Program-made: the position numbers and the translations under genes
Shown: positions 1 to 64,000 of the stretch, piece after piece
Position numbering within the stretch: the stretch's first letter is position 1
Layout of the letters: the number at the start of each line of letters is the position of its first letter
Source: Leptothoe kymatousa TAU-MAC 1615
GTDB taxonomy: Bacteria; Cyanobacteriota; Cyanobacteriia; Phormidesmidales; Phormidesmidaceae
NCBI RefSeq assembly: GCF_018739865.1
Contig: NZ_JADOER010000005.1
Coordinates: 47,431 to 111,430 of the forward strand
Direction: 5' to 3'
Length of the DNA stretch: 64,000 nucleotides
Notes under the pieces: generated by a model
The model's input: the letters and a program-made list of their open reading frames with translations, nothing else
What the model was told of the DNA's origin: nothing
Databases searched by the model: none

Positions 1-395
1 TAGAAGGCCATAGCTCTAGTGTCTTGAGTGTCGCCTTTAGCCCCGATGGCCAAACCATTGCCTCCGCCAGTTCTGACCAAACCGTCAAACTATGGGATCG
101 AAATGGCACCCTCCTCAACACCCTAGAAGGCCATAGCTCTTGGGTCAGGAGTGTCGCCTTTAGCCCCGATGGCCAAACCATTGCCTCCGCCAGTGAGGAC
201 CAAACCGTCAAACTATGGGATCGAAATCTTGATAGGTTAGTAGTTTGGAGTTGTGATTGGTTAAGAGACTATCTGTTAAATAACCCCAATGGACAACAAG
301 CTAGAGAGGACGGTGTATGCCAAGGTTATCTATCTGACAACACTACACCACCAGCAACCCTATTCGGGCAATTTCTCAATTGGATTAGTGGGTAA
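1..395 (+). CDS. WD40 repeat protein, C-terminal fragment
   Basis: Coding continues in from the left edge: the frame is open from base 3, and the first in-frame TTG at 24 lies inside a repeat, so it is not a start. Two near-identical WD40 blades are visible, each with the [15 protein letters not shown] core and ending VKLWDRNG or VKLWDRN. They are followed by a C-terminal tail with CDWLRDYL and NNPN, typical of large cyanobacterial WD40 proteins that often carry NACHT or kinase domains upstream. The DNA of the two blades is almost identical, a sign of recent internal duplication. The N-terminal effector part is outside the window, so function cannot be given; WD40 propellers are usually protein-interaction platforms. 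Confidence 0.9.
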
Positions 396-534
396 GGCAC
401 CTAACGGATCGCAAAAGAGCAGGTAAAACAGAAAGGAACAAACAGAGCCAAGGAAAATTCTCCTCACCATGAAATAATAAGCATAAAGCCCCTCTTCATC
501 AGTACCCACCAATCAAACCCCTCATCGACCCACC

Positions 535-909
535 ATGCCATCAGCCTCTACCCTCGAATCCCGCAACACCCTGATCTATCTTTTCCTAGCCCTACTCATC
601 ATCGACACCATCCTGATCATTCTCTCCCAAGACCTCTGGGCCATCGGCCGCATCATCTTCACCGCCATCATCATGTACTTCGTCCTACAAGGCTACCGCT
701 GGGCCAAATGGATGCTAGTCAGCACTCTTAGCCTCGTCGTCATCGCCCAAGTCGGGTTAATCGCCGCCCTCGGCAATCAGATATCGGCCATTCTCTCCAT
801 CGGCAGCGTCGCCATGGCCATATTGTGCATCATCCTCATGGCCTACCTGGTGGGCAACAATGATTTAAAAAGATATTTTGCCCTAAAACAACAACGTAGG
901 TTGGGTTAA
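535..909 (+). CDS. small multi-pass membrane protein, unknown function
   Basis: Encodes 124 residues with about four hydrophobic segments (near residues 12-32, 36-52, 60-78 and 84-106), so an integral membrane protein. No family is recognised. The last residues, LKQQRRLG, and the stop codon are not native: they are encoded by the first of three MITE-like repeats that begins at about 883. The original C-terminus has therefore been replaced or extended by repeat insertion. The ATG at 535 follows CGACCCACC without a strong ribosome binding site. The gene stands alone between the WD40 gene and the repeats. Confidence 0.6.
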   Translation: MPSASTLESRNTLIYLFLALLIIDTILIILSQDLWAIGRIIFTAIIMYFVLQGYRWAKWMLVSTLSLVVIAQVGLIAALGNQISAILSIGSVAMAILCIILMAYLVGNNDLKRYFALKQQRRLG

Positions 910-1042
910 AACATCACCCAAATCTTCTGCAATTGGTCGATGTTAATTGAAACCCAACATTGCCAGCCCATGGGTTTCGATGGGGCAATAGCGATGATGA
1001 TCGATCGTTGGGTTTCGAACCTCAACCCAACCTACGGTTCTC
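883..1042. repeat. MITE-like repeat copy 1
   Basis: About 160 bp bounded by perfect 13-bp terminal inverted repeats, CGTAGGTTGGGTT (895-907) and AACCCAACCTACG (1024-1036). The interior is shared with copies 2 and 3 (ACCCAACATTGCCA, TTGGGTTTCG blocks) and codes for nothing plausible. It supplies the last codons and stop of the upstream membrane protein gene. Confidence 0.85.
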
Positions 1043-1068
1043 GAAGACCTATTCAACCGCCCTATTGA

Positions 1069-1275
1069 CTAAAACAACAACGTAGGTTGGGTTAAAACAT
1101 CACCCAAATCTTCTGCGATTGGTCGATGTTGCTACAAAACCCAACATTGCCAGCAAAAATAAATATGGGTCTTGCGGCAACACATTGAATGCATCGACCA
1201 CCATGGGTTTCGATGGGGCAATAGCGATGATGATCGATCGTTGGGTTTCGAACCTCAACCCAACCTACGGTTCTC
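1069..1275. repeat. MITE-like repeat copy 2
   Basis: Second copy, with the same 13-bp inverted termini at 1081-1093 and 1257-1269. It is nearly identical to copy 1 on both flanks but carries about 45 extra bases in the middle (around 1150-1200). Short open frames here are produced by the repeat itself and are not genes. Confidence 0.85.
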
Positions 1276-1410
1276 AATCTTCAAATTATTGGAGAATCCG
1301 TCAAAAATATTTCTAACGATTTACGTGACACCTATCCTCAAGTCGAGTGGCGTAAGATCGCGGGCTATTCAACGACACGTAATGGAACCCAACATTGCCA
1401 ACACCACATT

Positions 1411-1609
1411 AAAGCAACAACGTAGGTTGGGTTAAAACATCACCCAAACCTCCTGCTATTCAACGACACGCAATGGAACCCAACATTGCCAACACCCAAA
1501 AACGCTCACCATGGGTTGCGGTAGCGACGGGTTTGGATTGTTGGGTTTCGATAGGTCAATGGCGATGGGTTTCAATTGTTGGGTTTCGGTGACCTCAACC
1601 CAACCTACG
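1411..1609. repeat. MITE-like repeat copy 3
   Basis: Third, more diverged copy with termini at 1421-1433 and 1596-1608. A block beginning CTATTCAACGACACG occurs inside it (about 1459) and also just before it (about 1365), showing internal duplication. It ends only about 5 bp from the ubiA stop codon, so the ubiA transcript runs straight into the repeat. Confidence 0.8.
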
Positions 1610-1614
1610 GAATA

Positions 1615-2496
1615 TTAAACCAACGAGCCGATGATCATTCCGGTCAATAAAACAAAACCGAGAATCACATTTTCACGAAAAATCTGACCATACACATGGG
1701 CAGGCTGGCGAGGGTTGCGCAACTTACGAAAATGGGTAAACCACAACCCACAGGCAATGGCCCAAGTAACAATATATGCAGCGCCCAATGCCTTATACAC
1801 CCCCAGCCACAGCAACAAAATGGCAGTCCCCATAAACAATAGGCCAACAACCTGGGGCGTATTCTTACCAAAAAAGCGCGCGCTAGAATTCACACCCACC
1901 TGCGCATCATATTTGCGATCTGGGATGGCATAGACCGTATCAAACCCTAGGGTCCACAGCAACGTTGCGCCCCACAGCAACCAGGCTGCCGTATCTAGGC
2001 TACCGGTCACCGCACTCCACGGAATCAACACCGCAAACCCCCAGGCAATGGCCAACACTAGCTGAGGCACGGGAAATACGCGCTTGGCTAATGGATAGAG
2101 AATAATGACCGGCGACGCCAACACACACAGCACTAGGCTGAGGGGATTGAGGTAAAGGGCAAAGCCAATGGCGCAGAGAAAGGCCACCACAGCAATGACG
2201 ATGGCTGTTTTTACCGTTAAGGCCCGGGATGCTAGGGGGCGACTGCTGGTGCGCTCTACCTGGGGGTCAATGTTGCGGTCCCATAAATCATTGACCACAC
2301 AACCACCGGCACTGGTGGCCAAGCTGCCCAAAATAATCACCAGCAGCAGCAAGGGCTCGGGCTTGCCATCGGCAGCGACAAATAAGGCCCATAGGGCAGG
2401 AATCATCAAAATCAGACGACCTGTGGGCTTATCCCACCGCATCAGTCGGATAACCGTTTTCCAGGTAGGTTCAACAGCGGGCAAGGACGAAGACAT
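1615..2496 (-). CDS. ubiA: UbiA-family 4-hydroxybenzoate polyprenyltransferase
   Basis: A 293-residue integral membrane prenyltransferase. Both aspartate-rich motifs of the UbiA family are present: NDLWDRNID near residue 68 and DTVYAIPDRKYD near residue 185, which bind the Mg-diphosphate of the prenyl donor. About eight hydrophobic segments are visible. In cyanobacteria this enzyme joins a solanesyl chain to 4-hydroxybenzoate in the plastoquinone pathway; that assignment is from family knowledge. Length is normal. The gene is divergent from pncB, and its stop codon abuts MITE-like repeat copy 3. Confidence 0.92.
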   Translation of the reverse strand: MSSSLPAVEPTWKTVIRLMRWDKPTGRLILMIPALWALFVAADGKPEPLLLLVIILGSLATSAGGCVVNDLWDRNIDPQVERTSSRPLASRALTVKTAIVIAVVAFLCAIGFALYLNPLSLVLCVLASPVIILYPLAKRVFPVPQLVLAIAWGFAVLIPWSAVTGSLDTAAWLLWGATLLWTLGFDTVYAIPDRKYDAQVGVNSSARFFGKNTPQVVGLLFMGTAILLLWLGVYKALGAAYIVTWAIACGLWFTHFRKLRNPRQPAHVYGQIFRENVILGFVLLTGMIIGSLV

Positions 2497-2836
2497 AGTG
2501 CATGTGGAAGGGTCTGTCTTAAGGATATCTTTCTATTTGTCGGCTAGGGAAGGGAATGTGGGGTGGGCACGACCCACCGGCCAGGGGACCAGGGAGAAAG
2601 GAGAGGGATTTGTTGGGGCGAGATCGCACTCACCAGCCAAAATTTTGGTACTAAAAAATATAACTCTGTAATTAAAATCACTTTTCTGCACCATAGCGAC
2701 CGCCACCACCGCCATGGCGTTCTCGACATAAATCAAACTTATCAACGATCGAGTTTGACTATATTTTTGCAAACCATTCGAAATCTGCCCACTTATTTTG
2801 GTTATATTAACCATAACTACCGGGCGATTTCTAATT
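2497..2836. other. divergent intergenic region ubiA/pncB
   Basis: About 340 bp with AT-rich tracts from 2650 on. The one clear element is an inverted repeat TGGTTA-TAT-TAACCA (2799-2813), 23 bp before the preferred pncB start. It could be an operator but nothing in the sequence identifies its protein. No convincing gene is present. Confidence 0.5.
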
Positions 2837-4177
2837 ATGGACAATGCCAGCTTGCAAATACAGCCGGATGAATATGGCCTATTGACCGATTTGTATCAGC
2901 TCACCATGGCCGCCTGCTACGTGGGCGAAGGGTTAGATCAGCGCCGGGCTAGTTTTGAACTGTTTGTGCGCCGCCTGCCGGAGGGCTTTGGCTACCTGAT
3001 TGCGGCGGGTCTAGCGTCTGCCCTAGACTACCTGGACAAGTTTTGCTTTACCCCCGCCCAGCTCGCGGCCCTAAAAGCAACAGGGATTTTTGCCGGGGCC
3101 CCCGCTGACTTTTGGCAATTGCTAGAGTCGGGCAAATTTTCAGGCGATGTGTGGGCGGTCCCCGAAGGCACCGCTATCTTTGCCAATGAGCCCATCCTGC
3201 GGGTGGAAGCCCCCCTGTGGCAGGCGCAAATTGTGGAAACCTATTTGCTCAATGCCATCAATTACCAAACCCTGATTGCCACACGGGCAGCCCGCCTGAG
3301 AGATGTGGCCGGACCCGAGGCAAAACTGTTGGAATTTGGCACTCGCCGCGCCTTTAGCCCCCAGGCATCCCTATGGGCAGCGCGGGCGGCATTAGCCGGA
3401 GGTCTGGATGCCACATCCAATGTGTTGGCAGCCCTAAAGCTGGGGCGCAACCCGGTGGGCACCATGGCCCATGCCCTAGTCATGGCAATCACCGCATTGG
3501 AAGGGAGCGAAGCGGACTCCTTTGAAGCCTTCCACCGCTATTTTCCCGGTGCCGCGTTGCTGATTGATACCTACGACACGATGGCGGCGGCCAAAATGTT
3601 GGGGCAAAACAGGCCGGACCAACTGGCGGGCATCCGGCTAGATTCTGGGGATTTGGTGACGCTGTCGCAGCAGGTACGGCAAGAGCTGCCGGGTATTCCG
3701 ATTTTTGCTAGCGGCGATTTGGATGAACGGGAAATCCTGCGGCTGAAGCAGGCGGGCGCCTGTATCGATGGCTATGGCTTGGGCACCAAACTAGTGACGG
3801 GCAGCCCAGTCAATGGGGTCTACAAGCTGGCCGAAATTGATGGCATCCCGGTGATGAAAGAAGCTAGCGGCAAGCTTACCTATCCAGGGCGGAAACAGAT
3901 TTTTCGCTCGGAACAGGGGGATCGCCTAGGCTTGGCGGATGAAGCCACACCGGCCCATGCGGACGGGTTATTGATGCCGGTGATGCGCCATGGTCAACGG
4001 GTGGTGGCCGATGATAGCCTAGGGCAAATTTGTGCTCGGGCGACTCGTTCCGTCGCCCAGCTACCGGCAACGGCCCGCGATGTGGTGAATCCCATCATTC
4101 CCCAGGCGGAGATTTCCCCAGCCCTACAAAAATTGACGGATTGCACCCGTCGCAGTCAACTCGCTACTGTAAATTGA
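2837..4177 (+). CDS. pncB: nicotinate phosphoribosyltransferase
   Basis: Converts nicotinate plus PRPP to nicotinate mononucleotide, the entry step of the Preiss-Handler route to NAD. I prefer the ATG at 2837 (446 residues), where the family-typical YGLLTDLYQLTMAACY follows quickly; an in-frame start at 2798 would add 13 unconserved residues and overlap the inverted repeat. Recognisable family motifs are FELFVRRLPEGFGY, EFGTRRAFSP, GTMAHALVMA (active-site His), DTYDT, RLDSGDL and GYGLGTKLVT. Length is normal. The pathway continues directly downstream with nadD, a putative NrtR regulator and nadE on the same strand. Confidence 0.93.
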   Translation: MDNASLQIQPDEYGLLTDLYQLTMAACYVGEGLDQRRASFELFVRRLPEGFGYLIAAGLASALDYLDKFCFTPAQLAALKATGIFAGAPADFWQLLESGKFSGDVWAVPEGTAIFANEPILRVEAPLWQAQIVETYLLNAINYQTLIATRAARLRDVAGPEAKLLEFGTRRAFSPQASLWAARAALAGGLDATSNVLAALKLGRNPVGTMAHALVMAITALEGSEADSFEAFHRYFPGAALLIDTYDTMAAAKMLGQNRPDQLAGIRLDSGDLVTLSQQVRQELPGIPIFASGDLDEREILRLKQAGACIDGYGLGTKLVTGSPVNGVYKLAEIDGIPVMKEASGKLTYPGRKQIFRSEQGDRLGLADEATPAHADGLLMPVMRHGQRVVADDSLGQICARATRSVAQLPATARDVVNPIIPQAEISPALQKLTDCTRRSQLATVN

Positions 4178-4307
4178 GCTTTCCGTGGGATATGGCCAGC
4201 GCTGCATTGCGAAAGATATCGATCTGGACCAAGGTCAATGGCTCAATTATTGAGTGCAATTGAGGCAATCTTTGCAAAATCAGTAATTCTCCCTAAGCAG
4301 TCAGGAT

Positions 4308-4976
4308 ATGGCAAATATAAATACATTGATGAGAAACGTCTCTACTTTGCAATCACCTGTGACCATTCGCTCTGTTAGGACAACCCATGTGGCGCTTTTT
4401 GGCACTAGCGCGGACCCTCCCCACAATGGCCATCGCAGCATTGTGGCCACCCTGGGCCATCAGTTTGACTATGTGGCGGTGTGGGCATCGGACAATCCGT
4501 GGAAACGGGATCAGTCCCCCATTGCTATGCGCATGGATATGTTGGAACTTGCGATCGCAGATTTGCACACCCCCGGCACCATCCAGCTCCATCGCGAGCT
4601 CAGCCACCCCTACACAGCCGTTACCCTAGAGCGGGCCCGACGCCTCTGGCCCCAGGCCGAATTTACCTTTGTGATCGGGGCCGATTTGGTCAAACAGCTC
4701 CCCAACTGGCATCGTTCCGCCGATGTGATCCAATGGGCCAATATCTTGGTATTTCCCCGACCGGGCTATGACCTCCAAGACACCGACCTAACAGAGCTGC
4801 GATCCCACGGTGCCCAGGTTGCGATCGCCACCCCCCTCAGCCAGCACCACATCTCATCGAGCACCCTGCGCCAGGGCTGCCCAGAACAGCCGGACGAAAT
4901 TCCTACTGTCGTGCAGGCCTACATTCATCAAAACAACCTCTACCCATGCCCGGAAAACACCCCGACCACCCCTTAG
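4308..4976 (+). CDS. nadD: nicotinate-nucleotide adenylyltransferase
   Basis: Adenylylates nicotinate mononucleotide to deamido-NAD. The nucleotidyltransferase motif GTSADPPHNGH occurs at about residues 32-42, and the ISSSTLR signature (family ISSTxIR) near the C-terminus. The 222-residue product is slightly long at the N-terminus: conserved sequence begins only at about residue 28, so the internal ATG at 4329 is an alternative start. The 3' end overlaps the next gene by 31 bp, indicating co-transcription and probably translational coupling with the regulator. Confidence 0.9.
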   Translation: MANINTLMRNVSTLQSPVTIRSVRTTHVALFGTSADPPHNGHRSIVATLGHQFDYVAVWASDNPWKRDQSPIAMRMDMLELAIADLHTPGTIQLHRELSHPYTAVTLERARRLWPQAEFTFVIGADLVKQLPNWHRSADVIQWANILVFPRPGYDLQDTDLTELRSHGAQVAIATPLSQHHISSSTLRQGCPEQPDEIPTVVQAYIHQNNLYPCPENTPTTP

Positions 4977-5668
4977 CAGACTTTAAGGTAGGCATTGACA
5001 ACGTCATCTTCTCGGTGGATACCGAACAACACCGACTGTTGGTGCTCTTGGTGATGCGCCACGAAGACCCCTTTATTGGCCAATGGTCCCTCCCGGGCAC
5101 CCTGGTCCGTCAAGGAGAATCCCTGGAAACGGCATCCTACCGAGTGCTATCCGAAAAGATTCGTGTCAACAACCTCTATGTGGAACAGCTTTATTCCTTT
5201 GGCGGTCCCAAGCGAGATCCCCGCGAAGCTGAACATGCATACAACGTGCGCTACCTCTCCGTTAGCTACTTCGCCCTGGTGCGCTTTGCCGAAGCCGAGC
5301 TCATTGCCGACGGCGTCAGTGGCATTGCCTGGTACCCCCTCAATCAGCTACCAGAGCTCGCCTTTGACCACGAAGAAATTCTCACCTATGGCACCCTGCG
5401 CCTGCGCAACAAGGTGAAATATAGCCCGGTGGTGTTTGATATCCTGCCAGAAATGTTCACCCTCAGCGATCTCTATCAGCTGTATATCACGATCCTGGGG
5501 GACGATTTCTCCGACTATTCCAACTTTCGCACCCGATTGTTAAAGCTAGGCTTTTTGAAAGATACGGGCATTAAAACATCCCGAGGCGCCGGGCGTCCGG
5601 CCAGCCTCTACCGATTTGAAGCGGATGCCTTCGAACCCCTTAAAGACAAGCCCATGGTATTTGTTTAA
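4946..5668 (+). CDS. nrtR: NrtR-type Nudix-domain transcriptional regulator
   Basis: A 240-residue protein with an N-terminal Nudix-like domain (about 10-145) and a C-terminal winged helix (about 155-235) ending in RGAGRPASLYRF, as in NrtR repressors of NAD biosynthesis. NrtR senses ADP-ribose. The Nudix box is degenerate: the second Gly is Thr (SLPGTLVRQGES) and the catalytic Arg-Glu pair reads RVLSEK, so hydrolysis is unlikely and the domain probably only binds ligand. It starts inside nadD and lies 89 bp upstream of nadE, the context expected for a regulator of this cluster. Regulation of these genes is inferred, not seen. Confidence 0.85.
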   Translation: MPGKHPDHPLADFKVGIDNVIFSVDTEQHRLLVLLVMRHEDPFIGQWSLPGTLVRQGESLETASYRVLSEKIRVNNLYVEQLYSFGGPKRDPREAEHAYNVRYLSVSYFALVRFAEAELIADGVSGIAWYPLNQLPELAFDHEEILTYGTLRLRNKVKYSPVVFDILPEMFTLSDLYQLYITILGDDFSDYSNFRTRLLKLGFLKDTGIKTSRGAGRPASLYRFEADAFEPLKDKPMVFV

Positions 5669-5757
5669 GGCTATTTTTCTTCCCTGCCTCGCGGGCCCCC
5701 AACCAACCAACTTCATGGTGGGCTATCCCCACCCTCCGTTCTTACATTCAATCTCTT

Positions 5758-7485
5758 ATGAAACTTGCTATTGCTCAACTTAACCCTACGGTGGGAGATC
5801 TCAAAGGGAATGCCCAAAAGATTTTGGCAACGGCCAAGGCGGCCGCAGCACAAGGGGCAAACCTCTTATTAACTCCAGAACTTTCCCTCTGTGGCTACCC
5901 GCCACGGGATCTCCTACTGCGTCCTGGATTTATTCAACAAATACAGACCACCCTGGAACAACTTGCCCAGGATCTCCCCCCCGGCATAGAAGCGCTCGTC
6001 GGGGCAGCCCAACCTAATGTTAACGCGGCAAAAAAAGGCCAAAAGCCCCTCTATAACAGCATGGCGCTATTGGGCCACGGCAAGGTCAAGGCCATCTTCC
6101 ACAAGCGCCTGTTACCCACCTACGATGTATTTGATGAAGATCGTTATTTTGAGTCGGGAACAACGCCCAATCACTTTCACCTAGAAGCGGGTGATCAGGT
6201 ACTCCACATTGGCGTCACCATTTGCGAAGACCTGTGGAATGAGGATGACTTCTGGGGTGAGCGCACCTATGAGGTCAACCCAACCGCTGAGGTGGTCGCC
6301 GCCGGTGTGGATTTGGTGGTGAATTTATCCGCCTCCCCTTTCACCGTCGGCAAACAAGCACTACGGGAAAAGATGATTGCCCACGCAGTGCAACAGCATG
6401 ATTGCCCGATTATCTACGTTAACCAGGTGGGCAGTAACGACGATCTGATTTTTGATGGCTGCAGTGTGGCCATCAATCGCCAGGGCCAGGTGGTCAATCG
6501 CGCCCCTGGCTTTGTCCCCAGCCTGCACGTCCTCGACTATGGCGCCCCTCAGCAGGATCTATCGCCGGGCACCATTACCCCACTGCTAGATAGCCCAGAG
6601 GCTGAAATGTGGTCGGCCTTGGTTTTGGGCGTCAAGGACTACAGCCAAAAATGTGGCTTTAGCAAAGCCGTCATTGGCCTGAGCGGTGGCATTGATTCGG
6701 CCCTGGTGGCTGCGATCGCAGCCGCAGCCCTCGGCCCCGACCAGGTGCTCGGCGTGCTGATGCCCTCCCCCTATAGCTCCGACCATTCCATTAGCGATGC
6801 CGAAAAATTAGCCCACAATTTGGGCATCCACACCCAAACGCTGCCCATTGGCAACCTCATGGCCGGTTTTGACCACACCTTTGCCACCCTGTTTGCCGAC
6901 ACCGCCCCCGGTGTCACCGAAGAAAACCTCCAGTCTCGCATTCGTGGCAACCTGCTCATGGCCATCGCCAATAAGTTCGGCCACCTGCTACTTTCCACCG
7001 GCAACAAATCGGAAATGGCCGTCGGCTACTGCACCCTCTACGGCGACATGAACGGGGGCCTAGCCGTAATTGCCGATGTCCCTAAAACCAAGGTTTATGG
7101 CCTGTGCCAGTGGCTCAACCAAAGCGTCCAAACCAACGGTGCCCTGGGGGCAATCGAAAGCCAAGGCAAAACCGAAATTATCCCCAACAATATTCTCACC
7201 AAACCCCCCAGCGCCGAGCTCCGCCCCGACCAAGTCGATCAAGACTCCCTCCCCCCCTATGACATTTTGGACGACATCTTAGAAAGATTAATTCAACAAC
7301 ATCAATCCGCCGCTGATATTGTTGCTGCGGGCCATCCAGAAGCTGTCGTCAATCGAGTCATTCGCCTACTCACTCGAGCCGAATTTAAACGCAGACAGGC
7401 GCCCCCCGTCCTCAAGGTCACCGATCGTGCCTTTGGCCTCGGCTGGCGGATGCCCATTGCCAGTCGCTGGTCATTAACAAACTAG
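5758..7485 (+). CDS. nadE: glutamine-dependent NAD+ synthetase
   Basis: Amidates deamido-NAD to NAD using glutamine and ATP. The 575-residue product has an N-terminal nitrilase-type glutaminase (about 1-265) with the Glu-Lys-Cys triad visible as E41 (TPELSLCGYPP), K116 (FHKRLLPTYD) and C156 (TICEDLWN). A C-terminal ATP-pyrophosphatase domain carries SGGIDSAL near residue 308. Length is that of the two-domain form. It completes the pncB-nadD-nadE pathway. The last codons (SRWSLTN and stop) fall in the first copy of a 52-bp tandem duplication, so the extreme C-terminus may be repeat-derived. Confidence 0.95.
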   Translation: MKLAIAQLNPTVGDLKGNAQKILATAKAAAAQGANLLLTPELSLCGYPPRDLLLRPGFIQQIQTTLEQLAQDLPPGIEALVGAAQPNVNAAKKGQKPLYNSMALLGHGKVKAIFHKRLLPTYDVFDEDRYFESGTTPNHFHLEAGDQVLHIGVTICEDLWNEDDFWGERTYEVNPTAEVVAAGVDLVVNLSASPFTVGKQALREKMIAHAVQQHDCPIIYVNQVGSNDDLIFDGCSVAINRQGQVVNRAPGFVPSLHVLDYGAPQQDLSPGTITPLLDSPEAEMWSALVLGVKDYSQKCGFSKAVIGLSGGIDSALVAAIAAAALGPDQVLGVLMPSPYSSDHSISDAEKLAHNLGIHTQTLPIGNLMAGFDHTFATLFADTAPGVTEENLQSRIRGNLLMAIANKFGHLLLSTGNKSEMAVGYCTLYGDMNGGLAVIADVPKTKVYGLCQWLNQSVQTNGALGAIESQGKTEIIPNNILTKPPSAELRPDQVDQDSLPPYDILDDILERLIQQHQSAADIVAAGHPEAVVNRVIRLLTRAEFKRRQAPPVLKVTDRAFGLGWRMPIASRWSLTN

Positions 7486-7568
7486 CCACCAGGCTAAACA
7501 AAAAGGACCAGCCAGCCGCTGGTCATCAACAAACTAGCCACCAGGCTAAACAAAAAAGACCAGCCAGC
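7465..7568. repeat. 52-bp tandem duplication with nested hairpins
   Basis: Two copies (7465-7516 and 7517-7568) differ at two bases. Each contains GCTGGTC and GACCAGC at its ends and an inner TAGCC-ACCA-GGCTA hairpin followed by an A-rich run. The first copy includes the end of nadE. It may act as a 3' end or terminator structure, but lacks a plus-strand T-run. Confidence 0.75.
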
Positions 7569-7985
7569 CTCAGCACCATGACAAAAACAACACATCCCAG
7601 GCCCGTAACTTCACAAATTTAGTATCGACTTGTAACAACCATTACGCCCTTGAAATGCAACCTTAAAATTCTTTGAAGGCAGTTCCATAACAGCCCTAGA
7701 AAGAAACGTATTATTTGATACCAATGGTGGGCAGCCGCCTCGTCAATTACTCTGAACATTTCAGCCCAGCATCCGGGCTTTGGCCCCTGCTCAAAAATCC
7801 CTACATCGCCTGGGGAATAAAAGATCGGCCACACCCAACCCAAAAACTTTCAACTCCAAAAAGTGAAGGCCCATAATTGGTATCACTGAATACTCAATTC
7901 CCCAGGTGTACAAACAATTGGACGCCAGCCACCCTAAAACCACTCATATAAAATAAGGCCCAGAACGTTTTGCGATGTTAGAACA
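7569..7985. other. intergenic region without recognisable gene
   Basis: About 420 bp after the nadE tandem repeat. A 74-codon minus-strand frame (7619-7843) has aberrant, Trp-rich composition and no ribosome binding site, so it is not called. Nothing else is recognised. Confidence 0.4.
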
Positions 7986-8174
7986 ATGGCATTCATCCCA
8001 ATCCTTCTTCTCGGCTGTGGTCTCGGTTTTATGAGTTTACTCAGCACCATAGCCGATGAGGCGAAACCCCCTATCCCGAAACAAACAACGCCTGAACAAA
8101 AATTAGCTGATGCGATCGCAGAATATATGCAGTCTCGCAATAGCGATCAGCCCGAAGAGGACGAAACTCAATAG
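7986..8174 (+). CDS. small membrane-anchored protein, unknown
   Basis: Encodes 62 residues: an N-terminal hydrophobic segment (about residues 2-22, FIPILLLGCGLGFMSLL) followed by a polar, acidic tail ending QPEEDETQ. It may be a single-pass membrane protein or lipoprotein, but the Cys at position 11 lacks a full lipobox. No upstream ribosome binding site is strong, and an antisense frame of similar length exists (7934-8140). I favour this strand because the hydrophobic N-terminus and charged tail resemble a real small protein. Confidence 0.45.
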   Translation: MAFIPILLLGCGLGFMSLLSTIADEAKPPIPKQTTPEQKLADAIAEYMQSRNSDQPEEDETQ

Positions 8175-8237
8175 CTAACGGCCATGGCCAAACACAAGAC
8201 TTTGCCCCGACGGCTTGAAAAGCTCTCACTAAATTAA

Positions 8238-8271
8238 AAGGGCTCTGCTGACCCATATCAGCAGAGCCCTT
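8238..8271 (-). terminator. terminator of the cysteine-repeat protein gene
   Basis: Perfect 14-bp stem, AAGGGCTCTGCTGA and TCAGCAGAGCCCTT, with a 6-base loop. Read on the minus strand it is followed by TTTTAATTT, so it mainly terminates the minus-strand gene that ends at 8348; it may also stop transcription from the left. Confidence 0.85.
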
Positions 8272-8347
8272 GGCCCTAACAAGGCCTTTGCCTTAACCGT
8301 TGATCCCATAAAAAGAGGGTGCCACCGGCCAGGCCCCACGAGCTCAC

Positions 8348-8896
8348 CTACTGACGAGGTGCGGTCGTCCAAGGACGATAGCCAGCACGAATGCACTGAT
8401 CCAAGGCCGCATTCACCCCTAATCCAGCAACATTATTCAACTCCACCACACAGGTGCCATAGCGTTCAGGCAAAAGACTGCGACTGCAATGCTCTAAAGC
8501 ATTGACAGACGGTTGGTCCAACAACGCCGCATGGATATCGATGGTACAGTCGGCCACCTCATCAGGACGGCGCGATCGCTCACACCCCTGCAAGGCATTC
8601 ACCGCACCAATACCCGTACTCTGGCTCACATCGACCACACAGTCTCCAAGCACGGCTGGGAACCGAGCCCCTGCGCAGCTAGCCGTTGCACTGTTTAGCT
8701 CTACCCCTGTGTCTGTCAAATCAGTGACACATTCACCATAATTATCATCCGTAGCCCCATAGCTAGGCATCACCACCAAAGATGAAGCCACCAGCCCCAG
8801 GGCAACAGGTGCTAAAAGTGAACGCGTCACATGATGGCGCGTCATATGACGCGCCATATAGCGCTGCCAAATAGGAATAAATGTCATATTAAGCAT
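8348..8896 (-). CDS. secreted cysteine-repeat protein, unknown function
   Basis: The mature part is four tandem units of 30-37 residues, each with the pattern Cys-(V/T)-x-(D/E)-(L/V/I), then a conserved Ala/Leu and a second Cys: CVTDL, CVVDV, CTIDI and CVVEL begin the units and CAGAR, CERSR, CSRSL and CIRAG end them. Eight cysteines suggest one disulfide per unit. A signal peptide precedes them (LLAPVALGLVASSLVVMPSYGA). The start is uncertain: the frame opens at a TTG at 8929, and ATGs occur at 8896, 8887, 8857 and 8845; the last two lie in a perfect 24-bp palindrome. I use 8896. Function is unknown; secretion is inferred. Confidence 0.7.
   Translation of the reverse strand: MLNMTFIPIWQRYMARHMTRHHVTRSLLAPVALGLVASSLVVMPSYGATDDNYGECVTDLTDTGVELNSATASCAGARFPAVLGDCVVDVSQSTGIGAVNALQGCERSRRPDEVADCTIDIHAALLDQPSVNALEHCSRSLLPERYGTCVVELNNVAGLGVNAALDQCIRAGYRPWTTAPRQ
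8834..8857. repeat. perfect 24-bp palindrome at the start of the cysteine-repeat gene
   Basis: The sequence reads identically on both strands, centred on GTCATATGAC. In the cysteine-repeat frame it encodes MARHMTRH. A partial copy (ACGCGTCACATGATG) lies beside it. If translation starts at 8845 or 8857 it would overlap the start codon and could be an operator. Confidence 0.7.
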
Positions 8897-9269
8897 TTTC
8901 AATAGATCCAATAGAACGATAGTGCCCAACAGTCTCTGATGCTTCTCAGTCGTTACAAAAACTATGATTCTGTAATTAGCAAACAGACTATCCCTGTATA
9001 GTCATCATTCAGCCCAACTTATCCACGTCTGGAACGAACGTTTTCCCTAAAAGAACAACCACTATTAGGAGTTGGCCATAGCTAAAGACGGCAGTAATTT
9101 TATAATGAGTTTCCTTTGAAACCCTGATCTAATCTACAGTGAATGAGTGACAAACCATGAGACATTGCCAAGCAAGGAGATGAGTTTGACACCTGTCTAT
9201 TCCCCCTGCCTGCAATGCAATCAAAACGCCACACAATAATTACAGCAAACGATCTAGAGGGTCTTTAAC
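8897..9269. other. divergent intergenic region upstream of dxs
   Basis: About 370 bp containing the promoters of the cysteine-repeat gene and of dxs. Two tiny overlapping frames near 9157-9240 (one of 19 codons containing CLQC) precede dxs, but neither has a convincing ribosome binding site spacing. No other element is recognised. Confidence 0.4.
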
Positions 9270-11183
9270 ATGCATCTGAGTGAAATCACCCATCCTAACC
9301 AGTTGCATGGCTTGTCTGTGAAACAGTTAGAAGCCATTGCCCAGCAAATTCGAGAAAAGCATTTAGACACAGTATCCACCAGTGGCGGGCATCTGGGGCC
9401 TGGCTTAGGCGTGGTTGAATTGACCTTAGCGCTCTATCAAACCCTAGATCTAGATCACGACAAAGTCATTTGGGATGTGGGGCACCAAGCCTATCCCCAC
9501 AAATTAATTACAGGCCGTTACAACGATTTCGCATCCCTACGGCAAAAAGATGGCGTCGCCGGCTATCTAAAGCGCTGCGAAAGTAAATTTGATCACTTTG
9601 GGGCTGGCCACGCCTCCACCAGTATTTCGGCAGGTTTGGGCATGGCCATCGCCCGCGACATGCAGGGCGATGACTACAAAGTTGCCTCCATTATTGGCGA
9701 CGGCGCCCTCACCGGCGGCATGGCCCTAGAAGCCATTAACCATGCGGGGCACCTCCCCGACACCAACCTGGTGGTCGTGCTCAACGATAATGAAATGTCT
9801 ATTTCTCCAAACGTTGGTGCCATCCCCCGCTACCTTAATAAAATTCGTCTGAGCCCACCGATGCAGTTTCTCAGCGACAACATTGAGGAGCAGTTAAAAC
9901 AAATTCCCTTCGTAGGAGATTCCTTCTCTCCCGAATTAGATCGAATGAAGGAAGGCATGAAGCGCCTGGCCATGTCCAAAGTGGGCGCAGTCTTTGAAGA
10001 ACTGGGCTTCACTTATATGGGTCCGGTCGATGGTCACAACCTAGGCGAATTAATTGACACCTTTAAAGAAGCCCACGCCAAAGGTGGCCCCGTCCTGGTT
10101 CATGCGGTCACCGTTAAGGGCAAAGGGTACGAAATTGCAGAAAAGGACCAGGTCGGCTACCACGCCCAGTCCCCCTTCAATCTGACTACTGGCAAAGGCT
10201 ACCCATCAAACAAGCCCACCCCACCCAAATATTCCAAGGTCTTTGCTGAAACTCTGATCAAGCTGGCTGAAGCGAATCCCAAAATTGTCGGCATTACGGC
10301 AGCCATGGCCACGGGCACCGGCCTTGATAAACTGCAGGCCAAACTGCCAGACCAGTATATTGACGTCGGTATTGCTGAACAGCACGCCGTCACCCTAGCG
10401 GCAGGCCTAGCCTGTGAAGGCATGCGTCCGGTGGCCGCCATCTATTCCACCTTCTTGCAACGGGCCTACGACCAAATTGTCCACGACGTTTGCATCCAAA
10501 ACCTCCCCGTCTTTTTCTGCCTAGACCGGGCGGGCATCGTCGGCGCAGATGGCCCCACCCACCAGGGCATGTACGACATCTCTTACCTCCGCGCCATTCC
10601 CAATATGGTGGTCATGGCCCCCAAGGATGAAGCTGAATTACAGAAAATGATCGTCACGGGCATTGAGCACACCGAAGGTCCCATTGCCGTGCGATATCCC
10701 CGTGGCAGTGGCTATGGTGCCCCCCTAATGGAAGAAGGCTGGGAGGCCCTACCCATTGGCAAAGGCGAAGTTCTGCGCCAGGGTGACGATCTATTGCTAT
10801 TGGGCTATGGCTCCATGGTTTACCCCACCATGCAAACCGCTGAAATCCTCAGCGAACATGGGGTGGAAGCCACCGTAGTCAATGCTCGCTTTGTGAAACC
10901 CTTGGATGAAGCACTGATTGCTCCACTAGCACAAAAAATCAAGCGGGTCGTTACCGTTGAAGAAGGGTGCTTAATGGGGGGCTTTGGCTCCGCTGTGGCA
11001 GAATCCCTCATCGACCGTGACATCAATGTCCCCATTTTCCGCCTAGGGGTCCCCGATGTTCTAGTAGACCATGCCACCGCCAATGAATCGAAGGCCGCGC
11101 TGGGGCTAACTCCCTCTCAGATGGCGGAGAAAATCTTAAAGCGCTTTGCATTGACCCAGCGTGAATTGGCCAGCATGGGCTAG
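9270..11183 (+). CDS. dxs: 1-deoxy-D-xylulose-5-phosphate synthase
   Basis: Condenses pyruvate and glyceraldehyde-3-phosphate, the first and usually rate-controlling step of the MEP isoprenoid pathway that feeds carotenoids, phytol and quinones. The 637-residue product is full length. Visible are the thiamine diphosphate motif [18 protein letters not shown] near residue 149, the transketolase pyrimidine-binding motif [19 protein letters not shown] near residue 418, and the C-terminal transketolase domain ([15 protein letters not shown]). The ATG at 9270 is preceded by GAGGGTCTTTAAC. It stands as a single gene with a strong terminator downstream. Confidence 0.97.
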
Positions 11184-11325
11184 TTGCCCCCTCAGTAGGT
11201 GAGCGTCATTTATTTCAAACTGCTGCCCCCAGAGTTGGGGCATTTTCGAGAAGGTCATTTTCGAACAAGTCTGATGTAATTTAGTTCGCCCATCTACTTT
11301 ATCAACATCGTTAGGTTCAACTTTT

Positions 11326-11369
11326 AAGGCGTAGAACTTGCCCATGAGTTCTACGCCTTAGCTTTTTTT
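11326..11369 (+). terminator. dxs terminator
   Basis: Perfect 13-bp stem, AAGGCGTAGAACT and AGTTCTACGCCTT, with a short loop, then AGC and seven T residues. It lies 140 bp after the dxs stop and immediately before the convergent membrane-protein gene. Confidence 0.9.
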
Positions 11370-11392
11370 AAAAATAATTAAAAACAAATTAC

Positions 11393-11899
11393 TTATCTAC
11401 GTAAGCGTCGCGGACCGCGTTTTCGCCTGGACCGATCGCCCACGGACATGGCCACGGACATCAGCGTAACAGCAGGTGCATGGAGCATGGTGCGCTGGCG
11501 GGGACGGCGACTGGGCTTAAATTCCACCGGGGAAAACATATCCCAAAACCACAGCCCTAATGCCCCCACCAGCGCCAGCACCCCTAGCAAAAAGAAAACC
11601 ATTGCGCCGACAACCAGCACATTCAGCGCCACAATCGCTCGCAGCGCTAAAGCGCTCAAACTCGCCAGCATGCCAAAAAGCATCACCACTGTTAACAAAA
11701 AGCTCAGGTACGCCCAGCGGCATTGCCGTCGTTTGCCCGGTGAGCCATAGCCAGATGTGGTGAGCAACCAGCGCCACCGCAGCCAAGCCGCTAGGACAAC
11801 TATGGCCCCAGTAATAACCATCAGAACATTGTTAATCAGCAATGAAATCAGCTGACCCGTTTGAATAGAAGACATCTCCATGGGAATCCCCTTGGTCAA
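11393..11899 (-). CDS. membrane protein of unknown function
   Basis: Encodes 168 residues with about three hydrophobic segments (near 16-38, 65-90 and 93-117), then a basic, Arg-rich C-terminal tail ending RRKRGPRRLRR. The tail could bind nucleic acid or acidic lipid, but nothing specific is recognised. The frame begins MTKGIPMEMSS; the Met codons at positions 7 and 9 are possible alternative starts. Convergent with dxs. Confidence 0.6.
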   Translation of the reverse strand: MTKGIPMEMSSIQTGQLISLLINNVLMVITGAIVVLAAWLRWRWLLTTSGYGSPGKRRQCRWAYLSFLLTVVMLFGMLASLSALALRAIVALNVLVVGAMVFFLLGVLALVGALGLWFWDMFSPVEFKPSRRPRQRTMLHAPAVTLMSVAMSVGDRSRRKRGPRRLRR

Positions 11900-12095
11900 T
11901 TACAAATTCAAATTAGTTCAATTGTACTACTTTAGTCTGCTCATGAATCCGTCATGGGAGAAAAGTCAACCTAGTGGTATTGTTATGGCGTGTTTGCCCC
12001 CTTAACACTGAATATGCGTATAAATACAGTTGTTTTAACTGGTCTGATACGCTCGACCATGTTGTGTTTCCATTGATCCTGTGTTTGCATCGTCA

Positions 12096-12794
12096 ATGAA
12101 AGTTAAGTCCCGTCAAAGGCATGTTGGACTGTACTGGCTATTAGGCATACTGACCTGCGGAGTAGTCATCGCTGGCAAGCTATTCTTGGTTTGGGGTTTT
12201 GACACCTACCTGTATTCGTTACCCATTGTGGGAGGGGTATTAGCAAGTTTAGAAATCGTTGAACTTGCCAGCCCTATTTTGCTCGCGGTCTTGGGGCTAA
12301 GCCTTGGGGCACTGACCTATTACCTGGCCCCCAAGAGCAGCACGATCCTCCGCTTCCTATTGCTGACTATGGCATTGCCGCTGATTCTGCTAGTTGGGCA
12401 TCCAGTGCGCCATAACCTGTGGGTTAAACAGGTGAGCAATCAGGAAAATCTATCTCCCACCCAGGCCCGCCAGGTTACCGACAAGTTTTTGCAACAAAAA
12501 ACCAGTAAAGCTGGCAACCTGGGGTTTTATTGGTACACGGCGCAACAGCCCAAGCCACCCATTCGTTTGAGCAATGTGCAACCCCTCGAAGGGGGTAATC
12601 CGCTACAAGCACAGCTGACCGAGTTGGGTAAACGACAAACGGGGCTCATGCGGCTGGCATTTGGAATTTATACGTGGCTTTTTAACCATGCTGGCTGGGG
12701 CCTGCGCATGATCTATGCCCTGCTATCGGGGTTTATTGGCTTGATCTATTTCTACAGGGGACAACATTGGGCGAACCATAAACGCCGGGGTTAA
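12096..12794 (+). CDS. membrane protein of unknown function
   Basis: About 232 residues from the ATG at 12096; an upstream in-frame GTG at 12081 would add five residues. Hydrophobic segments occur near residues 10-32, 40-75, 82-100 and at the C-terminus (LRMIYALLSGFIGLIYFYRG). A polar central domain (about 110-175) contains YWYTAQQPKPPIRLS. No family is recognised. It ends 28 bp before mobA on the same strand, so the two may be co-transcribed, but no functional link to molybdenum metabolism is evident. Confidence 0.65.
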   Translation: MKVKSRQRHVGLYWLLGILTCGVVIAGKLFLVWGFDTYLYSLPIVGGVLASLEIVELASPILLAVLGLSLGALTYYLAPKSSTILRFLLLTMALPLILLVGHPVRHNLWVKQVSNQENLSPTQARQVTDKFLQQKTSKAGNLGFYWYTAQQPKPPIRLSNVQPLEGGNPLQAQLTELGKRQTGLMRLAFGIYTWLFNHAGWGLRMIYALLSGFIGLIYFYRGQHWANHKRRG

Positions 12795-12822
12795 ATACCG
12801 CCGCCTTAGCACTACGCTTGCC

Positions 12823-13473
12823 ATGGACCACAGGATCGCAGCATTAATTTTGGCAGGTGGCGCAAGTCGACGAATGGGACAAGATAAAGCACTGCTATCG
12901 GTGCCCAGTAGCGCTGGCAACCGTACGATTCCGTTACTGGCCCACGTTAGCCATATGGCCAGCGCCTGTGCTGAACGGGTCCATGTGTTGACTCCTTGGC
13001 CAGAACGCTACGCTGATTTTTTATCTCCGTCTGTAGTCCTTTTGCCAGAAGTCAAGCAACATTCAGGGCCTTTGGTCGCCCTGCTCCAGGGGTGGTCGTT
13101 AATTGTTGCCCATGGGCAGAAACGGGGTGAAACCGCACCAGACTGGCTGCTGGTTTTAGCCTGTGATATGCCGGCGCTAGATGCCGCAATATTGCAGACC
13201 TGGTGTCACAGCCTCCAATCGGTGAGGCCAGATGCGATCGCAGCCCTACCGCAACATCAAGGGCGATGGGAACCCCTATGCGGCTTTTATCGGCAGAGCA
13301 GCTTTCGGCATCTGAGCCTGGCGATTCAACAAGATGTGCGCTCATTTCAAAGGTGGCTGGCTAACGAATCTGTGGCATCACTGAGTGTGAACGATTCTAA
13401 TGTGTTACAGAATTGCAACAATCCGGCACAATGGCAAAATTTCCTAGCCCAGCAAGACGCCAGAAACCCATAG
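12823..13473 (+). CDS. mobA: molybdenum cofactor guanylyltransferase
   Basis: Transfers GMP from GTP to molybdopterin cofactor, used by enzymes such as nitrate reductase. The N-terminal nucleotidyltransferase signature LILAGGASRRMGQDKALL (residues 8-25) is intact, and LVLACDMPAL near residue 109 holds the metal-binding Asp. The product of 216 residues is of normal length. No other cofactor-biosynthesis genes are adjacent. Confidence 0.88.
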   Translation: MDHRIAALILAGGASRRMGQDKALLSVPSSAGNRTIPLLAHVSHMASACAERVHVLTPWPERYADFLSPSVVLLPEVKQHSGPLVALLQGWSLIVAHGQKRGETAPDWLLVLACDMPALDAAILQTWCHSLQSVRPDAIAALPQHQGRWEPLCGFYRQSSFRHLSLAIQQDVRSFQRWLANESVASLSVNDSNVLQNCNNPAQWQNFLAQQDARNP

Positions 13474-13609
13474 GGCGCTTGACAATCAGCACTTCCCTTC
13501 AATGTTAAGCTGTGTGATATTTTCACAGCTCCCCCCAGTGCGGATGCCATAAACCCTTATAGTTATGATTAACGTTTGTTAAATTTCCTCATATTCTGGA
13601 GATTCTCAA

Positions 13610-14431
13610 GTGGCGATTCCTCTGCTGAAATACTCACCGGTTACCCAAAATTCTCGGGTTGAGGGCTACGAAATTCCTGGGGATGATCAGCCTAAGATTT
13701 ATTCAACTCAGAATATTCTTTCTTCGACTGATATCAACGATCTGATTGAAGCAGCCTATCGTCAGATCTTTTTCCATGCATTTAAGGCTGACCGCGAAAG
13801 GTTTTTAGAGTCACAGCTTCGCAGTAATCAAATTACTGTCCGTGACTTTGTCCGTGGTTTACTCCTGTCGAATACTTACCGTCGTGCCTTCTACGGCATG
13901 AATAGCAACTATCGCTATGTTGAACAGACTGTTCAACGGGCGCTAGGCCGTGACGTATTTGGCAAAGAAGAAACGTTAGCTTGGTCTATTATCGTAGCGA
14001 CCAAGGGTGACGAAGGGTTTATTGATGCCATTCTCGATAGCGACGAGTATCTAGATAACTTTGGCGATGATATTTTGCCTTATCAGCGCCGTCGTGTTCT
14101 GCCGACTCGCAGCGAAGGTGAACTTCCCTTTAACATTAAGTCTCCTCGCTACGACGAATACTATCGTTCTATTCTTGGCTTCCCCAAGCCTGTTGCCCAA
14201 AGCAGCGTTCGTCGGTTCACTCCCCAAGAGCAGAAGCCCAAAGCCGGCAGCCCCGCTCTGTTTATGGACATGGTCCGTGGCTTGAACAGCCTGCAACAAG
14301 CCGTTCCATCTCAGCGCGTATCCGCTGTAGGTGTGAACTTCACGTCCGGAGTACCTTATCGCAAGGTTAGCTTCCCTATTAACGACCCAGTAGCAGCTGC
14401 CGCTGTGGAAAAGGTTAAGCAGGGTGCATAA
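13610..14431 (+). CDS. cpcG: phycobilisome rod-core linker polypeptide
   Basis: Connects phycocyanin rods to the allophycocyanin core of the phycobilisome. The start is GTG at 13610, preceded by TCTGGAG; the protein opens [20 protein letters not shown], as in CpcG. The phycobilisome linker domain (about residues 20-190) contains [21 protein letters not shown] and [17 protein letters not shown]. The 273-residue product lacks the C-terminal hydrophobic helix of CpcL, so it is the rod-core type. It is monocistronic and away from the cpc operon. Confidence 0.95.
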
Positions 14432-14482
14432 AAAACCGAAGGCAGAGGCTCGCAGCCTACGCTACTAGGTTTAATAGTCCTT

Positions 14483-14523
14483 AAATAAGTTCGGCGCTTT
14501 TACGGCACCGGACTTATTTTTTT
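14483..14523 (+). terminator. cpcG terminator
   Basis: A 15-bp stem with two G-U pairs (AAATAAGTTCGGCGC against GCACCGGACTTATTT) followed by a T-run, about 50 bp after the cpcG stop codon. Confidence 0.85.
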
Positions 14524-14580
14524 GGCCCCTTAGCGGCCCCCTAGGGCGTTGGCCCCATTGTCCCCACGGTTCCACCAGCA

Positions 14581-15555
14581 CTATCGCTGCCGCAGTCGCT
14601 GTAGCAATGTTGTAAAGATCGTGGGCAACGGTGCGATCGCAACAATTGGCTCATGCGAAATCGGATGGGTGAGCGTTAACTGCCGCGCGTGGAGGGCCTG
14701 GCCTGGAAGCTTCACCCCCACAGAGCGCCCCGCACCATAGGTGAGATCCCCCACAATCGGATTGCCAACCATGGCACTGTGCACCCGAATTTGATGGGTG
14801 CGCCCTGTTTCTAACCGATAGTGCATCAGTGTGTAATTGCCCAAACGCTCCTGAATGCGCCAATGGGTTACCGCCGTGCGGCCTCCTTTTTCAAGCGGGA
14901 CAACGGCCATCTTTTTTCGATCCTTAGGGTGCCGGCCAATGGGGGCATCCATGGTTTCCCATTCCTCCGCCAGCTTTGGGGCGCCAAACACCACGCCCCA
15001 ATATTCCCGCTTGGCCGTTTTTGCCTGAATTTGTCCTTGCAGGTGATGGAGCACCGGCTCCGTCTTAGCCACCACCATGGCCCCAGTCGTATCCTTATCT
15101 AAACGGTGGACAATCCCAGGACGGCGCACCCCGCCCACCCCCGTTAACTGATCGCCGCAGTGGGCCAAAATTGCATTCACTAACGTCCCTTTGGGATGCC
15201 CCGGCGCAGGATGCACCACCATCCCAGCAGCCTTATTCACCACCAACAGGTACTCATCCTCATACAAAATATCGAGGGGAATCGCCTCGGCCACCAGCTC
15301 AAACTGCTCCGCCGGGGGCACATATAGCTGCAAAGCATCACCAACACGAATGGTGACCTTTTTATTGGTACACAGGGTCTGATTGATTTTCAATCCCCCC
15401 TGGTCGATCAGCTTTTGAATGCGATTACGGGATAAATCACAGTGCTGCGATAGCCAGCGATCAATCCGTTCCCCGTCGGCATCCACAACCGACAGTTCCA
15501 GTAGTTCGCCGCCATCGGCCGGTGCCGCACCGAGCCATTGTTCATGTTTATCCAT
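14581..15555 (-). CDS. RluD-family ribosomal RNA pseudouridine synthase
   Basis: A 324-residue enzyme with an N-terminal S4 RNA-binding domain (about 20-85: RIDRWLSQHCDLSRNRIQKLI) and an RluA-type catalytic domain carrying GIVHRLDKDTTGAMVVAKT, whose Asp is the catalytic residue. By family it modifies uridines in the large rRNA; RluD is the closest well-known member, but RluC or RluA specificity cannot be excluded. It follows cobA on the same strand with a gap of about 60 bp. Confidence 0.9.
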   Translation of the reverse strand: MDKHEQWLGAAPADGGELLELSVVDADGERIDRWLSQHCDLSRNRIQKLIDQGGLKINQTLCTNKKVTIRVGDALQLYVPPAEQFELVAEAIPLDILYEDEYLLVVNKAAGMVVHPAPGHPKGTLVNAILAHCGDQLTGVGGVRRPGIVHRLDKDTTGAMVVAKTEPVLHHLQGQIQAKTAKREYWGVVFGAPKLAEEWETMDAPIGRHPKDRKKMAVVPLEKGGRTAVTHWRIQERLGNYTLMHYRLETGRTHQIRVHSAMVGNPIVGDLTYGAGRSVGVKLPGQALHARQLTLTHPISHEPIVAIAPLPTIFTTLLQRLRQR

Positions 15556-15614
15556 TGCCTACGGCAGGCTCCACCATAGAAGCCGCTGCCCTCCCTGCCC
15601 CTGAAACTAGAAAT

Positions 15615-16421
15615 CTATGATGCCTGAATCATAGACCAATGGGGGGAATGGATCGGCGATACCGGTGCTAAAACTTCGTAGAGATCAACCACGCGACCGA
15701 TAATTGCGATCGCAGGTGCCTGAAATTGCGTATCTTGCACCTGCTGCACAATCGTTTCCAAAGAACCAATTAACTCCTCATGCTCCGGTCGGGTGCCCCA
15801 GCGCACCAAAGCAATCGGCGTAGTCGCAGACATCCCAGCCGCAGTCAGTTCGGCCACAATGTTCGGCAAATTGTGCACCCCCATGTAGATCACAATGGTT
15901 TCCGACCCTTGGGCCACCGCAGCCCAGTTCACTTTAGGACGATACTTACCCACCGCCTCATGCCCGGTCACAAAGGTGACCGACGAACTATAATCCCGGT
16001 GAGTCACCGGAATGCCCGCATAGGCAGGGGCTGCAATACCAGCCGTAATGCCTGGTACCACCTCCACATCAATGCCCGCCTCTAGCAACCCCATCATTTC
16101 TTCGCCGCCACGACCAAAAACAAAGGGATCGCCCCCCTTCAGCCGCACGACCACCGCATGGTGCTTAGCCTGCTCAATTAACAACTGGGTAATGTCAGTC
16201 TGGGCCATCGAATGACGCCCCCGACGCTTACCCGCATCAATCACATGGGAACGTTCAGCGATCATCGCCAAAATCGGTGGGCTCACCAGGGCATCATGCA
16301 CAACCACATCGGCATGATCTAATAACCCTTTAGCTTTCAGGGTCAGCAAACCGGGGTCGCCCGGACCAGCTCCCACTAAATAAACTTTGCCAAAGGATGC
16401 CTTGGTGGGGGAATGGGACAT
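15615..16421 (-). CDS. cobA: uroporphyrinogen-III C-methyltransferase
   Basis: Methylates uroporphyrinogen III at C2 and C7 with SAM, giving precorrin-2 for siroheme and cobalamin. The N-terminal signature GKVYLVGAGPGDPGLLTLKA, GGDPFVFGRGGEE and VPGITAGIAAPAYAGIPVTHR are all present. I choose the ATG at 16421 (about 268 residues), 11 codons before the conserved start; the frame extends upstream to 16499 with unconserved sequence. sirB lies upstream on the same strand, so two siroheme-pathway genes are neighbours. Confidence 0.93.
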   Translation of the reverse strand: MSHSPTKASFGKVYLVGAGPGDPGLLTLKAKGLLDHADVVVHDALVSPPILAMIAERSHVIDAGKRRGRHSMAQTDITQLLIEQAKHHAVVVRLKGGDPFVFGRGGEEMMGLLEAGIDVEVVPGITAGIAAPAYAGIPVTHRDYSSSVTFVTGHEAVGKYRPKVNWAAVAQGSETIVIYMGVHNLPNIVAELTAAGMSATTPIALVRWGTRPEHEELIGSLETIVQQVQDTQFQAPAIAIIGRVVDLYEVLAPVSPIHSPHWSMIQAS

Positions 16422-16613
16422 GTTGCTTGTAATGGGATGGGAAATCAATGGGTAAGTCCGATTGTGGCACCGCTGCTTTAGAAGTTTTGCCACAATCAAT
16501 ACAGCATCACCAGGAGCACCCTTTTAATGCTGCTTAACATATTCTTAACCTTAATTCATAACGTCCCTGAGCCCTAAAGGGATCAACACGCCAGTGCGCC
16601 AACGACCTTATTT

Positions 16614-17528
16614 TTAATGTTGCAGGGTCTTGACTAATAAATTGGCCATATCCGCCGTCGCACCCAAAGGTGGCAACAGCCGAAAGTTTGTGCGCGGAAA
16701 ACGTTCAGCTAATTCTTCTGTAAGATGGGCGACGGCATCCGTAATGCCGCCAGCAAATAAAAAGTAGGGGAAAATGGTGAGCGTGGAGCACCCTTGCTGC
16801 ATAAGTTGAATGGTCTGGTGCTCAATTTCAGAGTCATTGGTCCAATAGGCGACATCGGTGCCTAAGGACTTGGCTAGCTTATCGACCGACCGATTGCCTT
16901 TAGCACGGCGACTGCCGTGGGCCACCAACAATCGACCTTTCTTAGGAGTATGGGATAAGCGCTTGGCAATTAAAGCCGCCATCGCCGGATACCCACCCAA
17001 ATGCTCACCCGCCTTAATCTCGATCAGATCCCCGAGTTCATGCTGCGCTAACGCCACTTCCTCCGGAATATCGTCCATCACGTGCTTACCCCGCAGCAAG
17101 AAGAGTGGCACTAACTGCAGTCGCTTTACCCCAGCGGAACTGAGACGGCGACCAAACTCAGCGATTTGCTGATGCAGGGGCAGGGGGGCAAATTCGAGCA
17201 CAGCGGTGCCCACAATACACCGGCCCCGAGGGGATCGCATGCGCACCCCCAAATTAGGAGCGCCCCCATGGGATTTAGCAACAGGCTCAGCGGTGGCTAC
17301 TGCCATTCTTAACTCGCGTTGCTGCCGCTCTAGTAGCTGCAGGCTCTGACTTTGAACATTCCGCACTTCGGTCACACCCTCACTTGTTTGCACAGGGGGC
17401 CTAGGCCACACGTCAGACAAATCCTCATTCAGCCGCTCACGCAATAGCTGCGCCAACCGGTTGATAGCAATTTGATGCCGTGGGTCCCGACTTCCGTGGG
17501 AAATTAAAAGATACGCAGTAGATGTCAC
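16614..17528 (-). CDS. sirB: sirohydrochlorin ferrochelatase (CbiX/SirB type)
   Basis: Inserts metal into sirohydrochlorin, giving siroheme for nitrite and sulfite reductases. At 304 residues it has two CbiX-like halves, each beginning with the metal-ligand motif: LLISHGSRDPRH near residue 7 and LLVAHGSRRAKGN near residue 200. The first half contains an unconserved insertion (about residues 38-105) of variable, Gln- and Arg-rich sequence. Its position upstream of cobA supports a siroheme role; a CbiX role in cobalamin synthesis is the alternative. Confidence 0.88.
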   Translation of the reverse strand: MTSTAYLLISHGSRDPRHQIAINRLAQLLRERLNEDLSDVWPRPPVQTSEGVTEVRNVQSQSLQLLERQQRELRMAVATAEPVAKSHGGAPNLGVRMRSPRGRCIVGTAVLEFAPLPLHQQIAEFGRRLSSAGVKRLQLVPLFLLRGKHVMDDIPEEVALAQHELGDLIEIKAGEHLGGYPAMAALIAKRLSHTPKKGRLLVAHGSRRAKGNRSVDKLAKSLGTDVAYWTNDSEIEHQTIQLMQQGCSTLTIFPYFLFAGGITDAVAHLTEELAERFPRTNFRLLPPLGATADMANLLVKTLQH

Positions 17529-18105
17529 GAGATTTTAAATAAAAAAGAAATGAAACTAAACTCTCAGGGAAACGGATGCTCAGTGCCAAACCTGAAATTA
17601 CTGAACTTTGCTAGAGCGGGTGAAACAAGTAATGAATAACGGAAAAACTCGTGAGTTTACCAATCTAGCAGTAAATACCTAACTCAGCGGGATATTCTAT
17701 AGTCTGAACCTGAATTTGATAGCTGCGATCGCATGGTATGCACACCATCAGTCCACACAGCTAAAAAGTCTGACCGCTACGGCGCCTCGGGATACCTTCA
17801 GTGCCAGGTATGGATGATTCCCTGAATCAGCAACGGCAAATTCTACAAACGACTGCTAGATAAAAACCGAGTTCGGTTCCAATTACTGAGATGGACAGAA
17901 GCACCAGTAAACACGACTAAGTGTCTAGGTAAGGCTGTCAGAAATCTGTCATTATTGATGCCATTTCCCCATGCATTGGTCACGAATACGTGACGAACGC
18001 ACTCAATTTAGTAATCCCAGCCATAGGCAACCATACAACAGCAAAATAATCTGGGAAAACCATACAATCACTCAACAGGAGTGATATTATAGAAAACCAA
18101 TGCAC
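17529..18105. other. intergenic region between sirB and tRNA-His
   Basis: About 580 bp. It contains one HIP1 octamer near 17727. A plus-strand frame around 17740-17990 can be read with one internal stop but matches nothing I recognise; a decayed gene is possible and not supported. A TATTAT box lies just upstream of the tRNA. Confidence 0.4.
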
Positions 18106-18179
18106 GGCGAGCGTAGCCAAGTGGTTAAGGCAGTGGATTGTGGTTCCACCATTCGGGGGTTCGAGTCCCCTCGTTCGCC
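18106..18179 (+). tRNA. tRNA-His (GTG anticodon)
   Basis: A full cloverleaf: acceptor GCGAGCG (18107-18113) pairs with CGTTCGC (18172-18178); the anticodon loop TTGTGGT carries GTG; the T arm is GGGGGTTCGAGTCCCC. The diagnostic extra G at position -1 (18106) opposite C73 (18179) marks it as histidine tRNA. The 3' CCA is not encoded. Confidence 0.96.
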
Positions 18180-18227
18180 CTTTAGTTAAGTCAGCTTACC
18201 AATTTTGTTCTCTTTGGTTTGTATAAA

Positions 18228-18401
18228 CTAAAGAGATATTCTGCGACTAGTATTTTGGTGTCGTCTGGGCGCAAAGGCGTACAGCAGCACAACATAGACC
18301 AGAACGGCTATGCCCACAACAGACGCCACAGCATCCTGCCGAGGAATAGTTGCATCGTTCGCAACTGATTCAGGTTGAACTGCAACAGTATGTGTTTCCA
18401 T
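18228..18401 (-). CDS. small single-pass membrane protein
   Basis: About 57 residues from the ATG at 18401, preceded by a good ribosome binding site, GGAGG, about 11 bases upstream. The polar N-terminus is followed by one transmembrane segment (ASVVGIAVLVYVVLLYAF) and a basic tail (PRRHQNTSRRISL). Size and layout resemble small thylakoid-complex subunits, but I cannot place it in a known family. It is convergent with tRNA-His. Confidence 0.6.
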   Translation of the reverse strand: METHTVAVQPESVANDATIPRQDAVASVVGIAVLVYVVLLYAFAPRRHQNTSRRISL

Positions 18402-19003
18402 GGCACAGTTGACCTCCAATATTGTTTAAAGAAGCATCAAGCATCTTTCATCACGGATTAGATAAAAGCATTTTCAAAATGCCCTTATCGTTAGCCCATA
18501 GATAGATAGCATTCTTGCTCCCTATCTCACTTTGATGTCTTGGATTAATATTGCGTGACGGCCAGGAACAAATCCTATAACCAGATGCTTACCCATACGA
18601 TAGGTGATGCCTGCAAAGGTAGCTACCTTTGCCATATTGCTTAATGTTTTGAATACATCCTTATCAATGGACGGAAAACCAAACAAATCATAATTTTACA
18701 AACAAAGAAAAACCACCTCCACGATCACCCTAGAGCGGCAAAAAGCATCACCTATTCGCCATAGCTTTTAGGATTTCTGCCATTTCGCAGATGGGCACAC
18801 CCAAGCTCCACAGAGCTCTATGGCGAAGGAGTAGCCTATCTTCAGATGCAGGCATCAAAGGATATTTTTTCTTTTTACAAAGAGTTTTTTTGCCAACGAT
18901 GTCATCCAGAAAATGTAATTCAAGATGGTCCATCCTCCGCTTAAATCTCTACTATTTGACCGTCAAGATCACACATAGAAAATTACTATTCAGCAAAAAA
19001 TAT
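18402..19003. other. intergenic region without recognisable gene
   Basis: About 600 bp, AT-rich toward its right end. It contains a short inverted repeat GGTAGCTACC near 18617. Open frames of 61 and 75 codons (18748-18933 and 18791-19018) overlap on opposite strands and lack convincing composition or ribosome binding sites. Confidence 0.4.
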
Positions 19004-20044
19004 TTAGAGATTAATTAGGGTTAATCCTTGCCAGGCATCCTGCTTTAGGATTTCCCACGCATCGGTTTGTTGCACTTTTGCAGCTGCTTGAAACTGATAC
19101 CAGTGGCTATTTTGATAATTATCTTTCCAGACATAGGTATCGTGCCAAAACCGACGTTTGGCCACCCCAGGTATCCAATCAGTAAACCGTTGGGGTTGCC
19201 GCCTCAGCGCTTGGTTAAACCAGTATTTCGAGTCAAATATCGGTAAGCGTTGGCCCCCATATCGGGAGCACTCACTCAGGTCTCGGTAGCGCTGAATCCG
19301 CAGGGCTTTATGTCGGTTGGTGGGATCGGCCTCGCCAATGGCCTGGTCCAGGTCCTGCCACAAACTGTCTGCCGCCTCGGCAGCTTCACTGGCTAAACCG
19401 TTGGGCTGCACAAACTGCCTGAGTTTGTGAAATAGATGGTGGGCGGCTTCTAAAAACCGTTGCCGATTGTCAATGGTTTCATGGGTAAGGCGACAATCTT
19501 GCCACACTAAAGCTGGCCAGTCGGGTTTGTGCTTCGCATCGGCATGGCCAATATTGGGTAACGCTCGACTCAGGAAACCCGACATGGCATTAAATGCATC
19601 GTAATAGCCCACAAAGTTTTGATGGGCCCAGGTATCTACATAGCTATGGGCGGCGATGCCGATACGGTAGAAATCGCCGCTTGCGATCGCGCGATCAAAA
19701 ATACGATTAGCATTTTTGCTGTTGGGCGTCGTATTCAGCTGATGCAGTTTGCCATCCTTACGTTGGGCCGTCGGCGAAAGCGGATCGCCGGGAATGAAAT
19801 GAAAGATCGGATAGATCCGCATCAACACATGGGTCGGCTTCAGAATATTCTTTGTTTGAGTAATGTAGTTGCGATAGGCATTCGGTTGGCCTCGATTGAT
19901 CCAAAAGCTGCGGTTATTTTCATCCACATATTGAGATGAATAGGCCAAAATTTCGGCATCGGTGGTCGATAGCCCCGCCCGAGTCGCCGTTAGATAGGTC
20001 ATATAGTAATGAAACTCAATGTCCATCAGCCCTAACCGAATCAA
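19004..20044 (-). CDS. DUF6765-like protein, possible metal-dependent hydrolase
   Basis: A cytosolic 346-residue protein opening MDIEFHYYMTYLTATRAGL from the second Met. Histidines and acids recur in helix-like contexts: EFHYYMTYL near residue 10, and GIAAHSYVDTWAHQNFVGYYDA near residue 130. This resembles the DUF6765 family, whose His/Asp pattern recalls zinc-dependent phospholipase C and HD hydrolases; that similarity is an inference. No signal peptide is visible. It is divergent from the TftA-like gene. The Met at residue 7 (20026) is the more likely start. Confidence 0.7.
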   Translation of the reverse strand: MIRLGLMDIEFHYYMTYLTATRAGLSTTDAEILAYSSQYVDENNRSFWINRGQPNAYRNYITQTKNILKPTHVLMRIYPIFHFIPGDPLSPTAQRKDGKLHQLNTTPNSKNANRIFDRAIASGDFYRIGIAAHSYVDTWAHQNFVGYYDAFNAMSGFLSRALPNIGHADAKHKPDWPALVWQDCRLTHETIDNRQRFLEAAHHLFHKLRQFVQPNGLASEAAEAADSLWQDLDQAIGEADPTNRHKALRIQRYRDLSECSRYGGQRLPIFDSKYWFNQALRRQPQRFTDWIPGVAKRRFWHDTYVWKDNYQNSHWYQFQAAAKVQQTDAWEILKQDAWQGLTLINL

Positions 20045-20324
20045 TTACGTCGACCTATGGTGCAAACAGCCATCGCGTCACAGGTCACCCATGTATTTTT
20101 TAGAAATATCGCGTTGTGCACATAATTCAAAACATAGGCATCCAATCATAACTGCCGCCCCCACCAATAGGGTTGAATCCATTGACCTATAGCCGACGTT
20201 GTCGCTAGCCAAGGGCAAGGTCATATCCTATTTCTCGGGTCCACATTTCCCACATATTGATAAATTGATGTATCCTTGCGGGGAAATTGGCAACACGCCT
20301 GGACTAGCAAGCTTTACAGAGTAA

Positions 20325-21683
20325 ATGGCACAAATTTTCATCTCAGCAGGCCACGGTGGCTTTGAAAATGGAATCAAAGATTCTGGAGTCAAGGTGGATG
20401 GGATTACAGAAGCCCAGGAGATGATCCGCATTCGGGACCTAATTGTGCCGGAGCTGAGATCCAGGGGGTTTAAGGTGCTCTCCGTACCAGACGACCTGAG
20501 CCTACAACAGAGCATTCAGTGGATTAATGATCGCAACCGCCCCGGCGATGTTGCCATAGAACTCCATGCCGGGGCTTTTCAAAATATCGAAGCCCGAGGT
20601 GCTACAGCGTATTACATTGCCAAGAATACCGTACGCAAATCCGACGCCGAGCTAATACTGCTGGCGCTGCTGCGCCGAGTGCCCCAGTTGCCCAGTCGGG
20701 GAGCCCTGCCAGACACATCCGCTGGCATGGGTAGCCTCGCCTTTTGTCGCCAGGTAGAACCCGCTTCTTTACTGATGGAGGTGGCGTATCTCACCAACGA
20801 TCGCGATCGCAACTTACTAACCAGTCGGCGACGGGACTTTGCCATCGGCTTAGCCGACGGTCTGGCCACCTGGAGCCGTCGCATTAACGACAACGCCCCC
20901 ACCCCCAACGAGCCCAACTTCCCCACCGTCAACATCACCATCAACGGTGGCCGCTACGACGAAAAAGGCATCGTCGTCAATAACAACTCCTATCTCCCCA
21001 TTGACCTAGCCGACCGGCTGGGGGTTGACTTATCCAACAATGACGAGATTCGACGGGTGCGCTACGGCAACATCGTCTACGTCAAAACCGTTGACCTGAG
21101 AGACTTTAACATTTCCATCGGTTGGGATGCCCCCAGCCGAACAGTCCAACTCAAAACCCAATCCGCATTGGGCATTTGCCCCGGACTGATCGATCAGATT
21201 ATGGGCCATGGCAACACCTCCCAGGTGAACCTCATGATGTTCTTAAAAAATAACAATGAGGCTGCCCTTAAAGCGTTTCCCGATCTACCCAAAATTTATC
21301 GCGAAGAAGGCGTAATCGAAGGCGTCAACTACGATATTGCCTTTTGCCAAATGTGTGTCGAAACAGAGTTTTTAAAATTTGGTGGCATCGTTAAAGCATC
21401 CCAAAACAACTTCGCCAGCTTGGGGGCGGTGAGCGGCAATCCAGAAGGAGCCACCTTTGCCAGTGCTCGGGTGGGGGTGCGGGCCCATATTCAACGCCTC
21501 AAAGGCTATGCCAGCAAAGAACCGCTGGTGCAAGAATTAGTCGATCCTCGATTTCGCTTTATTAGTCGAGGGAGTGCCGTCTTGGTAGGGCAGCTCAGTG
21601 GCCGTTGGTCCACAGATTTAAAGTACGGCGAAAAAATTATGGCCATGGTGCGACGGCTCTATGAATCAGCGAAACTGCTGTAG
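20325..21683 (+). CDS. tftA: TftA-like N-acetylmuramoyl-L-alanine amidase with second lytic domain
   Basis: A 452-residue protein. Residues 1-190 form an Amidase_3-type zinc amidase (FISAGHGGFENG with the first His ligand; IELHAG with the third; SLLMEVAYLTN with the catalytic Glu). A middle domain (about 205-280) resembles a copper-amine-oxidase-N fold: VVNNNSYLPIDLADRLGV. The C-terminal part (about 300-452) resembles glucosaminidase/FlgJ sequences (YDIAFCQMCVETEFLKFGG, NNFASLGA). The arrangement matches, from memory, the cyanobacterial hormogonium tapered-terminus morphoprotein TftA. No signal peptide is visible. A SpoIID-like gene follows. Confidence 0.75.
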   Translation: MAQIFISAGHGGFENGIKDSGVKVDGITEAQEMIRIRDLIVPELRSRGFKVLSVPDDLSLQQSIQWINDRNRPGDVAIELHAGAFQNIEARGATAYYIAKNTVRKSDAELILLALLRRVPQLPSRGALPDTSAGMGSLAFCRQVEPASLLMEVAYLTNDRDRNLLTSRRRDFAIGLADGLATWSRRINDNAPTPNEPNFPTVNITINGGRYDEKGIVVNNNSYLPIDLADRLGVDLSNNDEIRRVRYGNIVYVKTVDLRDFNISIGWDAPSRTVQLKTQSALGICPGLIDQIMGHGNTSQVNLMMFLKNNNEAALKAFPDLPKIYREEGVIEGVNYDIAFCQMCVETEFLKFGGIVKASQNNFASLGAVSGNPEGATFASARVGVRAHIQRLKGYASKEPLVQELVDPRFRFISRGSAVLVGQLSGRWSTDLKYGEKIMAMVRRLYESAKLL

Positions 21684-21997
21684 CCAGTTAAACCCAGACT
21701 TCATAAATAGGTAAACCTGAAACTGTTATTATTCAGGGCGAATCCCGTTGATAAATTGTCACATATCAACTGGCACACATCCCTGTAGACATTATTCTGA
21801 AAACACTGAATGAGTTTTGAGGTTGAAATTGCTAGGGCAAAGGTCACTAACATGCACCCTCTTACCATCCAGACATTTTCTCTTCCCTATGGGGCGGTAC
21901 TGGCAACAGTACATTGCTAACCCATTGGACTGATTCTCGGCTGTAGCTCTCACACTGGGCACCCTAGGCTAGACCGCCCCACTCCTGAATTTTTGCC
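21684..21997. other. intergenic region upstream of the SpoIID-like gene
   Basis: About 310 bp between two same-strand cell-wall genes. No terminator or operator stands out, and no gene is recognised. Confidence 0.4.
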
Positions 21998-23122
21998 ATG
22001 ACTATTTCTCGGACTTTGACACTCTTAGCCCGCCGCAGCTGGTGGGGTGCCCTATTGTGGCTGCTGTGGCTATTACCGGCCCAAGCCATGGAAATCAGGG
22101 TGGCCATTCGCAACAATGCAGAGCAGGTGCAAATTGGTAGCTCCACACCAGGGATAGTCCGTGATAGTCGGGGCCAAACAGTGATGCAACTGTCGGAATT
22201 GGAACCCCTCAGCGTCGATGAAACCGGTGGCCGTCTAGAACTGCTTGACGCCCGCAGCCGTTTGGGGGAATCCCGCAGCTTTTGGTTGGAACCGTCTAAT
22301 AATGGGTTTGTTTGGATTGGCGACCGGTGGTATCGCGGTCGGGTAGAGCTAGTGCCGGGCGAAGATGGGGTAACCGCCATCAACCATGTGGATATTGATG
22401 ACTATCTCTATAGTGTTGTGGGCAGTGAAATGCCCACTAGCTGGCCCCAGGAAGCATTGCGATCGCAGGCCGTAGCCGCCCGTTCCTATGCCGTCTATCA
22501 CCGTGGCAAAGCCAGGGGCCGCAGCTTCGACCTCAACAGCACCCAATCTTCCCAAGTTTATAAGGGTATTAACGGAGAAGCCGGTTCAACCCGCTCCGCC
22601 GTAGATGCCACCGAAGGAAAAGTACTTACCCACGCTGGCCGAGTGATTGAAGCCGTCTTCCACTCCTCCTCCGGGGGCCATACGGAAAATTCTGAACATG
22701 TATGGTCCAAGGCAGTTCCCTATCTCAAGGGTGTGCCCGACTTCGACCAAAATGCACCGGTTTACAGCTGGCGGTCTGAGTTTTCGTTAGAAGAAGTGGG
22801 CGACCTCATCGGCTATCCCGGCACAATCGAAGCGGTAGAAGTGCTGAGCCGCAGTCCCCAGGGTCGTGCAAAGCGGATGAACATCATGGGGGATGAAGGC
22901 ACCCTGACGATTACAGGTAATACCTTTCGCAATAAGCTCAAGCTGCGCAGCACCAAGTTTGACCTAGCCGTTAACCCCGAAGGCATTACGGTCTCGGGCA
23001 ACGGGTTTGGCCATGGTATTGGCATGAGCCAGTGGGGCGCCCGCGGCATGGCAGAACGGGGTCACGAGCACGATGAGATTTTGACCCACTTTTACAAAGG
23101 CACTCGACTAGGCTCGCTGTAG
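21998..23122 (+). CDS. SpoIID/LytB-domain protein
   Basis: A 374-residue exported protein. The N-terminus has a basic, Trp- and Leu-rich signal sequence ending around LLPAQAME. The SpoIID domain (about 130-365) is clear: DIDDYLYSVVGSEMPTSWPQEALRSQAVAARSYA region, FHSSSGGHTENSEHVW and the C-terminal GFGHGIGMSQWGARGMAE. SpoIID-family members are lytic transglycosylases acting on denuded glycan in spore formers, and are widespread in cyanobacteria where the role is less clear. It follows a wall amidase, suggesting shared peptidoglycan work. Confidence 0.9.
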   Translation: MTISRTLTLLARRSWWGALLWLLWLLPAQAMEIRVAIRNNAEQVQIGSSTPGIVRDSRGQTVMQLSELEPLSVDETGGRLELLDARSRLGESRSFWLEPSNNGFVWIGDRWYRGRVELVPGEDGVTAINHVDIDDYLYSVVGSEMPTSWPQEALRSQAVAARSYAVYHRGKARGRSFDLNSTQSSQVYKGINGEAGSTRSAVDATEGKVLTHAGRVIEAVFHSSSGGHTENSEHVWSKAVPYLKGVPDFDQNAPVYSWRSEFSLEEVGDLIGYPGTIEAVEVLSRSPQGRAKRMNIMGDEGTLTITGNTFRNKLKLRSTKFDLAVNPEGITVSGNGFGHGIGMSQWGARGMAERGHEHDEILTHFYKGTRLGSL

Positions 23123-23155
23123 GACAACAGTTTTTTTATTTGTACGACAAACCTG

Positions 23156-23193
23156 TTTTAGTAGGGGCCTTGCATGCAAGGCCCCTACTAAAA
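23156..23193. terminator. perfect 38-bp palindrome, bidirectional terminator
   Basis: A perfect palindrome from TTTTAGTAGGGGCCTTG to its complement, centred on GCATGC. It sits between the convergent SpoIID-like gene and ilvB, with A and T tracts at both ends, so it should terminate both transcripts. GC-rich palindromes of this kind are common dispersed elements in cyanobacterial intergenic DNA. Confidence 0.85.
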
Positions 23194-23206
23194 CATAGCT
23201 ATCAAT

Positions 23207-25054
23207 CTAGAGTTTAGTTCCACATTCAGAACAGAACTTGTGAGTTGCCTTATTATCGGCACCACAGCTATTGCAATGAATGACCTCCACGGGGCGCTTA
23301 GTCGCCGGTTCAGGTAAACCAATCATCTGAGAGTTGTTGTTCCCCGGTGGCACCATGGGATAACAATTTTCATCCCGACGCACCCACACATCCAACAACA
23401 CCGGACCATCGTGGGACAACATATCAGCAATGGCCTGATTTAACTGCCCAGACTCTTTCACCACGATACCTTTCACACCAAAGGCTTCTGCTAGTTTCTC
23501 AAAGTCAGGCATGCCCACTTCCATATTGGAAGAAGCATAGCGCTCTCCATAGAAGCCTTGCTGCCACTGGCGCACCATCCCCTGCCAACCGTTGTTGACA
23601 ATGACGGTTTTCACCTTGATGTTGTACTGAGCCAGGGTCGCTAACTCCTGCAGGTTCATTTGGAAGCTAGCATCACCACTAATGCAAATGACCTGATTGT
23701 CACCCACCCCCATTTGTGCGCCCAAAGCGGCGGGCATGCCGTAGCCCATGGTGCCTAAACCAGCGCTGGAGATCCATTTGCGCGGGCCATTTTGCAAAAA
23801 TTGCGCTGACCACATTTGATGTTGGCCCACGTCAGTGGTGTAAAACGCATCCGGTGCCTGACGTCCGACTTCGGCAATGACTTGCTGCGGTGACAGCTTA
23901 TCGCTATAGGTGGGAACCGTCAGCGGGTAGTCTGTTTTCCATTGCTGAATCCGGGCACGCCAAGCTCCGGTCTGGGCTGGGTCAGCAGTTCCCTCAAGGC
24001 GTGATAATAATTCGGTTAAAACGGTTTTGACATCACCGACAATGGGCACATCGGGCAGCTTACACTTACCGACTTCAGCGGGGTCGATGTCGATGTGAAT
24101 GATCTTGGCATGCTGGGCAAAGAGCTTTAGATTACTAGCCACTCGGTCATCAAATCGGGCACCGACAGCCACCAGCAAATCACACTCACTGACGGCAAAG
24201 TTGGCATAGGCCGTACCGTGCATGCCCAACATGCCAACGGAAAGGGGATTTTGCTCGTCGAAGGCGCCCTTGCCCATGAGGGTATTGGTGACGGGAATTT
24301 GGAAATGCTCGGCCAGTTGAGCAATTTCGGCATGGGCACCGGAAATCACTGCCCCACCGCCTACGTAGAGTAAAGGCTTTTTGGCCGCCTTTAGCAGCGC
24401 GATCGCATTGCTAATCTGGCGTGGATTACCCCTCGTCGTTGGCTTATAGCCAGGAATCGCCACCGAGGAAGGCTCCACCGGCACGTAGTCAAATTCTTCT
24501 AGGCCCACATCCTTAGGCACATCGATTAACACCGGCCCTGGACGACCAGACTGGGCAATATAAAAAGCCTCAGCCACAATTGCCGCCATATCCGCCGGAT
24601 CCCGCACAACATAGGAGTGCTTCACAATGGGGAGCGTAATCCCAAAAATGTCCGTTTCCTGAAACGCGTCGCTACCAATTGCAGCGCGAGTTACCTGCCC
24701 CGTAATCGCCACCATCGGCACCGAATCCATTTGGGCTGTGGCAATGCCGGTCACCAAATTCGTTGCCCCCGGCCCCGAAGTTGCAATACACACACCCACT
24801 TGCCCCGTCGCCCGAGCATATCCATCCGCCGCATGGGAGGCCGCTTGCTCATGACGCACCAAAATATGTTGAATATCCCCGCGCTGCTCGGCCTTATATA
24901 GCTCGTCATAGACCGGCAGAATGGCACCGCCAGGATAACCAAACACATGACGCACGCCGTGGCGCACCAGGCTATCGATCAAAGCAAACGCACCAGTCGC
25001 TCGCTGAAGACCCACATTCGCTTTAACAGCAGTTTTTACAGACGTCGAAGTCAT
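23207..25054 (-). CDS. ilvB: acetolactate synthase large subunit with C-terminal zinc ribbon
   Basis: Thiamine-dependent enzyme making acetolactate or acetohydroxybutyrate for branched-chain amino acids. The N-terminal TPP domain has [15 protein letters not shown] and [19 protein letters not shown] (catalytic Glu); the C-terminal TPP domain has [20 protein letters not shown] and [14 protein letters not shown]. Residues 594-611 add a CxxC-x10-CxxC zinc ribbon ([17 protein letters not shown]) not needed for catalysis. The 615-residue protein is otherwise normal. No regulatory subunit (ilvN) is adjacent. Confidence 0.95.
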
Positions 25055-25385
25055 GGCAGTGATGAAGAGGACAGGTAGGGAAACAAAACTAGTCCATAGG
25101 ATAATGGTTGTCTATTTTACAATCAGACACCGGGGGAATTGACAAATTTCACAGAAAACGAGCTTTCTAGTCTTCTGCCTTGGCACGGTTCAGGACGATA
25201 TGCCCTGAGCACATTGGGGCGATCAACCGAGGGCTTTACTATGGCCGTAGTCTTTCCATTTCACATAAATAACGAATCGATTGGGTCATCCATTCATGAC
25301 AAGCAATCTGTACGGGTTATGAACCCAAGCATCCCAAGGCCTAGCAGCGCACCCCCATGGCTGAGCGCAGCTTTCTACACAGCCC
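25055..25385. other. intergenic region upstream of ilvB
   Basis: About 330 bp that should contain the ilvB promoter. No attenuator-like leader peptide or hairpin is evident. Confidence 0.4.
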
Positions 25386-25907
25386 CTAAGGCCCTTGGGT
25401 TAATACGGTGGCAATAAAGTCCAAGGCCGTCATCGGCTGCACCACACCGTCAATGGCCCCCATGCCGCACACAGCATGGGGTGATCGCCAAAAAGATAGG
25501 TGAGCGATCTCAGGGTCCGCATAAAAATAGCCCTCTCCTTCCATGGGCGAAGGGAAATAGGTGGTCCGATGGGTATATAGATCGTGGCTCATACGATAGA
25601 TTGAGCCGCCGCCTACCAAGGGCATGCCCCAGCCATCCATCGCAATCAGGCGTACCCGCCCACCCCACCGTTGCCAAGCCATGGCCCAGGGATACGCCGC
25701 AACCGCACCAGCACTAAACGTAATGATGTGCAGCAGCGCATCGGGCTGCCCCGTTTGCTGATCAAACAGCACCCCAGGCAGATCTCCCCAAGTCTGCGAA
25801 ATTGGCCATACCCACAATTGGCCAGGAGCAACCCGACGGCGCAAAGACCGCAAAAAGGAAGCCGTTAAATCGGGAGAATGATAACCAGGAAAAACCAGCA
25901 GTCGCAT
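25386..25907 (-). CDS. alpha/beta-hydrolase-like protein, unknown
   Basis: A 173-residue cytosolic protein. It opens RLLVFPGYHSPDLT and contains ITFSAGAVAAYPWA (about residue 67), which resembles the nucleophile elbow of a small alpha/beta hydrolase with Ser as nucleophile. DFIATVLTQ ends the protein. No acid or His partner can be assigned with confidence. It is short for the fold. Single gene, same strand as ilvB but 330 bp downstream of no obvious partner. Confidence 0.6.
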   Translation of the reverse strand: MRLLVFPGYHSPDLTASFLRSLRRRVAPGQLWVWPISQTWGDLPGVLFDQQTGQPDALLHIITFSAGAVAAYPWAMAWQRWGGRVRLIAMDGWGMPLVGGGSIYRMSHDLYTHRTTYFPSPMEGEGYFYADPEIAHLSFWRSPHAVCGMGAIDGVVQPMTALDFIATVLTQGP

Positions 25908-26378
25908 GCTTTCAGGATGGATGGGAACAACGCAGCCACAGCCCTATTTCTACACGCCATTAATACTTAAAAGGGGCCTTGTTCCAAGGGGAGCATTGTT
26001 TAAGCATCGAAAATGCCCATAAAGAATCGCAAAATCAAAGGCCTGTCCATGGATATTTATTATTATTTACCTCTTGCAGATATTCGCTTTTATTCTCTGG
26101 CCAATAATTGAGTGTTTATTAAATATTAGAGGTCTCTATTTAGACCCATGGAAAATAGCAGCAGTTGAACCAGAGATCGCTTGCAATCATGATCCCCGGA
26201 TCAAAATCAAATAGATAGATAGCATTTTGTCAGTCAGTTTGATTTTGTTTGCCTCCTTATTTATTGGCTGAAAATAGCTAAACAAACAGTTGTTTAAGCT
26301 GCTTTGAATGATGCCAAGACGTAATTTAAGGAGCCATTCAACCTTCATTCACACTACTCACTATCGGAGATCCTCACC
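25908..26378. other. AT-rich intergenic region upstream of comFB
   Basis: About 470 bp, markedly AT-rich around 26060-26160. It separates divergent genes and should hold the comFB promoter. No repeat or RNA gene is recognised. Confidence 0.4.
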
Positions 26379-26708
26379 ATGGCCAACAGTCTTATTAACA
26401 TTGCTCTACCCGTCGTTAACGAAATTATTGACGATGTGTTGGCCGGTGGTACCTCTGCATCCTATAGAGATACCTTAACCAGTGACGATTCCAGAAATCG
26501 ATTGGCCAAATTTGTGCTCAGCCGATTACCGGCCCGTTACATGACCGTGAATGATAGTGAATGTTCGCTGGAACTGACGAAAAACTGTTACTCAGCCGAA
26601 CAACATCAGCACATTCGAAAATTAGTCCACCAGGGCATTCAAAAGTTGGTAGCGCGTCCCATTGCGCCCCCCTCTGAAACGTTGATTCCTTCCACATGGT
26701 TCGGCTAA
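26379..26708 (+). CDS. ComFB-family (late competence) protein
   Basis: A 109-residue protein with the ComFB signature: IALPVVNEIIDDVLAG at the start, then AKFVLSRLPARYMTVNDSE around residues 47-65. Cyanobacterial ComFB-family proteins have been described as cyclic dinucleotide-binding proteins (c-di-GMP or c-di-AMP) linked to cell size and natural competence; that role is from family knowledge. GGAG lies 9 bases before the ATG, and a strong terminator follows, so it is a single-gene transcript. Confidence 0.85.
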   Translation: MANSLINIALPVVNEIIDDVLAGGTSASYRDTLTSDDSRNRLAKFVLSRLPARYMTVNDSECSLELTKNCYSAEQHQHIRKLVHQGIQKLVARPIAPPSETLIPSTWFG

Positions 26709-26733
26709 CGGTAGCGTTTAGCGTGATCTCAAA

Positions 26734-26778
26734 CTATCAAGCCCTGTCATGGTTTACCTGGCGGGGCTTGATAGCTTT
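26734..26778 (+). terminator. comFB terminator
   Basis: Perfect 11-bp stem CTATCAAGCCC and GGGCTTGATAG with a 19-base loop, followed by CTTTT, 25 bp after the comFB stop. Confidence 0.85.
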
Positions 26779-26942
26779 TGGGTAGGGCTTGCCCTTGGTG
26801 CAACCACATCAACCAACGTTCGGTTCTACACCATAGGCAGACAGAGGATCTTGCCAGTAGTCTCTAGATAGACACGTTATTCATACCACCTAGCCCTCGC
26901 GACTAATCCGTGGTACGACTAACTCAATGCATCTAGGGGCCA

Positions 26943-28445
26943 ATGGTGGAGCAGTTTTTACCCACAATTAGTAGTTTGGTAGCCTTAGGAGAATTGGTTT
27001 CCGAGGCGACAGACTGGGATCACCTCAGTTCCCATAGTGCAGATGGAGAAAACTGCCGACAGTTGCAGGCAAAACGGGCAGAAGCAGAATGGCAAGGGGC
27101 GGTGGCATCCCTCGGTTATTTATTGCAACAAACGCTTTCTAAACCGACCGGTGGCGACCGGAAAAAATCATCCCCCAAGGCGCATCAAGCCACGGGAGTA
27201 AAGCCAACGGGGCTATTGCTGAGCGGCCCATTCCCCGTGGTGGAATCCCCCGAATTAACGATTCAATTATCTAACTGGGTATTTATTCCCCCCCCGTTAG
27301 ATCAGCTCTCCCATGCCTTTTCGCAGCTGATGCCAGCGGATGATAAGCCGCCGGTCAATACAACCGCGGCCCGGGTCTTACCATTGATTGAAGGTGATCC
27401 CCTAGCGGGGGAACAGTTTTGTTTATTGCTGACCCCGCGTTTTAGCATCGTGCTTGTGCTGGGCCGCGATGCAGAAGATGAGCTGCGATTTCAGTTTTCC
27501 TTTACGCCCGCCGTCATTAACCAGGTGTGGCAGCTTTTGCGGGCTCGCATCCTACTGACTAATCCTAGACAGCTCGATTTTATTGATCCGTTAGTGGAAA
27601 TGTTTGCCCCAACGGAACCCAACTATCGCATTGTCAGCCAGTTCAGCCGCTGGATGCTGTCTTCATTGCCAACGCCTAAACCCAACCCAGTGGTGGAGCG
27701 GATTGTTGCCCCTAGCCAAGAAGCCAATGGAAACAACGACGCCCATGGCCTCGATACTGAATTACTCAAGGCCATGGCCCATGAGATTCGCACCCCCCTC
27801 ACCACAATTCGCACCCTGACGCGATCGCTAATTCGCCGTACCGATTTAGTGGAAAAAGCCAAGCAGCGTTTACATCAGATTGATAATGCCTGCACCCAGC
27901 AAATCGATCGCTTCAACTTAATATTCAAGGCCGTTGAACTAGAAGCCGCCACCCACAAAGGACCGCGCTCATCGCTCACGGCAACGGCCCTCACAGAAAT
28001 TATCCAGGCGGCTATTCCTAAATGGGAACAGGCAGCGACTCGACGCAACCTATCCATCGACGTCACGCTTCCCCAAGACTTACCGATGGTGGCTAGCGAC
28101 CCCACCCTGCTACAGCAAGTCTTAACCGGATTAGTAGAGCTATTTACCCACAGCGTCGCCCCCAAAGGACAAATTCAACTGCATGTCATGGCGGCGGGGG
28201 ACCAACTCAAACTGGAATTTCAAGCAGACGTTAATGACCTCTGCGACCAACATCGCCCCAACCTGAAGTCATTGGGTAAGTTACTGATGTTTCAACCCGA
28301 CACCGGGGGGCTGAGTTTGAACCTACAAACGACCAAGGCACTATTTACGGCCCTCGGCGCGAAACTCACCGTGCGAGAACGCCCAGGGGGCATCACGTGG
28401 ATGGTTTTCTTGCCAATTGAAACCGCCAACTATCCGATTGTGTAG
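26943..28445 (+). CDS. histidine-kinase-like protein with degenerate ATPase domain
   Basis: A 500-residue soluble protein. The HisKA dimerisation helix carries an intact H-box, MAHEIRTPLTTIRTL, with H280. The C-terminal HATPase region (about 345-495) is degenerate: the N-box asparagine is absent (VLTGLVELFTHSV), no DxGxG box is found (QADVNDLCD at its place), and the second glycine box reads GGLSLNL. It may therefore accept or transfer phosphate without making it, or act as a scaffold. Residues 1-250 are a conserved-looking sensor region of unknown type. No response regulator is adjacent. Confidence 0.75.
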   Translation: MVEQFLPTISSLVALGELVSEATDWDHLSSHSADGENCRQLQAKRAEAEWQGAVASLGYLLQQTLSKPTGGDRKKSSPKAHQATGVKPTGLLLSGPFPVVESPELTIQLSNWVFIPPPLDQLSHAFSQLMPADDKPPVNTTAARVLPLIEGDPLAGEQFCLLLTPRFSIVLVLGRDAEDELRFQFSFTPAVINQVWQLLRARILLTNPRQLDFIDPLVEMFAPTEPNYRIVSQFSRWMLSSLPTPKPNPVVERIVAPSQEANGNNDAHGLDTELLKAMAHEIRTPLTTIRTLTRSLIRRTDLVEKAKQRLHQIDNACTQQIDRFNLIFKAVELEAATHKGPRSSLTATALTEIIQAAIPKWEQAATRRNLSIDVTLPQDLPMVASDPTLLQQVLTGLVELFTHSVAPKGQIQLHVMAAGDQLKLEFQADVNDLCDQHRPNLKSLGKLLMFQPDTGGLSLNLQTTKALFTALGAKLTVRERPGGITWMVFLPIETANYPIV

Positions 28446-28469
28446 GCGCAGACCAACAGATAAAGGCCC

Positions 28470-29426
28470 CTAGAAAGGTAGCTTTTTCTTGCTTTCGCGG
28501 CCGCTTTCAAAGTCAAGTTCCTTGAGCTTCTTCAGGATGCGGTTAAAGTATTCACCGAGATATTCTTCCACAGTGGTAATTTCGGTTTGGTCGAACCCAA
28601 AGGTGCTGTAAACCTTTTCCATTTCTGCATCCAACGGTTCGCTACCGGCACTGACTTCGGCAAACGCAAGCCGGTCCGCAAATTGCCAGCCCCACTGGAA
28701 AAAGTTGGCAAAGTGACGCACACCGCGCAACAGGCCTAAGGACATGGTAGAAACCTTAGCGTCTTCACCGGACAACCGTTCACATAGACGGACAAGCTCA
28801 TAACCGCCCCAGGCCCGGGTACCGGCCAATGGGAAGGAGCCCTTATTGGCTTCGGGCAGCTGCAGGGACCGGACGGCGAAACGCGCAATATCCTGGGTAT
28901 TCATGTAAGCAATGGGAGCCGCTTCCCCCATCACCCAAATCGCTTGCTTCTCTAAGACGGGAATAGCGTACTGACCAATCAGACCTTGCAAAAATCCACA
29001 GGGACGCAGAATCGTGTAGTTGATGCCCGACTCCTGCAGAAATTTTTCGGTGCAGTGCTTCACATTCATCAACGGCACGTGGGGATATTTCTCACAGTTG
29101 AGGATGGAAATAAATACGTAGCGTTCCACCTGGGCCTCAAGGGCCGCCTTGATGAGATTAACCTTGCCATCCCAATCAACGTCATACACAGAATCTTGGG
29201 GACGAGCGGTGGCCGCGTCGATGACGGCAGTGACGTCGTCGAAACAGGGGGGCAGGGACCTGGGCCCACGGAGATTGGCCTGAACCAGCTGCGCCCCCCA
29301 CTCTCTTAAAAATGATGCCTTTTGGAAGTTACGTACCAGGCACTTAACGTCAAACCCTTCATCTAACGCATTGCGTACAATCTGACGACCCAGCGTGCCC
29401 GTTGCACCAACTACCAATATGCTCAT
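28470..29426 (-). CDS. ycf39: Ycf39-like NAD(P)-binding protein
   Basis: An atypical short-chain dehydrogenase of 318 residues. The Rossmann motif ILVVGATGTLGRQIV opens the protein. YVFISILNCEKYPHVPLMNVKH and YTILRPCGFLQGL follow the NmrA/Ycf39 pattern. In cyanobacteria Ycf39 works with Hlip proteins in photosystem II assembly and chlorophyll delivery to D1. The neighbouring gene upstream on the same strand is petM, a commonly seen pairing. Confidence 0.9.
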   Translation of the reverse strand: MSILVVGATGTLGRQIVRNALDEGFDVKCLVRNFQKASFLREWGAQLVQANLRGPRSLPPCFDDVTAVIDAATARPQDSVYDVDWDGKVNLIKAALEAQVERYVFISILNCEKYPHVPLMNVKHCTEKFLQESGINYTILRPCGFLQGLIGQYAIPVLEKQAIWVMGEAAPIAYMNTQDIARFAVRSLQLPEANKGSFPLAGTRAWGGYELVRLCERLSGEDAKVSTMSLGLLRGVRHFANFFQWGWQFADRLAFAEVSAGSEPLDAEMEKVYSTFGFDQTEITTVEEYLGEYFNRILKKLKELDFESGRESKKKLPF

Positions 29427-29510
29427 GTTGGACTCTAAACAAAACTTAACGCTTTACTAAGCTTAACAGACCTCGCTTCGTTCGGAAACAGCGGATGGCC
29501 ACATTAAGCA

Positions 29511-29546
29511 AAAACGGGGCCGGTCGTTTATTACGAGCCCCGTTTT
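29511..29546 (-). terminator. petM terminator
   Basis: Stem AAAACGGGGC and GCCCCGTTTT with a 15-base loop, followed on the minus strand by a T-run. It lies just after petM and about 85 bp before ycf39, so ycf39 probably has its own promoter or depends on read-through. Confidence 0.8.
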
Positions 29547-29597
29547 AATTATGAATTCGCTGAATAACGTGAAGAAGAATGCTGTCTTCTCTCAGAA

Positions 29598-29702
29598 TTA
29601 CTCTTCAGCACCTTGCAGCTTCAGCATCAAAAAGCCAACGCCAAGGCCGACCATAACGATGACGAACATTGTGATTGCAACGGAAAAAATTTCTCCACCC
29701 AT
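29598..29702 (-). CDS. petM: cytochrome b6f complex subunit PetM
   Basis: A 34-residue single-helix protein: it begins MGGEIFSVAI, has one transmembrane helix (TMFVIVMVGLGVGFLML) and ends KLQGAEE, the recognisable PetM (subunit 7) pattern of the cytochrome b6f complex in the thylakoid. A very good ribosome binding site, AGGAGG, lies 13 bases upstream of the ATG. It is below usual ORF-calling length and easily missed. It precedes ycf39 and has its own terminator. Confidence 0.93.
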   Translation of the reverse strand: MGGEIFSVAITMFVIVMVGLGVGFLMLKLQGAEE

Positions 29703-29840
29703 GGTGCTTTGTTATCCTCCTGTATGCGCCTCCTCTGGTGGAGGGCTTATTAACGTTAATTCTCTAGTTACATTCTAAAGCAGTTTGCCCCCCTTACCCT
29801 GGCCCAACGGGAATATGCTTTGAAAGTCGCGACTGTTTTT

Positions 29841-30275
29841 TTACTGGGCGGGGCTAAAAGTGCCCCAAGTCCCATCATTGGAATTCTCGGCCCCGTAGGG
29901 CAATTGAAAGCCCGATAGCTCGGCCAAGGTAGCCAGGGGCTGGGCACCTAGGTAAAATTCACCGTTGATTTGCCAGGTAGGGTAGGCGTTAATCCCCACG
30001 GTGTTGCAAAGCTCTACCTGGGGATTCGGGCCTCGGCTATCGCATTCCACGTAGGGTAAAACCCCGGCTGCATGGCTAAATATTTGTTTTTGTCTGGCAC
30101 AGTGGGGGCACCAGTAAGCGCCGTACATTTTTGCCCCCGTCGTTGCTAGGTGCTCAGCGAGTTGAGCTTCATAGCTGGGTCCAAAGAATTGACCAATGGT
30201 GGGGTTTTGACACCCAGCAAATGCGATCGCACCCAGCCCCACCCCGATCAGCGTCCGTCTAGCCACCATTGCCAT
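29841..30275 (-). CDS. thioredoxin-like lipoprotein related to VKOR partner domain
   Basis: A 144-residue protein with an N-terminal lipoprotein-type signal (TLIGVGLGAIAFAGC) and a thioredoxin-like domain containing YWCPHC, then VECD and NPQVELC and YPTWQING. The same motifs occur in the C-terminal half of the VKOR fusion at 47527-48396, so the two are paralogues, this one lacking the membrane quinone reductase. Predicted role is disulfide exchange on the lumenal or periplasmic side; the redox partner is unknown. Confidence 0.82.
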   Translation of the reverse strand: MAMVARRTLIGVGLGAIAFAGCQNPTIGQFFGPSYEAQLAEHLATTGAKMYGAYWCPHCARQKQIFSHAAGVLPYVECDSRGPNPQVELCNTVGINAYPTWQINGEFYLGAQPLATLAELSGFQLPYGAENSNDGTWGTFSPAQ

Positions 30276-30521
30276 TCACACTCCAAAACACCAACTACAA
30301 TCATCAAATATCAGCCTTAAACTGGGCTTAATACAATGGCGATAGCTCACACCCCAGGGGGTGATGATTTCCAGTGGGGGTTACCGCCCACGATTAGGCC
30401 CCACGATTCCAAAGGAAACTGCCACAATAGAACACAACTTTTGACATTGGCACCAGTCTCCATAGTGCAGGGCAGCTCTATGGAGTGATTTTCAGGCCAA
30501 TATTGTCTCAGAGACTGACTT

Positions 30522-31694
30522 ATGAAGCCTTTTGACCTACCTACATCAGTAAGCCATGTGAGTCGATGGTTTATTGCTTGCCTATCGGCAATTGTGTTGT
30601 TTCTCTTTGGGGCCCAGCCTGTGGTGGCCCTCACCGAAACACCTGCCGCCGCGGCTAGCCTATCCAGCGAAAGTTTTGTAGCCGCCGCTGTGCGGGAAGT
30701 GGGGGATGCGGTCGTACGCATCGATACGGAGCGCACCGTTACCCGCAACGTCCCCGATCTGTTCTACGACGATCCGGTCTTTCGTGGCTTTTTTGGCCCC
30801 GACACATTCCAGCGCATTCCACAGCAGGAACGGCTAAGCGGTCAAGGGTCAGGCTTTATCGTAGACAGTAATGGCTATATTTTGACCAATGCCCATGTGG
30901 TCAATGAGGCGGACCGGGTGACCGTCACCCTCAAGGATGGACGCACATTTGACGGCACCGTTGAAGGCGCAGATGAGCTCACCGATCTAGCGGTGGTCAA
31001 AATCAAAACTAAGGCGGATGCACTCCCCGTGGCCACCCTGGGCGATTCTGACAGCGTGGATGTAGGCGACTGGGCCATTGCCGTGGGCAACCCCCTCGGC
31101 CTAGACAATACGGTTACGCTGGGCATTGTCAGTACGCTCAAGCGCTCGAGCGCCACAGTTGGCATCCCAGATAAGCGCCTAGACTTTATTCAAACTGACG
31201 CAGCCATTAACCCAGGTAACTCCGGCGGGCCTTTGCTCAACAGCCAGGGCGAAGTCATTGGCATCAACACCGCTATTCGGGCAGACGCCATGGGCATTGG
31301 CTTTGCCATCCCCATCAATAAGGCAAAATCGGTACAAGCCCAGCTAGCCCGAGGTGAACGGATTGCCCATCCCTACCTCGGCATCCAAATTGCGGACCTG
31401 ACGCCAGACCTGGCCAAACGCAATAATGAAGACCCCAATTCCAGCATGTTAATTCCTGAGATTAAGGGAGTACTGGTGATTCGGGTGCTGCCAGACACCC
31501 CCGCCGCCAGTGCGGGTCTACGCCGGGGCGATGTGATTACGCAAATCGATGAGCAAACATTGGCAACGGCGAATCAGCTACAAACCTATGTGGACCAAGC
31601 TAAAATCGGCCAGCGATTGAGGCTGAATTTCCGCCGGGGCGAACAGTCTCAGACGGTGACAATCAAAGCCGCTGAGTTGGAACGAGACGCCTAA
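30522..31694 (+). CDS. HtrA/Deg-family serine protease
   Basis: A 390-residue exported protease. A signal-like hydrophobic stretch (about residues 16-36) is followed by a trypsin-like domain with the catalytic triad visible as H125 (TNAHVV), D155 (TDLAVV) and S234 (GNSGGPLL), and a C-terminal PDZ domain (about 290-385: VLVIRVLPDTPAASAGLRRGDVI). Cyanobacteria have three members, HhoA, HhoB and HtrA; which one this is cannot be decided here. They degrade misfolded envelope and thylakoid-lumen proteins. Followed by a strong hairpin. Confidence 0.92.
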   Translation: MKPFDLPTSVSHVSRWFIACLSAIVLFLFGAQPVVALTETPAAAASLSSESFVAAAVREVGDAVVRIDTERTVTRNVPDLFYDDPVFRGFFGPDTFQRIPQQERLSGQGSGFIVDSNGYILTNAHVVNEADRVTVTLKDGRTFDGTVEGADELTDLAVVKIKTKADALPVATLGDSDSVDVGDWAIAVGNPLGLDNTVTLGIVSTLKRSSATVGIPDKRLDFIQTDAAINPGNSGGPLLNSQGEVIGINTAIRADAMGIGFAIPINKAKSVQAQLARGERIAHPYLGIQIADLTPDLAKRNNEDPNSSMLIPEIKGVLVIRVLPDTPAASAGLRRGDVITQIDEQTLATANQLQTYVDQAKIGQRLRLNFRRGEQSQTVTIKAAELERDA

Positions 31695-31706
31695 GCGGCT
31701 AGTTAA

Positions 31707-31740
31707 AACCGGATGGAGCTAGACTTTGCTCCATCCGGTT
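31707..31740 (+). terminator. hairpin after the Deg protease gene
   Basis: Perfect 13-bp stem, AACCGGATGGAGC and GCTCCATCCGGTT, beginning 13 bp after the stop. No T-run follows, so it may act as an mRNA 3' stabiliser rather than a classical terminator. Confidence 0.65.
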
Positions 31741-31789
31741 ACACGGTCTTAAGGGGGGTAGGCTGGTTTAGCCCTGCGGCCAAGCCTTT

Positions 31790-32086
31790 CTAAAGACTCA
31801 GGTTGTCTAAAGTTTTTGCGATCGCATCCACAAACCTATCGCCTAGTTTTGCGGCTAACAGGATGCAGACCTGCATCACCAGCAAAATCAAACATAGCTG
31901 CAAAGAAGACAGCTGGTCCACCGATTCAATGCCAGCGTAGAACAACGGAATTGAAACCAGGAGGCCACCCACCACCAGGCCGCCCAAAAGTCTGATGTAT
32001 AGGGGGTTTATCCAGCCAGTATCAGCACTTAAAAACTTGATATACAACGCCTCGATGGGACCTGGATCAGAATCTGGAGATGCCAT
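31790..32086 (-). CDS. small two-helix membrane protein
   Basis: About 98 residues from the ATG at 32086 (MASPDSDPGPIEALYIKFL); the frame opens at a TTG at 32149, but that extension looks unconserved. Two hydrophobic segments, IRLLGGLVVGGLLVSIPLFYAG and LCLILLVMQVCILLAAKL, suggest a membrane hairpin. No family is recognised. It is the last gene of the ycf46 cluster on this strand and may be co-transcribed with it. Confidence 0.55.
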   Translation of the reverse strand: MASPDSDPGPIEALYIKFLSADTGWINPLYIRLLGGLVVGGLLVSIPLFYAGIESVDQLSSLQLCLILLVMQVCILLAAKLGDRFVDAIAKTLDNLSL

Positions 32087-32155
32087 GGCAGCTTCGATTG
32101 AATGTATTGGGGTGAAGGGGGCTACAGCCAAATAGCCACCGTTTCCCAACCAAAC

Positions 32156-33667
32156 TTACTCAAAATCTTTGATGCGATCGCTCAACGCCGATTGCCGCGA
32201 TGCCAGACGCGCCTTTCCCGAGGCCGCCCATGCCTGTAGCGCATCCACCTGGTCCTTGGCCGTACGCGCCAGGGGCACGAGTTGGCTGGCCGCCTCTAAA
32301 ATGTCATCCACCGTAAAGTCACGATTTTGACTAAAGCCAATGTGCATCGCCTCCACAATGGCTTGCTCAATTTCGGCCCCCGAAAAATCAGGCGTTTCAT
32401 AGGCCAACCGGCTCGTATCGTAACCTTTCACATTGTGGGGCCGCAGCCGCGTGAGATGCACATTAAAAATCGCATCTCGCTCTGGCTGGCTAGGCAAGCC
32501 AACAAAAAAGATTTCATCAAAGCGACCTCGCCGCAGCAACTCAGGCGGCAAAGCACCGATATTATTAGCCGTCGCCACCACAAATACAGGGGACTTTTTC
32601 TCCGAGAGCCAGGTCAAAAAGGTGCCAAATACCCGACTGGTCGTACCCGAATCCCCACCCCCAGCAAAACCAGCAAAGGCTTTGTCAATTTCATCAATCC
32701 AGAGCACACAGGGGGCTAACGCCTCAGCCAGCTGAATCATCTGGCGGGTGCGGGCCTCCGATTCCCCCACCAGCCCAGCAAACAGCCGCCCCACATCCAA
32801 ACGCAGCAATGGCAGCTGCCAATGGTGGGCAATAGCTTTAGCCGTCAGCGACTTACCTGTCCCTTGAATCCCCACTAACATCAACCCGCGAGGATGGGGC
32901 AAACCATATTGTCGAGCCCGTTCCGAAAATGAGCCCCCCCGCTTAATCAACCAGTCCTTCAAGTTATCCAAACCACCGATATCTGAGATCTTTTCAGTGG
33001 CGGGGTAAAAATCTAAAATCTGAGTTTGACGAATGGTTTGACGCTTTTCTTCCAAAATCAGATCGATGTCATCCGGGCTAAAGGCACCATTGGCGGCAAT
33101 GCCCCGAGCCAATACCCGACGGATGCGCTCCATGGATAGGCCCTGACAGGAACGCACTAACGTATCCATGGCCTTAGAGGTGGGCAACTTGCCCATCGCC
33201 CCCAGCAACGTTTCAATTTCCTGACGAATTTCATCCACGGTGGGCAACGGAAACTCCAAAACCGTCAGCAATTCGCTTAGCTCATCGGGAATGGTTAACT
33301 GAGCCGAAAGAATAACAATGTTTTTCGGCTGAGATTTCAAACTGCGGGCCAAATTACGCAGTTTTCGAGACACCGCAATGTCATCTAAAAAGCGATGAAA
33401 ATCTCTCAGAATAAAGACTGCAGATGTTCCGGCAGAAAGCTTTTCGACAAATTCTAAGGCCTGCAGAGGATTTCGACGCGCTTCCCCCACATCATTAGGA
33501 TTGCCCCGATACCCATCGACAAAATCCCACACATAGACAGCACGATTACCCGTTGCCACGGCCACCTTAGCAATGGAGTCTTCCGCCCGTTCTTCTTCAC
33601 GGGTAGGAATGTAAACCAGAGGATAGCGCGCTCGAATGAGTAAACCTAATTCTTCACTAAATGCCAT
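32156..33667 (-). CDS. ycf46: Ycf46-like AAA ATPase
   Basis: A 503-residue AAA protein. An N-terminal regulatory part (1-240) is followed by the ATPase core with Walker A GIQGTGKSLTAKA, Walker B CVLWIDEIDKAF, sensor VVATANN and arginine finger LLRRGRFDEIFF. The sequence opens with the Ycf46-like MAFSEELGLLIRARYPLVYIP. In cyanobacteria Ycf46 has been linked to inorganic carbon use and photosynthesis regulation; this comes from family literature. It is 5 bp downstream of the YceD-like gene. Confidence 0.92.
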   Translation of the reverse strand: MAFSEELGLLIRARYPLVYIPTREEERAEDSIAKVAVATGNRAVYVWDFVDGYRGNPNDVGEARRNPLQALEFVEKLSAGTSAVFILRDFHRFLDDIAVSRKLRNLARSLKSQPKNIVILSAQLTIPDELSELLTVLEFPLPTVDEIRQEIETLLGAMGKLPTSKAMDTLVRSCQGLSMERIRRVLARGIAANGAFSPDDIDLILEEKRQTIRQTQILDFYPATEKISDIGGLDNLKDWLIKRGGSFSERARQYGLPHPRGLMLVGIQGTGKSLTAKAIAHHWQLPLLRLDVGRLFAGLVGESEARTRQMIQLAEALAPCVLWIDEIDKAFAGFAGGGDSGTTSRVFGTFLTWLSEKKSPVFVVATANNIGALPPELLRRGRFDEIFFVGLPSQPERDAIFNVHLTRLRPHNVKGYDTSRLAYETPDFSGAEIEQAIVEAMHIGFSQNRDFTVDDILEAASQLVPLARTAKDQVDALQAWAASGKARLASRQSALSDRIKDFE

Positions 33668-33672
33668 ACCAA

Positions 33673-34176
33673 CTACTCAGAAAGCTGCTGCTTTAGGGAC
33701 GATAGGGCGGCCCAACGCTGATCCGTCGGCGCGTCACCACTATCTGTGGCCAATGGATTAGCGATTCCTTCGCAGGCTTGATCACAGAGTTGACGTTGGG
33801 GCATGGCCAAACAAAGCTGTTCGTATAGCCATTTGGCTGGCTCAAAATGCCCTTGGGGAGATAGGGTCTCAACCAAATCCTCTAAACTCACTTCCACTTC
33901 TTCGGCGTGCTGCTCAGTCAGAGGCTCCTGCAGCCAAATAAATTCTGACGTATCTACTTGAATGCGGGTATTGTAATTTTGCAAACATCGATGACAGGTC
34001 AGCGTTGTGATGGTTTCCGCTTGCACTGCAACATCTAAAAAATTACCCCGATGTTGAATCCGAATCCGACCTTTGACTGGCGTCAGAGTATCTAAGTCAC
34101 TGAGGTAATCCTCGACTTCAATAGTCCGGGTCTGATCAAGATCTTTGACTAAATGGGGAATATAGATTCGCTGCAT
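33673..34176 (-). CDS. YceD-family (DUF177) protein
   Basis: From the ATG at 34176 the product has 167 residues and begins MQRIYIPHLVKDLDQTRT, as expected; the longer frame from 34248 adds 24 unconserved residues. The family core CHRCLQNYNTRI, with its paired cysteines, and a second pair at LCDQACEG are visible. In bacteria and plastids YceD is required for 23S rRNA accumulation. It sits between khpB and ycf46, the usual cyanobacterial arrangement. Confidence 0.85.
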   Translation of the reverse strand: MQRIYIPHLVKDLDQTRTIEVEDYLSDLDTLTPVKGRIRIQHRGNFLDVAVQAETITTLTCHRCLQNYNTRIQVDTSEFIWLQEPLTEQHAEEVEVSLEDLVETLSPQGHFEPAKWLYEQLCLAMPQRQLCDQACEGIANPLATDSGDAPTDQRWAALSSLKQQLSE

Positions 34177-34266
34177 AGGACCCTTGCAGCCCCTCATACG
34201 GGGCACAATAAACAAGTTCAAATCTGGGAAAGACCCAGCTAGCATCAAACGGCAATACCTGAGACC

Positions 34267-34785
34267 TTATTCGTCTTCACCAGGGGCGTCGGTGTCTCCC
34301 GCTGCTCGCACAACCAGGCGGCGATCGGGTTCACGACCGCGGCTAAAGGTTTCTAAGCCACCGTAGTCCTTCAAAAAAGAGTGCACCTGCCGACGTTCAG
34401 CCGAAGACAAATCCGCTAACTCTTGCTCATGGCCACTTTCGATGGCGGTGGCAGCTGCCTTTTCCGCAATGGCTTTGATCTCATCTCGACGCTGTTGCCG
34501 ATATCCCTGCAGTTCAATGGTGTAAGACTGCTGATCGGCTTCATCTTGGCCGATATTGAGGACAGTATTCGCCAAATATTGGATCGAGTCTAAAACCCGA
34601 CCGCGATCGCCCAGCAAACCATCAATTTGAGCCTGGGTTAGGGACCCATCATCGATAGTCAACCAAAAACTGCCGTCACCCAAGTCGTCATCAACATGCT
34701 TACCAGTCACACTGGCGGTCAGGCCCTGATGTTCTAACAGTTGCGATAGCCATTGAATACCGCTCTGGTCTTGCTGATCACCCAT
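34267..34785 (-). CDS. khpB: KH-R3H RNA-binding protein (Jag/KhpB)
   Basis: A 172-residue protein with a KH-like region (about 40-100: LLGDRGRVLDSIQYLAN, the GxxG loop equivalent GDRG) and a C-terminal R3H domain (about 105-165: LSSAERRQVHSFLKDYGGL, SRGREPDRRLVV). The Jag N-terminal motif is short. It immediately follows yidC, as in most bacteria, and is thought to link RNA metabolism with envelope functions. The acidic C-terminus (DTDAPGEDE) is variable. Confidence 0.87.
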   Translation of the reverse strand: MGDQQDQSGIQWLSQLLEHQGLTASVTGKHVDDDLGDGSFWLTIDDGSLTQAQIDGLLGDRGRVLDSIQYLANTVLNIGQDEADQQSYTIELQGYRQQRRDEIKAIAEKAAATAIESGHEQELADLSSAERRQVHSFLKDYGGLETFSRGREPDRRLVVRAAGDTDAPGEDE

Positions 34786-34832
34786 AAATTATTTACTCAG
34801 CGCTTCAAATGCAACCACAAGTCTACCGAAAG

Positions 34833-36122
34833 CTAGCGATTCGAGACCTTCTTTTTAGAGCCACCACCAGATTTCTTATTACCTTTAGACCGATTAGAGC
34901 GTCCAGAGCTAGATTTGTTAGCTTTGTTGCCGCCTTTCTTAGCTGCAGTTTTTGTGGACTTCGCTTGACCGTCGCCATCTTTAGCCGATGACTTACGGGA
35001 GCCTGGCTCAAACGCTAGGGCATCCCGGTCCTCACTGGAAGTCTTTGATTCTTGAGCATCGACCAAAGCCTGAATATTTTCGGGCAATGGCTCCTTGGAA
35101 AGGATAAAGGACTGAGCTGTCTGAAATACGTTGGCCAACACCATGTATAGCAACACACCGGCAGGCAAGGGGAAGAACAAGAACATGCCTGAGAAAAGCA
35201 CCGGCGTTAGCTTGGTGATTGTCTCCTGCTGAGGATTGTCGCTAGAGGACTGACCGGACAGTAGTTGGTTGGCATATAGGCTGATGCCAAAGAAAAGCAC
35301 CATACCTAAGATGTCCCAATGGATCGAACCGTCGTCGCCCATGGCACCGATGCGGCCCAGCTCCTTAATGAATAGGAAACCTTTATTGGCAGCCAGACCC
35401 TTCACCTTGGCCTGAACAGTGACATCCCCCGGTGCAAGGGCTGTAATCTGACCGTTCTCATCAATCTTGACGAATTCTTGACCCTTGGTCACTTCCCACT
35501 GGGGCACAAAGGCGGATGGATCCTCTGCATACTCATCAGCGAGCTTCTGAACAGAGTCACCGTCGGTGGTTTGCAAACGAACAGCAGCGGTACTACCTAC
35601 GGCAATGCGATTACCTGCGGGCAAGAAAGCTGAAACTGGGAAATGCTCACCATCGGCCACGTAAAGACTCGACGGCTTAGTGGAAAATGCTTGGGGCTGA
35701 ACTTGCTCGATGGCGTCTTGGGGAAGGATTTGCAAATTGACAGGGTAAGTAATGTCAGCAAACGGTGATCCCCGTAGGGTGGCAAACAACGCGAACAAGA
35801 TAGGCATCTGGAGCACCACTGGGAAACACCCGGCTAAGGGGTTACCAAACTCCTTGTAGACACCGCTCATCTCCGACTGCAGTTTGGCCGGATCGTCCTT
35901 ATAGCGTTCTTGGATTTCTTTGACCTTCTTTTGCATGAGGGGTTGGGTAATCTTCATGCGTCGCATATTGCGAATCGACCCAGCATTGAGCGGGTAGAGA
36001 GCAAAGCGAATAAGTAGGGTCAACGCCACAATAGCGAGACCATAACTAGGCACAATCCCATAGAAAAAATCTAGGATTGGCAGCATTATGTTGTTCGTCA
36101 GAAATCCAATACCGAAATCCAT
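34833..36122 (-). CDS. yidC: membrane protein insertase YidC
   Basis: A 429-residue insertase with the YidC core: [19 protein letters not shown], the cytosolic hairpin ([22 protein letters not shown] region), [20 protein letters not shown] and [19 protein letters not shown]. Between the second and third core helices (about residues 135-250) sits an extra extracytoplasmic domain whose end, [21 protein letters not shown], looks like a Big2 immunoglobulin-like fold. The C-terminus is a long Lys/Ser-rich tail, likely ribosome-binding. Needed for inserting thylakoid and plasma membrane proteins. Confidence 0.95.
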
Positions 36123-36518
36123 TCGCGCTTACCAAGCAAATTGCATACCGAACTCTAATGTATCTGAATATTGCGGAACTTAGGGGCATTCGCCGCAAAA
36201 AGAACCACTTATTTCAACCCGACAATGGGTATGGCAGACGGTGTCCCGCCCTTTAATTGACGGTTATTCCCCCTCGTCGCCAGGATAAAGCGTTAGGTTT
36301 TCTTAGAATTGCGGCCACACACCTAAATGGGCCAGCTACTTTGTCGCCACCAGAGCAAAAAATAGCCCTTCGTTTGCCTGGTTCTATCACGTCCTGAGGC
36401 AAACGAAGGGTCGATAAAATTAGGCTTTTGGATGGACGGGCGAAGCAAACCTAAAAGTGGTATGCCCCACATTCCAACCTTTATGCGGAAGCACCTGAAA
36501 AGTAGCTTGCAAAGACGA
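36123..36518. other. intergenic region between the PH-domain gene and yidC
   Basis: About 400 bp in an otherwise compact cluster. It contains the strong minus-strand terminator at 36356-36410 and, downstream of it (36123-36350), the presumed yidC promoter. No gene is seen. Confidence 0.5.
36356..36410 (-). terminator. terminator between PH-domain gene and yidC
   Basis: Perfect 14-bp stem, CCCTTCGTTTGCCT and AGGCAAACGAAGGG, with a 17-base loop; on the minus strand it is followed by CTATTTTTT. It separates rpmH-rnpA-PH transcripts from yidC. Confidence 0.9.
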
Positions 36519-36908
36519 CTAAACGCGCATTTTGCTAGCTTCTTGAGCTTTTTCAGAAATGTGGCCCATAATTTGGTCGTAGAGTTCGCGGAAATTAGGC
36601 ACGGCACGCATTTCTAGGCGGCTACCATCTTTCAGCTGCACCGACATATCGCCCCAGAAACCTAAGCCCCGAGGGATAACGGCAACCCGAGTCACCTCTG
36701 AATAAATTAGGTCGGTACGGTTACGTCCCATCCATCCACCGGTAACGGAAATGCGACGGTTAGTAATGCGATAGCGCACCCATAGGGCGCGAATAATGGC
36801 ACCGATGGTAAGGGGAATAAAAACCAGGGTAATGGCTAATACGCTGTGGAAGATCAAATCCCCAATGTGGGGACCCCCTTCGTAATAAACTTCCTCTTTA
36901 ATGGCCAT
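36519..36908 (-). CDS. PH-domain membrane protein
   Basis: A 129-residue protein with a hydrophobic segment (about 19-45: FHSVLAITLVFIPLTIGAI) followed by a bacterial PH (bPH2-like) domain: YRITNRRISVTGGWMGR, VTRVAVIPRGLGFWGDM and LRAV-like strands. Conserved in this position between rnpA and yidC in cyanobacteria. It overlaps the end of rnpA by 11 bp, so the two are translationally coupled. Function is not established. Confidence 0.85.
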   Translation of the reverse strand: MAIKEEVYYEGGPHIGDLIFHSVLAITLVFIPLTIGAIIRALWVRYRITNRRISVTGGWMGRNRTDLIYSEVTRVAVIPRGLGFWGDMSVQLKDGSRLEMRAVPNFRELYDQIMGHISEKAQEASKMRV

Positions 36909-37278
36909 GCAGCACCTCCAGCTCTACCAATAGTTTCTCTAATTCTTGCAAAAATTCGTAATATTCGCAGGCGGTAGCACTGGGCCTCACATTGATGACC
37001 ACCCACCATGCCCCGTCCGCATTGGGAAGCAGCGTTTGCAGAGCGGCATGAATTTGACGCTTGATACGGTTTCTAACCACGGCGCGCTTATGGACCTTGC
37101 GACTGATAGATACGCCAAAACAAACACCCGGCGGACATCCGTTGGAAGATGTGATGCCGGGTGTTTGATTTTTCAATGCTTTAACAGCCAGGTGATGGCT
37201 GCTGGCTCGTCGCCCCTGACGGTATACCTTGGAGAACAAACGGGGTGACCGCAGTCGATATTGCCTAGGTAACGCCAC
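36898..37278 (-). CDS. rnpA: ribonuclease P protein component
   Basis: Protein subunit of RNase P, which cuts the 5' leader from tRNA precursors. The 126-residue product has YRLRSPRLFSKVYRQGRR at the start and the family signature VHKRAVVRNRIKRQIHAAL near residue 62. Located 23 bp downstream of rpmH, the near-universal arrangement, and overlapping the PH-domain gene. Confidence 0.95.
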   Translation of the reverse strand: MALPRQYRLRSPRLFSKVYRQGRRASSHHLAVKALKNQTPGITSSNGCPPGVCFGVSISRKVHKRAVVRNRIKRQIHAALQTLLPNADGAWWVVINVRPSATACEYYEFLQELEKLLVELEVLHGH

Positions 37279-37301
37279 GGATGCGATCTCACTAAAATGC
37301 T

Positions 37302-37439
37302 CTAGACAGCCAGACGAGCACGCCCCTTCTTACGGCGGGCTTGAATTACACGACGGCCATTAGCGGTGCGCATGCGAACACGAAAACCGGAAACGCGCTT
37401 GCGTTTACGAGATGTACCGCCGAGGGTGCGCTTAGTCAT
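37302..37439 (-). CDS. rpmH: 50S ribosomal protein L34
   Basis: A 45-residue, very basic protein starting [19 protein letters not shown] and ending [10 protein letters not shown], the L34 pattern. The frame extends upstream to 37487, but the ATG at 37439 matches the family start. First gene of the rpmH-rnpA-PH unit. Confidence 0.95.
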
Positions 37440-37559
37440 AGCGATTGCTCCTAGGTCTGCTCTAACAAAATTACTACTTGCGCCCATCAGCGCGGTCTAT
37501 GATAGTAACACGTTAAAGCCACCATTGGTAAAGGGTTATCGGCTCAAATTTGTCGCTAA

Positions 37560-38171
37560 CTATTCGCGAATGTCATAGGCAACTAGCATTTCCCATGTAC
37601 CCACATAGGTAGGCAATTCTTGCCCCCGGGGAAATACCTGCAGATTCGTACGCAACATCAAAGAGCGGCTAGGATTCTTCACCTTATTGAAGCTGATGGT
37701 AATAGACTTATCCGCAGGAATGTCCTCAGCCAAGAAAATCTCAATCTTATCCAGGTCCTCAGATAGATCATTCGCACCGCTGAAGACCACATCGTCCCAG
37801 CGCACCTCATCCACAACGATTTCTTCACCTTCGCCATCAATACGCCCATAGCGCACCGTAATCTCATCAAGATCAATGCGACCTCTATAGCGCGTAAACG
37901 ATTCAGGTAACGTCACCACCAGGGCAGTCGTCGCCGTCGATAGCTGCTCCCCAGGCACCTCCATGTTCCAACGGGCCCGCTTATTCCGTGGAGTATTATT
38001 CAGCAGTTGATAGCTGAGTCGAAAATCAGGATTCGCACCACCAAAAATGGTCAAACCATCCCGCTCATAGCTATTTAACTGAGCCATTGTCGGCGTATTC
38101 ATGCCAGCCAGGGTGGCGGATGAAAGCAACAAGCCCGCTAATCCCCATCGAATAAAGTTCTTCAGCATCAT
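37560..38171 (-). CDS. DUF2808 secreted protein
   Basis: A 203-residue exported protein: signal peptide (WGLAGLLLSSATLAGMNTPTMAQ) and a mature domain with LTIFGGANPDFRLSY, ARWNMEVPGEQLS, LVVTLPESFTRYRGRID and VKNPSRSLMLRTNLQVFPRG, the DUF2808 pattern common in cyanobacteria. Likely beta-rich and periplasmic or surface-located. Function unknown. Single gene. Confidence 0.85.
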   Translation of the reverse strand: MMLKNFIRWGLAGLLLSSATLAGMNTPTMAQLNSYERDGLTIFGGANPDFRLSYQLLNNTPRNKRARWNMEVPGEQLSTATTALVVTLPESFTRYRGRIDLDEITVRYGRIDGEGEEIVVDEVRWDDVVFSGANDLSEDLDKIEIFLAEDIPADKSITISFNKVKNPSRSLMLRTNLQVFPRGQELPTYVGTWEMLVAYDIRE

Positions 38172-39009
38172 TGCTAACTCCTCAAACTCACCTTAGTAAA
38201 CGAGAACTCATATAGAACTACCACGGCCACAACGTCACCTCCGCCCAATGAGGGACGGTTTCAACAATTGGCCTGAACGCATGCCGCAGGAAGGAACCCC
38301 ATTGGCAAAAATGGACGAACCAGCCTAACCAATACAACGCAACAAAAAGCGTCTGATTACACTACTTAGCCCGTACATTTACGCAAAGAAACTTTTCTTA
38401 AGATTAGCATACGCAACTAAAGCCAAACTGTGTGTATTTCTTTGTCACCAACGGCTATTCATGGGCAATTAGCCCCGTCTTTTCGTCATCCCTACCCCCA
38501 AAGAAGACATCCAACTTAAACAGTCCCTCGCCATGCAAAATCCAGAGGCAATGAGTGACACAATCAACACAAATTAACGCACATAAAAAAAGATAAATCT
38601 TTCTAAAGAGATTTACACTTTTCCATACCCAAATCGCCACAATGAAATCAAGGTTATGCAGTTAGGTCCGCCTCGAACCAACGTAAAGATAAATCATTAA
38701 AGTTTCCTTTAGGCAGCCTGGCCGCAAACTCTCCGCAGAGCTTCTCCTGCAACCTTTTGAAGACACTCCATCGGTATCTTCCCCTCCATAAAACCAATGC
38801 TGTCCCATAGCCTTGGCAAACAGTTTGCGTACATATCAAAAAACGGCATTACAACTCCTTTTTTCCGTAATGTAGTCACCTGCTTTTAAGTTAAGAAAAA
38901 ACGCTAAATCTAAAGTTATTCCTATTGGATTGAGATCAAGTGTGATCCCAATTCCATAGTGGGTGATTGCAACAGTCATTAGTCCAGCTAGTTAATCAAA
39001 AAATTCACC
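38172..39009. other. long intergenic region between DUF2808 and pntA
   Basis: About 840 bp, AT-rich in 38340-38660. Only one candidate small gene is seen (38709-38849, listed separately). Several 61-codon frames occur on the minus strand without supporting features. Long enough for an untranslated leader or a small RNA, but no terminator-like hairpin was identified. Confidence 0.4.
38709..38849 (-). CDS. possible small protein of 46 residues
   Basis: A frame starting MPFFDMYANCLPRLW and ending VCGQAA, with a good ribosome binding site, AAGGAG, five bases before the ATG. No family is recognised and composition is not decisive; the frame may be fortuitous or the remnant of a longer gene, because the next frame continues open to about 38656. 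Confidence 0.3.
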   Translation of the reverse strand: MPFFDMYANCLPRLWDSIGFMEGKIPMECLQKVAGEALRRVCGQAA

Positions 39010-40623
39010 ATGACCATCGCACTTGATCAAGGTGCTGTTGACCAACGGGCGTCGCAGCCAGCAAGGCCAAAACGCATTGGCATTCCAAAAGAAATTAACC
39101 CTGGAGAATGCCGGGTGGCAGCTACTCCCAAAACCGTCAAAAAACTTCAGTCCCTTGGGTTCGAAGTGCTCATAGAAACCGGTGCCGGTGAGCAAGCCGA
39201 GTTTTCAGACCAGGCCTATCGCGACGCAGGCTGCCAAGTCATCGCCAATGCCGTAGAACTCTGGGACCAGGCCGATATTGTCCTCAAGGTAGAGCCCCCC
39301 GCCCATCACCACGAACTCAACCGCCATGAAACCGATCTGGTCCATGATGGTCAAACCCTCATTAGCTTCCTATGGCCTGCCCAGAATACTGACCTGGTCA
39401 CCCAGCTAGCGGATAAGCAAGTCACCGCCCTGGCCATGGACTCAGTGCCCAGAATCAGCCGGGCCCAAAAAATGGATGCCCTCAGCTCCATGGCCAACGT
39501 AGCTGGCTACCGGGCTGTGATTGAAGCCGCCAATAACTTTGGTCGTTTCTTTACGGGCCAAATTACCGCTGCCGGTAAGGTGCCCCCCGCCAAAGTCCTT
39601 GTCATTGGTGCGGGTGTGGCCGGGTTAGCCGCCATTGGCGCAGCCAAAAGCTTGGGTGCCATTGTGCGTGCCTTTGACACTCGCCCCGTGGTCAAAGAGC
39701 AAGTAGAAAGCATGGGTGCCCAGTTCTTAGAGCTGGAATTTGAAGAAGACGGCTCCGGCACCGGTGGCTATGCCAAAACGATGAGTAAAGAATTCATCGA
39801 GGCAGAAATGGCCCTATTTGCCGAGCAGGCCAAGGACGTGGACATTATCATCACCACGGCACTGATCCCTGGTAAAAAAGCGCCCCTATTGGTCACCAAA
39901 GACACCGTCGAGTTGATGAAGCCCGGCTCGGTAGTGGTGGACATGGCCGCCGCCCAAGGGGGCAACTGCGAAGTCTGCCGCCCTGGGGAAGTCTATCGCC
40001 ACCATGGTGTGACCATTATCGGCCTCACTGACCTAGCTAGCCGCATGGCCGGACAGTCTAGCCAACTCTATGGCATGAACCTGTACCACCTGCTAAACGA
40101 CATGGGTGGTTCCGAAGGTTACACCGTCAACTTCGATGACGAAGTGGTGCGCGGGGCTTTAGTCAGTCATGAAGGTCAAGTGACCTGGCCTGCCCCTAAG
40201 CCCGAAAAGCCTGCACCTGCAAAAGTTGAAGCCAAAACCGAGGAACCGGCTGAAGCGGCTACAGCTGAGCCTAAATTCTCCCTACCTTGGAAATGGATTG
40301 GCGTTGTCTTTGCCGCCCTAGCCCTGATCGGCATCGGCATTGGCGCGCCCAGCTCCTTCCTATCCCACTTCACCGTGTTTATCCTGGCCTGCTTTGTGGG
40401 CTGGCAGGTGATTTGGAATGTGTCTCCGTCGTTGCATACGCCTTTGATGAGTGTGACCAATGCCATTAGCGGCATCATCATCCTAGGCGGCATGCTACAG
40501 ATTTCAGGCCAAGCCTGGTCCCCCACCGTAATATTGGGCGCCATTGCCATCTTTATCGGCACCATCAACATTGCCGGTGGTTTCCTAGTGACCCAGCGGA
40601 TGCTGAAGATGTTTCGGAAGTAA
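39010..40623 (+). CDS. pntA: NAD(P) transhydrogenase subunit alpha (fused form)
   Basis: Proton-translocating transhydrogenase subunit, moving hydride between NADH and NADP+. The 537-residue product joins the NAD-binding domain I (about 20-390; Rossmann [19 protein letters not shown], preceded by [17 protein letters not shown]) to a membrane domain with about four helices (420-535), through a Pro/Ala/Glu-rich linker. A short tail at the N-terminus is unconserved. pntB follows after a 198-bp gap that holds an inverted repeat. Confidence 0.95.
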
Positions 40624-40668
40624 GAGGGTAATCCTCACTAGCGATTAGATATCGAGGCCCCCTTCCGT

Positions 40669-40715
40669 CCCCCAATTCTGGGGGAGACTAAACTCAAAGC
40701 CCCCAGAATTGGGGG
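40669..40715. repeat. inverted repeat in pntA-pntB gap
   Basis: Arms CCCCCAATTCTGGGGG (40669-40684) and CCCCCAGAATTGGGGG (40700-40715). They are complementary over all 16 bases, and each is itself nearly palindromic. It may fold as a long hairpin that tunes pntB expression, or be a dispersed cyanobacterial repeat. Confidence 0.75.
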
Positions 40716-40821
40716 TTTGGGGGCAAAGTCTAAGACGCTAAACAATCTAATTACTCTTTCTCTTCGAAGAAACGAACTTCAGATTTCAATCGTTTAGACA
40801 GTTCTCTACAAAATCTCTCCC

Positions 40822-42249
40822 ATGTCTAACAATCTTGTTTCGGTGGCCTATTTGGCTGCCATTGTTCTCTTTATTCTCAGCTTGGGCGGTCTCTCAAACC
40901 AGGAGAGTGCCAAGCGCGGCAATATCTACGGCATTGTGGGCATGGTTATTGCCCTGGTGGCCACCGCATTTAGTGCCCAGGTGAGTGCTTACGGTCTTTT
41001 GGTGCTGGCCATTGTGCCCGCTGTGGCCATTGGTGGCCTGGTGGCTTCTCGGGTGGAAATGACTGAAATGCCTGAGCTAGTTGCCATTCTCCACAGCTTT
41101 GTGGGTCTAGCCGCTGTGCTGGTGGGTTTAGCCAGCTATTTAGGCCCCGACCCCACTCTGGTGGGAGCCGAGGAAACCATCCACAAGCTCGAAATTTACA
41201 TCGGTATATTCATTGGTGCTCTAACCTTTACCGGCTCTGTGGTGGCCTTTGGTAAGCTACGGGCAATTATTAGCAGCAAGCCCCTGATGTTGCCTGCTCG
41301 GCACCTGTTGAATATTGGCCTCCTAGTGGGCACCGTCATCCTGGGTGTTTTGTTTATGGGTGCAGAGGGCACCACAGGGTTTAACTATGTTTTAGGCATG
41401 GTGGCCCTTTCCTCTGTGCTAGGCATTCACCTGGTTGCCGCCATTGGTGGTGCCGATATGCCCGTAGTGATCTCCATGCTCAACAGCTACTCTGGCTGGG
41501 CAGCAGCGGCAGCGGGCTTTATGCTTTCCAATGACTTGCTGATTGTTGTCGGTGCATTGGTGGGTAGCAGCGGTGCCATCCTCAGCTTCATCATGTGCAA
41601 GGCGATGAACCGCTCTTTCTTTAGCGTGATTCTCGGCGGCTTTGGTCAGGGTTCTGGCAAAGGCGGCAGCGGCAAAGCTGTGGAAGGCACTGTAAGTGAG
41701 ACCGATGTGAACGGCACCATCGAACTGTTGGCCGATGCCCAGAGTGTAATTATCACCCCTGGTTACGGCATGGCGGTAGCCCAGGCCCAGCATGCGGTAT
41801 CTGAGATTACTCAGCTATTGACTAAGCGCGGTGTGAATGTGCGCTTTGGTATTCACCCTGTTGCCGGTCGTTTGCCTGGACACATGAATGTGTTGTTGGC
41901 GGAAGCGAATGTACCCTATGACATTGTGTTGGAGATGGATGAAATCAATGAGGATTTCCCTGAGACTGATGTTGTTTTGGTAATCGGCGCGAACGATACG
42001 GTAAACCCCAGTGCGATGGAAGATCCTGAAAGCCCCATCGCTGGCATGCCGGTGCTAGAAGTGTGGAATGCTCGCAACGTTATTGTGATGAAACGGGGTA
42101 TGTCAGCTGGCTATGCTGGTGTGGCGAATCCATTGTTCTTTAAGGAGAATACTCAAATGTTGTTTGGTGATGCGAAAGCAAATACCAACGCAATTTTGGG
42201 TCGGTTGCAGGAGTCTGCAACAGAGAAGCCTAAGCTAGCAGCTGCTTAA
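40822..42249 (+). CDS. pntB: NAD(P) transhydrogenase subunit beta
   Basis: A 475-residue membrane protein with about nine hydrophobic helices (1-265) followed by the NADP-binding domain III (about 290-470), with [36 protein letters not shown] and [17 protein letters not shown]. It pairs with PntA; the two genes share a strand and a downstream terminator. Confidence 0.96.
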
Positions 42250-42280
42250 AGCACTTTAGAGCTTAAATTATCCTGATTAG

Positions 42281-42314
42281 CTCCTATTCCAGGGAAACCT
42301 GGAGTAGGAGTTTT
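42281..42314 (+). terminator. pntB terminator
   Basis: A 13-bp stem with one T-G pair, CTCCTATTCCAGG and CCTGGAGTAGGAG, closing a GAAA tetraloop, followed by TTTT. About 30 bp after the pntB stop. Confidence 0.9.
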
Positions 42315-42355
42315 GCAATTCATGCACTCGGCAATTGCTAGTCAAGTAGCCCCCT

Positions 42356-43741
42356 ATGAATACTATTATTCTTCAGTGTAATGAAAGAGATGAGCCTGAT
42401 GTTAGAGAATGGATTAAAGAAGTACAAACCGAATTGAATGAGGGCCGCTCTTTATACTACTGTTCATGGAGTTGTGGCAAAGTACGTAAAGTTCAAGTAG
42501 GCGATCGTTTTTTTCTACAACGCACCGGGAACGGACCTCGTGGATATTTTGCTTCTGGTTATGTAATAGATGCGCTGCCAGAAGAACAACTCAAACTTCA
42601 AGACTCTAACTATTCAAAGTTAAGTGCAGCCTATCTCACAGCTTTTTATGGCGATTCATTTAAAATTTGCCTTGAGATTGATACGATTATTGACTTTGAT
42701 CAACCACTTAAAATTGACTATCTACAATCACTTCCTGCCTTTTCAGGGTGTGAATTTAGGCGCTATGGCAGCGGCACAGCTTTTAATCCTAGTTACACTG
42801 AAGAACTTGAAAAAGAATGGGATAGTTACTCTGCAAACCTCGCACCTCAAAAACTAGCAACAAGGTTGATTGATAGCCTATGTAAAAAAGCTGCCACGGC
42901 ACGCAGAGAAAAAGATTTTAATAAAGCGCAGCAGTTATATTTTGAAGCTATTCAAGTATCTGAAAGATCTTTGATGGCCTGGAGAGGTCTAGCTGAGACA
43001 GCTAGAGAACTGGATGAATGCGATATTGCTCTTGAAGCATATGGTCAAGCTATTAATCTTGCCACAGACAAACATATTTTGTATCTAAATCGGGGAAAAG
43101 TTTTTGCACAAATGCATCGCCTCAAAGAGGCTGAAAATGACTGGACTGAAGCAGTGCGTCTGCTGCCTAAATTAGCTATTGAAGTCGAGAAACTTAGACA
43201 AAGCTTCAAGCAAAATAACCCTGAGAAACAACATCAAGAGAAAAATGAATTAGGTGTAAATCCTCCAGAACCTATTAATAACAGCCCGCAAAAACTTACT
43301 CCTAATGAGGTGGAGGCTTATAACAGTTTAAAAAATCTTCCAGAGAGGTATAGAAAGGCCATCACTACAATCAGAATTGGACAAGAATCCTTTAGAAAAA
43401 ATTTACTAGAGTTCTGGGAAACTTGTGCAGTCACAAAATGTAGCACCCATAAGTTACTTATAGCATCACACATTAAACCTTGGTCTAAATCGAACGACAA
43501 GGAAAAACTAGATAAGTTTAACGGCCTATTATTAGTCCCCTCGCTCGACAAAGCTTTTGATAAAGGCTACATATCTTTTGATAATACGGGGAAAATTATC
43601 ATTTCTCCTTCTCTGAGTGATGAAGATGCCCAAACATTGGGAATTGACAAGAAATTACAGCTTCAAAAAATAGATGTTAGGCATCAGGATTACCTCGAAT
43701 ACCACCGCACTCACATCTTCAAATCAATAAAGAAGTGGTGA
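42356..43741 (+). CDS. EVE-like / TPR / HNH nuclease, candidate modification-dependent restriction enzyme
   Basis: A 461-residue protein of three parts. Residues 1-160 resemble the EVE/PUA-like fold that reads modified bases: WSCGKVRKVQVGDRFFLQR, GPRGYFASGYVI and GTAFNPSYTEELEKEW follow its usual order. Residues about 165-280 look like TPR helices (AQQLYFEAIQVSERSLMAWRG, ALEAYGQAINLATD). Residues 317-445 are an HNH domain: CAVTKCSTHKLLIASHIKPW with H372, then FNGLLLVPSLDKAFDKGYISF. EVE-HNH and related SRA-HNH proteins cut DNA with modified cytosines; the TPR between them is unusual. The gene is AT-richer than its neighbours, suggesting transfer. It has no adjacent methylase, as expected of a type IV enzyme. 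Confidence 0.82.
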   Translation: MNTIILQCNERDEPDVREWIKEVQTELNEGRSLYYCSWSCGKVRKVQVGDRFFLQRTGNGPRGYFASGYVIDALPEEQLKLQDSNYSKLSAAYLTAFYGDSFKICLEIDTIIDFDQPLKIDYLQSLPAFSGCEFRRYGSGTAFNPSYTEELEKEWDSYSANLAPQKLATRLIDSLCKKAATARREKDFNKAQQLYFEAIQVSERSLMAWRGLAETARELDECDIALEAYGQAINLATDKHILYLNRGKVFAQMHRLKEAENDWTEAVRLLPKLAIEVEKLRQSFKQNNPEKQHQEKNELGVNPPEPINNSPQKLTPNEVEAYNSLKNLPERYRKAITTIRIGQESFRKNLLEFWETCAVTKCSTHKLLIASHIKPWSKSNDKEKLDKFNGLLLVPSLDKAFDKGYISFDNTGKIIISPSLSDEDAQTLGIDKKLQLQKIDVRHQDYLEYHRTHIFKSIKKW

Positions 43742-43757
43742 ACTAGGCTCTTTTTCC

Positions 43758-44030
43758 CTAAGAAGAGGGCAAATATTTGATTAACGCCTTAACAGCTTCA
43801 CCAGGCTGAATCTGAATAGATTGATCAACCGAGAGAAATTTGGTCCATTCAAACGGTTCAGCAAAGCGATGGTGATGGAGCTGATAAACAACGGTGTTTA
43901 CAGCAGACTGCGAACCAATGATGAGAATTTTCACAGGCTCCCGGTCAGGCTTCGTAACCGAATATAGCTGAAGCAGTGGTTCTGGAGTAGTAGCGAGATT
44001 ATCAGAGGCCACAAAACATTGAAATTGCAT
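43758..44030 (-). CDS. small conserved-looking protein, unknown
   Basis: About 90 residues from the ATG at 44030 (MQFQCFVASDNL); the frame opens at 44060. It contains KILIIGSQSAVNTVVYQLHHHRFAEP-like beta-alpha sequence (about residues 35-60) and ends IKYLPSS. No family is recognised. It ends 16 bp after the HNH gene on the opposite strand, so it is convergent with the nuclease. Confidence 0.55.
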   Translation of the reverse strand: MQFQCFVASDNLATTPEPLLQLYSVTKPDREPVKILIIGSQSAVNTVVYQLHHHRFAEPFEWTKFLSVDQSIQIQPGEAVKALIKYLPSS

Positions 44031-44200
44031 AACCAGTCGTCCTTTAGGGCTACAACACAAACAAAAATCAAGCGCATCCCATCAACAGCGCCAGCCCAAA
44101 CGTCTACCATTTAGGCTACAGACTTTTTGAGGATAGCACATTCGTAGTCCATTAGGACTCATTTTGAAACGATTACCTAAGCCTCTGAGAAAATCGAGCC

Positions 44201-44428
44201 ATGGGTAAAGCAGGCAAAGTTCTTAAAGAAGTCCTCGACGACTATGGCATCAGCCAAACACAGCTCGCTCAGGAGCTAAACATTGGTCGTTCGAATGTAT
44301 ATCGCTGGGTCAATGAAGTGCGGGATCCCAACAGTGAAACAGTCATTGAAATTATTCGTGTACTCAAAAAGCTTGACCAAGAAGCCGCCAAAACCTTTGT
44401 GGAAAAGTATGTGCTAAATGAGCTTTAG
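44201..44428 (+). CDS. small XRE-family helix-turn-helix regulator
   Basis: A 75-residue protein that is essentially one Cro/CI-type DNA-binding domain: DDYGISQTQLAQELNIGRSNVYRW is the helix-turn-helix and the C-terminal helix ends FVEKYVLNEL. No ligand or protease domain is present. It lies 68 bp upstream of the Uma2-family gene on the same strand and could regulate it or the divergent small gene; neither is shown by the sequence. Confidence 0.82.
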   Translation: MGKAGKVLKEVLDDYGISQTQLAQELNIGRSNVYRWVNEVRDPNSETVIEIIRVLKKLDQEAAKTFVEKYVLNEL

Positions 44429-44496
44429 ATATCGCATTGACTGACGAGGGAAGCCATTGATTACAATAATCAATAAGGAACCATAGGGCTCAAATT

Positions 44497-45063
44497 ATGA
44501 CAGTTGCCCAGCAACGACTCACCCTAGCCGATTACCTCGCCTACGAGGCCCCCACAGAAAAACGCTACGAACTGGTTAACGGAGAGTTAATCGAAATGCC
44601 CGCTGAAAGCGACCTCAATCAGCGCATCGCCATGTTTCTGCTAGCCTATTTCCTAAAGCAAGGCACGCCCCATTATTGCCTCAGAATCGGCCTAGAAATT
44701 GCAGTCAGCGGCACCCTGGCCACCGTCCGACTGCCCGACTTAGCCATTCTGTCAGAGGATGCGGCCCTCGCCCTCGAAGGAGCGAACCGCTCTATTATCA
44801 CCTACGACATGCCCCCACCCCAGCTCGTGATCGAAGTCGTAAGCCCCGGCCAAGCAAATCGCGACTATCGCCACAAACGCTCTGAATACGCCGCACGAGG
44901 CATAAGTGAATATTGGATTATAGACCCCAGCGATAAGCAAGTAACCATTTTAGTTTGGACCGATGGCCTATACGAAGGCACCATATTTCGTGGAGAGCAA
45001 CCACTAAAATCGACGCTATTGAGCGACATAAATTTAACTGCCGCTCAGGTCCTGGCAGGGTAA
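44497..45063 (+). CDS. Uma2-family (DUF820) predicted restriction-like endonuclease
   Basis: A 188-residue protein with the DUF820/Uma2 pattern: TLADYLAYEAP, YELVNGELIEMPAES, VRLPDLAILSED, PPQLVIEVVSPGQANRDYRHKRSEYAARGISEYWIIDP region, with the PD-(D/E)xK-type active site (Asp of PDLA, Glu of IEVVS, Lys of HKR). The family is greatly expanded in cyanobacteria and its physiological role is largely unknown. Confidence 0.88.
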   Translation: MTVAQQRLTLADYLAYEAPTEKRYELVNGELIEMPAESDLNQRIAMFLLAYFLKQGTPHYCLRIGLEIAVSGTLATVRLPDLAILSEDAALALEGANRSIITYDMPPPQLVIEVVSPGQANRDYRHKRSEYAARGISEYWIIDPSDKQVTILVWTDGLYEGTIFRGEQPLKSTLLSDINLTAAQVLAG

Positions 45064-45075
45064 CTAACAGCTCAG

Positions 45076-45849
45076 TTACTTTTGGGTAAGGTGGGGAATA
45101 AACGCCTCTTCCATATCGAGGCATTTCCACTCCACAATTCTCTTATCCGCCGCATTGTTGGCCCGTTCATATTTATCGGCCTGGGGTGGAAAAATTTGCC
45201 TGGTGGCAATGTAATACATAATTGCCAAAAATTCGCGCTTTAGTTGCATGCGCCACTGGGGAAAAGTTAGGCCTACCGGATGGCTAACGACTTCAAACCC
45301 TAAATTACGATAGAGCAACGTAGTACGCCCCACATGGAGGCCATCTGTGACCAACAAAACTTTTGGCTTATAGATGGCGGATTTTTCCACAGGCATATAA
45401 CGTTTGGTATAAAACGCATTTTCCCAAGTCGTGGCCGCGCAGGCTTCACCGCTTACCTGGTCGGCTGGGACGCCCATTTCCGTCGCTAAATCCACCAGAA
45501 CCGGAGCATCATTCGCACCGCTCATAAAAATATGAGGCGCCCGCCCCTGCTCCCATAGTTCTACTGCAGCTTTGGCACGCCGTTCGTTATAGCCAGCCCC
45601 ACGACCAACAACAACAATGGCATCTACCGCTTCGCCATGATCTGGACGAGCGACAAGCAGGCGCAGGCCCCAGTTCACCCAAAAAGGGGATAGCCCCGCA
45701 ACACATAGGAGCAGGATGAGTGACTTAATCGTCCGACGCACCGAGGGATAAAAAATACGTTGACACTGTTGACATTGATGGGGCGAAAAAAGTTTAGATT
45801 TAACCGCACACTTTTTAACTAAGCCATGGGGGCACTTAGGGCAATGCAT
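45076..45849 (-). CDS. YdcF/SanA-family protein with N-terminal zinc ribbon
   Basis: About 257 residues from the ATG at 45849 (MHCPKCPHGLVKK); the frame opens at 45885. The N-terminus has two CxxC pairs (CPKC, CQQCQ) like a zinc ribbon, then one transmembrane helix (SLILLLCVAGLSPFWVNWG), then a DUF218/YdcF domain: DAIVVVGRGAGYNERRAKAAV, IFMSGAND, WENAFYTKRY and VLLVTDGLHVGRT. YdcF/SanA proteins act in envelope barrier function by unclear chemistry. The zinc-ribbon plus membrane anchor is an uncommon addition. Confidence 0.8.
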   Translation of the reverse strand: MHCPKCPHGLVKKCAVKSKLFSPHQCQQCQRIFYPSVRRTIKSLILLLCVAGLSPFWVNWGLRLLVARPDHGEAVDAIVVVGRGAGYNERRAKAAVELWEQGRAPHIFMSGANDAPVLVDLATEMGVPADQVSGEACAATTWENAFYTKRYMPVEKSAIYKPKVLLVTDGLHVGRTTLLYRNLGFEVVSHPVGLTFPQWRMQLKREFLAIMYYIATRQIFPPQADKYERANNAADKRIVEWKCLDMEEAFIPHLTQK

Positions 45850-46245
45850 AGGATTTTTAATAAAAAATAATTGAAAAAGACTCACATCCTGAGGTGTGAG
45901 GTTCTTTTAATGAATACGTATGGACACTAAATCAGTCAGGGGAAGACGCCGTTGTGATTGAGCCAAAAAGCTCTGCCAAGCTAGCTGATCAGGTTGATTG
46001 TTTGAATCAACAGCATCCTGAGGATAAACGGTGCCAAAAAGCATAGTCTGTAGTCAGTCGATGCAAAATTAGAGTGCCTGCTTTTCAGATTTGGATTGCA
46101 CTCTGGCACCAACGCTTACAAGTTACACACAAAGCAGGGGTCTATTTTTTTTCTGTTTAAAGTAAGTCGCAACTGACGCCAGCACAGCGGATGCGGGACA
46201 CGTCATGGGGCGGCACCATGGAGGGAATAACCGGCTAAGGCCGCC
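45850..46245. other. divergent intergenic region
   Basis: About 400 bp between the YdcF-like gene and threonine aldolase. A hairpin CTCACA...TGTGAG (45881-45900) followed by GTTCTTTT lies just upstream of the YdcF-like gene; it could be a plus-strand terminator or an operator. No gene is recognised. Confidence 0.45.
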
Positions 46246-47397
46246 ATGGGTGAATTCAATCTTTGGGAAAACGTCCCCGATTGGATTGAGTTGCCCTTCA
46301 CCACAAGCAAATTAACGCCCGCTACCATGGGGCTGATCCTTTTTGCTCCCATGACTATGCTTGAGCAGTTCGCTAGTGATAATTATTCAGGTATCTGCCC
46401 TGAAGTAATGGCATATCTCGATCAGGCTAATAGTGGCTATGCCCGTGCCTATGGGGAAGATGAGTGGACCCAGCGCGCGACTGATAGTTTTCGAGATATT
46501 TTTGAAATCGACTGTGAGGTATTTTTTGTCTTTAATGGTACGGCAGCGAATTCACTAGCCTTGGGCACCCTTTGTCGCTCGTATCACAGCATTGTCTGCC
46601 ACGAAGTTGCCCATGTAGAAACCGACGAATGTGGAGCCCCCGAACTGTTTACCCATGGTTCTAAGCTACTGCTGGGCAAAGGGGCTAATGGCAAGCTAAC
46701 GCCTGAATCGATTATCGAAATTGTCACTAAGCGTAGCGATTTACACTACCCTAAGCCTAAAGCCATTAGCCTCACACAATCCACTGAGTTGGGTACGCTG
46801 TATTCCCCGGAAGAACTGAGGCGAATTCGCACCGTTGCCGATCGCTACCAGCTAAAGCTGCATATGGACGGGGCGCGTTTTTCTAATGCCGTCGCTGCCA
46901 TGGATGTTTCCCCGGCGGAAATTACCTGGCACGCGGGCATCGATGTGCTGTGCTTTGGTGGGACTAAAATCGGTATGGCCCTGGGGGAAGCGATTTTATT
47001 TTTTGATAAGGGTCTGGCCGCAGACTTTGACTACCATTGCAAACAAGCGGGGCAGGTGGCCTCTAAGATGCGCTATCTGTCGGCCCAGTTTTTGGGCCTA
47101 TTGGAAACGGGGATATGGCTAAAAAATGCAAAACATGCGAATGACTGTGCCGCGTATTTAGAAACACAGTTAGCCCAGCTCCCTGAAATCAACATTATGT
47201 TTCCGAGACAGGCCAATGCTGTCTTTGCAGAAATGCCGCCCCTGCTGATTGAGGCATTGCACAAGCAAGGGTGGCACTTTTATACGTTTATTGGTGTGGG
47301 TGGCGCTCGTTTGATGTGTTCGTGGAATACCACCTATGAACGGATGGATGAGTTTATTGCGGATGTGAAAAAGGCTCTGGTGGGTCTGGAAAGATGA
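46246..47397 (+). CDS. low-specificity threonine aldolase-like PLP enzyme
   Basis: A fold-type I pyridoxal-phosphate lyase of the threonine aldolase / beta-eliminating lyase family. FASDNYSGICPEVMAYLDQAN begins the conserved region; FVFNGTAANSLAL is the PLP-phosphate loop, HMDGARFSNA holds the cofactor Asp, and CFGGTKIGM holds the Schiff-base Lys. It interconverts threonine or allo-threonine and glycine plus acetaldehyde. Conserved sequence starts about 38 residues in, so ATG at 46351 or 46357 is the more likely start. Confidence 0.88.
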   Translation: MGEFNLWENVPDWIELPFTTSKLTPATMGLILFAPMTMLEQFASDNYSGICPEVMAYLDQANSGYARAYGEDEWTQRATDSFRDIFEIDCEVFFVFNGTAANSLALGTLCRSYHSIVCHEVAHVETDECGAPELFTHGSKLLLGKGANGKLTPESIIEIVTKRSDLHYPKPKAISLTQSTELGTLYSPEELRRIRTVADRYQLKLHMDGARFSNAVAAMDVSPAEITWHAGIDVLCFGGTKIGMALGEAILFFDKGLAADFDYHCKQAGQVASKMRYLSAQFLGLLETGIWLKNAKHANDCAAYLETQLAQLPEINIMFPRQANAVFAEMPPLLIEALHKQGWHFYTFIGVGGARLMCSWNTTYERMDEFIADVKKALVGLER

Positions 47398-47526
47398 AGT
47401 GCCCCTTGAGCGGAGTCGAAAGGAATGCTGGCTAGGTTTTAGCTAACTCCAGAGGAGACGCTTCGCGAACGACTGCGCTCAGCTAGCGAGGAATTTGGAC
47501 GTTTCTCGCCGTACAATCAGCCCCTG

Positions 47527-48396
47527 TTAATGGCCTGATTGATTTGCAAAGTCTTGCGGGCCGGTGTAGCCTGATGCGGCTGCCAGGGACTGGAGGGACT
47601 GGACACCAGCGAAGGTTTGTCCGTTAATTTCCCAGGTGGGATAGCTTTGCACACCGGCTGTGCGACAAGCATTGGGGTTTGGATCTATGCCTTCTTCATC
47701 GCATTCTACGTAAGTCAGATACTGGAAGGCTTGCTTACCAAAGAGAGTTTGTTGGGCATGGCAATGGGGACACCACCAGGCACCGTATTTTTTGGCACCG
47801 ATGGCAGTGAGGTGTTTAGCTAGGGAAATTTCGGCAGTGCCGGACTCTGTTTCCACCACGGGGGGAGGATTGCCGGCGGTAAATGTGTCAGGGTTTTGAG
47901 CGTAGGCATATAGACCTGAGGTGGCGATAATGGCGGCCAAGGCAACACCGATGCCGGGTAATAGCAGTTGGCCCAAACTCTCCCATTGGTTGCCCAACAG
48001 AGTCATGATCCATAGGCCGAGGGCCAGCCCTGCGGAGAGCAGGCAGGGAACGCAGGGTTCTTGTAATACGCCGAACATGACATATAGTAGATAGCCGCTA
48101 AAGATGGTCATGGCGGTACTACCGATGAACAGCCCCAGCCAGGTCGGTCCTTCGAGATTTTTGTTTTTGGTGACCACTGGGCCAATGGCTAAGCTACCCA
48201 TGAGAAAATATGCGATCGCACCCAACAACGGCAACGAAAGCCCCCCTAGTTTTACATAGGCACTAGCCGCTAGGGCACTGTTGCCCTTGGCCATGCAGCC
48301 AATGGCCAACAACAAACCAGCAGCAGAAATGCCGGTGATAATGTAGCGAGCATTGCGATGAAGCCAAGTCGTGGGTTGTTTACGTTTACGTGGCAT
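47527..48396 (-). CDS. VKOR-thioredoxin fusion protein
   Basis: A 289-residue membrane protein. Residues 1-165 form a VKOR-like domain of four to five helices with the quinone-side active site CVPC (C115, C118). Residues 185-289 form a thioredoxin-like domain with WWCPHC (C209, C212), VECD, NPNAC and YPTWEING. Such fusions oxidise protein thiols and pass electrons to quinone. The loop cysteine pair that normally shuttles between the two sites is missing; C34 is the only cysteine between helices 1 and 2. A paralogue of the thioredoxin part is encoded at 29841-30275. Confidence 0.85.
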   Translation of the reverse strand: MPRKRKQPTTWLHRNARYIITGISAAGLLLAIGCMAKGNSALAASAYVKLGGLSLPLLGAIAYFLMGSLAIGPVVTKNKNLEGPTWLGLFIGSTAMTIFSGYLLYVMFGVLQEPCVPCLLSAGLALGLWIMTLLGNQWESLGQLLLPGIGVALAAIIATSGLYAYAQNPDTFTAGNPPPVVETESGTAEISLAKHLTAIGAKKYGAWWCPHCHAQQTLFGKQAFQYLTYVECDEEGIDPNPNACRTAGVQSYPTWEINGQTFAGVQSLQSLAAASGYTGPQDFANQSGH

Positions 48397-48442
48397 TGGT
48401 AGTTAGGATTTGTGAATGAACTAGATTAAAAACTTATGTGCC

Positions 48443-48523
48443 AATGGCTATGTGCCAATGGCATAGGCCAATGGCTATGTGCCACTTGCATAGGCCAATG
48501 GCTATGTGCCAATGGCATAGGCC
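48443..48523. repeat. three tandem 27-bp repeats at the 3' end of the anti-sigma gene
   Basis: Units 48443-48469, 48470-48496 and 48497-48523, near identical (AATGGCTATGTGCCAATGGC core). The last unit contains the end of the anti-sigma coding sequence (LAYAIGT and stop), so the extra units are duplications of the gene's own 3' end. Confidence 0.85.
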
Positions 48524-49344
48524 AAACTTTGCAGTTCCGCCGTGGGCATCTCCGCCACCAGGGCATAGAGATAATTGTCATCGCGCCAGAGCACAATGCC
48601 GGTGCCGTCCGGCTGTTGCAGCGTCAGCTGGGCCGCCTGAAACTCAGGAAATTCTTCGTCTTTCACCACCAGCTGATAGGCAGACACGGTTTTGTCAGTT
48701 GCTAGCTGATAGGTGAGCCGTAGCCCCGCTGTTTCGCCCAACTGGCAATTGCTACCGCCCAACAACATGCCCTGCTTGGCAGGTAGTAGGGGCAATGCCG
48801 CCACGGTCGTGTTAAACCCGCTGAGCAACGAGGGAATATCCGTGGGCTGCTGCACAACAAAATCCACCGGTCCATCGGGATTGGAGAGGGAACGCTTATG
48901 GTCGTTTAGGAGCTGACTGAGACCAGACCAGGTTTGGCTAATGCCGTTGGCTGTTGCCAGCTCCGATGTGGGCGCTTGGGCAAAACGCACCTGAGTGCTG
49001 CGCCAGGTGACTAGGCCCATGGCCAGAGCGACCACCAGGGCGCCTAGAACCCACTTAGGCCGAGGCCGTTGTTGGAGCACAGGGTCAGTAGCGGGCAAGG
49101 GTGGATAGATTTCTGCTTGGGCCGCCGAGAGAATTTGCGATCGCAGCCCCATCGCCGGGGCTTCCTCTTCCAAGCCATAGGGCATCATGGCCAAGGCCTC
49201 CTGCAAAGCGGCAACCTCCGCTTGCAGCTCTGGCATCTGGGCTAACAACGCCGTAAACGATTCCGCTTCCGTTGACGTCAGATCCCCCAATACATAGCCC
49301 GCCGCCAATTCTTGAATTTCCTGAGGAGACATGGGTACCGTCAT
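48502..49344 (-). CDS. RskA-like anti-sigma factor
   Basis: A 280-residue membrane protein. The cytosolic N-terminus (SPQEIQELAAGYVLGDLTSTEAESFTALLA) has the anti-sigma helical pattern without a zinc-finger CxxC. One transmembrane helix (VLGALVVALAMGLVTW, about residue 100) precedes an extracytoplasmic RskA-like domain (150-280; LTLQQPDGTGIVLWRDDNYLY). The start codon overlaps the sigma factor stop (ATGA), with GGGAGG upstream, so the pair is translationally coupled. It should hold the sigma factor at the membrane until a signal releases it. Confidence 0.87.
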   Translation of the reverse strand: MTVPMSPQEIQELAAGYVLGDLTSTEAESFTALLAQMPELQAEVAALQEALAMMPYGLEEEAPAMGLRSQILSAAQAEIYPPLPATDPVLQQRPRPKWVLGALVVALAMGLVTWRSTQVRFAQAPTSELATANGISQTWSGLSQLLNDHKRSLSNPDGPVDFVVQQPTDIPSLLSGFNTTVAALPLLPAKQGMLLGGSNCQLGETAGLRLTYQLATDKTVSAYQLVVKDEEFPEFQAAQLTLQQPDGTGIVLWRDDNYLYALVAEMPTAELQSLAYAIGT

Positions 49345-49931
49345 AATAAATCCTCCCGTAATACCTCCAACTGTTTACGTAACTGCACTAACCCACGGCG
49401 AGCCCAGCTTTTCACCGTGCCCAACGGCACCCCTAACCGTTCCGCAATATCCCGCTGGGAATGGCCCTCGTAGTAACTCAGCTCCAACACTTCCCGCTGC
49501 TGCGCCTTTAGCGTCGTCAGCGCCTGCCGCACCAGGGCCCGATGTTCTTGCTGCGTAATATGTTTCATGGGTGTGGTCTCATCAACCCCCAACTGTCGTT
49601 GATGCCATTGCTTCAAATATTTGTACTGGGTAGACTGGGCCCTCAGTCGATCAATGACCCGCGAACGCGTGAGTGTCGTCAAATAGCTAGCCAAAGAACC
49701 ACGACTCGGGTTATAAGACCGCGTGCGCATCAAAATCAGAAAGATTTCCTGAGTCAGATCCTCCGCCTCGCTCACCCGTCGGAACCCTTTCATGGCAATG
49801 GCATAGACCAGACTGCCATAGCGATCGTAGAGGGTGCCTAGGGCAGACACATCCCCCTCCCACAGTCGAGCCACCACCGCGCCATCGGCCTCATGCTCCA
49901 TCACAGTTGTTCTATCAAATACCTGAGTCAC
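49341..49931 (-). CDS. ECF-type RNA polymerase sigma factor
   Basis: A 196-residue sigma factor. Region 2 is seen in LYDRYGSLVYAIAMKGF, AEDLTQEIFLILMR and SYLTTLTRSRVIDRLR; region 4 in LKAQQREVLELSYYEGHSQRDIAERL and GVPLGTVKSWARRGLVQLRK. It is coupled to the anti-sigma factor through a 4-bp overlap. A secreted PEP-CTERM protein gene lies upstream on the same strand and could be part of the regulon, which is a guess. Confidence 0.93.
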   Translation of the reverse strand: MTQVFDRTTVMEHEADGAVVARLWEGDVSALGTLYDRYGSLVYAIAMKGFRRVSEAEDLTQEIFLILMRTRSYNPSRGSLASYLTTLTRSRVIDRLRAQSTQYKYLKQWHQRQLGVDETTPMKHITQQEHRALVRQALTTLKAQQREVLELSYYEGHSQRDIAERLGVPLGTVKSWARRGLVQLRKQLEVLREDLL

Positions 49932-50025
49932 AACGTCATTAGCCAGGTTTCATTAGGGATACGTCCACCAAACAAAATCGGATGCATAATAAATGCCCAA
50001 ATAATGTTGCAGCCCGACAACGCAC

Positions 50026-50051
50026 AAAAAAGGGAGAACCGATGCCCTCCC
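50026..50051 (-). terminator. weak minus-strand terminator
   Basis: Stem GGGAG and CTCCC followed on the minus strand by six T residues. It is the second of two terminator-like hairpins between the PEP-CTERM gene and the sigma factor gene. Confidence 0.5.
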
Positions 50052-50110
50052 ATGTCACAACCCCATGAATAGGGGCTACAGATATACGGCTATGAAAAAA
50101 AATTGGATGC

Positions 50111-50140
50111 AAAAAAGGAGAGAACTCACATTCTCTCCCG
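50111..50140 (-). terminator. terminator of the PEP-CTERM gene
   Basis: Stem GGAGAGAA and TTCTCTCC with a 6-base loop, followed on the minus strand by a T-run. It lies 45 bp after the PEP-CTERM gene stop, isolating it from the sigma operon. Confidence 0.85.
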
Positions 50141-50184
50141 ACATACCTTCAAAATCATTACGGCTCAAACACCAAGGTCACCCG

Positions 50185-51048
50185 TTAAACAGCCTGTTTA
50201 CGCTTACGATTAGCCGCAACCAAACCGCCCACAGCCAGTAAGCCCACCAGAGCCCCCGGTTCAGGCACATCTGCGGCATCATCCACCAGTTCCACGCGGA
50301 ACCGAGCCACCTGATAGCCAGACCCTGTAAAATCAGCCCCCGTAAAGTTCAACGGCAAACCATTAAACGCGCTGGAATCCGTAGTACTCAAAATTCGGCC
50401 ACCGGGGATGAATCCAGGGTGCAATGTAACTACGCCATTTTCATCGGTGCCCGTATTCGGCGCTGACTGCCCCAGAAAAGCAGTGCTAGACGCGAGTTCG
50501 TCATTCACCTCCGTACCACCATCATTTACCTCAGAGCCTAGAACCACAAAGTCGGCACCGAGGAAGTTACCAGCATCGTCAAAAATTTGGTGGGCCAAAG
50601 GATTGCCGTTGGCAATAAAGGCATCGTTGCTGGGCAAAACCATCGATGCATAACTAAAGTAACGGTTACTAGCGTCTACATCCAATAGAAAACTAGTCGA
50701 CTCACCAATTTCTAGCGGTGGTGGACCATCGCTCAGCAACGTCGCCTGAACACCACCAGGATTGCTGGCGGCAAAGGCATCTGTCAGGGGCGCATTATTC
50801 CCATCTTCCACCAGCGCTTCCACCCCTGGAAAACCATCTAAGGATTCACCCAGGTCATACAAATCAAAGGACCCATCATGAAAACCGACCCAGGCTGGGG
50901 TCAGCAAACTCCCATTTGTGGGAGCCAGATTATCGATAGTCACCCGCAACGTAGCAGCAGACGCCGCCGTTGCCATGGTCGTCACAGATCCCAACGCCAT
51001 CACAGCAGCCAAAGCCACGCGGCGAGAACCAACAGCACACTTATTCAT
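50185..51048 (-). CDS. Spondin_N-like PEP-CTERM surface protein
   Basis: A 287-residue exported protein. A signal peptide (LAAVMALGSVTTMATAASA) is followed by a domain with LRVTIDNLAPTNGSLLTPAW, HDGSFDLYDLGE and ESTSFLLDVDASNRYFSYASM, matching the Spondin_N pattern. The C-terminus is a classic PEP-CTERM sorting signal: VPEPGALVGLLAVGGLVAANRKRK. PEP-CTERM proteins are processed by exosortase, encoded elsewhere, and usually decorate exopolysaccharide or the surface. Mature domain is acidic and nearly Cys-free. Confidence 0.88.
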   Translation of the reverse strand: MNKCAVGSRRVALAAVMALGSVTTMATAASAATLRVTIDNLAPTNGSLLTPAWVGFHDGSFDLYDLGESLDGFPGVEALVEDGNNAPLTDAFAASNPGGVQATLLSDGPPPLEIGESTSFLLDVDASNRYFSYASMVLPSNDAFIANGNPLAHQIFDDAGNFLGADFVVLGSEVNDGGTEVNDELASSTAFLGQSAPNTGTDENGVVTLHPGFIPGGRILSTTDSSAFNGLPLNFTGADFTGSGYQVARFRVELVDDAADVPEPGALVGLLAVGGLVAANRKRKQAV

Positions 51049-51516
51049 AATTAGAGCGATAACACTTCAATAGAAATACAAAAAACCTGTCTCCAGGGAT
51101 ATGCAAGGTTTTGGCCATAGACCAAAACACGCCATGGCTGGCTTGATACCACCAGCTGAAAACTGCCTAATCGCCTAAATTTGACCAGAAAATCACACCG
51201 GGGCACAGCCACGCACAAACGTCATATCTCCTATGGAAAGGTTGTCCCCTCTGAATAAAAATTGTTGATGAAAGGAGTAATTATGCGCTGAGGTAACTTT
51301 GAGAAATACCTGAGAACTTTGTAACGGAAATAAAAACTGGATGAGAACCGTCTGAGGAGCGTTAAGCAGCCCCCACATGTTCGTAGGTTTTTACGTCGAC
51401 CAGCAGGCTTCTAGGAGAAGTCGTGGTAAGGTTTTGGCAACTTTATGGGTTTGGGATTCTAATTCTCAGAATTCATCTGACAGACATCCACGATATTCAT
51501 CGCAGAAAATCGGACT
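51049..51516. other. divergent intergenic region PEP-CTERM gene / fghA
   Basis: About 470 bp. An inverted repeat, GTTTTGG-7-CCAAAAC (51108-51128), lies 60 bp upstream of the PEP-CTERM gene. A weak hairpin plus T-run on the minus strand near 51083-51110 could be a leader attenuator. No gene is recognised. Confidence 0.45.
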
Positions 51517-52380
51517 ATGGCGAACACTTCTACCCCAACCCTGACATTGCTCAGCCAGCATGGCAGCTTTGGGGGCACCGTTAATATTTACAGCCATGCT
51601 TCTCAACAGTGCCAGTGCACCATGAAATTTGCGGTATATATCCCGCCACAGGCCAAATTACACCCCGTACCCATCCTTTATTTTCTATCGGGGCTCACCT
51701 GCACTGAGCAAAATTTCATCACCAAAGCCGGGGCCCAACGCTACGCCGCGGACCATGGGTTAATGCTGGTTGCACCCGACACGAGTCCACGGGGTGAAGG
51801 CGTCCCAGACGAGGAAGGGTGGGACTTTGGCAGTGGAGCAGGCTTCTATGTGGATGCAACGGCTGCCCCCTGGGCCAGCCACTATCGGATGTATAGCTAT
51901 GTCACCGAAGAGCTACCCAGCCTAATTCACGAAAATTTTGAGGTGAACCCCCAACGCCAGGGAATTTTTGGCCATTCCATGGGGGGCCATGGGGCTTTGG
52001 TCTGTGGCCTGCGCAATCCCGATAAATACCAATCGATTTCAGCGTTTGCCCCCATTGCTAACCCGATGCAATGTAGCTGGGGACAAAAGGCACTGGGTAA
52101 ATATGTAGGCCCAGACCCATCGGCATGGCCAGCCTATGATGCCAGTGCACTGGTGGCTGACTATGGCTCAACCGATCGACACATTCTGATTGATCAAGGG
52201 TTAGACGACTCATTTTTAGAGCAACAGCAGCTAAAGCCGGAGGCATTTCAAGCGGCCTGTGAAGCGGCGGGGCAACCATTGACCCTGAGAATGCAAGCGG
52301 GCTATGACCATGGTTACTACTTCATTGCCACGTTTATGGAAGACCACATTAAACATCATGGCCAGGTCCTCTGTGGGTAG
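51517..52380 (+). CDS. fghA: S-formylglutathione hydrolase
   Basis: An alpha/beta-fold esterase of 287 residues that hydrolyses S-formylglutathione in formaldehyde detoxification. Family motifs: YFLSGLTCTEQNFITKAGAQR, APDTSPRGEGVPDEEGWDFG and the nucleophile elbow GHSMGGHGAL; LIDQGLDDSFL carries the acid and AGYDHGYYF the catalytic His. Length is normal. No glutathione-dependent formaldehyde dehydrogenase is adjacent. Confidence 0.93.
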   Translation: MANTSTPTLTLLSQHGSFGGTVNIYSHASQQCQCTMKFAVYIPPQAKLHPVPILYFLSGLTCTEQNFITKAGAQRYAADHGLMLVAPDTSPRGEGVPDEEGWDFGSGAGFYVDATAAPWASHYRMYSYVTEELPSLIHENFEVNPQRQGIFGHSMGGHGALVCGLRNPDKYQSISAFAPIANPMQCSWGQKALGKYVGPDPSAWPAYDASALVADYGSTDRHILIDQGLDDSFLEQQQLKPEAFQAACEAAGQPLTLRMQAGYDHGYYFIATFMEDHIKHHGQVLCG

Positions 52381-52391
52381 CCATTGCTGCA

Positions 52392-55300
52392 CTATGCATG
52401 GGGCAATAACGGGACCGGCTCCGCAATGTGATAGCCCTGCATAAAGTCGATGCCAATTTGTTGCACTAAGGTCATCAGTTCGGGGGTTTCGACACATTCT
52501 GCCACTGTTTTTAACCCCATGACCTGCGCCACCTTATGAATCGATTCAACAATAGCCATGGCCGTATCGTCTAAGGCCATATCGGTAATAAACTTGCCGT
52601 CAATTTTGACGTAGTCAATAGGCAGTGATTTTAGATAGGCAAAGGAAGACATGCCCGAGCCAAAGTCATCGAGGGCGAAGGAGATGCCTAGTTTTTGTAG
52701 CTGTTTCATAAACTCAGCCACTTGAGTTAGATTTCTAACAGCTGCTGTTTCAGTAATTTCGATACAAATTGAGTTGGGGGATAGGGCACTGGCGGTTAAT
52801 GTATCAATGAACAAGTTGAGAAATGTCTCATCACCCAGGCTGGCCCCCGATAGGTTAATCATGTAAACCGTGTTGTCGTTAGCGAAGTCGGATTGCGCCA
52901 GATGGTCTAACACGTGGGTGACCACCCAGGAATCAATGGCCACAATCAGGTCATAACGTTCGGCAGCGGGAATAAATTGGTGCGGGCAAATCAGTTCGCC
53001 ATCCTCTCCGATCATGCGCAACAACAGCTCACAGTGATGAACGTCAGCATTTGATTGGGTGGAGGCCACCGTTTGCACATATAGGCAAAAGCGATCGCGC
53101 GCCAATGCATCTTTAATGCGCAAACTCCACTGCTGCTGCCCCCGCTGTTGCAAAATATTGACGTCATTGGCCTGGTAAATATGCACCCGATTCCGGCCTT
53201 TGTCTTTTGCCTGGTAGCAGGCGGCATCGGACGCATTCATGGCCATCACAACATTGGGAATCTCGATATCGAGGACGACGAGACCGATGCTAATGCCAAT
53301 GTGAAAGGTGGTGTCTTCCCAAGTAAATTGAAAATTTTGAATGGCGCTGCGAATATTTTCTGCGATCGCAACAGCATCTTTCAGGGTACAGCTATAGAGA
53401 ATCAGACCAAATTCGTCCCCACCGAGGCGGGCCAGGGTATCGATTTGACGGATTTGTTTTTTGATCAACCCTGCCACCTGCTGTAAAAGCTCATCCCCAG
53501 CGGTATGGCCACAGGTATCATTCACCACCTTAAACCGGTCGAGATCTAGATAGCACAGCACATGAATATGGCCGCGCCTATCCGCCAGGGTAGACGACAA
53601 AATCTCTTCAAACCGCCAGCGATTCACCAACCCGGTGAGGCTGTCGTGGTTGGCCTGCCAAGAGAGCTGCTGTGATGTTTTGCGCTCCTGGGTGACATCG
53701 CGAAACACCATGACTACACCTAAGGTATGGCCATTGCGATCGCAAATCGGCGCCGCTGATTCATCAATGCCATACTCAGCACCATCGCGGGACACCAACA
53801 AGCAATGATCAACCACTTCGGTCATGTAACCATCACGCAACACTCGCTCCACCGGACTTTCTACGGCGTTGCGTGTGGTCTCATTCAAAATCACTAAAAT
53901 ATCCCCCAAAGGCCGGTCCATCGCCTCCTGATTAGACCACCCCGTCAATGTCTCCGCCACCGGATTCAGGTACGTCACCCGGCCCACAGCGTCCGTTGTC
54001 AACACAGCATCCGCAATAGACTTTAATGTGACCTGGGCCAACTCTTTTTCTTGAAACAGAGCCTGCTCCGCCGCCTGACGATAATCAATTTCGCGACGGA
54101 GCTCAGCCGTCCGTTCGGCCACTAATTCCTCTAGGTGATGGCGGTGTTTTTTTAATTCCAGTTCTAGCCGTTTACGCTCACTAATATCTTCTGCCACAAC
54201 CACCAAGCAACCGCTCTCGGAAGTAGTCACCCGCGAAATTGTTACATGTAGCCACACGGTACTGGCATCAAAACGAACACAACGTTTATCGTAGGTAAAA
54301 GACTCGCGCGTTCCTTCGATTAACTGAGTAATCCCTGCCAAGGTATCCCGATGAAAATCGGGATGGGTAATTTCTAAAGCATTCTTCGTCAGCATCTCTA
54401 GCTGCGAATAGCCCAAAATTTCACACCAGCGCTCATTTGCCTGGAGAAAATTTCCTTGAAAATCAATTGTTGCAATGCCTGCGGCAGCTTGCTCAACAAT
54501 CAACCGAAACTGCTTTTCCCGATCGTTGACCTGGGATGCGAGCGTTTGATTGAACTGTTCCAACAACTCTACACGCTCATCTTGCAAATTCTTTATCTGT
54601 GCTTGTAATACATCAGCACAATAAGAAGACTCTAAGGGATTTAACATTTGCAAACAACTAGCCTGGGTAACCAGACCAACCAGATGGTGCCGTTCATCAG
54701 TCACAACTAACCGACGCACCCGCATTTTTTGCATCAGCCGAGTCACATCCAACAGGGACATACCCGCTTGAACACAGCTTAACGGAGCACTCATAACAGT
54801 GCTAGCCAACGTATTTTTCAGATCCAGTTCACAGATTTGAAACTGCACCATATCCCGTTCGGTCACAATTCCAACCGGCGTCTTGTTAGGGGATGCGTCT
54901 TCATTCCCATGGACGATCACCACACAGCCATCGCTAGAGCGCAACATCAGCTGAGCCAGCTCTAGGATTGTAGAATCCGGTGCCGCCACAGCTACCTGGG
55001 ATGACACCACATCAGACACCTGACGCAATCTCAATAGAGCCGCAGGATGCATCATATTCTGAACGCTTTGATAGGTGATGACGCCCAAGATATCCCCATG
55101 GTCATCAACCACTGGCAAATGACGTACGCCATACTGCCGAAAGATAGCCCAAACACGTAATTCATCCTCTGTATCATGCGCTGTCACAGTAATTGGCGAT
55201 CGCGTCATCACATCCGCCACACTGATATTGGCCAGGGTCCCCCCCTGGGCGGTCAATCGAACGACATCACGCTCAGTCAGAATACCTACGGGCTTTTTAT

Positions 55301-55475
55301 TATCAGTAATAATGGCGCAGCTACTCTGCTTAGCACACAGGATTCCAGGGTCTAACAGAGCCTCGGAAGACGATATCTCAGCCTTGGCGCGTCCTTGGTT
55401 CATCCACAGCAGAACAGTGATGAGCGGCGTCTCTGGAGCAACTAACAACGGACAATCATCGAAGACCGACTTCAT
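52392..55475 (-). CDS. CBS-PAS-GGDEF-EAL cyclic-di-GMP signalling protein
   Basis: A 1027-residue cytosolic protein: four CBS motifs (about 1-285), a coiled segment, two PAS domains (about 315-435 and 475-595) joined by a coiled coil, GGDEF (about 600-770) and EAL (about 785-1025). RLGGDEF at about 684 is intact, with an RQID product-inhibition site five residues before it, so diguanylate cyclase activity is likely. The EAL motif reads CELLLRM, keeping the metal-binding Glu; NLSGASL, EITETAAV and DDFGSGMSS are also kept, so phosphodiesterase activity is plausible. Adenine nucleotides are the usual CBS ligands. Confidence 0.93.
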   Translation of the reverse strand: MKSVFDDCPLLVAPETPLITVLLWMNQGRAKAEISSSEALLDPGILCAKQSSCAIITDNKKPVGILTERDVVRLTAQGGTLANISVADVMTRSPITVTAHDTEDELRVWAIFRQYGVRHLPVVDDHGDILGVITYQSVQNMMHPAALLRLRQVSDVVSSQVAVAAPDSTILELAQLMLRSSDGCVVIVHGNEDASPNKTPVGIVTERDMVQFQICELDLKNTLASTVMSAPLSCVQAGMSLLDVTRLMQKMRVRRLVVTDERHHLVGLVTQASCLQMLNPLESSYCADVLQAQIKNLQDERVELLEQFNQTLASQVNDREKQFRLIVEQAAAGIATIDFQGNFLQANERWCEILGYSQLEMLTKNALEITHPDFHRDTLAGITQLIEGTRESFTYDKRCVRFDASTVWLHVTISRVTTSESGCLVVVAEDISERKRLELELKKHRHHLEELVAERTAELRREIDYRQAAEQALFQEKELAQVTLKSIADAVLTTDAVGRVTYLNPVAETLTGWSNQEAMDRPLGDILVILNETTRNAVESPVERVLRDGYMTEVVDHCLLVSRDGAEYGIDESAAPICDRNGHTLGVVMVFRDVTQERKTSQQLSWQANHDSLTGLVNRWRFEEILSSTLADRRGHIHVLCYLDLDRFKVVNDTCGHTAGDELLQQVAGLIKKQIRQIDTLARLGGDEFGLILYSCTLKDAVAIAENIRSAIQNFQFTWEDTTFHIGISIGLVVLDIEIPNVVMAMNASDAACYQAKDKGRNRVHIYQANDVNILQQRGQQQWSLRIKDALARDRFCLYVQTVASTQSNADVHHCELLLRMIGEDGELICPHQFIPAAERYDLIVAIDSWVVTHVLDHLAQSDFANDNTVYMINLSGASLGDETFLNLFIDTLTASALSPNSICIEITETAAVRNLTQVAEFMKQLQKLGISFALDDFGSGMSSFAYLKSLPIDYVKIDGKFITDMALDDTAMAIVESIHKVAQVMGLKTVAECVETPELMTLVQQIGIDFMQGYHIAEPVPLLPHA

Positions 55476-55983
55476 CCGTTACATCTCCACAAACTCACCA
55501 ATAAACTACCCAAGGCGTTATCTGACATCCAGCTATCCTACAAGTCAATGCTTTTTAAGGGTCAAACCTGATGGCTCACACAGTGGTTAGTCATTTACAA
55601 CGTTATATCCTACGAAGATAATTTTTAGGCTTCCCCATAAACCAGCGGTACCGCAAAAGCGCTTAAATCCTGTAGGTCATGTAAGACATAAAAACTGCAT
55701 TACACACAGACTCATCTAGCTTATATTTTTTCAATATGTCCCAAAAGAAATCCGGACATGTCATCCCTTCAAAGATACGACAACCGACCGTGAACGGATT
55801 CACCGAAAAGTATATGCCTGTCTTAAATCATCTGGATATGATTCAAAACAGACTTCTGATAGATAAGATTTACCCGGTATAGGTTGGTTAGTGCTAGCGA
55901 AACCCAACGCAACCGTTTCTGTTGTGGGGTTTCGTTTTATCCAACCTACACAGGGAACTTTGGTCAGCCAGTCAGCGCATGGC
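55476..55983. other. intergenic region with a MITE-like relic
   Basis: About 510 bp between two minus-strand genes. It contains the shortened repeat at 55879-55947 and otherwise AT-rich DNA with no recognisable gene. Confidence 0.45.
55879..55947. repeat. short relic of the MITE-like repeat family
   Basis: Termini TAGGTTGG and CCAACCTA match the ends of the three repeats near 0.9-1.6 kb, and an inner CGAAACCC/GGGTTTCG stem repeats their TTGGGTTTCG block. About 70 bp, so a deleted copy or minimal form. Confidence 0.7.
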
Positions 55984-57477
55984 CTAGCTCCCTAATAGAA
56001 ATAGGCCTATGAGTGTTGCACTGTTCCATAAGCTATGGATCAACATGGGTGACAGCAAATTCCGCGAGCGGGTATATACCCAAGCCAAAATCGCCCCCAA
56101 CAAGGTGAGTGGGATGACTTCAGACAGGCTCAAATGGGCCGCAGCAAAAATAAAACTGCTGAGCACAATTGCCCCCCAAACGGGCATATAGCGAGTTAAG
56201 GACGGGAGTAAAAACCCTCGAAATAGAATCTCTTCAAACACAGGAGCAGCGACAGCAGCCGTCAGGAAAAACATCAGTAACGCAATCGCATCACTTTCCT
56301 GCAACACCGCTTGTAGTAAAGGGTTATTTCCCCCTTGACCATGCCAGATTTGCTGATTGAGCGCGGAAACCGCAATCATCAACGGTAAGGCCACCAGATA
56401 GCCCCCCACCCCCCATAGGGGCCAACGGTCCAAAATCTTGAACTGGAACCAGTCTTTGGGTAGGGGCCGATAGGTCCAAATTGAGCCGATCAAGACGGTA
56501 ATACCACTGGCGGACATCAGCAGGTAAAAGACCATGGAATAGAGGGCACGGCCCCGACTGCTGCTAGAGGAAAAATTCAGCCCCGATAGCTGCAGCAGCA
56601 AGGGTAGGAGCAACTGCCCCACAAAGAAAAAACCGACGATCAGAACCTGCCACACAATTTCAGCATCCCAGGGCACCTCCCAGGCTGCGGCCGCTTGGCC
56701 CACAAGCGCCTCGTCCCGCCGCAGAAACCACTGAACACCGAGAAAAATCAGTAGCCCCACCCCCGTAATACAGCCCAGTACGGGCATTGCACCGACGGCA
56801 GCTAACTTGAGTAATTTTGATTCAGCTGAATTTTGTTCCTGATCGTTGAGTTTGGTTAAATCAATCGACCGATCGTCTAGGGTATAAAGCTGTTCTAAAA
56901 CACGATACTGAAACCAACCATCTAATTGGGTAGTAATCGTTGTTTCAGCGGTGGGGGTGATCGTCGGTGGAGTCGCCCATAGCCCTACTAAAATATTGGC
57001 TAAGTCTGCAGTGGGGCTATCTTCTTTGATCAAGGGCTGCCAACGTTTTTGAGCCTGGCTGATATCTTTTTGCTGCGTCGCCAGGATGCCCAGCTTCAGG
57101 TCAATATCGTCGATCAGCGTTTGCTGTTGGGTAATTGCCGTTTGCAGCTGGGTTACCTTTGGATTGGTTTCAGGATCTGCTTGGGTTGTTAATTGGCCCT
57201 GCGATCGCTTAACACCATCGACCGCTTCCTTACGCACCGATTCATATTGCTTAGCGACAGAGTCTAACGGATTTGCCCCCAGCAATGCGGACCCCAGCTG
57301 CTTCAATTCAGGAGATTGTAGGTCGTCCCACTCAGAGGCCTGCAGCAATAAATTGCTTTGATATAGCTGGAGCTGTCCCGTCACCTGGGGCTGCGAAAAA
57401 CTTTCGTATAGGGAGGAAACGACGACCAGCGCGACAAGGCCCGTCAACAGTGATAAAACAACCCGCTTTAGCGACAT
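55984..57477 (-). CDS. CPBP-family intramembrane glutamic protease
   Basis: A 497-residue membrane protein. After an N-terminal anchor (VVLSLLTGLVALVVVSSLY) comes a long extramembrane segment with coiled-coil character (about 60-210), then several helices and a CPBP/Rce1-type core: FEEILFRGFLLP (EExxxR), FIFAAAHLSL (FxxxH) and HSLWNSATL (HxxxN), all catalytic motifs intact. Substrate unknown. It is longer than most CPBP proteins because of the N-terminal part. Confidence 0.9.
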   Translation of the reverse strand: MSLKRVVLSLLTGLVALVVVSSLYESFSQPQVTGQLQLYQSNLLLQASEWDDLQSPELKQLGSALLGANPLDSVAKQYESVRKEAVDGVKRSQGQLTTQADPETNPKVTQLQTAITQQQTLIDDIDLKLGILATQQKDISQAQKRWQPLIKEDSPTADLANILVGLWATPPTITPTAETTITTQLDGWFQYRVLEQLYTLDDRSIDLTKLNDQEQNSAESKLLKLAAVGAMPVLGCITGVGLLIFLGVQWFLRRDEALVGQAAAAWEVPWDAEIVWQVLIVGFFFVGQLLLPLLLQLSGLNFSSSSSRGRALYSMVFYLLMSASGITVLIGSIWTYRPLPKDWFQFKILDRWPLWGVGGYLVALPLMIAVSALNQQIWHGQGGNNPLLQAVLQESDAIALLMFFLTAAVAAPVFEEILFRGFLLPSLTRYMPVWGAIVLSSFIFAAAHLSLSEVIPLTLLGAILAWVYTRSRNLLSPMLIHSLWNSATLIGLFLLGS

Positions 57478-57620
57478 GGGACAACCACAGACAATTTAGG
57501 CATTATCGCACGGGCATGGGAAGAGGGTAGCGCTAGGCCCAGGACTTTATTAACGACTGTTGCCAGGACACTTAATTCGTTAAACAGAGTGATTTAATGA
57601 CTTTTTATGGGTTGCTGCGG

Positions 57621-57686
57621 TAGTGGCCGAAAGTTATTGGTCATATGCAGGAGTAAATCCTGTTTTACCAACGATTTCGGCCACTA
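57621..57686 (+). ncRNA. candidate structured leader RNA upstream of dctP-like gene
   Basis: A perfect 12-bp closing stem, TAGTGGCCGAAA (57621-57632) with TTTCGGCCACTA (57675-57686), encloses a second hairpin, CAGGA-GTAAA-TCCTG (57648-57662). A terminator follows 24 bases later, then the dctP-like ATG. This could be a riboswitch-type leader or a separate small RNA; it matches no known class I can name. Confidence 0.55.
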
Positions 57687-57710
57687 ACTCACAGTAACAA
57701 CATGCTTTAG

Positions 57711-57740
57711 CTGCAGCGCTTGCTAAGCTGCAGTTTTTTT
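57711..57740 (+). terminator. terminator-like hairpin in the dctP leader
   Basis: Stem CTGCAGC and GCTGCAG with a 9-base loop, followed by seven T residues. It ends 25 bases before the dctP-like start codon and must be bypassed for that gene to be read from upstream, so it is either an attenuator or the 3' end of a small RNA. Confidence 0.75.
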
Positions 57741-57765
57741 AACACTTGTAGGGTTTTAATCCGCT

Positions 57766-58869
57766 ATGAAACGTAGACAGTTAATTGGTTATGGTTTAAC
57801 GGGAGCCGCCGGGACTGCGGCACTGACTGCCTGTGCCCAATCTACTAGCCCCACGGCGGCGGGTGATGGTGAGGCCCTGCCCACGGTACGCTGGAAAATG
57901 GCCACCAGCTGGCCCAAATCATTGGACACTCTCTACGGTGCGGCTGAGATTGTCTGCGATCGCATTGCCGCCATGACCGATGGCAAATTCACCATTGAAC
58001 CCTACGCCGGTGGCGAAATCGTACCGGGCTTACAGGTCTTAGACGCCGTACAAGATGGTACCGTCGAATGTGGCCACAGTGCCGCCTATTACTATGTGGG
58101 CAAAAGCCCCGCCCTGGCCTTCGGCACCACCGTCCCCTTCGGTCTCAATGCCCAGCAGCAAAATGCATGGCTCTACCACGGTGGCGGTTTACAAGCCATG
58201 CAAAAGCTGTACGCCAAATTTAATGCCATCAATTTCCCGGCGGGCAACACCGGGGTGCAAATGGGGGGCTGGTTTAATAAAGAAATCAACACCGCTGGCG
58301 ACCTGCAAGGCTTAAAAATGCGCATCCCCGGCCTCGGTGGCAAGGTGATGGACAAGTTAGGGGTGAACGTGCAAAACCTACCTGGCAGTGAAATTTTCTT
58401 GGCCCTAGAACGGGGAGCCATTGACGCGGCTGAATGGGTTGGCCCCTATGACGATGAAAAATTAGGCTTGCAAAAAGCGGCCAAGTTTTATTACTACCCC
58501 GGCTGGTGGGAGCCCGGTCCCACCTTTGACATGATGATCAACATGGATGCGTGGACCCAACTGCCCGTGGTTTACCAGGAAGTGCTCAAAACTGCCTGCG
58601 TAGAATCGAATACCAGCACCCTGGCCAAATATGATGCCGTGAACGGTGCGGCCCTCCAGAGTCTGCTGGGTGCTGGTGTAACCCTCAAGTCCTTTAGTGA
58701 TGAGATTTTAGCAGCGGCAGAAAAGGCCGCCTTCGAAATCTATGACGAAAATGCAGCCCAGGATGCGGACTTTAAGGAAATCTACGACCAGTGGAAATCC
58801 TTCCGTGACTCCGTTTATGGTTGGAACCGATTGAATGAGCTTGGTTTTGCTGGCTTTGCCAATAAATAA
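57766..58869 (+). CDS. TRAP-type substrate-binding lipoprotein (DctP family)
   Basis: A 367-residue exported binding protein. The N-terminus combines a twin-arginine-like [10 protein letters not shown] with a lipobox LTAC (Cys at about 23). The mature part follows the DctP pattern: [53 protein letters not shown] and [14 protein letters not shown]. Substrates in this family are usually carboxylates such as dicarboxylates or 2-oxo acids. The membrane subunits (DctQ, DctM) are not in the window. Expression is probably controlled by the structured leader. Confidence 0.9.
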
Positions 58870-58915
58870 GCCTAGTAAACTGTCATTCAAGCATCCATTA
58901 CTATCAGATATCTTG

Positions 58916-58948
58916 GGGCGTGGGCATAATGTCCCACGCCCTGGTTTT
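58916..58948 (+). terminator. terminator of the dctP-like gene
   Basis: Perfect 9-bp stem GGGCGTGGG and CCCACGCCC with an 8-base loop, followed by TGGTTTT, 46 bp after the stop. Confidence 0.88.
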
Positions 58949-59015
58949 AAATAGCTGTTGTGAAAACAGTTTCCCCCGGGGTGGGTATGTCCAGTCAGCG
59001 CGAAAGAAGCCCCGG

Positions 59016-59041
59016 CAGTGAGCTGTCATGACAGCTCACTG
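59016..59041. repeat. perfect 26-bp palindrome upstream of protein kinase
   Basis: CAGTGAGCTGTCA and its exact complement with no spacer, centred on TCATGA, about 140 bp before the kinase start. A partial echo (GGATGACAG) follows. Could be an operator or part of a hairpin-forming repeat. Confidence 0.75.
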
Positions 59042-59182
59042 GGATGACAGTTTTCTCTCCTACCTCAGCAACGGCATTAATCTCTTGGTTAATGCCATCC
59101 CCAAAAGAAACAACCACAAACAGGGATTTAGACGTTAACGTTATACCTGTCCCCATTGTCCAGTTTACGTTGACCGTCATCC

Positions 59183-60529
59183 ATGCACGATGCCCAGCCC
59201 GTCGGTTCCATCATCCATGATCGCTATCACGTTATATCGGTACTTGGGCAAGGGGGTAGCGGCATTACCTACGCGGCTGAAGATCGCAAAATGGGCACCT
59301 ATGTGGCGCTCAAGGAGCTATCGCTAAAGGGTTTGAGCGATTGGAAAAAGCTAGAGCTTTTTGAGCGAGAAGCCCAGGTTCTGCAAAATTTAGATCATCC
59401 AGCCATTCCTCAGTATTTAGACTATTTTCAAGTAGATACGACATGCGATCGCTACTTTTACATTGTCCAGGAGCTTGCCCCAGGGCAATCCCTAGCCGAC
59501 CTCATCGCTAACGGTCAGCGGTTTTCAGAAACAGAAGCCCGCCATATTGCCACCGAAATCTTACAGGTATTGACCTATCTCCACAGTCTTAATCCACCCA
59601 TTATCCACCGGGACATCAAACCACAAAACATTATTTTTAGTCCCGACAACCGCATCTCTCTAGTAGACTTCGGCGCGGTGCAAACTGTTTATCAAAACAC
59701 CGTCGCCTTTGGTAGCACTGTTGTCGGCACCTTTGGCTACATGGCACCGGAACAATTTAGGGGAAAAGCCTACCCCAATACTGATCTCTATGGTCTAGGG
59801 GCCACCTTACTCACCTTACTCACCCACCAAAATCCAGGAGACTTACCCCAAAAACGTCTCCGCATGGACTTTCGCCCGGTGATTAACCTATCGGAAACAT
59901 TTGCAACCTGGATAGACGGACTCATTGCCCCCCTGGCAGAAGAACGCTTTGCATCGGCCAGTATTGCCCTCCTTGCCCTCTCCGATCCGACCCTACCGCA
60001 GTCCCTGGTTAAACAGCCCGCCGGCAGTTCCATTTCCCTCCAACGCACTCGCAACAAACTAGTTCTCAAAATCCCCCCCACGGGTCTGCGGAAAGCAGCG
60101 GCAAGGGGGCATATCACCCTGGCATTGGCCTGGAATGCCATTGCCTGGCTGGTCGGGCTAACGGTGTTGCCCTTTTTCCCTTTGGCCACAGCAATTGTGT
60201 TTTTTGTCCCGTTCTGGGTGATCGGCATCGGCATTGCCTGGAGAACCCTATGGACTATTTTAGAGCGGGTATCCCTGGTGATTGAACCCGATAGATATCG
60301 TCTGGAGCGTGAAATGTTGCTGTGGTGGCGAGTCAACCAAGGTAGCGTAGACGAACTAGAACGGGTGGTCCTGGAAACGGTCATGTTGCGCAACGACTAT
60401 CCGGTCAAAACCCTGGCCTTGCAGGTTGGAGTGCATAGCCACCAATTTGGCACATCCCTATCATTAACCGAAAAAGAATGGTTGCAGCTAGAGCTGGACA
60501 GTTTTATCCAAAGGCAAAAACAACCTTGA
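59183..60529 (+). CDS. Ser/Thr protein kinase with C-terminal membrane segments
   Basis: A 448-residue Hanks-type kinase. The glycine loop is LGQGGSGITYAAE (21-33), the ATP lysine K44 (VALKEL), the catalytic loop HRDIKPQN with D144, DFGAV with D162, and APEQFRG. The kinase domain ends around 275. After it come two hydrophobic segments (about 315-350) and a soluble tail (370-448). Substrate and signal are unknown. It is convergent with the AAA-like gene at 60597. Confidence 0.92.
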   Translation: MHDAQPVGSIIHDRYHVISVLGQGGSGITYAAEDRKMGTYVALKELSLKGLSDWKKLELFEREAQVLQNLDHPAIPQYLDYFQVDTTCDRYFYIVQELAPGQSLADLIANGQRFSETEARHIATEILQVLTYLHSLNPPIIHRDIKPQNIIFSPDNRISLVDFGAVQTVYQNTVAFGSTVVGTFGYMAPEQFRGKAYPNTDLYGLGATLLTLLTHQNPGDLPQKRLRMDFRPVINLSETFATWIDGLIAPLAEERFASASIALLALSDPTLPQSLVKQPAGSSISLQRTRNKLVLKIPPTGLRKAAARGHITLALAWNAIAWLVGLTVLPFFPLATAIVFFVPFWVIGIGIAWRTLWTILERVSLVIEPDRYRLEREMLLWWRVNQGSVDELERVVLETVMLRNDYPVKTLALQVGVHSHQFGTSLSLTEKEWLQLELDSFIQRQKQP

Positions 60530-60596
60530 TCCACTCTCCTAGCCCATGCCCTCAACCAACTGCATAGGGCCTTGGCATAGCTAAAACAAAAAGTTG

Positions 60597-61934
60597 TTAA
60601 CGCAACTTCCAGCTATATCCATGCTGTGCTAAGGCCTGTTGGAGGTGGTCAATCGTAACGGCATCCGCCGCCATAGCAAAGCTAATTGTGGTTTGGACAA
60701 TGTTGTCAATCTCACCAGGCAACAGCTCTAATTTTTCGGCCAGGGTTCGCCACCGCACTTTCCCCATGGATTTTACCCCCCCCGGAAACCCTTGGTGCCA
60801 CAGCCGCAGGCGAACATCCGCATTGGGTCGAGGAATCTCTATGGCCGTAAACTGCTGTCTCCACTGGCGACGGACTAAATGGCGGTGCTGAACAGTGCAT
60901 AAAATATGTGCAGAGGACTGGTCAAACCACTTTTGGAGGAGGGCCCGATCCATCGACGCATGTCGACCCAACCAATGGTGGGCGGCTTTGACCAACACCA
61001 TGGGATGTCTGGCATCTTGTAGTTCTTGTAAGCACTTATCCCAGTCGCCATGGGGGATCTGGGACAGTTCGAGAATATATAGGGGTCGTTTAAGCTGGCT
61101 AGCCAGTGCGATCGCAGCCTGTTCCTTCCCCACCCCCGTTTCCCCCACCAGCAATAGCCGCGATGCGGGTTGAGCCACGGCCATTTCCAATCGCACCTGC
61201 ACAGGCTCTGGCAGACTCAGGTCCGGCCAACTCACCTGTTGGCGACAACGGTATGCAAACCGATTTGCCACCACAAACCGCATGGGCCAGCCAGGGTCAG
61301 GATTTTCGGCCAGTAGATAATCGACCCATTCGGGCGCTAGCTGCAACTGACTGCCTAAGAACGTGTCAGCCCCATCAAGGCAGTGCACAATGCGCCGCTT
61401 TAACAACGATTCCGGGCCAGTCAACCTGGTGCGCGCACGCCGCCGTTCCGACTCATTGCGACATAGCAGCCGCAGAGCCAATTCCACCGTCGGCAACGAA
61501 CCCCGCGCACAGTGAGCGCCCGTTTGCAAATAGTGATAAAGCTTGCCATAGCGCACCTGCACTTCAGGGGCTAACGCCATCAGTACCAGCTTTTTCTCAA
61601 ATAAACTCAACCCCAGAGCCGTCTGCATCGCAGGCAGCCCCAAGGACACCTTACTGGCACGACTGAGCAAAATACGTTGGTCTAACGTTTTCTGATATCC
61701 CAGGGATGGCCCCGAACTGGGCTTAGGGGCAGCATCGTCATAGGCACGATTTTTAATCGTTACCAGCCCCTGCCACCAATCGCTAGTGACCTTATCAGAA
61801 GTAGTTTTAGCAACCTTAGTCACCGACTTCAGATTTTTCCGCTGCTGCGACACCGCTACCAGCAACAAACGCTCAAGCCAGCTGAGCTCGGTGTCCAAAT
61901 ATGCCCAATTATTCGCGAACGGAACAGAACCCAT
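60597..61934 (-). CDS. AAA-like protein with degenerate nucleotide-binding motifs
   Basis: A 445-residue protein. The N-terminal half (about 1-225) is helical and resembles the winged-helix N-terminal domain found in ATPases linked to contractile injection systems (FEKKLVLMALAPEVQVRYGKL). The second half has a P-loop-like LLLVGETGVGKEQAA, where the Walker A Ser/Thr is Glu, and a Walker B position reading HPMVLVKAAHHW without Asp-Glu. Hydrolysis is therefore doubtful. No tail-sheath or tube genes are in the window. A role as scaffold or regulator is inference. Confidence 0.7.
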   Translation of the reverse strand: MGSVPFANNWAYLDTELSWLERLLLVAVSQQRKNLKSVTKVAKTTSDKVTSDWWQGLVTIKNRAYDDAAPKPSSGPSLGYQKTLDQRILLSRASKVSLGLPAMQTALGLSLFEKKLVLMALAPEVQVRYGKLYHYLQTGAHCARGSLPTVELALRLLCRNESERRRARTRLTGPESLLKRRIVHCLDGADTFLGSQLQLAPEWVDYLLAENPDPGWPMRFVVANRFAYRCRQQVSWPDLSLPEPVQVRLEMAVAQPASRLLLVGETGVGKEQAAIALASQLKRPLYILELSQIPHGDWDKCLQELQDARHPMVLVKAAHHWLGRHASMDRALLQKWFDQSSAHILCTVQHRHLVRRQWRQQFTAIEIPRPNADVRLRLWHQGFPGGVKSMGKVRWRTLAEKLELLPGEIDNIVQTTISFAMAADAVTIDHLQQALAQHGYSWKLR

Positions 61935-61942
61935 TAAGCCAA

Positions 61943-62356
61943 TTATTTCAAGCGACGCAGAAACTCCAGCGGTAGCCCATCTGCATCTGCAATAAAGGCC
62001 ACCTCATAGACAGTAGATCCAATCATCTGCTGCTGAGGTTCCAACAGCACAGTTATAGCGTTCCCATGGTCCACCGCCTGTTGCCGTAGGTGATCTAACC
62101 AATCTGGCAAACTCGATGCGACCTGGGTCAGATCAAACGATAGATGATAATAGCCAGTGTAATGCTCATCACTGAAAGCATCGGCCGCTGGCTGCGGTTC
62201 TGGCACCTGCATCAGCTCAATGCGCCCCCCCAGACCTTCCATCCAGCAGGCTAGGGTCACCCCAGCGGTAAACCGTTCAATCACCTCAAACCCTAACAGC
62301 TCATAGAACACAATAGCCCGATGGATATCCGCCGTACGGATAGACGCGTGGTGCAT
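61943..62356 (-). CDS. VOC-family (glyoxalase-like) protein
   Basis: A 137-residue protein of the vicinal-oxygen-chelate fold with two beta-alpha-beta-beta-beta units. MHHASIRTADIHRAIVFYELLGFEVIERF opens it; H3 and the late Glu in GLPLEFLRRL are likely metal ligands. Close to lactoylglutathione lyases, though substrate cannot be assigned. It starts just upstream of the AAA-like gene on the same strand, separated by 8 bp, suggesting an operon. Confidence 0.82.
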   Translation of the reverse strand: MHHASIRTADIHRAIVFYELLGFEVIERFTAGVTLACWMEGLGGRIELMQVPEPQPAADAFSDEHYTGYYHLSFDLTQVASSLPDWLDHLRQQAVDHGNAITVLLEPQQQMIGSTVYEVAFIADADGLPLEFLRRLK

Positions 62357-62384
62357 AGTGATTTTGAGTTAGTGCAACACCAAT

Positions 62385-62894
62385 CTATTCAAAAAATTTC
62401 AAATACCGATAATTATTCGGCACACCAGGTTCTTTTTCCAAATCAAAATTAATCACTTCCCACTGGGGCACCTCGGTGGATGAGGGACTAAACGCAACTG
62501 GCAAACCGTAGAGCCGAGGACTGCTAGAATCCACTTGACCTCGCCAGGGCGTGCTGTACTCCAAATAAGACTTCACCAGCGACCGATAACGCTCCGCAAT
62601 AATCACCCGCGTTGCCCGATATCCCTCAGTATACAAACGATCCAGGGCCTCATGAATCTCAAACCGAATCCCATCGGGATGGGTATGCTGCCGATACCAT
62701 TCCCCTTCCCACTGACGCCAGTGACGCCCCGACTGTACGTGCACCAAATCGCGGGTGTCAAGGCTGACCTCGAAAGCACCATGGCGGGTACAGAGGTAGC
62801 TATCTGTCAACGTAAGTGCCGGAATCATTTGCCGACAGTGGGGGCATTTTATCTCTGGCCCATAAAACGGATACTGAGAAGCAGAATTTATCAT
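62385..62894 (-). CDS. TIGR02652-like cyanobacterial protein with zinc ribbon
   Basis: A 169-residue protein. PFYGPEIKCPHCRQMIPALTL near the start carries a CxxC, with another Cys in YLCTRHGAFEV, suggesting one zinc site; GRHWRQWEGEWYRQHTHPDGIRFEIHEALDRLY follows and the end is NNYRYLKFFE. From memory this matches a family restricted to cyanobacteria (TIGR02652). Function unknown. It lies upstream of the VOC gene on the same strand with a 28-bp gap. Confidence 0.75.
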   Translation of the reverse strand: MINSASQYPFYGPEIKCPHCRQMIPALTLTDSYLCTRHGAFEVSLDTRDLVHVQSGRHWRQWEGEWYRQHTHPDGIRFEIHEALDRLYTEGYRATRVIIAERYRSLVKSYLEYSTPWRGQVDSSSPRLYGLPVAFSPSSTEVPQWEVINFDLEKEPGVPNNYRYLKFFE

Positions 62895-63259
62895 GCGGGT
62901 TTATTAAAACACTGATGCCCAAACTTTAACTGGCCGGTCTCAACTGCCCCAATGTTGAACCCAGGAAAACCGTTCTTTTTGGAGCCGCACCATGGTACAC
63001 CCCAGACAACGCCAATCAGGATTGTGCTCGCTTTATTATAACGGGAGAAAAAAGCATGCTTTGCCCTAACCGATATTATTTCAGAGCATTCCATAGGTTG
63101 ATGCGGCTGTAAACGATAAAAACCATCCCCTAGGCCCCGTTATCTGCCGAGACTTTAGAGCGGACCCCATATGGGAAAATCACAACGCCATCTATCCTAC
63201 AGTCAGCCTTCAAAATACAGCTGAAACCCCTGACAACTTAACGATTTTTAAGTAATTCC
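62895..63259. other. divergent intergenic region upstream of the carbonic-anhydrase-like gene
   Basis: About 365 bp between divergent genes. No repeat, hairpin or small gene stands out. Confidence 0.4.
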
Positions 63260-63805
63260 GTGGCACATACCTCCCCCATTTTGACCGTCCCTGGTGGCGT
63301 TTGGCCGGCACCAGACATCTCCCAAAGCGCTTTTGTAGCCCCCAATGCGACCATCCTGGGGCAAGTAGAGATCGAACAAGGTGCCAATATTTGGTACGGA
63401 GCTGTGATCCGAGGCGACGTGGAACGTATCCACATCGGCGCCCATAGTAACGTGCAAGATGGGGCCGTTCTCCATGGCGACCCTGGCCAACCCACCATCC
63501 TCGAAGACTATGTCACCATCGGCCATCGCGCTGTTGTCCACAGTGCCCATATTGAACGCGGCTGCCTGATTGGCATCGGTGCCATTATTCTCAATGGCGT
63601 TCGCGTTGGCACAGGGAGCATAGTTGGCGCCGGCGCTGTGGTGAATAAAGATGTTCCCCCTGGGTCGTTGGTGGTTGGGGTCCCTGGCAAAGTGCTCAAA
63701 CCCCTGGCCCAAGAGCAAATCGACCACCTGATTGACCACGCTAAAAAGTATGAGCAATTAGCGCTGGTCCATGCGGGCAATGGCACCGATCTGGGCTTTG
63801 AATAA
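63260..63805 (+). CDS. gamma carbonic anhydrase-like hexapeptide protein
   Basis: A 181-residue left-handed beta-helix protein, starting at GTG 63260 (AHTSPILTVPGGVWPAP). Hexapeptide repeats run from about 25 to 145. The three zinc-ligand histidines of gamma carbonic anhydrases are in place: H72 (DGAVLHGD), H89 (TIGHRA) and H94 (VVHSAH). It is the short, stand-alone type without the CcmM RuBisCO-like repeats. Activity is unproven; similar proteins (YrdA, PaaY) have other or no known activity. Confidence 0.88.
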   Translation: MAHTSPILTVPGGVWPAPDISQSAFVAPNATILGQVEIEQGANIWYGAVIRGDVERIHIGAHSNVQDGAVLHGDPGQPTILEDYVTIGHRAVVHSAHIERGCLIGIGAIILNGVRVGTGSIVGAGAVVNKDVPPGSLVVGVPGKVLKPLAQEQIDHLIDHAKKYEQLALVHAGNGTDLGFE

Positions 63806-63931
63806 CGCCCCGCCCTCGGTTCTAGCTCCGTCATGCCCTAGGGCCCAACACGGCCCAACGCTATAGTGATGGGTCCCCTGAGCCCTCTCTCTGAATCACT
63901 TTCACCCCTGTCTACCGCTTTATTGCCAACG

Positions 63932-64000
63932 ATGACCGCTAAATTTTTTCACACCGACGATCGCCTCCAAAAAAAACTGAGCCAGGTGCTCGACCTTACC
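63932..64000 (+). CDS. 5' end of an unidentified gene
   Basis: An ATG at 63932 opens a frame (MTAKFFHTDDRLQKKLSQVL) that stays open to the window edge. Only 23 codons are visible, so no family can be named. Confidence 0.45.
   Translation, partial: MTAKFFHTDDRLQKKLSQVLDLT

Follow-up and report, generated by a model that had tools for sequence, protein, structure and literature searches.

A predicted type IV-like DNA endonuclease of EVE-TPR-HNH architecture encoded by a strain-specific insert in the cyanobacterium Leptothoe kymatousa TAU-MAC 1615

The described system closest to the protein studied here is VcaM4I, an EVE-HNH modification-dependent restriction endonuclease of 309 residues in which an N-terminal EVE fold is connected to a C-terminal HNH nuclease by a short helical linker. 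Its residues H224, D250 and D254 are required for activity, and N241 is structural, its exchange having a mild effect (PMC7897488). The HNH domain of VcaM4I is a toxic nuclease on its own that is silenced by the inter-domain helix, and the base-flipping pocket is made up of P24, W82 and Y130. Bell, Wolf and Koonin 2020 (PMC7641849) carried out a survey of EVE-HNH and EVE-PD-(D/E)XK fusions. In its main text EVE is the domain that gives predicted type IV enzymes their specificity, the same role that is predicted here, whereas the terms TPR, tetratricopeptide, DUF3883 and cyanobacteria are absent from that main text. In the literature searched, EVE, TPR, HNH and restriction endonuclease do not come together in any one paper, and EVE domain together with tetratricopeptide leads only to the CoCoNuTs papers, with a single mention of each term.

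The window under analysis is a stretch of 64,000 nucleotides from the genome of L. kymatousa TAU-MAC 1615, and the gene of interest within it is initiated by its own ATG, as an earlier note based on the sequence had claimed, with no longer frame upstream (Table 1). The three domains and their order proposed in that note are borne out, TPR and HNH by Pfam and EVE by the AlphaFold fold and by relatives, and the EVE and HNH motifs that it quoted were all located, with WSCGK at residue 38, GYFASGYV at 63, ASHIKPW at 370 and FNGLLL at 388. A full-length model computed without an alignment reached a pLDDT of 42.6 and was discarded. Taken together with the described fusions, the enzyme is most likely new in architecture and known in kind.

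Table 1 Coordinates of the EVE-TPR-HNH gene, its domains and the upstream hairpin in the window
Feature	Positions	Strand	Basis
Whole EVE-TPR-HNH gene (461 aa)	42356..43741	+	Pfam, PDB match, AlphaFold model
EVE/PUA-fold domain at the N-terminus (residues 1-165), predicted to read modified bases	42356..42850	+	AlphaFold, structure matches, Pfam EVE in relatives
TPR region, about residues 172-272	42869..43171	+	Pfam TPR_1; phmmer to consensus TPR proteins
Polar linker, about residues 273-315, TPR to HNH	43172..43300	+	Sequence; no confident fold in single-sequence model
HNH nuclease domain, residues 316-461	43301..43738	+	Pfam HNH_2, VcaM4I alignment
Hairpin of pntB resembling a terminator, ahead of the EVE-TPR-HNH gene	42279..42312	+	Fold; comparable hairpins in relatives

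The C-terminal domain was the most readily recognized. Pfam HNH_2 matched it at 3.7e-12, above the cut-off, PADLOC HNH models matched at up to 2.4e-27, and alignment with the VcaM4I structure (PDB 6yex) gave an E-value of 2.3e-23, in which H372, N389, D398 and D402 align with H224, N241, D250 and D254 of VcaM4I. The HNH domain claimed earlier can thus be specified as a domain of VcaM4I type with all four assigned active-site residues intact. In the HNH tree the protein falls together with VcaM4I and plasmid-borne HNH proteins in a group of seven rows (support 100/97), outside of which lie all other EVE-TPR-HNH proteins, while the EVE tree pairs it with a relative that ends after the TPR segment (L051; 100/99). 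By these placements EVE-TPR was joined to HNH at least twice, unless one HNH domain replaced another. On the Pseudomonas aeruginosa plasmid pPAG5 (L152), a VcaM4I-type HNH gene has as neighbours the genes for a DNA methyltransferase and a type I specificity subunit, and an overlapping upstream ORF there suggests a longer, frameshifted protein.

Recognition of the N-terminal domain relied on its fold. Pfam EVE (PF01878) gave no match to the protein at E 5; among relatives in the same alignment (A1), L077 scored 4e-5, above the cut-off, and L066 (0.0023) and L078 (0.0048) both fell below it. An AlphaFold model of residues 1-170, computed from an alignment of 20 relatives from genome contigs (A4), reached a mean pLDDT of 88 and a pTM of 0.85; its strands follow one another as in a PUA barrel, with a five-stranded core (3-8, 34-41, 51-56, 63-70 and 102-112). 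EVE domains are set apart from ASCH, YTH and PUA domains by an extra strand that follows the core and lies beside strand 1. The model holds a short strand at 140-142 after the core, a candidate for this extra strand. Foldseek returned four matches at E < 0.001, namely 2ar1, 2eve, 2g2x and 2p5d, and VIA-align ranked 2ar1 (Z 11.2), 2eve (10.1) and 1zce (9.9) first, followed by 2gbs, 2g2x and THYN1, all ahead of YTH. The YTH (m6A) domains reached Z scores of up to 9.4, so that the top EVE structure leads by about 2 Z units with overlapping ranges, and the EVE domain of VcaM4I scored 8.8 over 115 residues, only about 12% identical to ours on the structural alignment. A profile search of the PDB with A1, to which classical EVE-HNH rows had been added, yielded two matches altogether, weak and both to EVE proteins, and no match came from the narrow alignment A2; the invariant EVE positions are kept in the aligned protein. 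The fold search of roughly the first 165 residues that the earlier note had proposed therefore led to EVE proteins (2ar1, 2eve) as best PDB matches, on a confident model and not on a domain foreign to the PUA/EVE fold. On the strength of this model and of the Pfam matches of relatives, EVE is the best assignment for the N-terminal domain. A similar fold is no proof that a base is bound, and as YTH scores nearly level with EVE, more than one class of ligand is possible. In BFVD, the best fold match of the EVE model was A0A8S5TSM2 of Podoviridae sp. ctARy1 (E 2.5e-7, TMq 0.59), which bears the label (p)ppGpp synthetase, a label that may be wrong.

Combining an EVE fold with a VcaM4I-type HNH domain whose residues are intact, we consider it probable that the protein is a stand-alone, NTP-independent, modification-dependent DNA endonuclease of type IV-like kind, which is the best reading; a type IV-like enzyme had also been put forward from the sequence. 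In its favour count, too, the recurrence of the domain order in ten other cyanobacterial genomes, the type I RM operon around relative L066, the plasmid relative in Tolypothrix and the AT-richness, all described below. The protein would most likely serve in defence, against DNA with phage-like chemical modifications. Incoming DNA would be read by the EVE domain, which would flip a modified base and hold it, and the HNH domain, probably dimeric like that of VcaM4I, would then introduce a double-strand break. The position of the inter-domain helix of VcaM4I is occupied here by the TPR segment and the polar linker, and the TPR segment would stand in place of that auto-inhibitory helix, most likely determining how far reader and nuclease are kept apart and how tightly they are restrained, with partner binding as a possible further role.

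The TPR segment is the part that departs from the described fusions. Pfam TPR_1 matched at 2.7e-8 with 33.7 bits against a cut-off of 27.8, and phmmer with this region matched consensus TPR proteins. Among relatives the domain order is constant and the number of TPRs runs from one to several, a variation with which, besides the partner recruitment or oligomerisation suggested in the earlier note, a simple spacer or regulatory linker may also be reconciled. Typically, TPRs bind peptides or proteins, and a partner-dependent effector deserves to be weighed, in which a host or phage protein bound by the TPR would release the nuclease, instead of or together with EVE, and lead to abortive infection. 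The larger TPR numbers of L051, L055 and L058 lean in this direction, and regulated release is made plausible by the silent state in which the VcaM4I HNH is kept. However, only one TPR is recognizable in the Nostoc-type EVE-TPR-HNH proteins, which offers little surface for a partner, and a comparison of relatives brought up no conserved neighbouring gene that might specify a dedicated partner, the neighbours that recur having the appearance of housekeeping genes of the host. We regard such an effector as unlikely.

As for the base that a modification-dependent endonuclease of this kind might read, no C5-cytosine methyltransferase match was found in the genome from which the window comes (about 75% complete), so that a reader of 5mC need not attack its host, and a broad 5mC reader is possible for our protein. 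A second genome with an EVE-TPR-HNH gene (G154) carries at least six full-length C5-methyltransferase genes, which argues against unrestricted cutting of 5mC at least in that branch, where a broad 5mC reader is unlikely.

The composition and position of the gene reveal its origin. With a GC content of 0.384 and a GC3 of 0.304, compared with means of 0.533 and 0.568 in the 44 other ORFs of the window, it has the lowest GC of all 45 (z -5.9), so that the AT-richness noticed earlier is real and extreme. In related genomes pntB and two genes named from their sequences as DUF218-like and VKOR-like follow in the same order without the EVE-TPR-HNH gene, and the stretch from pntB to the DUF218-like gene varies among them. 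The gene is a foreign insert, strain-specific and recently acquired, in agreement with the transferred cassette that had been proposed. The terminator claimed ahead of it is present as a hairpin of 15 pairs followed by TTTT; hairpins occur 3' of pntB in some relatives too, and a simple terminator scan missed this one, probably owing to its short T run. No target-site duplication or flanking repeat was found that would point to an insertion mechanism, Rfam returned nothing, and, as a point against a restriction enzyme, the flanks hold no classical defence genes with the exception of a gene for a Uma2-family putative restriction endonuclease (44497-45063, plus strand; Pfam 1.4e-32, PADLOC PDC-S03), which stands in a stretch that is variable between relatives. 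A strain-specific gene for which a consensus scan detected no promoter above chance, and of which a Nostoc relative is frame-disrupted (L118), could be a decayed or non-functional cassette on its way out; yet the frame is open at full length and the catalytic residues and invariant EVE positions are kept, and we give this reading hardly any credence.

The architecture proved not to be singular, as the wording of the earlier note could be taken to mean: the homologue search recovered the same three-domain order in at least ten other cyanobacterial genomes (L066, L068, L071, L072, L073, L113, L114, L115, L116 and L120), along with the frame-disrupted copy mentioned above, and a one-off unique architecture is ruled out by these relatives. 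The EVE part is present in 45 of the 390 genomes of the class that were searched, and a scan of the genomes of 84,980 species with two peptide patterns, which limit its sensitivity, returned 34 loci, all cyanobacterial. No relative was found in viral contigs with four EVE queries, and among plasmid and phage proteins the EVE part was met on one Tolypothrix plasmid only, the matches listed being otherwise to the HNH part alone. The EVE-TPR front end is also joined to NOV_C/DUF3883, to coiled coils or to nothing: EVE-TPR-NOV_C occurs in L065 and on the Tolypothrix plasmid (L151), EVE-TPR by itself in L051 and EVE alone in L067 and L070. In the Pseudanabaena form (L091-L112 and relatives), EVE-TPR is followed by a coiled coil and a NOV_C-like end. 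L151 has an intact ExK motif (VEIK), whereas every aligned Pseudanabaena row carries V or I in place of its Glu, which suggests that this end may be a disabled nuclease. These proteins apparently constitute an undescribed, small cyanobacterial family in which one putative sensing front end is combined with different cutting domains.

The Pseudanabaena proteins, resident with host-like GC and lacking the ExK Glu, are what lends some weight to a housekeeping or regulatory EVE protein, acting in DNA repair or in RNA or base metabolism, whose HNH domain would have another role; EVE proteins also occur in non-defence contexts (PMC7641849). Against it speak the intact, VcaM4I-type HNH domain, the nature of the gene as a strain-specific AT-rich insert and the setting of relative L066, and we hold it to be quite improbable. 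In L066 the genes hsdM-hsdS-EVE-TPR-HNH-hsdR run on one strand (373-7772) as a type I RM operon, in which the gene lies between hsdS and hsdR at distances of about 21 and 51 bp, which is what the proposed inspection of neighbourhoods brought to light in this one relative. Operons of RM or BREX systems are known to harbour type IV genes, an arrangement to which L066 conforms, whereas the gene in our window is solitary. The L151 plasmid (Tolypothrix sp. PCC 7712 plasmid unnamed13) is mobilizable; a site-specific integrase follows immediately on its EVE-TPR-NOV_C gene, which lies about 1.4 kb from a gene for a DNA cytosine methyltransferase. At most Nostoc-type loci the neighbours resemble housekeeping genes. 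Among the relatives measured, AT content exceeds that of the surroundings in the ten with HNH and in both NOV_C forms (L065 and L151) and does not do so in L051, L055, L058 and L090, these rows not being independent; AT-richness of our gene and of the relatives with HNH or an intact-looking NOV_C is as expected of mobile defence genes.

Overall, these observations permit a tentative picture, somewhat short of even odds, in which EVE-TPR would be a common sensor front end with exchangeable nucleases (two HNH branches and NOV_C), the armed forms being mobile as AT-rich defence cassettes and the form without the ExK Glu being domesticated in Pseudanabaena, possibly as a non-cutting sensor of modified nucleic acid. 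With the predicted endonuclease, single-protein type IV enzymes would come to include one whose reader and cutter are separated by a repeat module, and this in a phylum whose EVE-type restriction has been little described. The natural series of forms with one TPR, with several, with different nucleases and with none or a disabled one suits the study of reader-nuclease coupling, and on the practical side such enzymes may matter as a block to the transformation of cyanobacteria with methylated DNA.
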